The notes beneath the pieces were generated by a model. That model was not told the DNA's origin, did no database searches, and was given only the letters and a program-made list of their open reading frames with translations. The position numbers and the translations under genes are program-made. Below, one piece after another: positions 1 to 41,838 of a DNA stretch of 41,838 nt (positions are counted from its first letter, which is position 1; each line of letters begins with the position of its first letter). Source of the DNA: Nesterenkonia salmonea (GTDB lineage Bacteria > Actinomycetota > Actinomycetes > Actinomycetales > Micrococcaceae); the NCBI RefSeq assembly GCF_005771525.1, contig NZ_VAVZ01000033.1, forward strand, positions 1-41,838. Direction: 5' to 3'.

Positions 1-229
1 AACCGGGCAAAACTCAATGAGTCAACGACTCACACTTCCCGGGCATCTTGAGATGAGTCACCAGGACGCCTACGAGTCCTCCTGCACCTCAGCTGGGCAT
101 CTCGATGGGACTCTGCGAACAGCTTCTCAGAAGTCCCATTTGATTGCCCGCGCTCCCCCTGGAGATGACCAGTGGGAACTGTGTTGAACGGCTTAGCAGC
201 CTCAGTTCAGCACACTGGTTCTACACGCA
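1..229 (-). promoter_or_regulatory. Non-coding leader/promoter region upstream of the next minus-strand gene (probably rplJ)
   Basis: No credible gene is seen between the left edge and rplA. Read on the minus strand it should lead into rplJ, which normally follows rplA in actinobacteria, but rplJ itself is outside the window. A TTGACT -35-like hexamer lies at 20-25 on the minus strand, and its -10 would fall at or past the edge. TGAGTCA occurs at 18-24 and 54-60, 36 bp apart. The octamer GGGCATCT also occurs twice (near 40 and 96). These repeats and short stems could be part of an L10-type leader RNA, but I cannot confirm that family. Confidence 0.35.
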
Positions 230-265
230 AGGAGCCCCGCTCCCATCACTGGGAACAGGGCTCCT
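230..265 (-). terminator. Hairpin after rplA
   Basis: AGGAGCCC (230-237) pairs perfectly with GGGCTCCT (258-265). An inner TCCC/GGGA pair shortens the loop. It lies 16 bp past the rplA stop codon on the minus strand. There is no clear U-tract, so it may be a U-poor terminator or an attenuator before rplJ/rplL. Confidence 0.5.
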
Positions 266-280
266 GTGCGGAGGTGTGAG

Positions 281-988
281 CTACTCGCCGACGACAACCT
301 TGGTGACGTTCGGGTCAACCTGGATTCCAGGACCGAAGGTGGTCGACACGGTGGCCTTCTGGATGTAGCGCCCCTTGGACGATGAAGGCTTCAACCGCAG
401 AATCTCTTCCAGCACGGCTGCGTAGTTCTCAGCCAGCTGCTTGGGGTCGAAGCTGGTCTTGCCGACCACGAAGTGCAGGTTGGCGTGCTTGTCCACGCGG
501 AAGTCGATCTTGCCTGCCTTGATCTCAGTGACGGCCTTTGCCACATCTGGGGTCACGGTGCCGGTCTTGGGGTTCGGCATCAGGTTACGAGGACCGAGCA
601 CCTTGCCGAGACGTCCGACTTTGCCCATCATGTCCGGGGAAGCGACGGCGGCGTCGAAGTCCACCCAGCCTTCCTGGACCTTGGCGATCAGCTCGTCGCC
701 GCCAACGAAGTCAGCGCCGGCTTCTTCTGCCTTGGCGATGTTGTCACCCTGGGTGAAGACAACCACGCGGGCGGTCCGACCGGTGCCATGAGGAAGGTTC
801 ACAGTGCCGCGAACCATCTGGTCGGCTTTGCGGGGATCCACTGAGAGCCGCATGGCGACCTCAACGGTGGCATCTGTCTTGGAGGGGTTAGTCTCCTTGG
901 CCAGAGCAACGGCCTGAAACGGATTGTAGATAGTGTCTTCGCCGATTTTCTCGGCTGCTGCGTTGTATGCTTTGCTGCGCTTTGCCAT
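281..988 (-). CDS. rplA: 50S ribosomal protein L1
   Basis: L1 forms the mobile stalk near the ribosomal E site and in many bacteria represses translation of its own L11-L1 mRNA. The 235-residue product has the usual bacterial length. It begins [15 protein letters not shown] and carries typical L1 segments such as [17 protein letters not shown] in the middle and [20 protein letters not shown] near the end. The open frame runs 57 bp further upstream, but I chose the ATG at 988 because an AAGGAG ribosome-binding site lies just before it and the added residues do not look like L1. It follows rplK by 100 bp in the same direction, and a hairpin follows it. Confidence 0.97.
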
Positions 989-1088
989 CTGCGTTGTTCT
1001 CCTTAGCAGTTGTGGTACGCGGGCCGCGCTCGGCCCTTCCCACATTCCCGGAGTGTCCGGGCTCTCTTATATGTCTTGTGTCGCTGAA

Positions 1089-1520
1089 TTAGCTGTCGAC
1101 GGTGATGCCCATGGAACGGGCGGTACCGGCAACAATCTTGGAGGCAGCCTCAATATCGTTGGCGTTGAGGTCTTCCATCTTGGTCTGAGCGATTTCCTCG
1201 ACCTGAGCCTTGGTGAGCTTGCCGACTTTATCCGTGTGTGGAACGCCGGAACCCTTTTTGACGCCTGCGGCCTTTTTGATCAGCTCTGCAGCTGGTGGAG
1301 TCTTGGTGATGAAGGTGAAGGACCGGTCTTCGTAGACGGTAATCTCCACAGGCACCACGTTGCCGCGCTGGTTTTCTGTCGCAGCGTTGTACGCCTTGCA
1401 GAACTCCATAATGTTGACGCCGTGCTGACCGAGCGCAGGTCCGATCGGTGGTGCCGGGTTGGCGGCACCAGCCTGGATCTGAAGCTTAATCAGCCCGGAG
1501 ACCTTTTTCTTCGGGGCCAT
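1089..1520 (-). CDS. rplK: 50S ribosomal protein L11
   Basis: L11 binds 23S rRNA at the GTPase-associated centre and is needed for stringent-response sensing by RelA-type enzymes. The 143-residue product has the exact family length. It begins [20 protein letters not shown], carries the proline-rich [19 protein letters not shown] block, and ends with the C-terminal RNA-binding helices ([20 protein letters not shown]). A GTAAAGGACAG ribosome-binding site precedes the ATG at 1520. It lies between nusG and rplA, the standard actinobacterial order. Confidence 0.98.
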
Positions 1521-1579
1521 AATCTGTCCTTTACTAGTTTCCGTGCGTCCTGCACCCTCAGGAGCGAGGTCTGCAGGGG

Positions 1580-1604
1580 TGAGCGGATCTGGCCGAGCCG
1601 CTCA
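1580..1604. other. Hairpin in the nusG-rplK spacer
   Basis: TGAGCGG (1580-1586) pairs with CCGCTCA (1598-1604) across an 11-base loop, inside the 175-bp gap between the nusG stop and the rplK start. In this position it could be an attenuator, a processing site or part of an L1-binding leader for the rplKA message. Nothing in the sequence decides between these. Confidence 0.35.
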
Positions 1605-1695
1605 GGTCGCCACCGGTCTCCCAAAGCACGGAGAACGACGACGAAGTCTTGTGTTGTTGGCTCTCATTCCGCCATGCAGCGGTATGAGGCTGGGG

Positions 1696-2397
1696 TCAGT
1701 AGATCTTCTCTATCTGGTTGAAGTTCAGCGTCACCGGAGTTTCCCGTTCGAAGATGGAAACCAGAACCACCAGTGTACGAGCGTCGACGTTGATCTCGGA
1801 GATGGTCGCCGGCAGGGTCGCGAAGGGCCCGTCGGTCACAGTGACGGACTCGCCGACTTCGAAGTCGACCTTCACGTCTGAGGTTGGAGTGGGGGCGGCG
1901 CCGCTTTCTCCATCGAGGATCTCGACCTTGCGCTCCCCTGGCTTGCCCAAGCGGTGCTCGGCGAGCATGTGGAAGACCTCATCGCTGCTCAAGGGCTGCG
2001 GATCGTGTGCGTTACCGACGAATCCGGTCACACCTGGAGTGTGGCGAACCACGCCCCATGACTCATCGGTGAGTTCCATGCGCACCAGAACGTAACCGGG
2101 AATGCGGACGCGGTTGACGACTTTGCGCTGAGTGTTCTTGATCTCCACGACGTCTTCCATGGGGACGTCGATCTCGTAGATCTGCTCCTCCATATCCTGC
2201 GTCTGGATACGGGTCTCGAGGTTGGACTTCACACGCTTCTCGTAACCGGCGTAGGTGTGCACCACGTACCAGTCACCCAGGCCGCGCCGAAGCTCACTTT
2301 TGAGCTCTTCAGCGCGCTCTTCGTAAGTCTTCTCCTCCTCCGCGGGAGCCTCTGCAGCCTCAGCTGCGTCGTCCTGCGTCAGTTCCTGATCAGACAC
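1696..2397 (-). CDS. nusG: Transcription termination/antitermination protein NusG
   Basis: NusG binds RNA polymerase and links transcription with Rho and the ribosome. The 233-residue product has an acidic, low-complexity N-terminal tail of about 35 residues (common in actinobacterial NusG), an NGN domain starting near [18 protein letters not shown] with [19 protein letters not shown] and the [10 protein letters not shown] segment, and a C-terminal KOW domain ([19 protein letters not shown]) ending in [10 protein letters not shown]. It lies downstream of secE and upstream of rplK on the same strand. The ATG at 2397 has a TAGGAGA ribosome-binding site just upstream. Confidence 0.97.
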
Positions 2398-2464
2398 GTT
2401 TCTCCTAGGTAAGTGTGTTGCGTACGCCGGCGCGAGCCGGATTCAGTTGGTGGTCGTAGCCCAG

Positions 2465-2728
2465 TTATGCGCCTGCGCCGCCGCCGAACACGAGGTCTGA
2501 AAGATTGTCCAGCCCCCAGTCCAGCAGGGAAACGATGCCGATCACGATCAGCACGAACACCAGGACCACGACCGTATAGTTCACCAGTTCCCGACGTGTG
2601 GGAACGATGACTTTGCGCAGCTCGTCAAAAACCTGCTTCAGGAACCGCCACGCTCGGGCCAGTGGGTTCTTCGGACGTGATTCACCGCCGGAGGGACCCC
2701 CGGTGTCTGTCACTGGTGTCTGGGACAC
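2465..2728 (-). CDS. secE: Preprotein translocase subunit SecE
   Basis: SecE is the essential small membrane subunit of the SecYEG protein-export channel. The 87-residue product has a hydrophilic N-terminal extension, the conserved amphipathic segment RAWRFLKQVFDELRKVIVPT, an RRELVNYTV hinge, and one hydrophobic helix (about residues 52-70, VVVLVFVLIVIGIVSLL). It has the single membrane span typical of Gram-positive SecE. It is first in the secE-nusG-rplK-rplA run, with tRNA-Trp 147 bp upstream. Confidence 0.96.
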   Translation of the reverse strand: MSQTPVTDTGGPSGGESRPKNPLARAWRFLKQVFDELRKVIVPTRRELVNYTVVVLVFVLIVIGIVSLLDWGLDNLSDLVFGGGAGA

Positions 2729-2874
2729 GAAGACTCCATCTGATTGCTCTGTACGTTGTGACTGCTCCCCCTACAGGCTTCCTGAGAGGCATTGGTCCGA
2801 AGATTCCAGCCGGCCGAAGCTGACAGGCCTTCACCCGTGAAGCAGTACTGCGCGAAACACAGCACCGTCCAACG

Positions 2875-2947
2875 CAGGGCAGACAGGACTCGAACCTGCA
2901 ACCTACGGTTTTGGAGACCGTTGCGCTACCAATTGCGCCACTGCCCT
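2875..2947 (-). tRNA. tRNA-Trp (anticodon CCA)
   Basis: The minus strand folds into a full cloverleaf of 73 bases. The acceptor arms AGGGCAG (2941-2947) and CTGCCCT (2876-2882) pair exactly, with a G discriminator at 2875. The D arm is GCGC..GCGC, the anticodon loop is CTCCAAA between ACGGT and ACCGT, and the T loop is TTCGAGT. CCA is not encoded. tRNA-Trp directly upstream of secE is the common actinobacterial arrangement. Confidence 0.97.
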
Positions 2948-3138
2948 ATTGGGCACTATCCCTGTACGTGCGAGGGCATGCCCAGTAGAGGTGTTCTAGA
3001 CACCGGCAGCCAAGTCTACGCCGACGCTCGGCATAACACCAACTGCACCAGCACATGACGCTATACGACAACGACGCCGCCAGATAGGGTTGGGACGAGT
3101 AGGTCCCCTGTGCCCGCCCCAGAAAGGACGCATCTGTC

Positions 3139-4344
3139 ATGCCGCTTCCCCACCGCCGAGTCTCCGCCCGTATCGGGTCGATTGCAGAGTCAGCCACCAT
3201 GAAGGTGGACGCCAAGGCCAAGGCTCTGAAGGCTGCCGGCGAGGACGTTATTGGTTTTGGCGCAGGTGAGCCGGATTTCCCCACTCCGGACCATATTGTT
3301 GAGGCTGCTGTGGCGGCCGCTCAGGACCCCAAGAACCACAAGTACACCCCGGCTGCAGGTCTTCCTGAGCTCCGGGAGGCAATTGCTGAAAAAACCACCC
3401 GTGACTCCGGCTATGCGGTGGAGGCTTCCCAGGTTCTGGTGACCAATGGCGGCAAGCATGCCGTCTACGCGAGCCTGGCGTCACTGTTGGATCCCGGCGA
3501 TCAGGTCATCGTCCCTTCTCCCTATTGGACGACCTATCCGGAGGCCATCAAACTAGCGGGAGGCTCCACGGTCGAGGTCTTCGCCGGCCCTGAGCAGGGG
3601 TACAAAGTGACCGTGGATCAGCTTCAGTCCGCAGTCACCGAGCGGACCAAAGCACTGATGTTTGTGTCGCCGTCGAACCCGACCGGGGCCGTGTATTCAC
3701 CGGAGGAGACCCGGGAGATCGGCCGATGGGCCGCCGAGCAGGGGCTCTGGGTCATCACCGATGAGATCTACGAGAAGCTCACCTACGATGACGTACCGTT
3801 CACCTCGATCGCTTCCGTTCCGGAACTCGCTGACCAGGTGATCATTCTTTCCGGAGTAGCCAAAACGTACGCCATGACGGGCTGGCGCGTGGGTTGGATG
3901 GTGGGCCCTTCGGATGTGATCAAAGCTGCGACCACTCTGCAGACACATCTGACATCCAATGTCGCCAACGTCTCCCAGCGCGCGGCTCTTGCCGCAATCA
4001 CCGGGCCGACAGAACCGGTCGAGCAGATGCGCGAGGCTTTCGACCGGAGACGCAAGACGATTGTGGAGAAGTTGAATCGGGTGGCTGGGTTCGAAACTCC
4101 AGTGCCCCAGGGTGCCTTCTACGCCTATGTGGATGCCAGAGGCGCGCTGAACCAGGAGATTGACGGATCCACGCCAACCTCGACGACGGAGCTCGCTGAG
4201 CTGATTCTGGAGAAGGCCAAGGTTGCAGTGGTCCCTGGTGAAGCTTTCGGACCATCCGGGTACCTCCGCCTGTCTTACGCCCTGGGTGATGAAGACTTGG
4301 TGGAGGGAATCGAACGTATCGAGAAACTGCTGGGCAGCAAGTAA
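3139..4344 (+). CDS. aspC: PLP-dependent aspartate aminotransferase family enzyme
   Basis: This is a fold-type I aminotransferase, probably converting aspartate and 2-oxoglutarate to oxaloacetate and glutamate. The 401-residue length fits the class I beta/gamma group. Visible motifs are [12 protein letters not shown] (substrate-side loop), [30 protein letters not shown] (PLP-pyridine Asp), and [16 protein letters not shown], in which Lys242 is the Schiff-base lysine. The carboxylate-binding Arg lies in YLRLSYA near the end. An AGAAAGGA ribosome-binding site precedes the ATG. The position beside tRNA-Trp and secE is conserved in Micrococcaceae. The exact substrate range (aspartate, prephenate or aromatic) cannot be read from sequence alone. 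Confidence 0.9.
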
Positions 4345-4437
4345 CACCTCCACCGGTAATAGACTGAAGCTGAACCCCCTGCCGAGGATGTCAGGACCAC
4401 CACGTTTCGCACCATGCGAGAAGGAAGTGAGTCATCC

Positions 4438-5469
4438 ATGCGCATCGGACTCTTGACCTCCGGAGGCGACTGCCCCGGTCTCAACGCGGTTATCCGCTCA
4501 GCCGTGCTCCACGGCATCAAGTCCTACGGAGATGAGTTCGTGGGATTCAAAGCCGGGTGGAAAGGCATGATCGAGGCTGACTACATTGATCTCGGACGTC
4601 AGGATGTCCGAGGCATCGCGCGTGAGGGCGGCACAATCCTCGGGACATCGAGGACTCATCCGTACAACCACCCCCAGGGCGGACCGGAGAAGATCGCCAA
4701 GCAGCTCAAACGCCATGATGTGGACGCGGTGATCGCGATCGGCGGTGAGGGCACTCTAGCTGGAGCCAAGAGGCTGGCCGATGACGGCATCCCTGTGGTG
4801 GGAGTCCCTAAGACTATTGACAATGATCTGAAGGCCACCGACTACACATTCGGCTTCGACACCGCCATTTCCATCGCGACAGACGCCATGGACAGGCTCC
4901 GAACCACCGGTGAGTCACACCACCGGTGCATGGTCTCTGAGGTGATGGGCCGCCATGTGGGCTGGATTGCTCTGCATTCCGGAATGGCTGCCGGCGCCCA
5001 CGCTATCCTCATCCCGGAGCAGCAGGTCAGCATTGATCAACTGTGTGAGTGGGTGGAGCAGGTCCACTCCCGCGGACGCTCACCGCTGGTGGTCGTTGCT
5101 GAGGGCTTCATTCCTGAGAACGCTGAGGAAGCGCTGGCTGGCAAGGGACAAGAGGAAGATGGCCGCCCCCGCCTCGGTGGTATCGGTGAGTTCATCACCA
5201 CCCAGATTGAAGAGCGCACCGGGATTGAATCCCGCAACACCACTCTGGGTCATATTCAGCGGGGCGGAAACCCCACCGGCTATGACCGTGTGCTGGGCAC
5301 CAGATTCGGCATTAAGGCTCTGGACCTTGTGCATGAGCAGGCGTGGGGACATATGGCGGCACTTCGGGGCACCGAAATCGTCAAGGTGGATCTGAGTGAA
5401 GCTCTGGACGGCCTTAAAGAAGTCCCCAGTGAACGCTACGAAGAAGCGAAGATTCTCTTCGGACGCTGA
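4438..5469 (+). CDS. pfkA: 6-phosphofructokinase, actinobacterial type
   Basis: It phosphorylates fructose 6-phosphate to fructose 1,6-bisphosphate, the committed step of glycolysis. The 343-residue product begins MRIGLLTSGGDCPGLNAVIR. It has the phosphoryl-donor loop AIGGEGTL (Gly105) and the catalytic PKTIDND segment (Lys125, Asp128). Gly at the first site with Lys at the second is the mixed pattern known from ATP-dependent actinobacterial enzymes; PPi-dependent enzymes have Asp and Lys. An in-frame ATG lies at 4414, but the AGAAGGAAG site at 4419-4427 and the alignment start favour 4438. The stop is two bases from the convergent ygfZ-like stop. Confidence 0.95.
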   Translation: MRIGLLTSGGDCPGLNAVIRSAVLHGIKSYGDEFVGFKAGWKGMIEADYIDLGRQDVRGIAREGGTILGTSRTHPYNHPQGGPEKIAKQLKRHDVDAVIAIGGEGTLAGAKRLADDGIPVVGVPKTIDNDLKATDYTFGFDTAISIATDAMDRLRTTGESHHRCMVSEVMGRHVGWIALHSGMAAGAHAILIPEQQVSIDQLCEWVEQVHSRGRSPLVVVAEGFIPENAEEALAGKGQEEDGRPRLGGIGEFITTQIEERTGIESRNTTLGHIQRGGNPTGYDRVLGTRFGIKALDLVHEQAWGHMAALRGTEIVKVDLSEALDGLKEVPSERYEEAKILFGR

Positions 5470-5471
5470 TT

Positions 5472-6617
5472 CTAACGGCGGGGCCCGCGGAGGAAATCTC
5501 CCTGCGGGCGTCCTACGTTCTTTCCCGCGTCCGGCCGGACAATCAACTCCTGAGCAGCAGCATAATAAGCCGGTTGTGGTGCCGGCTCTTCGGTGCCGTC
5601 TGGCTGGGCGGCACCTTGTTCCACGTCGCGGACCACAAGCTGCGCAGCAGGATCAACTTTGCGTTTCACCAGGGCCAGGGCAATTGGTCCTGCCTCGTGA
5701 TGCCGGGCCACGGAGGTCACTACTCCGACGGCGCGTTCCTGGGCAAGTGCTTCCCGATCCGAGGAATTCTTGGGTGCAAGCACATCTGACCCCGCAGACG
5801 GAAGCGTGTGCTCGGAACCGTCCAAGTGGAGGAAGACCAGCCGGCGTGGAGGGTGACCTAAATTGTGGACACGTGCCACAGTCTCTTGACCCTTGTAGCA
5901 CCCCTTGCTCAGGTGCACAGCAGTGCGGATCAGGTCCAGTTCATGCGGGATGGCTTTGGCGTCAACATCGTACGCCAGGCGTGGCCGCCAAGCGGCTATA
6001 CGCAGCGCTTCTGCCGCAAGTGAGCCGGCAAGCTGCCAGCCGCGGCTCTCAACGGAAGCGACGACGTCGTCGAGCTCCTCCCGCGGCACCACCGTCAGGT
6101 GCCACTGCCAGTCTTGGCCTGGGTGGTCAGCTTCGTCAATCGCTGCGTATGACTCAGCTCCGGGTCCTAGTCCCGGCCAGGGGTCCGTCCAGCGCGCGGC
6201 TGGAGTAAGGGACGAGTCCTCCGGCAGCGGGCGTGTGCTGCCGAGAACAGCAAGGTCATTGGTGCGGTCGGCGATTTCCACACGCAGGGCGAACTTCATG
6301 GACTCCAGCCACTGCGCCAAAGCCTCACCTCGGTTCGCCTCAGTCATCAACCAAGCGGTCTCACCATCATCAACGATGGCTGGTGCATGTTCGATTCGGC
6401 CGGCAATGTCCAGCAGCAGCAGTTCTGACGAGTCCCCAGGGGACAGGGCAGTCACCTGCTGTGAGGACAGAGTGGTCAGCCAGCTCAGCCGGTCAGGTCC
6501 CGAAACCGTCACAACGGCCCGGTTGGAAAGATCGACAAGGGCCGAGCCTGCCTCCAAGGCACGCTGCTCCTTGGTGGGGTTGCCGTAGTGAGCGGCTGTG
6601 CCCGCGTCGGGTCCCAC
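5472..6617 (-). CDS. ygfZ: YgfZ/GcvT-like folate-binding protein
   Basis: Members bind tetrahydrofolate and support assembly or repair of iron-sulfur enzymes. The product has GcvT-like N-terminal folds (SGPDRLSWLTTLSSQQV, LLLDIAGRIEHA) and, near residue 238, the YgfZ signature KGCYKGQE with its conserved cysteine, followed by ARVHNLGHPPRRL. The GTG at 6617 is the first usual start codon. The family-like sequence seems to continue upstream in frame (SPLLDRNGAVAA, encoded up to about 6656) with no ATG, GTG or TTG before a stop at 6669-6671. The true N-terminus is therefore uncertain. It lies just downstream of a 40-residue membrane protein gene and converges with pfkA. Confidence 0.85.
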   Translation of the reverse strand: MGPDAGTAAHYGNPTKEQRALEAGSALVDLSNRAVVTVSGPDRLSWLTTLSSQQVTALSPGDSSELLLLDIAGRIEHAPAIVDDGETAWLMTEANRGEALAQWLESMKFALRVEIADRTNDLAVLGSTRPLPEDSSLTPAARWTDPWPGLGPGAESYAAIDEADHPGQDWQWHLTVVPREELDDVVASVESRGWQLAGSLAAEALRIAAWRPRLAYDVDAKAIPHELDLIRTAVHLSKGCYKGQETVARVHNLGHPPRRLVFLHLDGSEHTLPSAGSDVLAPKNSSDREALAQERAVGVVTSVARHHEAGPIALALVKRKVDPAAQLVVRDVEQGAAQPDGTEEPAPQPAYYAAAQELIVRPDAGKNVGRPQGDFLRGPRR

Positions 6618-6676
6618 CGCAGCAACCGCACCATTGCGGTCCAGCAGGGGCGACGTGGGGGCCGATCCGTCAGGTC

Positions 6677-6799
6677 TCAGCGCTGGCCCTTGAAAAGACG
6701 GGACAGCACAACGAAACTGATCCAGCCGATCACGATCACGGACAGGATCAGCAGGCCGATGAAGAAGACCTCTAGCGCAAGAATCTGTGCATCACTCAT
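6677..6799 (-). CDS. Small single-span membrane protein (40 residues)
   Basis: This short frame encodes 40 residues. It starts MSDAQILALEVFFIGLL and ends SRLFKGQR. Residues 7-33 are almost entirely hydrophobic, and the C-terminus is basic, so one helix with an external N-terminus and cytoplasmic C-terminus is likely. The main support for a real gene is a TAGGAT -10 hexamer at 6806-6811 on the minus strand, exactly six bases before the ATG, the same leaderless layout as several larger genes here. It lies 59 bp upstream of the annotated ygfZ start. I do not recognise the family and assign no function. Confidence 0.65.
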   Translation of the reverse strand: MSDAQILALEVFFIGLLILSVIVIGWISFVVLSRLFKGQR

Positions 6800-6805
6800 G
6801 AACCC

Positions 6806-6811
6806 ATCCTA
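6806..6811 (-). promoter_or_regulatory. Leaderless -10 (TAGGAT) of the 40-residue protein gene
   Basis: TAGGAT on the minus strand ends six bases before the ATG at 6799, so transcription would begin at or next to the start codon. No good -35 is evident. Confidence 0.5.
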
Positions 6812-6817
6812 TCTGAG

Positions 6818-7669
6818 TTAAGCGAAGAGCAGCCGCTCGGTGAAATACACCAGCGCTCCCATCGCCGCAATGGGGGCGGCTCCGACTGCAAGCCGAGACA
6901 GGATCTTCTCCGGTGCTCCTTGGAGGAAGAGGAACCGGCGGAAGCTGGCGAGCAGCACGCCGCCGGCTACACCGAGCACTCCGGCGAACAGGAGCGTCAG
7001 CTCACCCCACACCAGTGAGACTCCCACGGAAGAGGCAGTGGATACGAGCACGATCAGTGGAAGAACCAAAGCATCCCGTGCCGGGACGCATGCAGCGAGA
7101 GTGCCGACGCACATGACGAAGGCAGACAGTGCCACGACCGACAGTTCACCTCCCGGTCCGGTCACTGCCAGGAACTCCCAGTCCTCATAGGGGACGAACC
7201 CGCGAACCCGGAGAGCCGAGAGTCCTGCCCCGTCGCCAGCCTCCATCATTCCTGCCGGATATCGCAGGCCAGCGATCCACCCTGCTGCGGTGGTCGTGAT
7301 GACCACCCCGGTGCAGGCGCCCCGAGTCGACTCAAGCCTGTGCGGCCGTCCGGACCCCCGGACGACTTGCACCATGAAAACGACCATGACCCCGAAGGCC
7401 AGCGACACTGAGGACCAGAAGAACAGAGATTCCACTTGCGTCACGATGGCGGCACCGACAGCGGCGACGACGCCGGCGGCCATAATGACGGTGGACAGTG
7501 ACTTTCTGGCGGTTACTCCCATGAGCTGCGGCCAGCCCAGCGCCACCACGCCACACAGGGCGCACACGACCACCAGCAGGGCGGCGACCCCTATCCATGA
7601 AGCGATGGCAATCGAGGCAGCGCCGACCAGTGCGGCGAGCGCGACAGGCAGGTATTTCACGTACTCCAT
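6818..7669 (-). CDS. Integral membrane protein of unknown function
   Basis: The product (283 residues from the ATG at 7669) is hydrophobic throughout, with roughly eight to nine likely membrane helices. One soluble loop lies mid-protein (LRYPAGMMEAGDGAGL to FVPYEDWEFLAV), and the protein ends ALVYFTERLLFA. I do not recognise a transporter motif. Actinobacteria often carry uncharacterised multi-span proteins beside ygfZ and glnR/mshD. I chose the ATG at 7669 because MEYVKYLPVALAALVG starts directly with a membrane segment and a GGCAGG sequence precedes it. An in-frame ATG at 7729 would add 20 polar residues with no ribosome-binding site. It is divergent from glnR. Confidence 0.7.
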   Translation of the reverse strand: MEYVKYLPVALAALVGAASIAIASWIGVAALLVVVCALCGVVALGWPQLMGVTARKSLSTVIMAAGVVAAVGAAIVTQVESLFFWSSVSLAFGVMVVFMVQVVRGSGRPHRLESTRGACTGVVITTTAAGWIAGLRYPAGMMEAGDGAGLSALRVRGFVPYEDWEFLAVTGPGGELSVVALSAFVMCVGTLAACVPARDALVLPLIVLVSTASSVGVSLVWGELTLLFAGVLGVAGGVLLASFRRFLFLQGAPEKILSRLAVGAAPIAAMGALVYFTERLLFA

Positions 7670-7834
7670 CCTGCCAGAGCCGCAAGCATGGCTATACTCT
7701 TCTACGTTCGCAATAGTTTTTTTCACCATGCGGAAAGAGGGGCCCTGTGATTCATTTCACTATGTCATTCCGCACGCCGAAACGGTCCTACGTGTCACAC
7801 TGACTGACAAATCAAGCCGAGGGAGGATCAGCCG

Positions 7835-8533
7835 ATGGCCCAGGTGCTGCTGCTGTCGGACACCCCGGAAGACACTCTGCCGTCTCTGGAACTGCTGAAT
7901 CACCGAGTGCGCCCCTTCCCCTGTGAGGCCGCTTCAATCGTCCGAGCACCGAATGTGGACATCACGCTCATTGACGCACGCAACAACCTGGCCCACGCCA
8001 GGTCCCTGTGCCAGCTGGTGAAGTCCTCGATGCTCTCCCCCGTGATCGTGGTGGTGACCGAAACCGGGCTTCCCACACTCAATGAGGCCTGGCAGGCCGA
8101 TGACTTTGTGCTTGCAGCGGCTTCACCGGGAGAAGTCGATGCCCGAATCCGCATGGCATCTGTTGAAGCCGAAGATAAAGCACCCGTTGGAGAGATCCGC
8201 GCGGGGGCGATCGTGATCGATGAGACCACCTATATGGCCACCATTCACGGCAAGCTGCTCAACCTCACCTATAAGGAATTCGAGCTGCTCAAACACCTGG
8301 CTCTGCACCCCGGGCAGGTCTTCACCCGTGACCGGCTCCTCCATGACGTGTGGGGATACGACTACTTCGGAGGCACCCGCACCGTGGATGTGCACATCCG
8401 TCGCCTTCGCGCCAAACTCGGCCCAGAGCACGAATCACTCATCGGGACCGTACGCAATGTGGGCTACCGGCTGCTGGCGGAAGGAACCGACCGCCACGAG
8501 ACCCCCGCCGGTGAAGACATCGACACTGCCTAA
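7835..8533 (+). CDS. glnR: GlnR-type OmpR-family transcription regulator
   Basis: GlnR is an orphan response regulator that controls nitrogen assimilation in actinobacteria (glnA, amtB, nirB, nasA). The 232-residue product has a receiver-like domain (about 1-110) with the GlnR-type VDITLIDARNN segment (Asp47) and RSLCQLV, but no canonical acidic phosphorylation pocket. The C-terminal winged helix contains LTYKEFELLKHLALHPGQVF, DVWGYDYFGGTRTVDVHIRR and LRAKLGPEHESLIGTVRNVG, which I recall as nearly identical to Streptomyces GlnR. No sensor kinase is adjacent, as is usual. A GGGAGGATC site precedes the ATG. The nitrite genes at 34.5-41.6 kb, whose control region carries GlnR-like repeats, are plausible targets. 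Confidence 0.85.
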   Translation: MAQVLLLSDTPEDTLPSLELLNHRVRPFPCEAASIVRAPNVDITLIDARNNLAHARSLCQLVKSSMLSPVIVVVTETGLPTLNEAWQADDFVLAAASPGEVDARIRMASVEAEDKAPVGEIRAGAIVIDETTYMATIHGKLLNLTYKEFELLKHLALHPGQVFTRDRLLHDVWGYDYFGGTRTVDVHIRRLRAKLGPEHESLIGTVRNVGYRLLAEGTDRHETPAGEDIDTA

Positions 8534-8548
8534 GCCGGTCAAGACCAC

Positions 8549-8554
8549 TAGGCT
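8549..8554 (+). promoter_or_regulatory. Leaderless -10 (TAGGCT) of mshD
   Basis: TAGGCT ends six bases before the mshD ATG at 8561. No Shine-Dalgarno is present in the short glnR-mshD gap, so a leaderless mRNA is likely. Confidence 0.5.
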
Positions 8555-8560
8555 CACACC

Positions 8561-9565
8561 ATGAGCAATGACGTCACAATCGACCTCCTTGAGGACCCAC
8601 CCACTGCTGATCAGCTTCGCGCTCTGCGCGAGTTGGCCACCGCGGCCCAGTCTGTTGACGGTGCACCCCCTTTCGGCGACCAGACCTGGGTGGAGCTGAA
8701 CAAACCCACCCACGGGGACTCCAGGGTCGTTGTCTGTTACGCGTGGGCTCCGGCAGCAGACTCCACCCGGGGCACGCTGGTCGGCGCAGGCGTCGTCGTC
8801 CTGGGAGACATTGAGCAAACCCAGCACGACGCCGCCCCCCACACTTTGGAGCTGGTCATAGAACCTGATTTCCGCCAACAGGGGCTGGCTCAGCGCCTCG
8901 TCACAGTGCTCAACGCGTCCGATCCGGCATCACAACCGGGCGTGAGCCACCGGGCGTGGGCTCATGGTGGGCATCCGGGTGGGCCGAAGTTGGCTGCGCG
9001 CTTCGGGTGGAAACCGGTGCGTGAGCTGTGGCAGATGCACCTGGACAATGCGGTGGAGCTACCGCGCCGCGACCTTCCCACCGGTGTGCAGTTGAGAAGT
9101 TTCCGGCCCGGGGTCGACGACGACGCCTGGCTAGCCGCCAACGCTGAAGCGTTCGCTGACCATCCCGAGCAGGGGCGCCTCACAGTTGAGGACCTCCAGG
9201 CGCGTATGGCTGAGGAGTGGTTTTCCGCCGAAGGGTTCCTGCTGGCCTGGGATAACGCGGGGTCCGCGGAGGAACGCCTGATCGGATTTCACTGGACCAA
9301 AATCCACCGGGAGGCCCACGGCCAGCAGGTCGGCGAAGTGTACGCCGTGGGCGTGGTCCCAGCAGCTCAGGGCCGGGCACTTGGCGCCGCATTGACTGTG
9401 GCCGGCATCGAGTATTTGCGCAACCAGGGCGTGGAGTCCGTCATTTTGTATGTAGATGCTGACAACGCCGCAGCTGCGGGATTGTATAAGAAGCTCGGGT
9501 TCAGCATCAGCACTATCGACACGCAGTACGGACCCGCCAATGAACCTGGTGAAGCCTCCTCCTGA
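8561..9565 (+). CDS. mshD: Mycothiol synthase
   Basis: MshD acetylates Cys-GlcN-Ins with acetyl-CoA in the last step of mycothiol synthesis, the main low-molecular-weight thiol of actinobacteria. The 334-residue product has two tandem GNAT domains. The N-terminal one (about 1-150) has LVIEPDFRQQGLAQRLV. The active C-terminal one (about 165-330) has the acetyl-CoA loop VGVVPAAQGRALGAALTVAG and the motif-B end LYVDADNAAAAGLYKKLGF. The gene follows glnR by 27 bp but appears to have its own leaderless promoter. The pairing with glnR also occurs in Streptomyces, where the two lie a few genes apart. Confidence 0.93.
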   Translation: MSNDVTIDLLEDPPTADQLRALRELATAAQSVDGAPPFGDQTWVELNKPTHGDSRVVVCYAWAPAADSTRGTLVGAGVVVLGDIEQTQHDAAPHTLELVIEPDFRQQGLAQRLVTVLNASDPASQPGVSHRAWAHGGHPGGPKLAARFGWKPVRELWQMHLDNAVELPRRDLPTGVQLRSFRPGVDDDAWLAANAEAFADHPEQGRLTVEDLQARMAEEWFSAEGFLLAWDNAGSAEERLIGFHWTKIHREAHGQQVGEVYAVGVVPAAQGRALGAALTVAGIEYLRNQGVESVILYVDADNAAAAGLYKKLGFSISTIDTQYGPANEPGEASS

Positions 9566-9610
9566 AGTGAAGTGTCCGGCCTGCAGAAACACTGAGCAGC
9601 TCCGTCCTGA

Positions 9611-9616
9611 TATCTT
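9611..9616 (+). promoter_or_regulatory. Leaderless -10 (TATCTT) of the mutT1-like gene
   Basis: TATCTT ends six bases before the GTG at 9623. This favours GTG-9623 as the start over the in-frame ATG at 9641, whose GGAG is only three bases away. Confidence 0.45.
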
Positions 9617-9622
9617 TCACAC

Positions 9623-10639
9623 GTGACCACTTCGGAGTACATGACTGAGGTACCTCGACGGCGTAGCGCCTCCGTTGATGATGACGGGACAGACGCTGAT
9701 GTTCTCGCCGCCGGCGCGCTGGTGTGGCGGCTGCACCGGGGCAAGCTCCAGGTCCTGCTCATTCACCGCCCCCGATATGACGACTGGTCATTCCCCAAAG
9801 GCAAGCTTGACCCCGGCGAGACTCTCCCCGAATGCGCAGTGCGTGAAGTCGCTGAGGAGATCCAGCTGAAGGTACGCCTAGGCGTTCCGCTGCCGATCAC
9901 TCGTTACCAAGTGTCCAAGAAGAGCAAGCAGGGCCCAGTGACTCAGCAGAAAGAGGTTTGGTACTGGGCGGCCGAGGTCCTGGAGGGCCGCCCCCGGCCC
10001 GATGGGGATGAGACCGACGACGCTCTCTGGGCTGAACCTCAGCAGGCTCGGCAGATGCTGACGAACCCTGGAGACCTGGAGCCGCTGGACGAACTGGAGC
10101 GGCTCCACGGGCAGAACTCGCTGCGCACAGTTCCTTTCGTGGTGCTCCGCCATGCCAAAGCGAAACCACGTTCCTCATGGGCCAAGGCGGAAGCCGAACG
10201 CCCACTGGCCGCCACGGGCAAGCGACAGGCACGGTCCGTAGAGCGACTGCTGACAGCCTGGCGGCCACGGCAGATCCATTCGAGCCCGTGGAAACGGTGC
10301 GCGGAGACCATCGCACCGTACGTCAAGGAGCACCACCACAGGATCAAGTACCGCAAATCTCTGACCGAGAAGCGGGCCAAACAGAATCCGGGCAAAGCTG
10401 CCTCGCGGATCCGCCGCTCCCTGGAGTGGATGCACCCCTCCTTGGTGTGCACCCATCGCCCTGTTCTGCCGATCGTTCTCGGCGAGCTCAGTAGGTGGCT
10501 GCTTGACCGCGAGATCGGCCGGGCACTGCCCCCGGAAGACCCGTATCTGCGTCCTGGGGGCGTCGTCGTCGCCCAACAGGCCGTAGACCGCGGCGGGCGC
10601 ATCGTCTCCCTCGAGGTGTACGAGCCTCACGAGGACTGA
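9623..10639 (+). CDS. mutT1: NUDIX hydrolase fused to a histidine phosphatase domain (MutT1-like)
   Basis: MutT1-type proteins sanitise oxidised nucleotides (8-oxo-dGTP) and related diphosphates. The 338-residue product joins two domains. Residues about 28-150 are a NUDIX domain with the box running from Gly60 to Leu82 (GKLDPGETLPECAVREVAEE), including the REVAEE metal ligands. Residues about 170-335 are a SixA/RHG phosphatase domain starting FVVLRHAKAK (Arg176, His177) with SPWKRCAETIAPYV. The same fusion is known for mycobacterial MutT1. The C-terminal part is rich in Lys and Arg around 245-270. The GTG start is chosen from the leaderless -10; ATG at 9641 is the alternative. Confidence 0.88.
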   Translation: MTTSEYMTEVPRRRSASVDDDGTDADVLAAGALVWRLHRGKLQVLLIHRPRYDDWSFPKGKLDPGETLPECAVREVAEEIQLKVRLGVPLPITRYQVSKKSKQGPVTQQKEVWYWAAEVLEGRPRPDGDETDDALWAEPQQARQMLTNPGDLEPLDELERLHGQNSLRTVPFVVLRHAKAKPRSSWAKAEAERPLAATGKRQARSVERLLTAWRPRQIHSSPWKRCAETIAPYVKEHHHRIKYRKSLTEKRAKQNPGKAASRIRRSLEWMHPSLVCTHRPVLPIVLGELSRWLLDREIGRALPPEDPYLRPGGVVVAQQAVDRGGRIVSLEVYEPHED

Positions 10640-10705
10640 GCGACTGAGGGCCGGGCGATTCCTGCCCCCAGCAGACCGTCAGTGACATGACTCACAACAG
10701 GCGAC

Positions 10706-10711
10706 TACCCT
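10706..10711 (+). promoter_or_regulatory. Leaderless promoter (-35 GTGACA, -10 TACCCT) of the small GNAT gene
   Basis: TACCCT ends six bases before the ATG at 10718. A GTGACA at 10682-10687 lies 18 bp upstream and makes a reasonable -35. Confidence 0.5.
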
Positions 10712-10717
10712 TGCTGT

Positions 10718-11068
10718 ATGGGAAGACACCGCAGAAGCGAGCAGAAAAACATTCACCCGACAGCTGAGCTGGTGGTCGACCATGACCGGTGCAGGGCAGA
10801 ACTGTGGGACACAGTCCAGGGTAAGCGCACATTCATCGGGTTCGTTGGCTACGCCGAGGAGACCATAGGTGGCCAGCCTGTGTGGCTGCTGATGCACACT
10901 ATTGTCAACGATCGCTTCGGCCGGCAGGGGTACGCGCGGGCCCTGGTGACACTGCTGCTGGACAGGCTTTCCGCAGAGGGCAAAAGGTTCACCTCCGAAT
11001 GCACCTACATTGACCAATACCTCAGCCGTTATCCGGAGTACCGGAAGCATCAGGCGCTGCTGGCGTAG
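10718..11068 (+). CDS. Small GNAT-like N-acetyltransferase (Acetyltransf_CG family)
   Basis: The 116-residue product matches the short, single-domain acetyltransferases (YidJ/YjdJ-like, Pfam Acetyltransf_CG). It has a central strand region ([20 protein letters not shown]), the acetyl-CoA loop [18 protein letters not shown], and the family's C-terminal cysteine motif [18 protein letters not shown]. Substrates of this family are mostly unknown. It stops 10 bp before the thyA start, and the thyA -10 lies partly inside its last codons. Its own leaderless promoter is visible. Confidence 0.8.
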
Positions 11069-11071
11069 AAT
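11066..11071 (+). promoter_or_regulatory. Leaderless -10 (TAGAAT) of thyA
   Basis: TAGAAT is a near-consensus -10. It ends seven bases before the GTG at 11079, overlapping the stop codon of the preceding gene. No Shine-Dalgarno is present, so a leaderless thyA transcript is likely. Confidence 0.55.
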
Positions 11072-11078
11072 CGCCACC

Positions 11079-11885
11079 GTGACACCGATCCCCACTCCTT
11101 ATGAAGACCTTCTGGCAGAAGTGCTCCAACATGGTGCGCAGAAGTCTGACCGCACCGGCACCGGAACACGCAGCGTGTTCGGCAGGCAGATCCGCTTTGA
11201 CCTCGCTGATTCCTTCCCGCTGATCACTACCAAACGCGTGCACTTCAAGGCCGTGGCGTTGGAGTTGCTATGGTTCCTGCGCGGAGACTCCAACGCACGC
11301 TGGCTGCAGGAGCGCGGTGTCCGGATTTGGAACGAGTGGGCTGATGAGAACGGCGACCTGGGCCCCATTTACGGCGTGCAGTGGCGCTCCTGGCCTACGC
11401 CCAACGGTGGGGACATTGACCAAATCAGCACACTTGTGGATCAACTGCGCGAAAACCCTGACTCACGCCGACACGTGGTCACAGCGTGGAACCCGGGGCA
11501 GCTTGCTGAGATGGCGCTGCCACCTTGTCATATCCTCTTCCAGTTCTATGTAGCCGATGGGCGGCTGTCCTGCCAGCTGTATCAGCGCAGCGCGGACATG
11601 TTCCTGGGTGTGCCCTTCAACATTGCCAGCTACTCTCTGCTGACTCTGATGGTCGCCCAGCAGGCCGGGCTGGAACCTGGGGAGTTCATTTGGACCGGTG
11701 GAGACTGCCACATTTATAGCAACCACGAGGAGCAGGTGCGTGAGCAGCTCAGCCGCGAGGCCAGGCCCTACCCGCAGCTTCACCTGAGGCGCAGACCCGA
11801 ATCACTCTTCGCCTACGAGTTCGAGGACTTCGAAGTGCTCAACTACGACCCGCATCCGAGCATCAAGGCGCCGGTGGCCGTCTGA
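11079..11885 (+). CDS. thyA: Thymidylate synthase
   Basis: ThyA methylates dUMP to dTMP with 5,10-methylene-THF, which is oxidised to dihydrofolate. The 268-residue product is close to the E. coli length. It has the phosphate-binding [25 protein letters not shown], the catalytic [11 protein letters not shown] (Cys150), [19 protein letters not shown] and HIYSNHEEQ. The open frame extends upstream into the GNAT gene, but GTG-11079 ([12 protein letters not shown]) is the natural start and has a -10 seven bases before it. folA follows after 41 bp and regenerates the THF that ThyA consumes. Confidence 0.97.
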
Positions 11886-11926
11886 GTGACCACCTCCCTC
11901 GTGACCGGCACGGAAGGAATACAGCG

Positions 11927-12469
11927 ATGACCCGATCCGTAGAGGTCGGCATGATCTGGGCTGAAGCACGCGGAGGCGTGATCGGATCTGGCGGCACCAT
12001 GCCCTGGCATGTGCCGGAGGACATGGCGCACTTTCGCAGCCGCACACGGAACTGCCCGGTCGTGATGGGCAGGAAGACGTGGGACTCCCTGCCGCAGCGG
12101 TTCCGTCCGCTGCCGGGACGGACCAACATCGTCATTACCAGCGACGCCGCGACCTCACGTGAGTTGGAGGATGCAGGTGCCGTGCCGGCGTCGTCGTTGC
12201 CGGAGGCGGTGGAGATGGCGCAGAGCCGGGTCGGTTCGGCCGAAAAAGTGTGGATCATGGGCGGTGGGGCCGTCTACGCTGAGGCAGTTAACAGCGAGAT
12301 CGCCACTATTGCGTCGGTGACGCGTCTGGACTTTGAGTCCGAGGGTGACACATTCGCTCCCGTACTGGACTCGGAGCGGTGGAAGCTGGTGCATGCCGAA
12401 CCTGATCAGGGGTGGAGCACGTCAACCTCCGGGATCGGCTACCGGATAGAAACCTACCGGCGCCGCTGA
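11927..12469 (+). CDS. folA: Dihydrofolate reductase
   Basis: FolA reduces dihydrofolate to tetrahydrofolate with NADPH and is the trimethoprim target. The 180-residue product has MIWAEARGGVIGSGGTMPW (active-site Trp), HVPEDMAHFR (the catalytic acid is Glu in the usual Asp/Glu position), VVMGRKTWDSLPQRFRPLPG, the NADPH loop WIMGGGAVYAEA, and the C-terminal strand YRIETYRRR. A GGAAGGA ribosome-binding site precedes the ATG. It is directly downstream of thyA, a common pairing. Confidence 0.97.
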   Translation: MTRSVEVGMIWAEARGGVIGSGGTMPWHVPEDMAHFRSRTRNCPVVMGRKTWDSLPQRFRPLPGRTNIVITSDAATSRELEDAGAVPASSLPEAVEMAQSRVGSAEKVWIMGGGAVYAEAVNSEIATIASVTRLDFESEGDTFAPVLDSERWKLVHAEPDQGWSTSTSGIGYRIETYRRR

Positions 12470-12517
12470 GTCTGCCACGCAATAGCACCTCAGGGAACAG
12501 CGAGGCGGTCAGTTCGC

Positions 12518-12523
12518 TAGGCT
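12518..12523 (+). promoter_or_regulatory. Leaderless -10 (TAGGCT) of asd
   Basis: TAGGCT ends seven bases before the asd ATG at 12531. No Shine-Dalgarno is seen. The same hexamer serves mshD and murB. Confidence 0.5.
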
Positions 12524-12530
12524 AGGGCCT

Positions 12531-13730
12531 ATGACTTCTGCTGATCTTTCTCCTGCCCTTTCCGCTGTTTCCGACCCTTCCCCATCGGTTGGACTGATCG
12601 GCTGGCGTGGCATGGTGGGTTCGGTCCTGATGCAGCGCATGGTGAGCGAGGGCGACTTCGCACATATCAACCCTGTCTTCTTCTCCACCTCTGCTGCGGG
12701 TAGGCCCGCCCCGGAGTTCCAGGGGGCCTCCGCGGAGACTGGCACACTTCAGGACGCCTACGATCTTGACGCGCTGCTCAAGCTGCCGATCATCGTCACG
12801 ATGCAGGGCGGGGACTACACCAATGACGTCTACCCCAAGCTGCGCGCGGCCGGGTGGGACGGTATCTGGATCGACGCTGCTTCAGCGTTGCGCATGGCAG
12901 ATGAGTCGATCATTGTGCTGGACCCCATCAACCGGGATGTGATTGATGCTGGCCTGGCGGCGGGTGTGAAGGAGTTCGTAGGCGGCAACTGCACGGTGAG
13001 CTGCATGCTGATGGGTCTCGGGGGCCTGTTCAAAGAGAACCTGGTCGAGTGGGGTACCGCCATGACCTACCAGGCGGCTTCCGGTGGTGGGGCGCGGCAT
13101 ATGCGTGAACTGCTCAACCAGTTCGGCCACCTCAACGGTGTGGTGGCCGATGAGCTCGCCGATCCGGCCAGCGCCATCCTAGACATCGACCGCAGAGTGC
13201 TGCAGGCCCAGCAGGGAGAGCTGGACGCTTCCCAGTTCGGCGTCCCCTTGGCGGGCTCACTGATCCCTTGGATTGACGCTGACTTGGGCAATGGCATGTC
13301 CAAGGAGGAGCGGAAGGGTTCGGATGAGACCAATAAGATCTTAGGACGTGGCGATTCCCTTGCCCCGGGTGTGGAGCGCCGCGGTGACAGTATTCCGTTT
13401 GAGTCGCTCTGCGTCCGCGTCGGTGCGCTGCGGTCACACTCTCAGGCGCTGACTCTGAAGCTCCGCGAGGATATTCCCGTGTCGGAGATTGAGCAGATCA
13501 TCGCCGCCGGCAGCGAATGGGCCAAAGTTGTGCCCAATGAGAAGGAGGCGACCATGGAGCAGCTGACACCTGTCGCCGCCACTGGGGAGCTGACCATCCC
13601 AGTGGGTCGCATCCGGAAGCTTGAGATGGGGCCGGAGTACATCTCAGCCTTCACCATTGGTGATCAGCTGCTCTGGGGTGCTGCTGAGCCGCTGCGCCGG
13701 ATGCTGCTGATCGCTATCGGCAAGCTCTGA
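12531..13730 (+). CDS. asd: Aspartate-semialdehyde dehydrogenase, E. coli-like type
   Basis: Asd reduces aspartyl phosphate to aspartate semialdehyde, the branch point to lysine/diaminopimelate, threonine and methionine. The 399-residue product has a short N-terminal extension, then the NADP loop [27 protein letters not shown], the catalytic GGNCTVSCM (Cys154), [16 protein letters not shown], and [15 protein letters not shown]. It resembles the long proteobacterial Asd, not the shorter lysC-linked actinobacterial form. As far as I recall, other Micrococcaceae share this type, so recent transfer is not implied. It is followed after 16 bp by a DJ-1/PfpI gene. Confidence 0.95.
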
Positions 13731-13746
13731 CGGGCCTGCCTCTCTC

Positions 13747-14430
13747 ATGACGGCTCCGCTGCAGATTGTTGCTCTGCTCTTTCCGAATGTCACCCAGCTG
13801 GACCTGACGGGCCCTGCCCAGGTCTTCGCGAGGTTTCCCGACGCTCAGGTGCACTTCGTCTGGAAGGATCAGAACCCGGTGCCCACCGATTCCGGGTTTT
13901 CGATCGTTCCCACCTCGACGTTCCAGGAGGCACCTCAGGCGGATGTGCTGTTCGTACCGGGGGGTGCGGGGGCCTTTGAACTCTTTGAGGACGACGCCGC
14001 ACTGAGCTTCATTGCGGAGCAGGCAGCAGGTGCCCGACTTATCACCAGTGTGTGCACCGGGTCATTCACCCTCGCCGCAGCGGGGCTGCTCGGTGGTAAA
14101 CGCGCCACCAGCCACTGGGCGTCTCTGCACATGCTCGAAGACTTTGGTGCGGAACCGGTTCGGGAACGCGTGGTGCGGGACGGTCGAATCATCACTGGTG
14201 CGGGCGTCACCAGCGGCATTGACTTCGCCCTCACTTTGGCGGTCGAGCTCTATGACGAAAGTGTGGCTCGGGAGATCCAGCTCTACATTGAGTATGATCC
14301 TGCACCGCCGTTCGACGCCGGCTCACCGTCGCGACCTGAGGCTGACCAACAGGCCGTCAAAGAACGCATCGCCTCTGTCACGGAGCACCGCTCCCCCATG
14401 GTGGCCCGCGCAGTGCAGCGCCTCCGATAG
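13747..14430 (+). CDS. DJ-1/PfpI family protein
   Basis: The 227-residue product has the DJ-1/PfpI fold: an early acid-containing strand (FPNVTQLDLTGPAQVF), LFVPGGAGAFELF, and a nucleophile elbow TSVCTGSFTLAAAGLLGGKR with the conserved cysteine near residue 102, followed by ATSHW. This arrangement is shared with isonitrile hydratase and the sensing domain of GATase1-like AraC regulators, but no helix-turn-helix domain is attached. Activity could be isonitrile hydration, glyoxalase or chaperone; the sequence does not decide. It follows asd by 16 bp without a clear promoter, so co-transcription is likely. A strong hairpin follows its stop. Confidence 0.8.
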   Translation: MTAPLQIVALLFPNVTQLDLTGPAQVFARFPDAQVHFVWKDQNPVPTDSGFSIVPTSTFQEAPQADVLFVPGGAGAFELFEDDAALSFIAEQAAGARLITSVCTGSFTLAAAGLLGGKRATSHWASLHMLEDFGAEPVRERVVRDGRIITGAGVTSGIDFALTLAVELYDESVAREIQLYIEYDPAPPFDAGSPSRPEADQQAVKERIASVTEHRSPMVARAVQRLR

Positions 14431-14434
14431 GGCG

Positions 14435-14452
14435 GGAGCCCACCTGGGCTCC
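14435..14452 (+). terminator. Hairpin after the asd-PfpI unit
   Basis: GGAGCCCA (14435-14442) and TGGGCTCC (14445-14452) form a perfect 8-bp stem four bases past the stop codon. Only two bases separate the arms, so a slightly opened loop is expected. No U-tract follows, as is frequent in actinobacteria. Confidence 0.6.
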
Positions 14453-14487
14453 AAACTGTTCCCGGAACACGGAAAATTTGACAGACT

Positions 14488-14515
14488 GAGGTGATGGAGA
14501 GACTTACATCACCTC
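14488..14515. promoter_or_regulatory. Perfect inverted repeat over the XRE gene start (possible operator)
   Basis: GAGGTGAT (14488-14495) and ATCACCTC (14508-14515) are perfect inverted copies with a 12-bp spacer, so half-site centres are 20 bp apart, about two helical turns. The repeat covers the putative Shine-Dalgarno and start codon. A consensus TTGACA lies just upstream at 14478-14483. It could be an autorepression operator for a dimeric XRE protein or an RNA hairpin that hides the start. Confidence 0.5.
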
Positions 14516-14811
14516 TGACACCCGATTTGGCTCGCGCCGGTCGCGCCCTGACACGGGTCTCAGTTGAGGTGATCGCTGAGGCCGCCAACCTTGGTAGCCA
14601 GCAGGTCCGCGATTTCGAGCATCGCGGTATCTCTCTGAGCGCAGTAGACAACGACTCTCTGCGTGTTGCGCTGGAAGAGTTCGGTGTGGTTTTCTTCGCA
14701 GAGGATTCCCATGGCGGCTCTGGCGTCCGCCGGAAGCACTCCGCGCTGAAGGTCAGCCAATTGCATAGCTGGGAGGCTGAGGGCGGCCCCGCCTACGAAG
14801 ACGACATCTGA
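14494..14811 (+). CDS. Small XRE-family transcription regulator
   Basis: The product (about 105 residues) carries a Cro/C1-type helix-turn-helix. LTPDLARAGRALTRVSVEVI is helix 1, EAANLGSQQVRDFEHRGIS spans the turn and recognition helix, and SLRVALEEFGVVFF with GGSGVRRK follows, the layout of a common family of small XRE proteins. The C-terminus (SWEAEGGPAYEDDI) is acidic and unassigned. GTG-14491 is an alternative start. A TTGACA at 14478-14483 and a perfect inverted repeat over the start suggest autoregulation. No partner toxin or phage gene is adjacent. Confidence 0.7.
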   Translation: MERLTSPLTPDLARAGRALTRVSVEVIAEAANLGSQQVRDFEHRGISLSAVDNDSLRVALEEFGVVFFAEDSHGGSGVRRKHSALKVSQLHSWEAEGGPAYEDDI

Positions 14812-15178
14812 GGCCTACTACGTGGAGCTACGCGCGCGGGCGTTCGTTGAAGAGCTCCCGGGGGCTGGTGCCGAGCATGGAGGCTAGGGAAGTGCCGGCT
14901 TGAAAGCGCGCCGCAAGATGCGGTGGGGGCGTCGAGAGGTGAACTGGGGAGCCTGTTTCGAACAGGCTAAGAATCAGGGTGTGGTCGTCGGGGGTGGGCA
15001 TGGCCAGCCTTTCTCCATCGGTTCTGGCGTTAGCACCCGGCCTGGGCATTGCAGGATAATCCCGCCCCGGGTTGCTGCGACGTCATCGGGCCAGACCCCT
15101 CAGTCGCTCTGGATGGTTGATTGCTCTGCCACACTAAAGACTCACGTGAACACAAATCAAGAAAAGTGACTTATATGT
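14812..15178. other. 367-bp region without a supported gene
   Basis: This gap separates the XRE gene from the convergent aldo/keto reductase gene. It holds a minus-strand open frame of 73 codons (14828-15049; ends MLGTSPRELFNERPRA) and an overlapping plus-strand frame of 89 codons. Neither has a recognisable family or convincing start signal. A near-perfect palindrome, AGCCTGTT-TCG-AACAGGCT, lies at 14950-14968. GTGAAC and GTTCAC form a longer-range inverted repeat near 15147-15182, by the reductase stop. The region may be remnant sequence or a convergent terminator zone. Confidence 0.4.
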
Positions 15179-16219
15179 TCACATGGAATGGGCTCCGGAT
15201 GCTCGAGGCAAGAGCGCTTCACGGCCTCCGGACACCCACGCTGGCGAGAAACTGCGATCACCGCTCACCTCATCCGCGAGCGCATCCAAAGCGGCCACGA
15301 GCTCAACGCTGAGCTGGCCGTCGAGGCCGGTGAGAAGTTCATCAAGATGCTGAACATAGCGAGTGCCCGGGATGATCGAGAGTTTCAAGTCAGCACCAGC
15401 GGCCTTTGTAAACAGCCAGGCTAGGGCCAGTCCGGGGGTCGGCAGACCGGCATCCGCAGCCATCTGCCTGGCCTTGTTCGCCAACTGGTGATTATGACCA
15501 AGATTCTCTGGCGCGAACCAGGGGAACTTATGCCGAGCGTCGCTCTCCCCCAGCGCCTCGGGATCGAACCTATCTGTGAGAAGCCCGCGCGCCACTGGCG
15601 AGAAGGCGACGAACCCGATACCGAGTTCGGCGCAGGTGGGAATAACGTACTCCTCAACGTCGCGGGCGAAAATGCTCCATTCAGATTGGATCGCGGTGAT
15701 CGGATGCGTCTGATGTGCTCGCCGGATTTCTTGTGCGGTGACCTCGGAGAGCCCGATGCTGCGCACTTTTCCTGCGCTGATCAGCTCCCCGAGGGCTCCC
15801 ACAGATTCTTCAATGGGTACATCCGGGTCTGGTCGATGCAGGTAGTAGAGATCGACGTAGTCGGTGCCAAGCCGCTGCAGCGACAGGTCGATCTGCTCTT
15901 GAATATGCTCTGGGCGGCCATTGACACTGCGCTTGCCGGCCTCACCTTTTGGCTCGATGCCACACTTGGTAGCCAACGTGATGTCATCTCTGCGGCCCTC
16001 AAGGAACCGGCCAAGAATTGTTTCGCTCAGGCCCAAACCGTAGATATTCGCCGTGTCGATGAACGTCACACCACGGTCGTAAATCTCCTGAAGCAGCTTC
16101 AAGGCGGCCGGCTCGTCGATGGGACCGTAGGCCCCCGCGAGCGACATCGCACCGTAGCCGAAGGCGGTAGTGGTCAGTGTTTGACGGCCGGTGCCGAGGT
16201 CAGTGGTGCGCAGCGTCAT
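15179..16219 (-). CDS. Aldo/keto reductase
   Basis: This is an NADPH-dependent oxidoreductase of the AKR13/YakC-like group, which reduces aldehydes or ketones. The 346-residue TIM-barrel product shows the catalytic tetrad: Asp in FIDTANIYG with the nearby Tyr, Lys in LATKCG, and His in YYLHRPDPDVP. Further motifs are GKVRSIGLSEV, QSEWSIFARDVE and the cofactor segment SIIPGTRYVQHLDE. The substrate is unknown. A GAGGGGG ribosome-binding site precedes the ATG. It starts 13 bp after the sulfurtransferase gene on the same strand and is probably co-transcribed. Confidence 0.9.
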   Translation of the reverse strand: MTLRTTDLGTGRQTLTTTAFGYGAMSLAGAYGPIDEPAALKLLQEIYDRGVTFIDTANIYGLGLSETILGRFLEGRRDDITLATKCGIEPKGEAGKRSVNGRPEHIQEQIDLSLQRLGTDYVDLYYLHRPDPDVPIEESVGALGELISAGKVRSIGLSEVTAQEIRRAHQTHPITAIQSEWSIFARDVEEYVIPTCAELGIGFVAFSPVARGLLTDRFDPEALGESDARHKFPWFAPENLGHNHQLANKARQMAADAGLPTPGLALAWLFTKAAGADLKLSIIPGTRYVQHLDELLTGLDGQLSVELVAALDALADEVSGDRSFSPAWVSGGREALLPRASGAHSM

Positions 16220-16232
16220 ATGGTTGGCCCCC

Positions 16233-17114
16233 TCAGCGTCCAGGTTCGCTGCCGACGGCGATGGGCAGCCGCACCGAGTTACCCCATTCGGTCCATGAAC
16301 CGTCGTAGTTGCGGACGTTCTTGTAACCGAGCAAGTGCTTCAGCACGAACCACGTGTGGCTGGACCGCTCACCGATACGGCAATAGGCGATAACATTTTC
16401 CGCCTCGCCCACTCCGGCTTCGTCCTTGTAGATCTGCTCGAGCTCATCACGGGACTTGAAGGTACCGTCGTCGTTGGCTGCCCGCGCCCAGGGCACCGAT
16501 GAGGCCGTGGGGATATGACCACCTCGCAGTGCGCCTTCTTTGTCTTCGAACCCTGGCGCAGAGGTGACTTCACCGGTGTACTCAGCCGGTGAGCGGACAT
16601 CGACCAGCGGTCCGTTTCCGATGTGGGCGAGCACATCTTCACGGAAAGCGCGCCATTGGTCATCATTGCGACGGGCGGGAACAGGGTACTCGGCACGAAC
16701 GGGGGTGGGAACCTCAGTGGTGACTTCCCGGCCCTCGTCGATCCATTTCTGACGTCCACCATCGAGCAGTCGGAGATCATGATGACCGAACAACGTGAAG
16801 ACCCAGAGCGCATAAGCCGCCCACCAGTTGGATTTGTCACCGTAGAAAACCAACGTGGTGTCGGGAGTGATGCCCTTGGAGCCAACGAACTCAGCGAACT
16901 GTTGTTCATTGATGAAGTCCCGAGCGACTGAATCATTGAGATCGGTGTGCCAGTCGATCTTGATGGCTCCGGGGATGTGCCCTGTTTCGTAGAGAAGCAC
17001 ATCTTCATTGGACTCCAACACCACCACATTGGGGTCATCTTTGTGCTCTGCGAGCCATTCGGTGCTCACAAGAGCATTCGGGTTGGCGTACTGCATCAGA
17101 TCCTTAGTCATCAT
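16233..17114 (-). CDS. Thiosulfate sulfurtransferase (CysA2/rhodanese type)
   Basis: The two-domain rhodanese transfers sulfane sulfur, typically from thiosulfate to cyanide or other acceptors. The 293-residue product has an inactive N-terminal domain ([28 protein letters not shown]) and an active C-terminal one ([12 protein letters not shown]). The catalytic loop is [20 protein letters not shown], with Cys245 as nucleophile. This CRIGERSSH loop matches mycobacterial CysA2/CysA3 and Corynebacterium homologues. A GAGAGGCAGG site precedes the ATG at 17114. It is transcribed away from a second sulfurtransferase gene, and their starts are 135 bp apart. Confidence 0.92.
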
Positions 17115-17236
17115 GGCCTGCCTCTCAGTTGGGTTGCCTTCAATGTGTCACAGCGGACACAACAACATGCATCCACGTTAACGTCCATGACAATCCCTGC
17201 CCCGGCCCCAGAGAAATCGGAGATCAGGGAGCCTTG

Positions 17237-17242
17237 TAAAGT
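17237..17242 (+). promoter_or_regulatory. Leaderless -10 (TAAAGT) of the mercaptopyruvate sulfurtransferase gene
   Basis: TAAAGT ends seven bases before the ATG at 17250. It supports that start over the in-frame ATG at 17187. Confidence 0.5.
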
Positions 17243-17249
17243 CAGTGGG

Positions 17250-18092
17250 ATGGACCCTCTGATTACTGCCGAAGAATTGCACGGGTTAGTATCCTCGAAT
17301 TCATCCAACCTGCGGATTCTGGATGTGCGCTGGAAACTGGGGCGCGCCGATGGCAGGTCGGAGTACATTCACCGCCATCTGCCAGGTGCGGTGTACGTGG
17401 ATATGGACACTGAACTATCCGAACCCGGCCGTCCAGCACATGAAGGCCGGCATCCGCTGCCGTCCTTGGAACGCCTTCAAGCGGCCGCTCGCCGGTGGGG
17501 ACTCCACGACGGTGACACGGTCGTGGTCTACGACGACGCGAAGAACACCTCCTCAGCGCGAGCCTGGTGGCTCTTGCGTCACGCTGGTCTCTCTAATGTT
17601 CGAGTCCTCGACGGCGCTTTGGCCAGTTGGATCCGCGCCGGGTACCCCGTTGAAACAGGTGAGGTCCACCCGACGTCCGGCACCGTCTCCCTGCGCTACG
17701 GAACCCTGCAATACCTGACCATGGCCGACGCCGCCGAGTTCAGACAGCGTGGCACACTGCTGGATACCCGCGCCTCCGAACGCTACACCGGCGAGAGTGA
17801 GCCCTACGACCCCAGGCCAGGGCATATTCCCGGGGCAGTGAATGCCCCCACCACGGGCAATGTGGATGAAGCGGGCCACTTCCTCGCACCCGCGGACCTG
17901 CGCAGCCGATTCCTACAGGTCGGGGTAGACCCGGAGAGGCCTGTCGCAAGCTACTGCGGATCGGGCATCAACGGCTGCCACTCCACGCTGGCATTGGAGA
18001 TCGCCGGCTTCGAGGCCGTGCTGTACCCAGGGTCCTTCAGCCAGTGGTCCAACAATCCAGACCGTCCTGTGGTGCAAGGGGACAATCCCTGA
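17250..18092 (+). CDS. sseA: 3-mercaptopyruvate sulfurtransferase
   Basis: The product probably moves sulfur from 3-mercaptopyruvate to thiol acceptors or cyanide. It is a 280-residue two-domain rhodanese. The N-terminal domain has ILDVRW, HLPGAVYVDMDTEL and RVLDGALASWIRAGYPVE. The C-terminal domain has LLDTRASERYTGESEPYDP, GHIPGAVNAPT and the active loop YCGSGINGCHSTLALEIAG with Cys236. A CGSG(I/V) loop is the hallmark of mercaptopyruvate enzymes, in contrast to the CRIGERSSH loop of the divergent neighbour. Open frame continues far upstream, but ATG-17250 fits the family start and a leaderless promoter. Confidence 0.9.
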   Translation: MDPLITAEELHGLVSSNSSNLRILDVRWKLGRADGRSEYIHRHLPGAVYVDMDTELSEPGRPAHEGRHPLPSLERLQAAARRWGLHDGDTVVVYDDAKNTSSARAWWLLRHAGLSNVRVLDGALASWIRAGYPVETGEVHPTSGTVSLRYGTLQYLTMADAAEFRQRGTLLDTRASERYTGESEPYDPRPGHIPGAVNAPTTGNVDEAGHFLAPADLRSRFLQVGVDPERPVASYCGSGINGCHSTLALEIAGFEAVLYPGSFSQWSNNPDRPVVQGDNP

Positions 18093-18103
18093 GGGGAAGC
18101 ATC

Positions 18104-18730
18104 ATGAGCGCCACGCATCACATTCCAGGAATTCCTTTTCCACTGACCGCCTCCGAAGACTCCACATGGACTGTGGACCCTTCCGAGAAGTCCGTGAAAG
18201 TCAATGCGGCACCGCGCAGCGATATCTTTGTTGATCCGGGTTCTGACGGCCAGGTGGGCGCGGAGACACTTCTCAATGCCGCCACTTTGCTGGCAGACCT
18301 GCCAGACGGTGACTTCCAATTCAGCGCGCGGGTATCGGTGGACTTCCTCGCCATGTTCGATGCTGGTGTGCTTCTGCTCTGGATGGACGAACGGCACTGG
18401 GCAAAGCTGTGCTTCGAGTACTCCCCAGAGGGCGAGCCGATGGTCGTTTCGGTGGTCACCCGGGAGGTCTCCGATGATGCCAACTCCTTCACCGTCCACG
18501 GCGGGAGCATCTGGTTGCGCGTGTCCCGGACTGATGGTGTCTACGCCTATCACGCCTCCAACGATGCGCAGACCTGGCGCCTGGTGCGGATCTTCGTTCT
18601 TGACGCCCCGGGCAGTACCGCACAGATCGGTTTTGAAGCCCAGTCACCGACTGGAGATGGCTGTGCCGTGACATTCAGCCAGCCTAACTTCTCCACCCAA
18701 CGTCTGGCGCACTTCCGCGACGGCAGGTGA
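18104..18730 (+). CDS. DUF1349 domain-containing protein
   Basis: The 208-residue product matches DUF1349, a beta-sandwich of the concanavalin A-like lectin/glucanase superfamily. Supporting segments are FQFSARVSVDFLAMFDAGVL, LLWMDERHWAKLCFEYSP, VVSVVTREVSDDAN, WLRVSRTDGVYAYHASNDAQ and a C-terminal IGFEAQSPTGDGCAVTFSQ. No signal peptide is seen, so a cytoplasmic location is likely. The biochemical role of the family is not established. A GAGGGGAAG ribosome-binding site sits before the ATG. It follows sseA by 11 bp and is probably in the same transcript. Confidence 0.85.
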   Translation: MSATHHIPGIPFPLTASEDSTWTVDPSEKSVKVNAAPRSDIFVDPGSDGQVGAETLLNAATLLADLPDGDFQFSARVSVDFLAMFDAGVLLLWMDERHWAKLCFEYSPEGEPMVVSVVTREVSDDANSFTVHGGSIWLRVSRTDGVYAYHASNDAQTWRLVRIFVLDAPGSTAQIGFEAQSPTGDGCAVTFSQPNFSTQRLAHFRDGR

Positions 18731-18755
18731 TCCCGGTCTACGTGACCACGCCACA

Positions 18756-20531
18756 TCAGAACAGGCCGATGACCTGGCCCTCGGCGTCGATGTCGATGTT
18801 CTCTGCTGCGGGGTTCGCCCCCAGCCCGGGCATGGTCTGAATGGTTCCGCAGATGGGGTAGACGAACCCTGCCCCAGCAGACAGCCGCACTTCTCGGACC
18901 GGGAGCCGCCATCCGCGCGGCGCCCCCACCAGTTTCGGGTCCGCGGACAGCGACAGGTGCGTCTTAGCTACACACACCGGCAGCCGACCGTACCCGGCCT
19001 CTGTGTAGGCGGTGAGATCCTTGGCAGCCCGGGGGGAAAGGTCGACCCCGTCCGCCCCGTAGACCTCGGTGGCGATGGTCTCAATCTTCTCAACCAGCGA
19101 TTCTTCGTCCCGGTACAGAAGACGGAACGCTTCAGGTTCCTCAGCGGCCTCCGCCACCGCGTCTGCAAGTTCGAGTGCCCCGGCACCGCCGTCGGCAAAG
19201 TGCGTGGAGACTGCGCACCGGGCGCCTTCTTCGGCGGCGACCTGCGCGATCACCTCATGCTCGCTGGCAAAGTCGGTGGGGAAGGCGTTGATGGCTACCA
19301 CAGGGGTGACGCCGTGCCGGCGGATGATGCCCAGCTGGGCGCGCAGATTCTCGGCCCCTTCGCGGACCTCCTCCGGGCTCTCCTTCAGCATCTCCTCTGG
19401 CAGAGGCCTCCCGGCAACCACCCGGTGCCGACCTGAGTGCACTTTGAGCGCGCGAACGGTGGCCACCACCACCGCGGCGTCCGGGGACAGCCCCGAGACC
19501 CGGCATTTGATGTTGAAGAACCGTTCGGCTCCCATATCCGCAGCGAAGCCCGCCTCGGTGATCAGGTAGTCCGCAGTGCGCACTCCGATCAGGTCTGCCA
19601 CCACTGAGGAGTTCCCGGTGGCGATATTGCCGAAGGGCCCGCAGTGCACCAGCGCTGGCGTGTGTTCCACAGTCTGCAGCAGGTTTGGCTGGAGCGCTTC
19701 CCGCAGCAAGACGGTCATCGCCCCGGCAGCCTTGATGTCCTCGGCTGTGACAGGTTCACCGTCCCCGGTGGTGCCCACCACAATCCGCCCCAACCGGTCG
19801 CGCAGCTCCTCCAGCGAGCGCGCAAGTGACAAGGTGGCCATGACTTCGGATGCTGCGGTGATGTCGAACCCTGACTGCTGGAGGGGTCCGTTCGACGCCG
19901 CCCCTCCACCGGCAGGGCCCATCCCGGTGACGATCTGCCGCAGTGAGCGGTCGTTGACGTCCATCACCCGCCGCCAGGTCACCCGTTCCGGATGCAGACC
20001 GGAAGGGCTGCCGCGGTGCAGATGATTGTCAACCATGGCGGCCAACTGGTTGTGGGCGGCAGTGACAGCGTGCAGGTCCCCCGTGAGGTGCAGATTCAGC
20101 CGTTCCATGGGCACCACCTGGCTCCAACCTCCTCCGGTGCCACCGCCCTTGATCCCCAAAGTGGGACCCAGGGAGGGCTGCCGGACCGCGATGGTGGCCC
20201 GACGCCCAGATTTTTGCAGTCCTTGCCCAAGGCCTACGGCGGTGGTGGTCTTGCCCTCTCCCAACGGTGTTGGGGTGATGGCAGTGACCAGGATGTACTT
20301 CCCCGCCGGACAGTCAGCGAGCCGGCCGATCGCCGCCAAGTCCACTTTTGCCACTCCGCGCCCATAGGGTTCGATGAGGTCTTCGGCGAGGCCCATCGCT
20401 GCACTGATCTCATGAATCGGCCGCAGCTGTGTCCTGGCGGAGATTCCAAGACTGTCCTGAGCGGTCAGCGTCAGACTCGGCTGCTCGCCGGGGCCCCTGT
20501 CGCTTGTGGAGTGGGCCGTTGCGGTCATCAA
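18756..20531 (-). CDS. fhs: Formate-tetrahydrofolate ligase
   Basis: Fhs interconverts formate + THF + ATP and 10-formyl-THF + ADP + Pi. In a catabolic setting it can run backwards and yield ATP. The 591-residue product has the P-loop TPLGEGKTT (88-96), RQPSLGPTLGIKGGGTGGGW, EVMATLSLARSLEEL, PFGNIATGNSSV, TEAGFAADMGAERFFNIKCR and the C-terminal TIQTMPGLGANPAAENID, all typical. The N-terminus is about 30 residues longer than many homologues. Its ATG overlaps the metF stop (ATGA), so translation is coupled to the THF-dependent methyl-oxidation operon. The last gene is convergent with the DUF1349 gene. Confidence 0.96.
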   Translation of the reverse strand: MMTATAHSTSDRGPGEQPSLTLTAQDSLGISARTQLRPIHEISAAMGLAEDLIEPYGRGVAKVDLAAIGRLADCPAGKYILVTAITPTPLGEGKTTTAVGLGQGLQKSGRRATIAVRQPSLGPTLGIKGGGTGGGWSQVVPMERLNLHLTGDLHAVTAAHNQLAAMVDNHLHRGSPSGLHPERVTWRRVMDVNDRSLRQIVTGMGPAGGGAASNGPLQQSGFDITAASEVMATLSLARSLEELRDRLGRIVVGTTGDGEPVTAEDIKAAGAMTVLLREALQPNLLQTVEHTPALVHCGPFGNIATGNSSVVADLIGVRTADYLITEAGFAADMGAERFFNIKCRVSGLSPDAAVVVATVRALKVHSGRHRVVAGRPLPEEMLKESPEEVREGAENLRAQLGIIRRHGVTPVVAINAFPTDFASEHEVIAQVAAEEGARCAVSTHFADGGAGALELADAVAEAAEEPEAFRLLYRDEESLVEKIETIATEVYGADGVDLSPRAAKDLTAYTEAGYGRLPVCVAKTHLSLSADPKLVGAPRGWRLPVREVRLSAGAGFVYPICGTIQTMPGLGANPAAENIDIDAEGQVIGLF

Positions 20532-21430
20532 TGATCTCCCTCTTCGAGCCAGGTCAGCAGTCGTTGCCGCCAGATTTCCGTCTCTTTTAGCGCGTTGAAG
20601 GTGTACAGGTGAAGACCGGAGACGACGTCGCCTTTGCTCACCAGACCTGCCACCAGCGGTGTGGGATCGAAATGGCCGGAAGTGGCCAACCGCATGGCCA
20701 GGCCAGCCTTGCCGGATGCGAGAAAACGCAGAGAATCCCCGACGCCGATCCTCCCGGCGATGCGAAGAAGCCGCGCTGAGCCCACCGCGCCGGGAACACC
20801 GGCATACACCGGGAGGTTCACGCCGCGGGCACGGAGCCCTGTGGCCCAGTCGCTTACCGTCTGCGGGTCGAAGCAGAGCTGACCTACCACGCAGGAGGCC
20901 CTTTCGGCCTTCTGCGTGAGGGACTCATCAAGAGTTCGCTGGGAGATCTTGGGGTGCCCCTCCGGGTAGCCCGGCACACCGAGTTTCAGCTCAGGTGCCA
21001 GCCGGTGCACAGCTGCCAGGAGCTCCCAACCACTGGCAAATGCGGCATCTTGGGAGGCGGTCCCCTTGCCCCGCGAGGCCAGTCCATCCGCTTGGTCTCC
21101 GCCGACCACGAACACTTCCTGGATCCCTGCAGCCTGCAGACGGCCCATGGTGTGAGGAAGTGAACCCACCCGATGTTGAGTGGCCGCAAGGTGCGGCACC
21201 GCCCGGAAACCCTGACTGGCGAGGTCTTCTGTGGTCTCAAGCGTGGGGCCGGGTCCTCGAGTCGGTGAGGCTGTGATGGTGACGGTGGCGCCGACAGGCA
21301 GGTGGGCGACGGCGTCGTCGACGATCCCGTCCAACGGCAGCACCTCAAACCGGGGGTGGGCCAGCAGTTGACGCAGGGCGTGCCGGTGGGCCGGGGACAC
21401 CAGGGAGTCAGCGGGCAGCTTGGGATTCAC
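20528..21430 (-). CDS. metF: MetF-family methylenetetrahydrofolate reductase
   Basis: The family is a flavin TIM barrel interconverting 5-methyl-THF and 5,10-methylene-THF. The 300-residue product has FEVLPL (Glu29 in the catalytic Glu position), VTITASPTRGPGPTL, AVPHLAATQH, the FAD/folate segment VFVVGGDQADG, VPGYPEGHPKIS, QLCFDPQ, PVYAGVPGAV and LHLYTFNALKET. It resembles the divergent MetF group found beside THF-dependent demethylases more than biosynthetic MetF. Its place between a DmdA-like gene and fhs suggests it runs in the oxidative direction. The start is GTG, 12 bp after the upstream stop, with a GAGGGCG site; the stop overlaps the fhs start by 4 bp. Confidence 0.88.
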   Translation of the reverse strand: MNPKLPADSLVSPAHRHALRQLLAHPRFEVLPLDGIVDDAVAHLPVGATVTITASPTRGPGPTLETTEDLASQGFRAVPHLAATQHRVGSLPHTMGRLQAAGIQEVFVVGGDQADGLASRGKGTASQDAAFASGWELLAAVHRLAPELKLGVPGYPEGHPKISQRTLDESLTQKAERASCVVGQLCFDPQTVSDWATGLRARGVNLPVYAGVPGAVGSARLLRIAGRIGVGDSLRFLASGKAGLAMRLATSGHFDPTPLVAGLVSKGDVVSGLHLYTFNALKETEIWRQRLLTWLEEGDH

Positions 21431-21442
21431 TGGTGGGCGCCC

Positions 21443-22693
21443 TCAGGTCCCCGTGAGCAGGTGACCGTTGCCGGCGTCGAAAGACTGTTTGGGGATGTTC
21501 TTGGTGGGATCGACGAACGGCTTTGGCACCACCACTGCGGGTACCGCTCCGGAGGGTGTCTCGATCTCCAGCTCGGTGCCGGTTTCACTGAGACCGACAG
21601 GCACCATGGCGTAGCCGATGTTCCGCTCCAGACGCGGGGAGAAGCAGGCGGAGGTGACCTCTCCGACTCTGTGTCCGCTGCGCCAGACGGGGAAGGCTTC
21701 GATCATTGAGCCATCGTTGAAGGTGCCCAGCGCGGGTCCTCCTATAGTCACGCCGGCAAGCCTTCGGGTGACGCCCTCCTGTTTGATGCGCCTCAGCGCG
21801 TCCTTACCGATGAAGTCCGCCTCCTGGTTCAGGTCTACCATCCAGTCATACCCCATACCTACCTCGAACGGATTGGTCTGGTAGGTGATGTCGCAGCCGT
21901 GGGCGAGAATTCCGGCTTCGATTCTGCGCATGTGGCAGGGCCCTATGACCTTCATTCCGAAAGGTTCACCAGCGGCCCACACCGTATCCCAGAGCCGAAC
22001 GCCCTCACGTGAGGCGTTCTTGACGTAGATTTCGAAGCCCAGTTCGGCGGTGTAGCCGGTCCGGGAGACGATGACCTCCATACCGTCCAGCGTGTACTCC
22101 CTGAGCCGGTAGTAGCCGATGTCGAGTACTTCTGGGCCGAAGATCGCGGCCATGACTTTCCCCGAAAGCGGCCCCTGGACTTGCACGGGGCCGACGTCAG
22201 CCTCCTCGATCGTGACGTCCATACCGGAGTTGTGCGCCAACCCGCGGGCCCAGAGAAGGATGTCACTGTCAGCCAAGGAGAGCCAGAAGTGGTTCTGGCC
22301 CAGACGCAGCAGAACAGGGTCATTGAGGATCCCTCCGTCTTCAGCGGTCAGAAAGACGTACTTGCACTGGCCGACCTCGCATTTGTTGAGATCACGGGGC
22401 ACAAGCATGTTCGTGAAGGCGAAGGCGTCGGGTCCGGTGATTTCGATTTGCCTCTCGACGCCCACATCCCACAGCGTCACGCCCTGGAGCAGCGCCCAGT
22501 ATTCGGCCACCGGATCACCGTAGTGCCGCGGGTGGTAGGTGTGGTTATAGACGCTGTACATCGCTACGCCGTGGCGGCGGGACGCCCAGAAGAAGGGGGA
22601 TTTGCGGAGCCGGGGATACAGAAGGATCCGGGGGTCCGGGATGACGGCTTCGGCGCCGTCGGAACTGGCAAGCGTTTCCGTGTTGAGGGTCAT
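21443..22693 (-). CDS. DmdA/GcvT-like THF-dependent methyltransferase (demethylase)
   Basis: This 416-residue protein of the GcvT fold probably transfers a methyl or methylene group from a small methylated compound to THF. Segments such as ALLQGVTLWDVGVERQIEI, MLVPRDLNKCEVGQCKYV, LADSDILLWARGLA, VGPVQVQGPLSGKVMAAIFG and NPFEVGMGYDWMVDL closely recall DmdA (dimethylsulfoniopropionate demethylase) of marine bacteria and are less like glycine-cleavage GcvT. Possible substrates include DMSP, glycine betaine, dimethylglycine or another N-, O- or S-methyl compound; the sequence does not settle this. There is no gcvH or gcvP nearby, which argues against glycine cleavage. An AGGGAGG site precedes the ATG. 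It is the first gene of the operon with metF and fhs, divergent from an IclR regulator. Confidence 0.75.
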   Translation of the reverse strand: MTLNTETLASSDGAEAVIPDPRILLYPRLRKSPFFWASRRHGVAMYSVYNHTYHPRHYGDPVAEYWALLQGVTLWDVGVERQIEITGPDAFAFTNMLVPRDLNKCEVGQCKYVFLTAEDGGILNDPVLLRLGQNHFWLSLADSDILLWARGLAHNSGMDVTIEEADVGPVQVQGPLSGKVMAAIFGPEVLDIGYYRLREYTLDGMEVIVSRTGYTAELGFEIYVKNASREGVRLWDTVWAAGEPFGMKVIGPCHMRRIEAGILAHGCDITYQTNPFEVGMGYDWMVDLNQEADFIGKDALRRIKQEGVTRRLAGVTIGGPALGTFNDGSMIEAFPVWRSGHRVGEVTSACFSPRLERNIGYAMVPVGLSETGTELEIETPSGAVPAVVVPKPFVDPTKNIPKQSFDAGNGHLLTGT

Positions 22694-22741
22694 GAGAGCC
22701 TCCCTGCTGTCACATCATCGGAACACTTCCAGCATGACATT

Positions 22742-22781
22742 GTGTCGCGTATCACGCAATAGGTTGCACCATGCGCGACAC
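22742..22781. promoter_or_regulatory. 40-bp imperfect palindrome between the IclR gene and the C1 operon (probable operator)
   Basis: Counting outward from 22761/22762, 14 of 20 base pairs are complementary. GTGTCGCG (22742-22749) mirrors CGCGACAC (22774-22781), AT mirrors AT, and GCAA (22756-22759) mirrors TTGC (22764-22767). It is centred about 65-70 bp from both divergent start codons. This is the expected place and size for an IclR-family operator controlling both directions. Confidence 0.65.
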
Positions 22782-22825
22782 TGACGCTTGCCATACAGGC
22801 CCCCAACCGGCATGCTCAACACATC

Positions 22826-23632
22826 ATGAGTACCGAAACCACACCCTCCACCCCCTTCGCAGACTCTCCGGTGAAGTCCGTTGACCGCGCCCTCACGATC
22901 TTGAGCATCTTGGCACGCGAGGGTGAGACCAGTCTCAGCCGGATGGCCCGGGAGCTGGGGGTGCACAAGTCCACCGTGGGGCGCCTTGTCGGGACGCTTG
23001 TGCGCCACGACCTCGTAGAAGCTCCTGATGGTTCCGGCGGGTACCGGCTCGGTGTCGGTTGTCTGCGCCTAGCAGGCGCCACGGCCACGCGATTGGATCT
23101 CAGCGTGGAGGCCCAACCGGTGTGTGATGAGCTTTCGGCGGAAATTGGGGAGACCACTACGGTGGCCGTCACCCGCGACGGCGTCGCGATCAATGTTTGT
23201 CAGTCCGAGGGCAGCAGTACAGTCGCGATGCGCAACTGGATTGGCCAGCACACCGCCCTGCACGCAACGTCGAATGGGAAAGTGCTGCTGGCTCACCTTC
23301 CGGAGGAGGAGCGCACGGCCCTGCTTGGCGCTGGCCTGACTGGCTTCACTGAGCATACGCTGATCTGCCCCGAGGCGCTCGCCGAGGAGCTCCACAGCAT
23401 CCGCAGCCAAGGCTGGGCGTTCGCCGTGGAGGAATTTGAGGAGGGACTCAACGCGGTCGCTGCCCCGGTGTTCGACCACAGTGGCAGAGTTGTCGCCGGC
23501 ATCAGCGTCGCCGGACCCTCCTATCGGCTACCGCCGGCCAGGCTTCCGCTGGTTCGCGAGTCGGTGATCCGTGCTGCTGGGGCCCTGTCCCGTCGACTCG
23601 GGTATAGGGGCAACCCCATCACTGAGCAATGA
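22826..23632 (+). CDS. IclR-family transcription regulator
   Basis: The 268-residue product has an N-terminal winged helix (VKSVDRALTILSILAREGET, LSRMARELGVHKSTVGRLVG) followed by GYRLGVGCLRLAG. The C-terminal IclR effector domain includes HATSNGKVLLAHLPEEERTALL, GWAFAVEEFEEGLNAVAAPVFDHSG and AGISVAGPSYRLP. IclR proteins usually regulate an adjacent catabolic operon in response to a small carboxylate or methylated compound. It is divergent from the DmdA-like/metF/fhs operon and convergent with the dimethylglycine-oxidase-like gene. It is flanked by a 40-bp palindrome that it most likely binds. Confidence 0.9.
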   Translation: MSTETTPSTPFADSPVKSVDRALTILSILAREGETSLSRMARELGVHKSTVGRLVGTLVRHDLVEAPDGSGGYRLGVGCLRLAGATATRLDLSVEAQPVCDELSAEIGETTTVAVTRDGVAINVCQSEGSSTVAMRNWIGQHTALHATSNGKVLLAHLPEEERTALLGAGLTGFTEHTLICPEALAEELHSIRSQGWAFAVEEFEEGLNAVAAPVFDHSGRVVAGISVAGPSYRLPPARLPLVRESVIRAAGALSRRLGYRGNPITEQ

Positions 23633-23675
23633 CCCTCTCTGGTCTGGTGACTGCGCTGTAGCGCGCGAGAACTCG

Positions 23676-26243
23676 TCAATTTTTGACTCGATCATGCTCC
23701 GGGTCGAAAGGCGCCGTCCGGCCCACTGCTAACACCTCGGCTGGAAGCAACGTCCCTAGGTACTCGACCTGCAGCCGGGTGCCGAGGACTGCCCGCTCCG
23801 GTGGCAGGTAGGCAAGCATGATGTAGCGACCCAACGACGGCGCCGGCCCTGCGCTAGTGACATAGCTGCGCCGCCCTCGGCCATCCACCAGGGGTGAGCC
23901 CTCGTCGTCTAAGACGGGCTCATTTCCGCTGGGGAACCGGGGTCCGGCAACCCCTCCCCCTCTGAGGGCCAAAGTGCACAGCACCGCTGCCGGCTCCTGG
24001 ACTCGTGCCGTCAAGTAGGCGTCCCTGCCCAGGAAGTCAGCGTCCTTAACCTTCGGAAGGGCAAGACCGGCTTCTACTGGGTCGCGATCCGGGGCGAGCT
24101 CAGCCCCGAAGAGCCTGTGCGCCTTCTCCAACCGTCCAGTTGTGCCGTACACCCCTGCCCCAGCAGCGATGAGCCCCTCCGGTCGGCCGGCTTCCCATAG
24201 GGCGTCCCACAGCGCCAGGCCGTGCTCCACCGGCAAGTGGATCTCCCATCCGAGATCACCCACATAGGAGATGCGAACCATCAGCGTGGGAATTCCAGCG
24301 AGCACTACGTCCCGGGCTGTGCCAAATCGGAAGCCTTCATGGGAAACGTCATCGTCGGTCAGTCTCTGCACAATACTGCGAGCCTGGGGCCCCCAGAGTC
24401 CTATCGCGCAGGTAGCCGAGGTCATGTCATGGATCACCACGCGACCCTCATCGAGTTCAGCCCCCAGATGGCGGCGGAACCAGGCGAGGTCGCGAGCGCC
24501 GTCGGCTGCTCCCGTGATGACCCGGAAATGCTGCTGTGCCAGCCGCACAATGGTCAGGTCGGAACGGAACCCGCCTCGGACATCAAGCAGCGGAGTGTAG
24601 ATGACCCGGCCCACAGCACGGTCCACATTGGCCATGGCCAGCCGCTGCACTCCGTCCAGGGCACCGGCGCCGTAGATGTCGATGACGGTGAATGAGCTGA
24701 GATCGAACATCGCAGCCCTTTCCCTCATGGCCAGATGCTCAGCTTCAATAATTGGTGACCACCAGCGGGAGTCCCACTCGTGGACCCGGTGATCGATGCG
24801 TCCTGCGTACTCAGCGATCAGGGGCGCGTTGGCCGCGTACCACTGAGGGCGTTCCCAACCGGAGACCTCGAAGTACTCCCCGCCGAGGGCATGCGTGCGT
24901 GGGTGGAACGGACTGGTGCGCATCGGGCGGCTACTGGTCCACTGCTCTCGCGGGTGCGCGATTCCATAGACTTTGGGGAAGCCCTCTGCCGCGCGGGCAC
25001 GGACATGGCGTCGCGTCCTCCCGTGTGGGGAGACGCGGGTGATGTCGGCACCGTGGATGTCCACCTCGGGGGCGCCGTCAGTCATCCATTCGGCCAGCGC
25101 GCGCCCCACGCCTGGTCCTTCCTTGATCCACACAGCGGCCGCCGACCACAGTCCCTGAACTTCTGCAGTTTCTCCCACCAGTGGAGCACCGTCGGCGGTC
25201 AGGGACAACAGTCCGTTGATCGCTTGGGTGACCTCGACGCCGTCGCGGCTGTGTTGACCGAGTAGTTCGGGGTAGAGCTGCCGGGCGTGGGCTAGCTGCG
25301 TCGCGAAGTCTTGCTCGGTGAAGGGCATCTGAGTCGGCGAGTTCTGGCCCGGGGCCCCCAGCGGGGGGATCTCAGTGGGCTCATGCAGGATCGGCCGGTG
25401 TGCGTATGAGCCCAGCTCCAAGTCGGGTCCCCGCTGGCGGGCATACATGCGGGCGTCCATATCGCGGACCAATGGCACCGAGATCCACTCCTCAGTGGCT
25501 GCGAGCTCAGGGATTGGGCCAAGGTCAAGCATCTGGTGGACGGCTGGCACCAATGGGATGTTCGCCCCTGCGAGGGCGGCAATCTGTGGGCTCCACACGC
25601 CGCAGGCAATAACGACGTATTCAGCCTCGACCCTGCCGCGGTCGGTTTCTACTGCACGGATTCGGCCCCTGAGGCCACCGTGCGGCTCGGCATCGACCTC
25701 AAGCCCAGTGACCTCGGTGCAGTCAGCGACCTGCAGGGCGCCTAAGCCCAGAGCCCGGGTTCTCATCAGTTCACCGGCACGCACAGCGTCGACGATCGCA
25801 CCGGTGGGGGTATGGAATCCGGCGAGCAGCAGATCCTCCCGGATCCAAGGCATGAGATTTTTCACCTGTGCCGGACTGATCACCTCGGCATCGATTCCCC
25901 AGGCGGTCGCCGAGGTCATTCGCCGGCGCAGCTCCTGGAGACGCTCCGGCGTGCGCGCAACCTCGATGCCACCGCATTGGGTCAGTACTCCGAGTGCGGT
26001 GTACTGGCGGATCGAGTCCAGAGTGAGTTCGGTGATCTCCTTGGAGTGGTCCACCGGGAAGACAAAGTTCGACGCGTGGTCGGTGGAGCCTCCGGGTTCA
26101 GGCAGAGGCCCCTTGTCGATCAACAGGATATCCCGCCACCCTAGTTCGGCTAGGTGACGGACAATAGAGCTGCCGACAATACCCGCCCCGATGACAACAA
26201 CGTGTGCCCGGTCAGGAAGATTTTCCATCGCTCTCACCACCAT
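23676..26243 (-). CDS. Dimethylglycine oxidase/dehydrogenase-like flavoprotein with folate domain
   Basis: The 855-residue product has the two-part layout of Arthrobacter dimethylglycine oxidase. The N-terminal half is a DAO-type FAD domain with VVVIGAGIVGSSIVRHLAEL and GGSTDHAS, whose His56 is the likely covalent FAD attachment site, then YVVIACGVWSPQIAAL. A GcvT-like THF domain follows with MFDLSSFTVIDIYG, VIHDMTSATCAIGLWGPQAR (Asp606 in the expected catalytic position) and ISYVGDLGWEIHLPVEHGLAL. Such enzymes oxidatively demethylate dimethylglycine or sarcosine and trap the formaldehyde unit as methylene-THF. The exact N-methyl substrate is not proven. ATG-26228 is an alternative start. It is a separate unit from the fhs operon, convergent with iclR. 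Confidence 0.82.
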   Translation of the reverse strand: MVVRAMENLPDRAHVVVIGAGIVGSSIVRHLAELGWRDILLIDKGPLPEPGGSTDHASNFVFPVDHSKEITELTLDSIRQYTALGVLTQCGGIEVARTPERLQELRRRMTSATAWGIDAEVISPAQVKNLMPWIREDLLLAGFHTPTGAIVDAVRAGELMRTRALGLGALQVADCTEVTGLEVDAEPHGGLRGRIRAVETDRGRVEAEYVVIACGVWSPQIAALAGANIPLVPAVHQMLDLGPIPELAATEEWISVPLVRDMDARMYARQRGPDLELGSYAHRPILHEPTEIPPLGAPGQNSPTQMPFTEQDFATQLAHARQLYPELLGQHSRDGVEVTQAINGLLSLTADGAPLVGETAEVQGLWSAAAVWIKEGPGVGRALAEWMTDGAPEVDIHGADITRVSPHGRTRRHVRARAAEGFPKVYGIAHPREQWTSSRPMRTSPFHPRTHALGGEYFEVSGWERPQWYAANAPLIAEYAGRIDHRVHEWDSRWWSPIIEAEHLAMRERAAMFDLSSFTVIDIYGAGALDGVQRLAMANVDRAVGRVIYTPLLDVRGGFRSDLTIVRLAQQHFRVITGAADGARDLAWFRRHLGAELDEGRVVIHDMTSATCAIGLWGPQARSIVQRLTDDDVSHEGFRFGTARDVVLAGIPTLMVRISYVGDLGWEIHLPVEHGLALWDALWEAGRPEGLIAAGAGVYGTTGRLEKAHRLFGAELAPDRDPVEAGLALPKVKDADFLGRDAYLTARVQEPAAVLCTLALRGGGVAGPRFPSGNEPVLDDEGSPLVDGRGRRSYVTSAGPAPSLGRYIMLAYLPPERAVLGTRLQVEYLGTLLPAEVLAVGRTAPFDPEHDRVKN

Positions 26244-26256
26244 TGCTGGGCGACCT

Positions 26257-26314
26257 TGATCCCTTGATCATATCCCAGCGGTCGGGCCGTGAACCATAGC
26301 CTGCTGGGTCAAGG
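26257..26314. other. Palindromes between murB and the DMGO-like gene
   Basis: TGATC-CCTT-GATCA (26257-26270) is a short perfect inverted repeat 14-27 bp upstream of the flavoprotein start and could be an operator. Overlapping it, CCTTGA and CCCAGC pair with GCTGGG-TCAAGG (26303-26314) in a larger bulged hairpin that could terminate murB on the minus strand. Both are visual calls. Confidence 0.3.
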
Positions 26315-26326
26315 GCCTCAAGAGAG

Positions 26327-27484
26327 TCAGAGTTCGCAGCCGATCAGCACAGGCTCGGGGTGCAGGGTGATGCCGAAGGTTTGCTGCACCTGGTCTCGCG
26401 CGGCACGGGCCACCGTAAGCAGGTCCTCAGTGGAGGCGTTTCCGCGGTTGGTGACCGCCAGGGTGTGCTTTGTGGACAACGCTGCTCGCCCCTCCGCAAG
26501 ACCGGTCCCATCTGCACCACGGCCCAGTTCCGGCCCATCAGAGAGGCCGAATCCCTTTCCGCAGCCAGCCTGGTCAATGAGCCAGGCGGCCGAGAGTTTG
26601 ACCAAGGCCTGACCATCCCCGCTGTAGCCGGCAGAAAACCGGGGAGTGCGTTCTGGCAGCTCAGACAGGCGCGAGGCCGCGATGATGGGGTTGGTGAAGA
26701 AGCTCCCGGTGGACCATGTGTCATGGTCGGCTGCGTTGAGCACCATCCCTTTGCTTCCCCGGAGCTCCAGGACTTTGTGCCGCACATAGGGCAGAGGGGC
26801 ACGACGGGCCGATTCTTCGGCAGTGTGATCCAGTCCCAGTGCATGCGCAAGCTCCGCATAGCGGACCGGTCCGGAGAGCGGTGGACCAGCTTGGTGGGTC
26901 AATCGGAACGTCACAGACAGAACCACGTATCGAGGCGAACCTGAGATGGTGGTGCGCTTGAGCAGTGAGTCGCGGTACCCGAACTCAAGGTCCTTGTCCC
27001 TCAGCATCAGGATGTCTCCGGCGGACCGGTCCCAGACCCGCACTTCCACGATGGTCTGTGAAACATCGGCCCCATAGGCACCCACATTCTGCACCGGAAC
27101 TGCGCCCGTGGCACCAGGGATCCCAGAGAGGGTCTCTAACCCACGCAGCCCACGCTCCACCGTCCACGCCACCACGGCGTCCCAGTCATGGCCTGCGGCA
27201 ACACTGACATCGACGGCGTCGTCACCTACAGGTTCTGCGGTGAGCCCGGTAAATGCGAGCTGAAGAACTGTCCCAGGAAATCCGTGGTCGCTGACCAGAA
27301 GGTTGGACCCGCCTCCGAGGACGAGGAGTGAATCCTGCCCGGCAGTCCGGACCGCTTCGTCCGGAAGCGGATGTGACTGGAGGACATCGATGGCCTGGGC
27401 TTCGCTCCGGGCCACGATCCACTGACCTGCTGGACCACCCACCCGTGCTGTGGTGTGGTCGGCGAAAATCTGCGCTGTGCTCAC
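26327..27484 (-). CDS. murB: UDP-N-acetylenolpyruvoylglucosamine reductase
   Basis: MurB reduces UDP-GlcNAc-enolpyruvate to UDP-MurNAc in peptidoglycan synthesis, using FAD and NADPH. The product (385 residues) has the FAD-binding LLVLGGGSNLLVSD, GLRGLETLSGIPGATGAVPVQNVGAYG, FGYRDSLLK, and the active-site STGSFFTNPI, where Ser is the proton donor. The C-terminal acid lies in LHPEPVLIG. GTG codons stand at 27487 and 27484; I chose 27484 because a TAGGCT hexamer lies six bases before it. In relatives murB usually follows the paired maoC/hadAB genes; here about 6 kb of transporter genes separates them. Confidence 0.94.
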   Translation of the reverse strand: MSTAQIFADHTTARVGGPAGQWIVARSEAQAIDVLQSHPLPDEAVRTAGQDSLLVLGGGSNLLVSDHGFPGTVLQLAFTGLTAEPVGDDAVDVSVAAGHDWDAVVAWTVERGLRGLETLSGIPGATGAVPVQNVGAYGADVSQTIVEVRVWDRSAGDILMLRDKDLEFGYRDSLLKRTTISGSPRYVVLSVTFRLTHQAGPPLSGPVRYAELAHALGLDHTAEESARRAPLPYVRHKVLELRGSKGMVLNAADHDTWSTGSFFTNPIIAASRLSELPERTPRFSAGYSGDGQALVKLSAAWLIDQAGCGKGFGLSDGPELGRGADGTGLAEGRAALSTKHTLAVTNRGNASTEDLLTVARAARDQVQQTFGITLHPEPVLIGCEL

Positions 27485-27490
27485 CACCCA

Positions 27491-27496
27491 AGCCTA
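27491..27496 (-). promoter_or_regulatory. Leaderless -10 (TAGGCT) of murB
   Basis: On the minus strand TAGGCT ends six bases before GTG-27484. It is identical to the hexamers before mshD and asd. Confidence 0.5.
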
Positions 27497-27526
27497 ACTG
27501 TGGAATGCCCTGCAGCTGGACGTACA

Positions 27527-27562
27527 GGAGGCCCGGCAGCTGCACCGTGCTGCCGGGCCTCC
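27527..27562 (-). terminator. Strong hairpin after the metQNI operon
   Basis: GGAGGCCCGGCAGC (27527-27540) and GCTGCCGGGCCTCC (27549-27562) form a perfect 14-bp GC-rich stem with an 8-base loop. It lies 50 bp past the metI stop on the minus strand and upstream of murB. There is no U-tract, as expected for many actinobacterial terminators. Confidence 0.8.
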
Positions 27563-27611
27563 ACCCATCCACCCCTCGGGACATGCCCAGTGATCACCGA
27601 GGGGCAGGTAT

Positions 27612-28289
27612 TTAGCGCCGCAGGACCTTTCGTGCGGCAAGGTTGCCGAGGATCTGCAACAGATGCACCATGACGATCACTGCGGCCACAGCCAGCCAGG
27701 TCACTTCCGGACGGAACCGCTGGTAGCCCTCCACGATCGCGAAGTTGCCCAGTCCACCTCCGCCGACGATCCCAGCCAGGGCGGACATATCGATCATGGC
27801 GATGATCACGAAGGTGAAGCCGAGGATCAACGGCCCGAAAGCTTCCGGCAAAATGACCGTGAAGATAATCCGAGTCCGTGAAGCACCCATGGCACGTGCT
27901 GCTTCTATCACTCCGGGGTCAATGGTGACCAAGTTCTGCTCCACGATCCGCGCAATACCGAAGCTGGAGGCCCACACCATGGCGTGGATCACTGCAGTAT
28001 TTCCGATACCGGTCCCGAGCATGCTGATGGTCACCGGTTGCAGGGCGGCAATGAGGATGATGAACGGTATCGGGCGGATGGTGTTGACCAGGAAGTTCAC
28101 CGTCCAAAACACTGGGGCGTTTGCCAATAGACCGCCGGCCCGTGTGGTGTAGAGCAGCAGACCCAGCGTCAAGCCGATCCAAGCAGAAATTGCGAAGGCG
28201 AAGACGACCATCTGGATGGTCTCACCGAGTGCGTCAAACAGCTCAGGACCGTAGTAGTCCCAGTCGAGGTTCCGGTATGTATCAATCAT
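27612..28289 (-). CDS. metI: Methionine ABC transporter permease
   Basis: MetI forms the membrane channel of the methionine importer. The 225-residue product has five or more membrane segments and the MetI hallmark VNTIRPIPFIILIAALQPVT. It also has GTAVIHAMVWAS-like (here GNTAVIHAMVWAS), the EAA coupling loop EAARAMGASRTRIIF, and the C-terminal ALAGIVGGGGLGNFAIVEGY with RFRPEV. Its start overlaps the metN stop by 4 bp, giving translational coupling. It is last in the metQ-metN-metI order and is followed by a strong hairpin. Confidence 0.94.
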   Translation of the reverse strand: MIDTYRNLDWDYYGPELFDALGETIQMVVFAFAISAWIGLTLGLLLYTTRAGGLLANAPVFWTVNFLVNTIRPIPFIILIAALQPVTISMLGTGIGNTAVIHAMVWASSFGIARIVEQNLVTIDPGVIEAARAMGASRTRIIFTVILPEAFGPLILGFTFVIIAMIDMSALAGIVGGGGLGNFAIVEGYQRFRPEVTWLAVAAVIVMVHLLQILGNLAARKVLRR

Positions 28290-29365
28290 CGCGGCACCTC
28301 TTCCCCGTCTCTGACCTCTTGGACTGGAGTGGCAGCTTTCATCGTCTCCACGAATCTCTGCACTGCGTGGTGCTCTCCCTCCAGGGCGAGAGTGAGCAGC
28401 CCGAAGCTCGCGTTCTTGGTGGTGTTCATGCCGCCGTGGACGATTTCGAATGCGACGCCGTGTTCTGCTGCTCGACCCAGCACGCTGCCTACCGCTGACG
28501 AGTCTTTCAGTGAGACCGTGACGAGCCTGCCTGTGGTGTGCTGACGAATCCGGCCGATGTCCTCCGGCGTCGGCCTATCCTTCAGCGCCGAACCGACAAA
28601 GGTGACCTCGCCGTCGTCGCGGGGGTTGGAGAAAATGTCGTATACCCGGCCTTCTTCGATGATCTTCCCTTTGTCCATGACAGCCACCCGGTCTGCAATA
28701 GACCGGATGACTTCCATCTCATGGGTAATGGCCACGATGGTGATACCAAGTTCCTCATTGGCTCTGCGCAGCAGTCGCAACACCTCCCCTGTGGTGGAGG
28801 GGTCCAGTGCTGAGGTGGACTCATCAGCGAGAAGAACGTCCGGTTTGACCGCCAAGGCGCGGGCGATGCCGACCCTCTGCTTCTGACCACCGGAGAGCTG
28901 CTCGGGGAAAGCCTTGGCCTTATCTGCCAATCCGACGAATTCCAGCAGTTCGTGGACTCTGCGCTCACGATCGGCTTTCCCCCAGCCCGCCACTCGCAGC
29001 GGGTAGGCGACGTTGCCAGCCACGTTGCGTGACTGAAACAGGTTGAACTGCTGAAAGACCATTCCGATGCGTGACCTCACATGGCGCAGCTTAGACTCGG
29101 AGAGGCCCGACACCTCATGGCCGAGCACGGTGATGATGCCGGAGGTTGGCCGTTCAAGTCCGTTGATCAGGCGAATCAGAGTGGATTTTCCGGCCCCCGA
29201 GAAGCCGATGACTCCGTAGACCTCCCCCTTGTCGACAGTGAAGGAGACATCATCTACGGCGGTGACCGCGGATCCCCTTCCACTGCTGAATCTGCGCGTC
29301 ACATGGCGGAACTCAATGAGTGGGTCTCCGCCGGCGCGAGCATCAGTGGTGCCGTCTGTGCTCAC
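28286..29365 (-). CDS. metN: Methionine ABC transporter ATP-binding protein
   Basis: MetN powers D/L-methionine uptake. The 359-residue product has Walker A GFSGAGKST, the Q-loop [10 protein letters not shown], signature LSGGQKQRVGIARAL and Walker B VLLADESTSALDP with H-loop VAITHEM. A C-terminal NIL/ACT-like domain of about 75 residues (RLVTVSLKDSSAVG to LLTLALEGEHHAVQRFVE) in MetN homologues binds methionine and inhibits transport when it is abundant. The start is GTG at 29365, with AAAGGAAAG just upstream. It is 60 bp from the metQ stop and overlaps metI. Confidence 0.95.
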   Translation of the reverse strand: MSTDGTTDARAGGDPLIEFRHVTRRFSSGRGSAVTAVDDVSFTVDKGEVYGVIGFSGAGKSTLIRLINGLERPTSGIITVLGHEVSGLSESKLRHVRSRIGMVFQQFNLFQSRNVAGNVAYPLRVAGWGKADRERRVHELLEFVGLADKAKAFPEQLSGGQKQRVGIARALAVKPDVLLADESTSALDPSTTGEVLRLLRRANEELGITIVAITHEMEVIRSIADRVAVMDKGKIIEEGRVYDIFSNPRDDGEVTFVGSALKDRPTPEDIGRIRQHTTGRLVTVSLKDSSAVGSVLGRAAEHGVAFEIVHGGMNTTKNASFGLLTLALEGEHHAVQRFVETMKAATPVQEVRDGEEVPR

Positions 29366-29425
29366 TTCTTTCCTTTCCTTGGTGCCGGTGTGATGGGCTG
29401 AGATGGGCAGTCCCAGTCCGTGGTC

Positions 29426-30319
29426 TTAGTCCTCGTTGCTCAACGCTTCTTCATAGTCCGTGAGTGCTTCACGCAGCTCTTCTGCGGTGACATCATCCAC
29501 GGGAACGGATGTTCCGTTGGAGCGCTCGTCCATGATGTCGAGGACGCGTTCGTCGTGGTAGAGGGATGCGATCTCTTGGAGAGCTTCATTGTCAACGTCT
29601 GCTTCGCGGACTGCGAAGGTGTTGATATACGGGAATGCGGCCGGGTCGGAAGCGTCATCGGAAAAGATGCCGTCGTTGAGCGGGTCGAGATCAGCGTCTT
29701 GGGCGAAGTTGTTGTTGATGACCGAACCCTCGACTGACTGCAGAGCGTTGACGGTCTGCGCCGCGTCCACCGGCTGCACCTCCACGGTGGAGGCTTCCTC
29801 GTCTATGTGCCTCGGCTCAGGCTGAGACGTCTCCTCGGACAGTTCGAGTAGGTCAGCGGCGACGAGGACGTTGATGGCACGCCCTTGGTTCACCGCGTCG
29901 TTGGGAATCGCAATGGTGTCGCCCTGCTCGAACTCACTCACATCGCTGTATTCGTTGGAGTAGAGAGTCAGGGGAACAATCTCAGTGGGCCCGATCGGCA
30001 ACAGGTTGTCGCCCGTGCCTGTGTTGTGCTCAGCGAGGTAGGCAATGTGCTGGAACCAGTTGGCATCCAGGTCTCCAGCAGCCAACGCGGGATTAACTTC
30101 CGGGTAGGTGGAGAAGTTGACGAGCTCGATCTCGTAGCCGTACTCCTCCTCAGCGATTCTTGCCAATTCCCGGTGTGCCTCATGCTCGTTGGCGACACCG
30201 ATGGTGAAGGAGGTCTGATCTTCTGGGATGGCGTCACCGCCTTCTTCCTGACCGCATGCGGTGAGGCTGAATGCCAGGGCGGCGATCAATGCCGTTGATG
30301 TGGTGATGCGAGTAATCAT
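29426..30319 (-). CDS. metQ: Methionine-binding lipoprotein
   Basis: MetQ delivers methionine to MetNI from the outer face of the membrane. The 297-residue product has a lipoprotein signal peptide (ITTSTALIAALAFSLTACG, lipid-modified Cys22), then the NlpA/MetQ features VANEHEAHRELARI, LVNFSTYPEVNPALAAGDLD, ANWFQHIAYL, AIPNDAVNQGRAINVL and VINNNFAQDADL. It is unusually acidic, with few lysines and arginines. The open frame extends eight codons upstream, but ATG-30319 has an AAGGAG site at proper spacing and starts the signal peptide. First gene of the operon; a structured non-coding region lies upstream. Confidence 0.94.
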   Translation of the reverse strand: MITRITTSTALIAALAFSLTACGQEEGGDAIPEDQTSFTIGVANEHEAHRELARIAEEEYGYEIELVNFSTYPEVNPALAAGDLDANWFQHIAYLAEHNTGTGDNLLPIGPTEIVPLTLYSNEYSDVSEFEQGDTIAIPNDAVNQGRAINVLVAADLLELSEETSQPEPRHIDEEASTVEVQPVDAAQTVNALQSVEGSVINNNFAQDADLDPLNDGIFSDDASDPAAFPYINTFAVREADVDNEALQEIASLYHDERVLDIMDERSNGTSVPVDDVTAEELREALTDYEEALSNED

Positions 30320-30388
30320 GGGGGTGTCTCCTTGTGTGGGCATGCAGATCGGCAGGCATGGGTCGCCGGCCGCTCACGTGAATGAGAG

Positions 30389-30414
30389 TGTGGGGAAATC
30401 TTGCCCTCCCCACA
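30389..30414 (-). terminator. Attenuator-like hairpin in the metQ leader
   Basis: TGTGGGGA (30389-30396) and TCCCCACA (30407-30414) form a perfect 8-bp stem with a 10-base loop, about 70 bp upstream of the metQ start and six bases past a short frame's stop codon. It has no U-tract. It may be part of a leader control element rather than a simple terminator. Confidence 0.4.
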
Positions 30415-30533
30415 AGGGCTTAGTGGGTCAGCACCAGTGAAGTGTGACCTGGGGGCTCGTTGACGAACACATTCGTCGCATCGTAAGAAGTCATCCTCTA
30501 AGTACTGCTCTTGCCCGCCCCGGGCAGTGACGC

Positions 30534-30647
30534 CTAGAGGCGCCAGAAGCGGGCCGCATCTGAATCCAGACCACCCGTGAACATGGGGTTGGTGTGCGGC
30601 TCGAAGTGGATCGTGCCAGCCGCAACTCGTGATGCAGTTGCCAGCAT
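30534..30647 (-). CDS. Possible 37-residue small ORF in the metQ leader
   Basis: The frame starts ATG-30647 and ends TAG, with C-terminal sequence NPMFTGGLDSDAARFWRL. The second half has GC-rich third positions, as in real genes here, but the Shine-Dalgarno is poor and the start codon lies inside the CCAGCATA stem. I do not recognise a family. It could be a small protein, a gene remnant or chance. Confidence 0.25.
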   Translation of the reverse strand: MLATASRVAAGTIHFEPHTNPMFTGGLDSDAARFWRL

Positions 30648-30723
30648 AGCGCCGGACCCCGTATATGCTGGTGAACACGCGTCATAAAGTGACACATATG
30701 TTCATGCTGTGGTTCTCCTGAGT

Positions 30724-30745
30724 GGCCCCATGTGGCACTGGGGGC
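30724..30745 (-). terminator. Weak hairpin after the amino-acid ABC ATPase gene
   Basis: CCCCA (30726-30730) pairs with TGGGG (30739-30743), extended by a bulged G-C pair, immediately past the stop codon at 30747 on the minus strand. The stem is short and lacks a U-tract, so readthrough into the metQ leader is possible. Confidence 0.3.
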
Positions 30746-30746
30746 G

Positions 30747-31532
30747 CTACTCGCCTAAGGGGTTGAGCACCCGACGCAGGAAGTCCTGCGTCCGGGGCTG
30801 AGTCGGCGCACCAATAACCTGCTTCGCAGTCCCCTCTTCCACCACCACACCCTTGTCGAGGAACACCACTCGGTCCGCCACTTCCCGAGCGAAGCCCATC
30901 TCGTGGGTGACAACGATCATGGTCATGCCGGCTCGGGCCAGGTCCCGCATGATGGCGAGAACTTCGCCGACAGTCTCTGGGTCCAAGGCAGACGTGGGCT
31001 CATCGAAGAGCATCAGACTTGGCTTCATCGTCAGCGCGCGGGCAATCGCCACGCGTTGCTGCTGGCCGCCCGAGAGCTGTGCTGGGCGCCGATCAGCGAG
31101 GTGCTTCAGACCCACCAGGTCCAGTTGATGCAGCGCTTCCCGCTCAGCTTCATCCCGTGATTGCTTGAGCACTCGGCGCGGGGTGATTGTGCAGTTTTCC
31201 AGGACACTGAGGTGTGGGAAGAGGTTGAACTGTTGGAACACCATGCCGATCTGCCGCCGCATGGCATCTAAGTTCACATCCAGATCTGTTGCCTCGAAGT
31301 CACCGACTGTGATGCGACCGGCATCCGGATCCTCTAGACGGTTCACGCAGCGCAGCAGCGTGGACTTGCCGGATCCGGATGCTCCGATAAGGCACACCAC
31401 TTGCCCAGGGCTGACAGTCATGTCGATGCCCTTAAGCACTTCAACGTCCCCGAAGGATTTATGCAAGTCATCAATCACCACGCCGGCGGGGTCACTGATT
31501 ACCTGTTCTGGGGTTCCTACCAATTCGCTCAT
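30747..31532 (-). CDS. Polar amino-acid ABC transporter ATP-binding protein
   Basis: This is a GlnQ/HisP-type ATPase of the polar amino-acid uptake family. The 261-residue product has Walker [10 protein letters not shown], the Q-loop [18 protein letters not shown], signature [15 protein letters not shown], Walker [14 protein letters not shown], and the H-loop [18 protein letters not shown]. Its ATG overlaps the permease stop by 4 bp. Together with the upstream permease and binding protein it makes a complete importer. The substrate (glutamine, glutamate, cystine or similar) is not decided by the ATPase. Confidence 0.93.
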
Positions 31533-32371
31533 GCAACCCCTGACGTGACGGGTGAGGCGGTGGCCTTCTTCTGCCGCTTCCGCGAAGACCTTGCTGGGGA
31601 TCTTTCCTCCATGCGCCGGGCGAGGATGGACAGCGGGACCGTGATGATCAGATAGCAGATGCCAGCGACAACTAGAGGGGTCATTCCCGCTTGATACATG
31701 GTGATGCCGTCGCGGCCCATTTTTGTCAGTTCCGCAGCGGAGCCGGCCATCCCGACCACGAAGATCAGTGATGAGTCCTTGGTCAAAAGGATCGCCTCAT
31801 TGGTCAACGGCGGTAGGACAATCCGGAAAGCTTGCGGTATTTGGATCGTCACCATGGCTCGCCAGGCAGGCATTCCGAGGGCCCGGGCGGCCTCCATCTG
31901 GCCCTTGGGCACAGCTTGGAGTCCGGCCCGGATGGTCTCGGCAATATAGGCCGCACCCACTATGGCTAGCGCGGTGGACGCAGTCTGGAGTGTAGAGAGG
32001 TTCAGGCCGAAGGCCAAGGAGGCCCCGAACCCGAGGGCGATGAACACCAGGATCGCTGGGATACCGCGGAAGAACTCGATGTAGATCGTGGCGATCCACC
32101 GGTAGACCGGGAATGAGGCTATGCGCATCAACGCCAGAACTGTGCCGCCGATCAGTCCAAAGATGAACCCGAAGAACGTGTACCGCACGGTGTTCCAGAG
32201 CCCGACCGTGATGACCTCAGGGAACATGGCCATCACGGGCTCAAGGTTGAAGAAGCTCCGCTGTACCGCCGCCCAGTCAATGATGATGATGAGCACGACG
32301 ACGACCCCAGCAAAGATCGCTGCCTGGATTCCTAGGGAGAGCCTAGCCCTGTCCCGGTTGGATAGCGCCAT
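31529..32371 (-). CDS. Polar amino-acid ABC transporter permease
   Basis: This HisM/GlnP-type permease probably works as a homodimer, since only one permease gene is present. The 280-residue product has one N-terminal helix, then an HEQRo/HisMQ domain with [39 protein letters not shown], and the EAA loop [20 protein letters not shown]-like segment, followed by [21 protein letters not shown] basic, serine-rich C-terminal tail ([17 protein letters not shown]) lies on the cytoplasmic side. It starts 23 bp after the binding-protein stop and overlaps the ATPase gene. Confidence 0.93.
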
Positions 32372-32393
32372 AGTGAACTGCGCCTAGCGGCGC

Positions 32394-33293
32394 TCAGTCC
32401 TCATCAGCGTCGTCTTCGTCGGCTTCGTCCTCATCCTCGGCCTCTTCCGGAGTCTCGGAGCGGAACCATGAATCCTCAATCTCCTCCATGGTGCCGGAGG
32501 CGTCGAGCTCTGCGAGGACTTCATTGACGGCGTCGATGAGCTCTTGATTCTCCAACTGCGCGGCAATGCCCAACTGCTCGCCCGTGTCGATCTCTTCAAC
32601 GAACTCGAAGCGCTCGTCGTCACCTGCCTGGTAGCCGATGATGGAGATATTGCCTACGATCGCGTCGACCTGACCGGCATCGAGACCCTGGAGCATCAGC
32701 CCGGAGTCCTCATACTGGGTAACGTCGAGGCCTAGCTCGTCTTCAGCGTAGTCGTGACCGGTGGTGGCAGCCTGAACACCCACTGGAACGCCGTCCAGAT
32801 CGTCAGTGGAGGAGATGCCGGAGTCGGCAGTCGCGAGGAGACCCAGGTTGTCGTCCAGGTACGGCTCGCTGAAGAGCATGTTTCCGGAACGTTCCTCCGT
32901 GATGGTCATGCCGGAGATCGCCAGGTCGCAGTCCTCTGCGTTGAGCGCCACTCCCGATTCGATGCCGTCCCAGGAGGATTCAATGATTTCCAGCTCTAGA
33001 CCTAAAGCATCCGAAATGGCTGTAGCGATGTCGATGTCGAAGCCGACGACGTTTCCGTCGGTGTCGTAGTACTCGAACGGTGGGTACGGCACATCCGAGC
33101 AGATTTGCAACACGCCTTCTTCGAGCGTCGCGACTTCAGTGTCGAGCTCAACATCGGCTTCCACCTCCGCCTCCGGCTCGGCGTCGTCTGCTGCATCGTC
33201 GTCACCGCAGGCGGTGAGTGCCAGTGCCGCGATGGAGACCAGCGCCAATGGCTTCAGCCAGGGCTTGTCCGTGTGTTCACTCATGCTGGGCAT
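32394..33293 (-). CDS. Amino-acid ABC transporter substrate-binding lipoprotein
   Basis: This family 3 solute-binding protein is anchored by a lipid-modified Cys29 (LVSIAALALTACGDDD). The 299-residue product has the SBP_bac_3 signature VLQICSDVPYPPFEYYDTDG, FDIDIATAISDALGLELEI, DCDLAISGMTITEERSGNML and GVQAATTGHDYAEDEL. It is extremely acidic, with an Asp/Glu-rich linker after the lipobox and a C-terminal tail EAEDEDEADEDDADED beyond the usual fold. ATG-33293 is chosen over ATG-33284 because AAGGGAG lies at good spacing before it. First gene of the three-gene importer. Confidence 0.93.
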   Translation of the reverse strand: MPSMSEHTDKPWLKPLALVSIAALALTACGDDDAADDAEPEAEVEADVELDTEVATLEEGVLQICSDVPYPPFEYYDTDGNVVGFDIDIATAISDALGLELEIIESSWDGIESGVALNAEDCDLAISGMTITEERSGNMLFSEPYLDDNLGLLATADSGISSTDDLDGVPVGVQAATTGHDYAEDELGLDVTQYEDSGLMLQGLDAGQVDAIVGNISIIGYQAGDDERFEFVEEIDTGEQLGIAAQLENQELIDAVNEVLAELDASGTMEEIEDSWFRSETPEEAEDEDEADEDDADED

Positions 33294-33321
33294 GTGATGT
33301 CTCCCTTGTCAGGTGGTCGTC

Positions 33322-33343
33322 GCACGCCCTTAGGGGTGCGTGC
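33322..33343 (-). terminator. Hairpin between the maoC pair and the amino-acid ABC operon
   Basis: GCACGC (33322-33327) pairs with GCGTGC (33338-33343), with further C-G pairs inside around TTAG. It lies 51 bp past the last MaoC gene on the minus strand and 29 bp upstream of the binding-protein start. No U-tract. Confidence 0.45.
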
Positions 33344-33393
33344 TGCTGGAGTGATTATATGCAGGCTCAGTGTTTCGGCTTCGTGTCGGTCCC

Positions 33394-33846
33394 TCAGTCC
33401 AACACGACGACGGCTTGGGCCTTGGTGAGCACTTTGTCTCTCTGCTCACCGGAGGCCAGTTCAACGGTGAGGTCTATCCGCGCAGTCTTCGCTTCTGCGT
33501 CGAGTTTGCCTACCTTGCCGGAGACTTCCAGCTGAGCGGTAGGGGTTTCCGGGGAGCCGTGGGGAGGTTCGGGAACTGGTACGGGTTTGGTGAATCGTGT
33601 CTGGTAGTCCACCACCTTGGCTGGGTCCCCGGCCCACTGGGCTACGAGTTCAACGGAGACCCCCATGGTGAGCATGCCGTGTGCGATCACCCCATCGAGT
33701 CCGACTTCTGTGGCGAAACGGTCGTTCCAGTGGATGGGGTTGTGGTCTCCGGAGGCCGCCGCGTAGCGAATGAGGTCTGCGCGGGAGAGCTCCACGGTGC
33801 GGTGGCCGATGCTCTGGCCCTTTTCAAGGTCGGCAAGCTGCGGCAT
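33394..33846 (-). CDS. MaoC family dehydratase (HadB-like)
   Basis: This HotDog-fold (R)-specific 3-hydroxyacyl dehydratase subunit is probably for fatty-acid elongation on ACP. The 150-residue product has the hydratase motif YAAASGDHNPIHWND, with catalytic Asp and His. GVIAHGMLTMGVSVELVAQW follows, with the RFTKPVPVPE strand. In actinobacteria two such half-proteins (HadA/HadB type) are encoded side by side and act as a heterodimer, one catalytic and one binding the long chain. This one keeps the catalytic residues. Its ATG overlaps the previous stop by one base. Confidence 0.88.
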   Translation of the reverse strand: MPQLADLEKGQSIGHRTVELSRADLIRYAAASGDHNPIHWNDRFATEVGLDGVIAHGMLTMGVSVELVAQWAGDPAKVVDYQTRFTKPVPVPEPPHGSPETPTAQLEVSGKVGKLDAEAKTARIDLTVELASGEQRDKVLTKAQAVVVLD

Positions 33847-34295
33847 CAGTCGTCTCCTTCATCGGTCCGGACCAACAGTGTGGAAGTGACCGTGGCGCGT
33901 GGGTCGCCGTCGTGCGTGATTTCTGTGACGGTGGTGACCATGGCACCGGCGCCCATGAGCCGAATCCGCTCCAGGGTTGTGGCCGCATTGAGGGTTTCAC
34001 CAGCGGTAATGGGGTGGTGGTGGACGAATCGTTCATCGGCGTGCACTACGCGGGAGAAATCGATCCCTGCCTCAGGGTCGGCGACCACTGCCGCTTCTGC
34101 CCGCTGGGAGATCACCACGCCGAAGGTCGGCGGAGCGAGCAGGTCTTGGTGCCCGAGGTCGGCAGCGGCTTCCAGGTTGTGGTGTGCTGGATGCTCCGCC
34201 TTGACGGCAATAGAGAATTCTCGGACTGCCTCCCGGCCCACCTGATAGGTGATGGCGGGGTAGGTGTGCCCTTCCCGGGCAGTGTTGATGCTCAA
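33846..34295 (-). CDS. MaoC N-terminal-like dehydratase (HadA-like)
   Basis: This HotDog protein of about 149 residues starts SINTAREGHTYPAITYQVGREAVREFSIAVK, the typical start of the FAS1-dehydratase-region family. It continues APPTFGVVISQRAEAAVV, IDFSRVVHADERFVHHHPIT and GETLNAATTLERIRLMGAGAM. No GDxNPxH catalytic motif is present, as expected for the non-catalytic partner. The only start that fits is TTG-34295, which overlaps the upstream stop (TTGA); a longer frame to 34517 encodes implausible Arg/His-rich sequence. It is followed directly by the HadB-like gene. Confidence 0.85.
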   Translation of the reverse strand: MSINTAREGHTYPAITYQVGREAVREFSIAVKAEHPAHHNLEAAADLGHQDLLAPPTFGVVISQRAEAAVVADPEAGIDFSRVVHADERFVHHHPITAGETLNAATTLERIRLMGAGAMVTTVTEITHDGDPRATVTSTLLVRTDEGDD

Positions 34296-34540
34296 CCCTG
34301 GCTCTTTCTCTCGCGGATGATGTGCACTGCCTGGCGTTTGCGCAGACCAATGCCGGTCACGTGACTGATGATGCCAGCGGCGATGAGCACGATTCCGGTG
34401 GTGCGGGCCGGGCCAGAATCTGCGACTGCGGCGAAAATGAGCGTGAGGATGCCCAAGAAACTGCAGGCCATGCCCGCGATCAGCGCGGCACGGTAGGCGG
34501 GCGTCCCGGAGTTCCACGGGTCGAACGGCTTCTCAGTCAT
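34292..34540 (-). CDS. Small two-span membrane protein (DUF3188-like)
   Basis: The 82-residue product begins MTEKPFDPWNSGTPAYRAAL and has two hydrophobic helices (about 20-39 and 46-64), then a basic C-terminus RKRQAVHIIRERKSQG. It resembles DUF3188 proteins found in actinobacteria, function unknown; I recognise this from layout rather than a firm motif. AGGTAGGA lies about 11 bp before ATG-34540. Its stop overlaps the TTG start of the HadA-like gene, so the three form one transcript. Confidence 0.65.
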   Translation of the reverse strand: MTEKPFDPWNSGTPAYRAALIAGMACSFLGILTLIFAAVADSGPARTTGIVLIAAGIISHVTGIGLRKRQAVHIIRERKSQG

Positions 34541-34580
34541 GGTGGGGAATATCCTACCTGGGGATGCCCCTGCTGAACCT

Positions 34581-35336
34581 TCAGAGCCTCGCGAGCCCCT
34601 GGTGGAAACGGTCCAACACGATATCCGGCAAGCCGGGCGGAACATCAGCGTTACCTCCTACGACATCCAAAAGGGGCCCTGTGGAGATATCTGCCCCCTG
34701 CCGGGTCATCATGTTCTGGAAGTAGCCTGGCGCTAAGAGATAACTGGCAATCACCACTCGTTTGTCCGGGTTCGCCGCCCGGGCCGCGGAAACAGCGTCG
34801 TGGACGGTGGGTTGCGCGAATGACAGGTACGAGTCCTGCACCGGGCAGCCGAGGCGTTCGGCAAGCATGTCGGCAGTAGTTTTCACATCCTGGACGGCTC
34901 CGGCGTTGGACGAGCCAGCTGCTCCCAGAATGAAAACATCGGTGGCGGGGTCAGCCCCGGACTCACTGAGTCGTTGTTCAAGGGCGTCAACAAGCCGCGC
35001 ATCGGGCCCCAATGCCCCGGCAACAACCACGGGCCGCCCAGCCCCAGCTGCTTCGGCAGCCTTCCGGAGGTCAACGTTGACGTGGAAGCCTGCTGACAGA
35101 AGAAGCGGCACCAGCACAGCTGGCTCTTTCGGGGCGTATCCGGAGAGGACCGACTCGGGGTCAGGTTGCTGGACGTCCACATGCCCGAGCTGGATATCGG
35201 TGACTGATTCTGACCCGGCGGCCTTGATCACGGTTTGTTCGACTAGCCCTTTGACGGCGTCCTGCCCGGCGGGGTAGTTCGTCCCATGTGAAATCGCGGC
35301 CAGTACGGCAGTCCTAGCTCCAGCAAACACAGGCAT
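34581..35336 (-). CDS. Sirohydrochlorin chelatase family protein (CbiX/SirB-like)
   Basis: The product probably inserts Fe2+ into sirohydrochlorin to make siroheme, the cofactor of NirB. The 251-residue two-domain protein has AISHGTNYPAGQ (His17) and VPLLLSAGFHVNVDL (His85), the metal-binding histidines of class II chelatases. The second half repeats the fold (VFILGAAGSSNAGAV, VIASYLLAPGYFQNM) with weaker conservation. It starts one base past the nirD stop on the same strand, which ties it to nitrite reduction. A cobalt-specific role is possible but less likely here. Confidence 0.85.
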   Translation of the reverse strand: MPVFAGARTAVLAAISHGTNYPAGQDAVKGLVEQTVIKAAGSESVTDIQLGHVDVQQPDPESVLSGYAPKEPAVLVPLLLSAGFHVNVDLRKAAEAAGAGRPVVVAGALGPDARLVDALEQRLSESGADPATDVFILGAAGSSNAGAVQDVKTTADMLAERLGCPVQDSYLSFAQPTVHDAVSAARAANPDKRVVIASYLLAPGYFQNMMTRQGADISTGPLLDVVGGNADVPPGLPDIVLDRFHQGLARL

Positions 35337-35337
35337 C

Positions 35338-35712
35338 TCAGAGGAAGACCAGCACCTGGCCGTTGACCACTTTGGTGGGGTAGGAGGTCAGCGCCGGCCC
35401 CGGTTCGGAGAGACATTCACCGGTTTTGAGGTCGTAGACCTGCTTGTAGATCGGTGAGGCTAGCGTGGTCTTACCCTTGGATGACCCTACGATCCCCCGG
35501 GCCATCACGTTCGCCTGCGCGCGGGGATCCCAGTGGTCCACCGCGCAGACATGGTCTTTCGGTAGACGCACCAGCGCGATCTGCACCCCGGACAGAAGGG
35601 CTGCTTCACCCCAGAAGGGTTCCAGCTCGTCCAGAGGACACACTGTCCTCCATTGGCCGCTGAAGTCTTGGTCCGATGATGCGATCACCTGATCTAGAAC
35701 CTGCGTAGCCAT
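35338..35712 (-). CDS. nirD: Nitrite reductase [NAD(P)H] small subunit
   Basis: NirD is the small Rieske-like subunit of assimilatory/cytoplasmic NADH-nitrite reductase. The 124-residue product has WRTVCPLDELEPFWGEAALL, VCAVDHWDPRAQANVMARGIVG and IYKQVYDLKTGECLSEP. It lacks the Cys/His cluster ligands of true Rieske proteins, as NirD normally does. A GAAAGGACC site lies before the ATG. Unusually, it is divergent from nirB, not directly downstream of it, and is followed by the chelatase gene. The 231-bp nirD-nirB gap probably holds shared regulation. Confidence 0.9.
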   Translation of the reverse strand: MATQVLDQVIASSDQDFSGQWRTVCPLDELEPFWGEAALLSGVQIALVRLPKDHVCAVDHWDPRAQANVMARGIVGSSKGKTTLASPIYKQVYDLKTGECLSEPGPALTSYPTKVVNGQVLVFL

Positions 35713-35794
35713 AGTGGGTCCTTTCGGGACGACGTTTCGCTGGGTGTGCAGGTTTCACAGTAGTGGCACCTAATTTCTGCCGGAACACTGCGGT

Positions 35795-35887
35795 GTAACG
35801 TCCGCATGAAGCTGGCCTCACATCCTTAGTTGAGGCTGGTGAGGGCACCGTCACATACGCCTCACATGAAGGACACTGCGCGGAAAC
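35795..35887. promoter_or_regulatory. GlnR-box-like pentamer array in the nirD-nirB control region
   Basis: At an exact 11-bp period the plus strand reads GTCAC (35850), CTCAC (35861), GACAC (35872), GAAAC (35883). The GlnR consensus is gTnAC-n6-GaAAC repeated. GTGAG (35839) and GTAAC (35795) lie in the same 11-bp register further upstream. GCCTCACAT is also directly repeated at 35815 and 35859. The array ends 56 bp before the nirB ATG. Confidence 0.6.
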
Positions 35888-35943
35888 GCGCTCTCCCTAA
35901 GGTTGAGTCAACGCTCGGTAATCCACCTGGGAAAGGTCGTCCA

Positions 35944-38613
35944 ATGTCTGGTGCCCCACCGTTCACGCGTCACGTGGTCGTGGTCGGCGGCGGACCTGCC
36001 GCCCACCGCCTGACAGAAGCACTGCTCTCCCGCGAGCGCCCTGGCCTGCATGTCAGTGTCTACTGCGAAGAATCCTCAGCGCCCTACGACAGGGTGGCGC
36101 TGTCGAAGAGGTTCGATGAGCCTGAGAATACTCTGCTGCTGGGAGACGCCGCCCTGTGGGACGACCCTCGAGTAGCTCTGCATACAGGCCAACCCGTAGT
36201 GGCATTGGACCCATCTGCCAAGACTGTCACTTTGGCCGACGGTGAAGAGGTCGCCTACGACGACGTAGTTCTCGCCACCGGCTCATCGGCCCCCCGCCCT
36301 GGGATTCCGGGGCAGGATGAGATCGCCGTCTACCGCACTATTGATGATGTGGATTGGTTGGTCCGCAGAGTGGAAGAACTCAAGCGCCAACTGGGCAGAG
36401 ACCCGCATTGCGCTGTGATCGGTGGAGGCCTGCTCGGCCTGGAGGCCGCCGGCGGTCTTGCGGGGCAGGGCGCCGACGTGAGCATCGTGCACTCACGCGG
36501 ACATCTCATGAACGCCCAGTTGGATGAAGGTGGCGGCCGAGCACTCAACCGGCTTCTGGCCCAGGAGGGCTACAACCTGCAACTGGGAGAGCGCCCGAAG
36601 GCACTGTCCAGCAACCACGGCGGACGCTATGGGTACACCCTCGAATTTGAACGCAGCAGCCATGTGCCCTGCGATCTGGTCGTAGCAGCCATAGGGATCA
36701 CTCCACGTGATGAGCTGGCAGTGGAGGCAGGGCTAACGGTCGGTCCCAGCGGCGGCGTCGTCATCAATGACACCTGCCTCACATCAGCGCCGAACGTGTG
36801 GGCAATCGGCGAGGTGGCCTGCTTCGAAGATATCTGCATGGGGCTGGTGGCGCCCGCCAATGCGATGGCGGAGGTGGTCGCTGACCAGCTCTGCGGCGGA
36901 CAGGCGAGTTTTGAAGGTTTTGACACGGCAGCCAAGTTGAAGCTTGCGGGAATGGACGTCGCAAGTTTCGGAGACACCTTCGGAGGGACCCCAGGCGCGC
37001 TAGAAGTCGTCTACGCCGACCCCGCACAGGGGCTCTACCAGAAACTGGTTGTCACTGACGACGCCAGGACTTTGCTGGGCGGAGTTTTCGTGGGAGATGC
37101 CGGCCCCTACACCTCGTTGCGTCCACTGTTGGGCCGTGAACTGCCCGCCGAGCCGGCCGCTTTCCTTTCGGCACCCAGCGGCGCAGAAATTGACCTTGAG
37201 CTACCTGATGACGCCCAGATCTGTTCATGCAAGGACGTCTCCGCTGGCACCGTGCGTGAAGCCGTCTCAGGTAGAGATGGCGCGGCGCCCTGCAAAACTA
37301 TGGGAGCGCTCAAGGCCTGCACGACTGTAGGCACTCAATGCGGGTCCTGTATTCCGCTAGCCAAGAAGGTCATGGAAAAGGAGATGCTCGCCCAGGGAGT
37401 GGAAGTCACACGGGCAATGTGCGAGCACTTCTCGCAGTCGCGCTCTGAACTTTTCGAGGGGGTCCGCGCCGCTCAACTGCGCTCATTCACGGAAATCGTC
37501 GACCACTTCGGCACCCCGGCCGACTCCTCTGAGAACCTCGGATGCGATGTGTGCAAACCTGCCGTCGCGTCGATGCTCGCCGCCATGCACGACGAATACA
37601 TCCTCGGCACTGGCCATGGTGGGCTCCAGGACACCAATGATCGCGCCCTGGCGAATATGCAGAAGAACGGCACCTACTCTGTGATGCCGCGCATTCCAGC
37701 TGGAGAGATCACACCAGCAAAACTGGCGGTCATCGCGCAGGTTGCCACCGACTTCGGCTTATACACCAAAATCTCAGCTGCACAACGGATCGATCTTTTC
37801 GGAGCACGACTCGAACAGCTTCCCAGCATCTGGGCGCGCCTGGTGGACGCCGGTTTCGAATCGGGGCAGGCATACGGCAAGGCATTGCGGAACGTGAAAT
37901 CCTGCGTGGGCAGCACCTGGTGCCGCTACGGTGTTCAAGATTCAGTTGCCATGGGCATCTTCCTCGAGAACCGGTATAAGGGCTTGCGGTCCCCACATAA
38001 GATGAAATTCGGCGTCTCCGGATGTGCCAGGGAATGCGCCGAGGCCCGCGCAAAGGATGTGGGAGTCATCGCCACTTCGGACGGTTGGAACATGTACGTC
38101 GGCGGTAACGGTGGCGCTACCCCTGTGCATGGGCAGCTCCTAGCTAAGGACCTCGACGATGACACCCTGGTGGCCTACATCGATCGGTACATCATGTATT
38201 ACATCCGGACCGCTGACCGACTCCAGCGCACTGCACGGTGGATCGAAGAACTCCCCGGGGGCGTTGACCACGTCAAAGACGTCGTGGTTCACGATTCCTT
38301 GGGAGTAGCCGCAGACCTTGAACACAGCATCGCCGAGCATGTAGACCGATATGAGGACGAGTGGGCGGCCACATTGCGGGATCCGGAGAAACTCCGCCGG
38401 TTCCGCAGCTTTGTCAACGCGCCCGAATCCCCGGACACGGACCTGAAATACGTTCTCGAACGTGGGCAAATCCGACCTGCGACCGATCAGGAGCGGGACT
38501 CAGCTGATCTTGTGCTCATCGGCCCCACGATTCCGGTCCGCGAAGAGCTTAGGAACCAAGGCCATGGTGTTTCCTCATCCACGGCCGTCGCTTTAAAGGA
38601 GACTGGGATATGA
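35944..38613 (+). CDS. nirB: Nitrite reductase [NAD(P)H] large subunit
   Basis: NirB reduces nitrite to ammonium with six electrons from NAD(P)H. The 889-residue product begins HVVVVGGGPAAHRLTEALL (FAD site) and has CAVIGGGLLGLEAAGGLA (NAD site). A BFD-like [2Fe-2S] segment begins near residue 427 (CSCKDV, then GTQCGSC). The C-terminal siroheme/[4Fe-4S] domain has cysteines near 654, 660, 694 and 698 (SCVGSTWCRYG, GVSGCARECAEA). ATG-35944 is preceded by GGGAAAGG; a 38-codon upstream extension starting at TTG lacks family similarity. It overlaps cobA (ATGA) and is divergent from nirD. Confidence 0.95.
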   Translation: MSGAPPFTRHVVVVGGGPAAHRLTEALLSRERPGLHVSVYCEESSAPYDRVALSKRFDEPENTLLLGDAALWDDPRVALHTGQPVVALDPSAKTVTLADGEEVAYDDVVLATGSSAPRPGIPGQDEIAVYRTIDDVDWLVRRVEELKRQLGRDPHCAVIGGGLLGLEAAGGLAGQGADVSIVHSRGHLMNAQLDEGGGRALNRLLAQEGYNLQLGERPKALSSNHGGRYGYTLEFERSSHVPCDLVVAAIGITPRDELAVEAGLTVGPSGGVVINDTCLTSAPNVWAIGEVACFEDICMGLVAPANAMAEVVADQLCGGQASFEGFDTAAKLKLAGMDVASFGDTFGGTPGALEVVYADPAQGLYQKLVVTDDARTLLGGVFVGDAGPYTSLRPLLGRELPAEPAAFLSAPSGAEIDLELPDDAQICSCKDVSAGTVREAVSGRDGAAPCKTMGALKACTTVGTQCGSCIPLAKKVMEKEMLAQGVEVTRAMCEHFSQSRSELFEGVRAAQLRSFTEIVDHFGTPADSSENLGCDVCKPAVASMLAAMHDEYILGTGHGGLQDTNDRALANMQKNGTYSVMPRIPAGEITPAKLAVIAQVATDFGLYTKISAAQRIDLFGARLEQLPSIWARLVDAGFESGQAYGKALRNVKSCVGSTWCRYGVQDSVAMGIFLENRYKGLRSPHKMKFGVSGCARECAEARAKDVGVIATSDGWNMYVGGNGGATPVHGQLLAKDLDDDTLVAYIDRYIMYYIRTADRLQRTARWIEELPGGVDHVKDVVVHDSLGVAADLEHSIAEHVDRYEDEWAATLRDPEKLRRFRSFVNAPESPDTDLKYVLERGQIRPATDQERDSADLVLIGPTIPVREELRNQGHGVSSSTAVALKETGI

Positions 38614-39413
38614 GTGTGGGCCGCGTAACTTTAGTGGGCGCCGGGCCAGGCGCCGTCGATCTGATGACAGTCAGGGCCCGAGACGTGCTGCTCACCGCCG
38701 ATGTTGTGCTCTACGACAGGTTGGCTCCGACCGAGGAACTGCGTTCCTGGGCCCCGCATGCTGAGCTCTTTGACGTGGGGAAACGTCCCGGACACCACCG
38801 GGTGTCGCAGGAGAACATTCACCAAATGATCCTGCGGTGGGCGCTAGAGGGAAAACACGTGGTGCGGCTCAAAGGCGGCGACCCATTTGTGTTCGGACGC
38901 GGCTGCGAAGAGGTCGCAGCATGCCGGGAGGCGGGCGTGCCGGTCACCGTCGTTCCCGGAGTGACTTCAGCAGTGTCGGTTCCCGCCGCAGCAGGCATAC
39001 CGGTCACCGCCCGCGGAATCAACAGAGCGTTCACGGTCATTTCAGCCCACGATCCCTTGACCGAAGATGAGTTCAACGGACTGGTCACATTGGGTGGGAC
39101 TATCGTGATCCTGATGGGAATCGGGACCCTCGGGCACACTGTGGAGGGCCTGATGAGACACGGATTGTCGAGACAGACCCCCGTTGGCACTGTCGAGAAC
39201 GGCTATTGTGCTGACCAACGTGTCACACTGAGTCAGCTCGACGCTGTTCATACGGTTGCCGCCACCCAGCGATTGCGTTCTCCAGCGGTCCTGGTCATCG
39301 GTGAAGTCGTTAAACTGGCTTCCAACGGACCTGAGACTGGAGAAGCTTCCGCAGTCTATGGGCGGGTACTACAGGCAGCTTCGGCAGCAGCTTTCCCGAC
39401 CGCCGCCCTCTGA
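38610..39413 (+). CDS. cobA: Uroporphyrinogen-III C-methyltransferase
   Basis: The enzyme methylates uroporphyrinogen III twice with SAM to give precorrin-2, the entry to siroheme and cobalamin. The 267-residue product has the SUMT motifs [64 protein letters not shown] and [15 protein letters not shown]. It is a single-domain protein: the dehydrogenase/chelatase domain found in CysG is absent. An AAAGGAG site precedes the ATG, which overlaps the nirB stop by 4 bp. With the CbiX-like gene it supplies siroheme for NirB. Confidence 0.94.
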
Positions 39414-39435
39414 CCCAGAAGGAGCCGCATCCACG

Positions 39436-40626
39436 TTGAGCTCACACTCCCCCGAAGAACCTGTCCCCGACCGTCAGCAGAAACCTGATGCGCTTCCCCG
39501 GGAAGCTGTCGCTGCGCCGTCGCTACCGCAGACTCTGTCCGGGTTCCGTATAGGGGTGACCTCGGACCGGCGCAGCGAAGAGCTGATCGCCGCGTTCCAA
39601 AGACGTGGAGCGGAGGTGACCCACGCTCCTGCGCTCCGTATTGCGTCACTGACGGAATCGGTCACTCTTCAGCAGGAGACCAACGCAGTAATTGCCTCGG
39701 CACCGGACTACGTCATCATCACCACCGCATATGGTATGCGCCGCTGGGCGGAAGCGGCCGAGACCTACGGCGTGTGGCCAGAGCTCTACGAGGCGCTCAG
39801 TGGTGCCAGTATTTTGGTGCGAGGGCCCAAAGCGCGTGGTGCGATCCGCGCCGCGGGTCTGGACGATGACGGGGCTGCTGAGGATGAACGCACCGACACC
39901 ATGCTGGACATGCTTCTGCAGAAGGACATTCGTGGGAAAACGGTCGCCTTTCAGCTCCACGGCATGCTGAACCATCGTCAGGTACACCGCATAGAGGACG
40001 CTGGGGCAAATGTTTGTACGGTCATGCCGTACACCTGGACCAAACCCGCTGAAGACTCTGATCTGTTGAAGATGATCAACGCCGTGATCGAGCGTCAGCT
40101 GGACATGGTCACCTTCACCGCAGCCCCGGCAGTGGAGGCTTTTCTTGGGGTAGCCCAGCAGTACGGCAAACGTGATGACCTCGTGGATGCTCTGCAATCA
40201 GATGTCTTGACGGCCGCGGTCGGGGCGGTCACTGCGAATCCTTTAGCAGACGCGGGCGTTGAAGCCATCATTCCGGACCGGTGGCGTCTTGGTGCCCTGA
40301 TCAAGAAGGTCTGCGACCATTTGGAGTCCCACCACATCGTCAGGGCGGAAACCGCACACGGTGCCATGGAGATCCGCGGTCACCAGGTGCGATTCCCGCA
40401 GAGCGAAGCTGCCCCGGTGCGGCTGCCCCCAGCACCCCTGGCGCTCCTGCGCGAACTGGTGATGGCGAATGGTGCGGTGCTCAGTAGGGACGAGCTGCTG
40501 GCAGTGTTGCCGCATTGCGACAGTGAACGTGCTCTGGAGATGCTGGTGTCCCGGTTGCGCAAGTCGCTTCAGATCTCTTCGGTGGTTCAGACCGTGGTCA
40601 AACGCGGATACCGGCTCGCTATCTGA
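39436..40626 (+). CDS. Uroporphyrinogen-III synthase domain fused to a winged-helix DNA-binding domain (NnaR-like)
   Basis: The product (about 396 residues) joins a HemD-like domain (about 35-295; GFRIGVTSDRRSEELIAAF, VTFTAAPAVEAFLGVA, VTANPLADAGVEAIIPD) to an OmpR-type winged helix (about 310-396; PPAPLALLRELVMANGAVLS, RALEMLVSRLRKSL, VVQTVVKRGYRLAI). The same fusion is known as NnaR in Streptomyces, a nitrite/nitrate regulator that works with GlnR. Whether the HemD half is enzymatic or only senses a tetrapyrrole is unclear. TTG-39436 is chosen because AAGGAG lies at 39419-39424; ATG-39358 inside cobA is an alternative. Confidence 0.82.
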   Translation: MSSHSPEEPVPDRQQKPDALPREAVAAPSLPQTLSGFRIGVTSDRRSEELIAAFQRRGAEVTHAPALRIASLTESVTLQQETNAVIASAPDYVIITTAYGMRRWAEAAETYGVWPELYEALSGASILVRGPKARGAIRAAGLDDDGAAEDERTDTMLDMLLQKDIRGKTVAFQLHGMLNHRQVHRIEDAGANVCTVMPYTWTKPAEDSDLLKMINAVIERQLDMVTFTAAPAVEAFLGVAQQYGKRDDLVDALQSDVLTAAVGAVTANPLADAGVEAIIPDRWRLGALIKKVCDHLESHHIVRAETAHGAMEIRGHQVRFPQSEAAPVRLPPAPLALLRELVMANGAVLSRDELLAVLPHCDSERALEMLVSRLRKSLQISSVVQTVVKRGYRLAI

Positions 40627-40659
40627 ACTTTCGCTTTCGACGAGCGGGCGCTCGGCCGC

Positions 40660-40695
40660 AAGGCAAAGACTGATGGCCCCATCCCTCTTTGCCTT
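40660..40695. terminator. Bidirectional terminator between the nnaR-like and nirC genes
   Basis: AAGGCAAAG (40660-40668) pairs perfectly with CTTTGCCTT (40687-40695). Inside, after a 3x3 internal loop, GATGG pairs with CCATC around CC. The two flanking genes converge on it (stops at 40626 and 40763). Confidence 0.7.
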
Positions 40696-40762
40696 CGAAC
40701 ACGTGGGTTTCCGTGTCGGCAAGGAAAGATGAGGCCGATCAGCGCAGTCCCAGACCTGGAGC

Positions 40763-41605
40763 TTACGCGCCAGCTGGAACCTTCTCTGCCTCCACCTGGA
40801 GTTCGCGGCTGGGTCCTGTGCGCCGGTGGGTGATGTAGATAGTGAGTCCCACAAACATGAGTCCGCCCAGCAGGTTGCCTAGAACGGTCGGGATCTCATT
40901 CCAGATAAGATAGTCAATGACGGTGAAGTCTCCACCCATCAGCAGCGCTACGGGAAACAGAAACATGTTCACAATGGAATGTTCGAATCCCATGTAGAAG
41001 AACAGCATGATGGGGAGCCACATGCCGATGACTTTGCCTGGGACGCTGTCCGACATCATGGCCGCGACCACTCCGGTGGAGACCATCCAGTTGCAGAGGA
41101 TCGCCCGGACGAACAACGTGAGCATGCCAGCCGCGCCGTATTCGGCGTAACCGACGGTCCTACCATGGCCAATTTCCATCAGAGCGACCCCAACTTCATC
41201 GGGTGGGGTGGCGAAACCCGTGGTGAAGTAGATGGCCATGAGCACCGCAACGGTGAAGGCTCCGAAGAAGTTCCCAAGAAATACCAGGCCCCAGTTGCGG
41301 AACATGGATTTCACGGTCACCCCGCGGCGCTTATCCAGCAGCGCTAGTGGTACGAGGGTGAAGACCCCGGTCAACAGGTCAAAACCCATCAGATACAGGA
41401 GGACGAATCCCACGGGGAAGAGCATGGCTCCCACGAGGGCGCTGCCTGTCTGCGCGGTGATAGTGATGGCGAATGCTGCTGCTAGCCCGAGGATCGCACC
41501 ACCCATATAGGCGCGGATCAAGGTGTCTCTGGTGGACATGAACGACTTTTGCGCGCCTGCGTCGATCATGCGGAGAGCCAGGTCCGACGGTTTCACATAG
41601 GACAT
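40763..41605 (-). CDS. nirC: Formate/nitrite transporter family channel, probably nitrite
   Basis: FNT proteins are pentameric channels for small anions. The 280-residue product has about six helices: YMGGAILGLAAAFAITITAQ, LVGAMLFPVGFVLLYLMGFDLLTGVF, NWGLVFLGNFFGAFTVAVLM, FVRAILCNWMVSTGVVAAMM, and MGFEHSIVNMFLFPVALLMG containing the conserved pore histidine. The soluble tail ends RRTGPSRELQVEAEKVPAGA. An AAAGAGAC site lies before the ATG. Convergence with the nirB cluster and a GlnR-like upstream site argue for nitrite over formate, although the fhs operon makes formate a possible alternative cargo. Confidence 0.88.
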   Translation of the reverse strand: MSYVKPSDLALRMIDAGAQKSFMSTRDTLIRAYMGGAILGLAAAFAITITAQTGSALVGAMLFPVGFVLLYLMGFDLLTGVFTLVPLALLDKRRGVTVKSMFRNWGLVFLGNFFGAFTVAVLMAIYFTTGFATPPDEVGVALMEIGHGRTVGYAEYGAAGMLTLFVRAILCNWMVSTGVVAAMMSDSVPGKVIGMWLPIMLFFYMGFEHSIVNMFLFPVALLMGGDFTVIDYLIWNEIPTVLGNLLGGLMFVGLTIYITHRRTGPSRELQVEAEKVPAGA

Positions 41606-41675
41606 GAGTGTCTCTTTCTAACGGAGGCAGCCCCTCACATTCGGGGCGTGGTTCATCCAACACTGCCCTGTTGCC

Positions 41676-41713
41676 GTTTCCGCGGCATTGTCAGGTCGTT
41701 AAACCAGTGATAA
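41676..41713 (-). promoter_or_regulatory. Possible GlnR-like site upstream of nirC
   Basis: On the minus strand TTATC, TTAAC, ACAAT and GAAAC occur at an exact 11-bp period (41713 down to 41676). TTAAC and GAAAC fit the gTnAC/GaAAC pattern; the other two fit poorly. The site ends 71 bp upstream of the nirC start. Confidence 0.35.
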
Positions 41714-41838
41714 TCCCGCCTCACCAACCTCCGCGGGCGTTGTGAGGAGAATGCTGCCCGCTTATCAAAGTGGGGTTATAGGCAAGAATGTGTGTACACG
41801 TTGGCCCCGGATCCTTGATCTGACGCCGATGTAGGGTC

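Follow-up and report, generated by a model that had tools for sequence, protein, structure and literature searches.

A DmdA-like methyltransferase and a dimethylglycine-oxidase-like flavoprotein in a candidate betaine demethylation locus of Nesterenkonia salmonea

A five-gene locus with a proposed role in methyl transfer to tetrahydrofolate

We describe a group of five genes from Nesterenkonia salmonea that encode a DmdA-like tetrahydrofolate (THF) methyltransferase of 416 residues, a short MetF-like reductase, Fhs, an IclR-family regulator and a flavoprotein resembling dimethylglycine oxidase (DMGO). We document the gene identities, the phylogenetic placement of the methyltransferase, the conservation of the neighbourhood and the genes missing from the genome, and with moderate confidence we read the group, from its sequence, as serving the breakdown of a quaternary-ammonium osmolyte, of which glycine betaine is the likeliest. 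The window analysed here (41,838 nucleotides) is one contig, C68, of a 3.28-Mb assembly of 140 contigs that is 98.5% complete. A sequence-only reading had proposed the same five genes as one locus, and ORF calls together with family scores place them at the same coordinates and confirm the grouping; the divergent iclR gene and the DMGO-like gene beyond it were likewise recovered as ORFs with matching domains. The coordinates are given in Table 1.

Table 1. Genes and intergenic region of the locus, in positions of the window.
Feature	Position	Strand	Basis
fhs, formate--tetrahydrofolate ligase, 590 aa from ATG	18756..20528	-	PRK13505 (762.7 bits), start codon context
Short MetF-like methylene-THF reductase, 300 aa	20528..21430	-	Pfam MTHFR, 7xg9
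DmdA-like tetrahydrofolate methyltransferase, 416 aa (proposed betaine:THF methyltransferase)	21443..22693	-	GCV_T and GCV_T_C, 3tfh, own clade
Divergent intergenic region, 132 bases, presumed regulatory	22694..22825	.	Sequence inspection
IclR-family regulator, divergent from dmdA-like gene	22826..23632	+	HTH_IclR and IclR_C
DMGO-like FAD and THF enzyme, 855 aa, W-type	23676..26243	-	1pj5, four Pfam domains, motif

The tight packing described earlier holds for the 12-base gap between the dmdA-like and metF-like genes. The 4-base overlap of metF and fhs exists only if fhs starts at a TTG at 20531 (591 aa); the in-frame ATG at 20528, located within a TGATG junction at the metF-fhs boundary, appears the likelier start and reduces the overlap to 1 base. 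The spacing of these three minus-strand genes leaves no room for a promoter between them, and the DMGO-like gene must use its own promoter or that of its upstream gene. A promoter scan of the divergent region detected no sigma-70-like site, a perfect inverted repeat with 6-base arms was also not found there, and a search for an IclR operator common to both presumed promoters yielded none. The nearest NCBIfam model of the regulator is BhcR (184.8 bits, below the cut-off of 350).

FolD, which the sequence-only reading had placed outside the window, is indeed encoded elsewhere, on contig C86, and neither gcvP nor gcvH is among the ten window proteins that received family names from NCBIfam models. 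Next to the locus, at 27612-30343, lies a MetQ-like lipoprotein gene with ABC partners, of which the ATPase and the permease were assigned by eye from the ORFs. A match to a ProV query (tblastn) inside the window is probably a methionine-type ABC ATPase.

The methyltransferase belongs to a DmdA-like clade

The 416-residue protein consists of the Pfam domains GCV_T and GCV_T_C. Its best solved structure is DmdA of P. ubique (3tfh, E 1.1e-67), with which it also shares the NDPV motif, and weaker matches were obtained for TMAO demethylase (7.3e-44) and GcvT (3e-41). Among NCBIfam models, PRK12486 for DMSP demethylase matches best, at 340.8 bits and thus under its cut-off of 410. Both GcvT models also score below their cut-offs (PRK00389 183.8 of 300, TIGR00528 139.1 of 235.85). 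The genome has a GcvT of its own on contig C49, with 308 bits for PF01571 versus 152 for the window protein. An aryl O-demethylase of the LigM/DesA kind was considered as well and rejected, as the protein is far under both cut-offs (LigM 43.5 of 580, DesA 59.5 of 800).

A tree of 108 rows was computed by a quick method, with SH-aLRT support only and with very long outgroup branches. In it the DmdA-like rows are split (98) from the genome's own GcvT, from a SoxA C-terminus and from the C-terminus of the window DMGO-like protein. The 416-residue protein is part of a 16-row clade (95), and the DmdA proteins of Phaeobacter and Marinovum are found inside a separate 26-row clade (99). Structure match, family scores and tree thus bear out the earlier assignment as DmdA-like rather than GcvT, and the phylogenetic placement, suggested at that time as a check, gave no clustering with glycine-cleavage GcvT. 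That the protein might be a spare glycine-cleavage GcvT, with which it has both domains in common, is contradicted by the tree, the family scores and the presence of the C49 protein, and we regard the chance of this as negligible. Judged by its sequence, the protein is neither a GcvT nor a DMSP demethylase proper and belongs to a clade of its own.

A locus for DMSP use, with the 416-residue protein as DmdA proper, would agree with the best structure and the best NCBIfam model. One residue has been put forward as a DMSP-specific tryptophan (W171 in PMC7487153), and we infer that it is the P. ubique residue seen in the 3tfh alignment. In this column the window protein carries a tyrosine, in common with the Phaeobacter and Marinovum DmdA, which also fits a DMSP demethylase; 14 of 97 locus rows have tryptophan instead, as do two plasmid aminomethyltransferases (AMTs). 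Because annotated DmdA of Roseobacteraceae have tyrosine there, the column can rule DMSP neither in nor out. However, the protein scores below the DmdA cut-off and lies in a clade apart from Phaeobacter and Marinovum DmdA, there is no dmdB, dmdC or dmdD among the ten named window proteins, unlike in Phaeobacter, and the partners are DMGO-like genes instead. DMSP is therefore a very improbable substrate. A Phaeobacter homologue with 54% identity adjoins genes for OsmC, enoyl-CoA hydratase and acyl-CoA synthetase, a context from which it follows that the substrate probably differs within the wider family.

MetF, Fhs and the direction of one-carbon flux

The MetF-like protein exceeds the Pfam gathering score for MTHFR (55.7 bits, gathering score 24) and stays under the cut-off of the NCBIfam fadh2 model (65.7 bits, cut-off 293.7), so that its description as a divergent MetF is justified; the closest solved structure is 7xg9 (E 4.5e-19). 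Fhs, with an FTHFS domain, is above the cut-off of PRK13505 (652).

In most bacteria MetF and Fhs are biosynthetic. The module could work in this way too, either with MetF in the reductive direction or with betaine-derived methyl-THF feeding methionine, and with Fhs supplying formyl-THF for purines. The short MetF is the sole MTHFR match in the genome, as a biosynthetic role would lead one to expect, and a 367-residue MetE-like frame is present on contig C91 (131 bits). Yet a profile search of the genome returned no Met_synt_B12, the activation domain of MetH, and a search with PF01717 gave no full-length MetE, its hits being the C91 frame and a weak match of 31.8 bits. The window moreover holds the MetQ-like lipoprotein and its ABC partners, and a characterised single-domain MetE, that of Dehalococcoides, rejected methyl-THF according to the portion of PMC7005905 consulted. 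We therefore rate a biosynthetic module as unlikely.

Given a single MetF and the lack of both a MetH activation domain and a full-length MetE, methyl-THF is probably oxidised, and there appears to be no evident outlet for it here except through MetF. The oxidative, reverse direction of MetF that had been supposed from the gene order thus remains the likeliest, and by inference Fhs would run toward formate and ATP. A similar one-carbon logic is found in the SAR11 metF/folD/fhs genes (PMC3160333) and in MetF2 of Ruegeria on betaine (PMC12478193), as far as the consulted parts of these papers go.

A distinct type of DMGO accompanies the DmdA-like gene

The DMGO-like protein has the full DMGO architecture (DAO, FAO_M, GCV_T and GCV_T_C in Pfam), and its best solved structure is DMGO itself (1pj5, E 1.5e-155). 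His225 and Tyr259, two functional residues of the A. globiformis enzyme, are conserved in the window protein as H236 and Y267. We define the W-type of DMGO by the motif GSTDHASNFVFPVDHSKEIT, which differs in the other DMGO types. In the order of N. salmonea, W-type proteins are 53-70% identical to each other and 35-43% identical to other types, with about 36-40% to canonical DMGO encoded beside GbcA-like genes. The window protein falls outside the subgroup of canonical DMGO adjoining GbcA-like or sox genes.

The W-type is strongly associated with the DmdA-like gene, being found in 21 of 28 genomes with this gene versus 4 of 269 genomes without it (Fisher 1.7e-22; 297 genomes of the order, at least 53% identity, at most three candidates scored per genome, relatedness not corrected for). 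In the flanks examined, none of 21 W-type loci has a sox gene (tblastn), and canonical DMGO has one in 7 of 9 loci.

Conservation of the neighbourhood

In the order the DmdA-like gene occurs in 28 of 297 genomes at E<=1e-60. Twelve of the carriers form a close family, consisting of the window and others 68-79% identical to it, and 16 carry proteins of a second subfamily at 41-48%. The wider sample comprised the best 80 of 592 relatives in named genomes and hence leans to close ones. With tblastn we tabulated the neighbours at 96 of the 101 loci; L036, L101, L111, L113 and L127 were left out for want of a usable DmdA-like row. From the 57 loci with at least 64% identity (window included) we dropped the duplicates L062, L066 and L073 and the short loci L086, L092 and L103, which left 51 loci with at least 10 kb of sequence.

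This survey, which had been advised together with the initial reading, found a conserved neighbourhood. Among the 51 loci listed, MetF was nearby in 42 (40, plus another MetF type in 2), Fhs in 33 and a DMGO-like gene in 40 (21 W-type, 9 canonical, 10 Halomonas type). Other neighbours in the loci listed were IclR (25), GbdR-like regulators (10), SoxA or SoxB (10) and ETF (11). FchA-like neighbours were seen in two of them, with a weak score of 29.8 bits versus a cut-off of 275, and Rieske neighbours in none of the 51. Eight of the loci listed have no DMGO, Sox or ETF neighbour, and at the two Arthrobacter loci (L077, L079) all of the tabulated neighbour genes are missing. The grouping is more than chance, since both Actinomycetota and Halomonas-type Gammaproteobacteria show it, with a different gene order, and since the W-type DMGO co-occurs with the DmdA-like gene. 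Because the type of partner varies over the methyltransferase tree, it can be argued that the substrate of the methyltransferase stays the same and that only the enzyme of the following step is replaced.

The flanks of the Brachybacterium group carry genes for a P450, a GTP diphosphokinase-like protein and an epimerase, and glyoxylate genes lie near part of the 41-48% subfamily; we judged both to be incidental.

Contexts of relatives that point to the substrate

Several relatives combine the DmdA-like gene with genes of betaine breakdown or uptake. In Nocardiopsis potens (76% identity) a divergent MetF2 is followed by dmdA-like - canonical DMGO - soxB - soxA - soxG - IclR, and in Saccharopolyspora and Actinopolyspora (72-74%) sox genes, with GntR in several cases, precede DMGO, dmdA-like, MetF and Fhs (DMGO being uncalled in one locus of this group, L055). 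Genome G069 (79%) carries dmdA-like - fhs next to sdaA, soxB, soxA, soxG and purU, all above their cut-offs, and a GbcA-like Rieske protein and a canonical-type DMGO 11-14 kb farther on. The ten Halomonas-type loci share the order fhs - GbdR-like - DMGO-like - dmdA-like, with MetF in 8 of 10. For the regulator of one of these, L076, the GbdR model gives 441 bits (E 2.8e-132, cut-off 480), and the GbdR-like regulators of the others match it by tblastn. Transport genes were found in a Gaiellaceae MAG (68%), with a ProW-like permease and an OpuAC binding protein immediately upstream of dmdA-like - metF, in L105 (65%), with an OpuAC neighbour, and in L098 (57%), with a ProV neighbour above the cut-off.

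Haloarchaeal plasmids encode AMTs with 40-44% identity to the window protein; the one from Haladaptatus shows 58% identity to L045, a member of the second subfamily in the order. The arrangement is BCCT - ilvA - two long FAD oxidoreductases - folP - fhs - FolD - AMT - MetF on the Salinigranum plasmid and FDH - fhs - folP - AMT - glyA - MetF - two DMGO-like - ilvA on that of Haladaptatus. Haloarcula and Halorientalis have partly similar clusters, the former also with a ring-hydroxylating oxygenase and a BCCT gene, the latter with ETF. The likeness to DMGO was verified for both Haladaptatus flavoproteins and for one of Haloarcula. Two DMGO-like proteins together with glyA and an ammonia-lyase would fit a path from betaine over dimethylglycine, sarcosine, glycine and serine to pyruvate. 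DMGO-like and BCCT genes of haloarchaea were already taken as a hint of betaine use (PMC3102087), where the part consulted makes no mention of the AMT. Taken together, the sox, GbdR-like, ProW/OpuAC, BCCT, glyA and ammonia-lyase contexts support the substrate class suggested earlier, a betaine-type osmolyte.

Genes missing from the genome and proline betaine as a rival substrate

The genome of N. salmonea contains six BCCT matches, some of them partial. It has no match to Ring_hydroxyl_A (PF00848) and no GbcA-like protein at 1e-60, and hence no GbcA. SoxA (TIGR01372) was not detected at 1e-200 with two candidates scored, nor was monomeric sarcosine oxidase (TIGR01377) at 1e-20, and the 98.5% complete assembly holds only four GCV_T proteins. 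Sarcosine formed from betaine would consequently have no known outlet. This leaves three options: the W-type enzyme acts on sarcosine as well as on dimethylglycine, sarcosine is disposed of in some other way, or the locus serves a dimethyl betaine, for instance proline betaine.

It is this missing sarcosine step that makes proline betaine (stachydrine) a serious rival. The DmdA-like protein would remove one methyl group and the W-type flavoprotein the second, and as the product after two demethylations is proline, no sarcosine oxidase is needed. In the close family of the order, 7 of 12 genomes, the window's own and six others, lack GbcA-like and SoxA proteins alike. Also in line with proline betaine are the W-type DMGO itself, with no sox neighbour and its low identity to canonical DMGO, and an Xaa-Pro dipeptidase-like gene in L049 (222.4 bits, cut-off 500). 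BCCT and ProU-type transporters carry proline betaine as well. On the other hand, close orthologues (72-76%) adjoin canonical DMGO and sox genes that lead to glycine, the haloarchaeal clusters carry glyA and/or ammonia-lyase, and none of the neighbours scanned, a minority of the total, was assigned to proline catabolism. We consider proline betaine rather improbable as the substrate, and glycine betaine remains the one we prefer.

In some carriers GbcA and the DmdA-like gene are found together. Two Halomonas proteins are GbcA above the cut-off of 670 (818 and 846.5 bits), and GbcA-like proteins occur also in G069, G118 and G090, so that the DmdA-like gene would be redundant in these carriers. 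A Ring_hydroxyl_A match at 3e-37 or better was obtained in each of the ten Halomonas-type genomes; of these proteins three were scanned, the third of which (L146) does not match GbcA closely. In the 41-48% subfamily a GbcA-like protein was found at 1e-60 in 16 of 16 genomes and SoxA in 15 of 16. In these carriers GbcA and the DmdA-like gene thus do not exclude each other. Across the 297 genomes, the Fisher test for the close family gave 0.40 for GbcA-like proteins and 0.067 for SoxA. There is no Ring_hydroxyl_A protein at all in 13 of 40 carriers tested, and Actinopolyspora is an example of such a carrier.

Proposed pathway

For glycine betaine we propose that the DmdA-like protein would move one methyl group to THF, yielding dimethylglycine and 5-methyl-THF without O2 or cobalamin. 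The short MetF would then act in reverse and form 5,10-methylene-THF, a step supported by the absence of methionine synthases of the kinds known to use methyl-THF. From known enzymology, FolD would convert this to 10-formyl-THF, and Fhs, also reversed, would release formate with gain of ATP. The W-type flavoprotein would take the next methyl group from dimethylglycine as methylene-THF and may pass its electrons to ETF, as the ETF neighbours of relatives suggest. IclR would control the divergent promoter.

More tentatively, we suggest that a corrinoid-free, O2-independent betaine:THF methyltransferase of the DmdA fold may be common to actinobacteria, Halomonas and haloarchaea, and that in genomes like this one, in which searches gave no GbcA, no sarcosine oxidase and no methionine synthase that uses methyl-THF, the DmdA-like protein and a single W-type flavoprotein might strip all three methyl groups onto THF; their oxidation by way of FolD and the reversed MetF and Fhs would then yield ATP. 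Among osmolytes glycine betaine is very abundant. If the proposal is true, a single-enzyme route free of cobalamin and O2 in actinobacteria, halophiles and haloarchaea would account for betaine use without GbcAB, BHMT or MtgBCD, and some of the proteins annotated as GcvT or 'aminomethyltransferase' would be betaine demethylases.

Comparison with known systems

THF methyltransferases coupled to MetF and a ligase of the Fhs kind are known from O-demethylation by LigM/DesA with MetF and LigH, and the window follows the same logic, but its methyltransferase scores far below the models of both O-demethylases. The window protein resembles DmdA (3tfh; Phaeobacter, Marinovum) in domain family, NDPV motif and coupling to MetF, and a redox-neutral methyl transfer to THF is expected of both. 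It differs from DmdA in its separate clade, in its score under the family cut-off and in its partners, which are DMGO, Fhs and IclR or GbdR-like regulators and not dmdBCD.

In the portions consulted of the respective papers, three enzyme systems are given for the first demethylation of glycine betaine to dimethylglycine, GbcAB, BHMT and MtgBCD (PMC12478193, PMC12093977). The reaction proposed here has the same product, and the MtgBCD route likewise ends on THF and has a dedicated MetF2 induced alongside; unlike all three, the window enzyme is proposed to be a single, corrinoid-free and O2-independent protein of the GcvT fold. The glyA-soxBDAG-sdaA-purU genes and DMGO of Arthrobacter are similar in their DMGO-type, THF-linked demethylations; in the section of PMC3534580 consulted, growth on glycine betaine is reported, the pathway is listed as incomplete from the genome, and a DmdA-like gene is not mentioned.

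Two SAR11 proteins are also similar, likened here by their description in part of PMC3160333. SAR11_1265 is a DmdA-related AMT adjoining metF, placed close to DmdA and speculated to remove the second methyl group in DMSP degradation, and SAR11_1303 is an AMT adjoining the opuABC betaine transporter genes and postulated to serve glycine betaine metabolism. Both belong to another lineage, and that part of the paper mentions no module with Fhs, DMGO and IclR. In the part of PMC5069961 consulted, metF and SAR11_1265 are among the genes with changed expression under sulfur limitation. As SAR11_1303 was already postulated for betaine metabolism, a GcvT-fold enzyme for betaine is not wholly new as an idea; in the literature searched, which covers few subscription journals, we found no published experiment assigning a DmdA-like enzyme to glycine betaine. 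To this idea the present analysis adds the modules of actinobacteria, Halomonas and haloarchaea, the distinction of DMGO types and the lack of a methionine synthase of the kinds searched for.

Electron acceptor of the W-type flavoprotein

Among the loci with a DmdA-like gene at ≥64% identity to the window protein (51-locus table), ETF genes were found beside only one type of dimethylglycine-oxidase-like flavoprotein (DMGO), the W-type of the window, in 11 of 21 W-type loci (L072 and 10 others); the ETF family was named from a neighbour in L045. As ETF genes keep company with the W-type only, this DMGO is suggested to be a dehydrogenase rather than an oxidase. In L034, from genome G200, the W-type DMGO gene appears to be split in two, a frameshift or sequencing error.

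Other genes of the window

A MurB-like gene adjoins the importer-type genes of the window. As searches of the window's genome found neither a MetH activation domain nor a full-length MetE, the strain may require methionine. Immediately downstream of fhs lie the rhodanese pair and the DUF1349 gene. A 381-aa ORF contains a partial PF01571 match (56 bits) and by eye looks like a YgfZ-type folate-binding protein.

Coordinates of features in the window and in related loci (AMT, DmdA-like aminomethyltransferase)
Location	Feature	Remark
Window 5472-6617	381-aa ORF	
Window 16233-17114, 17187-18092	Divergent pair of rhodanese genes resembling 3-mercaptopyruvate sulfurtransferase	Scores under family cut-off
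Window 18104-18730	DUF1349 gene	Beside rhodanese pair
Window 27612-30343	MetQ-like lipoprotein, ABC ATPase, permease	Methionine-importer layout; ATPase, permease by eye
L034 13180-15749	Split W-type DMGO gene	
L072 16343-18336	ETF genes	
L108 9986-14556	Three DmdA-like genes near one another	Euryarchaeal MAG contig
L111 6498-11176, L113 6447-11176	Ureohydrolase-like, sarcosine-dehydrogenase-like flavoprotein, AMT in row	Marine alphaproteobacteria; names by eye
L127 18-5901	Partial MetF-like frame, DmdA-like gene	SAR86 contig; MetF by eye
L184 9968-14046, L189 7971-12118	Lrp, AMT, OsmC, enoyl-CoA hydratase, acyl-CoA synthetase	Roseobacteraceae plasmids

Gene rows in distant relatives

In divergent orientation the SAR86 contig carries a second betaine-type AMT adjoining a Halomonas-type DMGO (types assigned by eye). 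The two Roseobacteraceae plasmid AMTs share 53-54% identity with the window protein and align a tryptophan with that of P. ubique DmdA; their gene row looks like another methylated-acid demethylation cluster.
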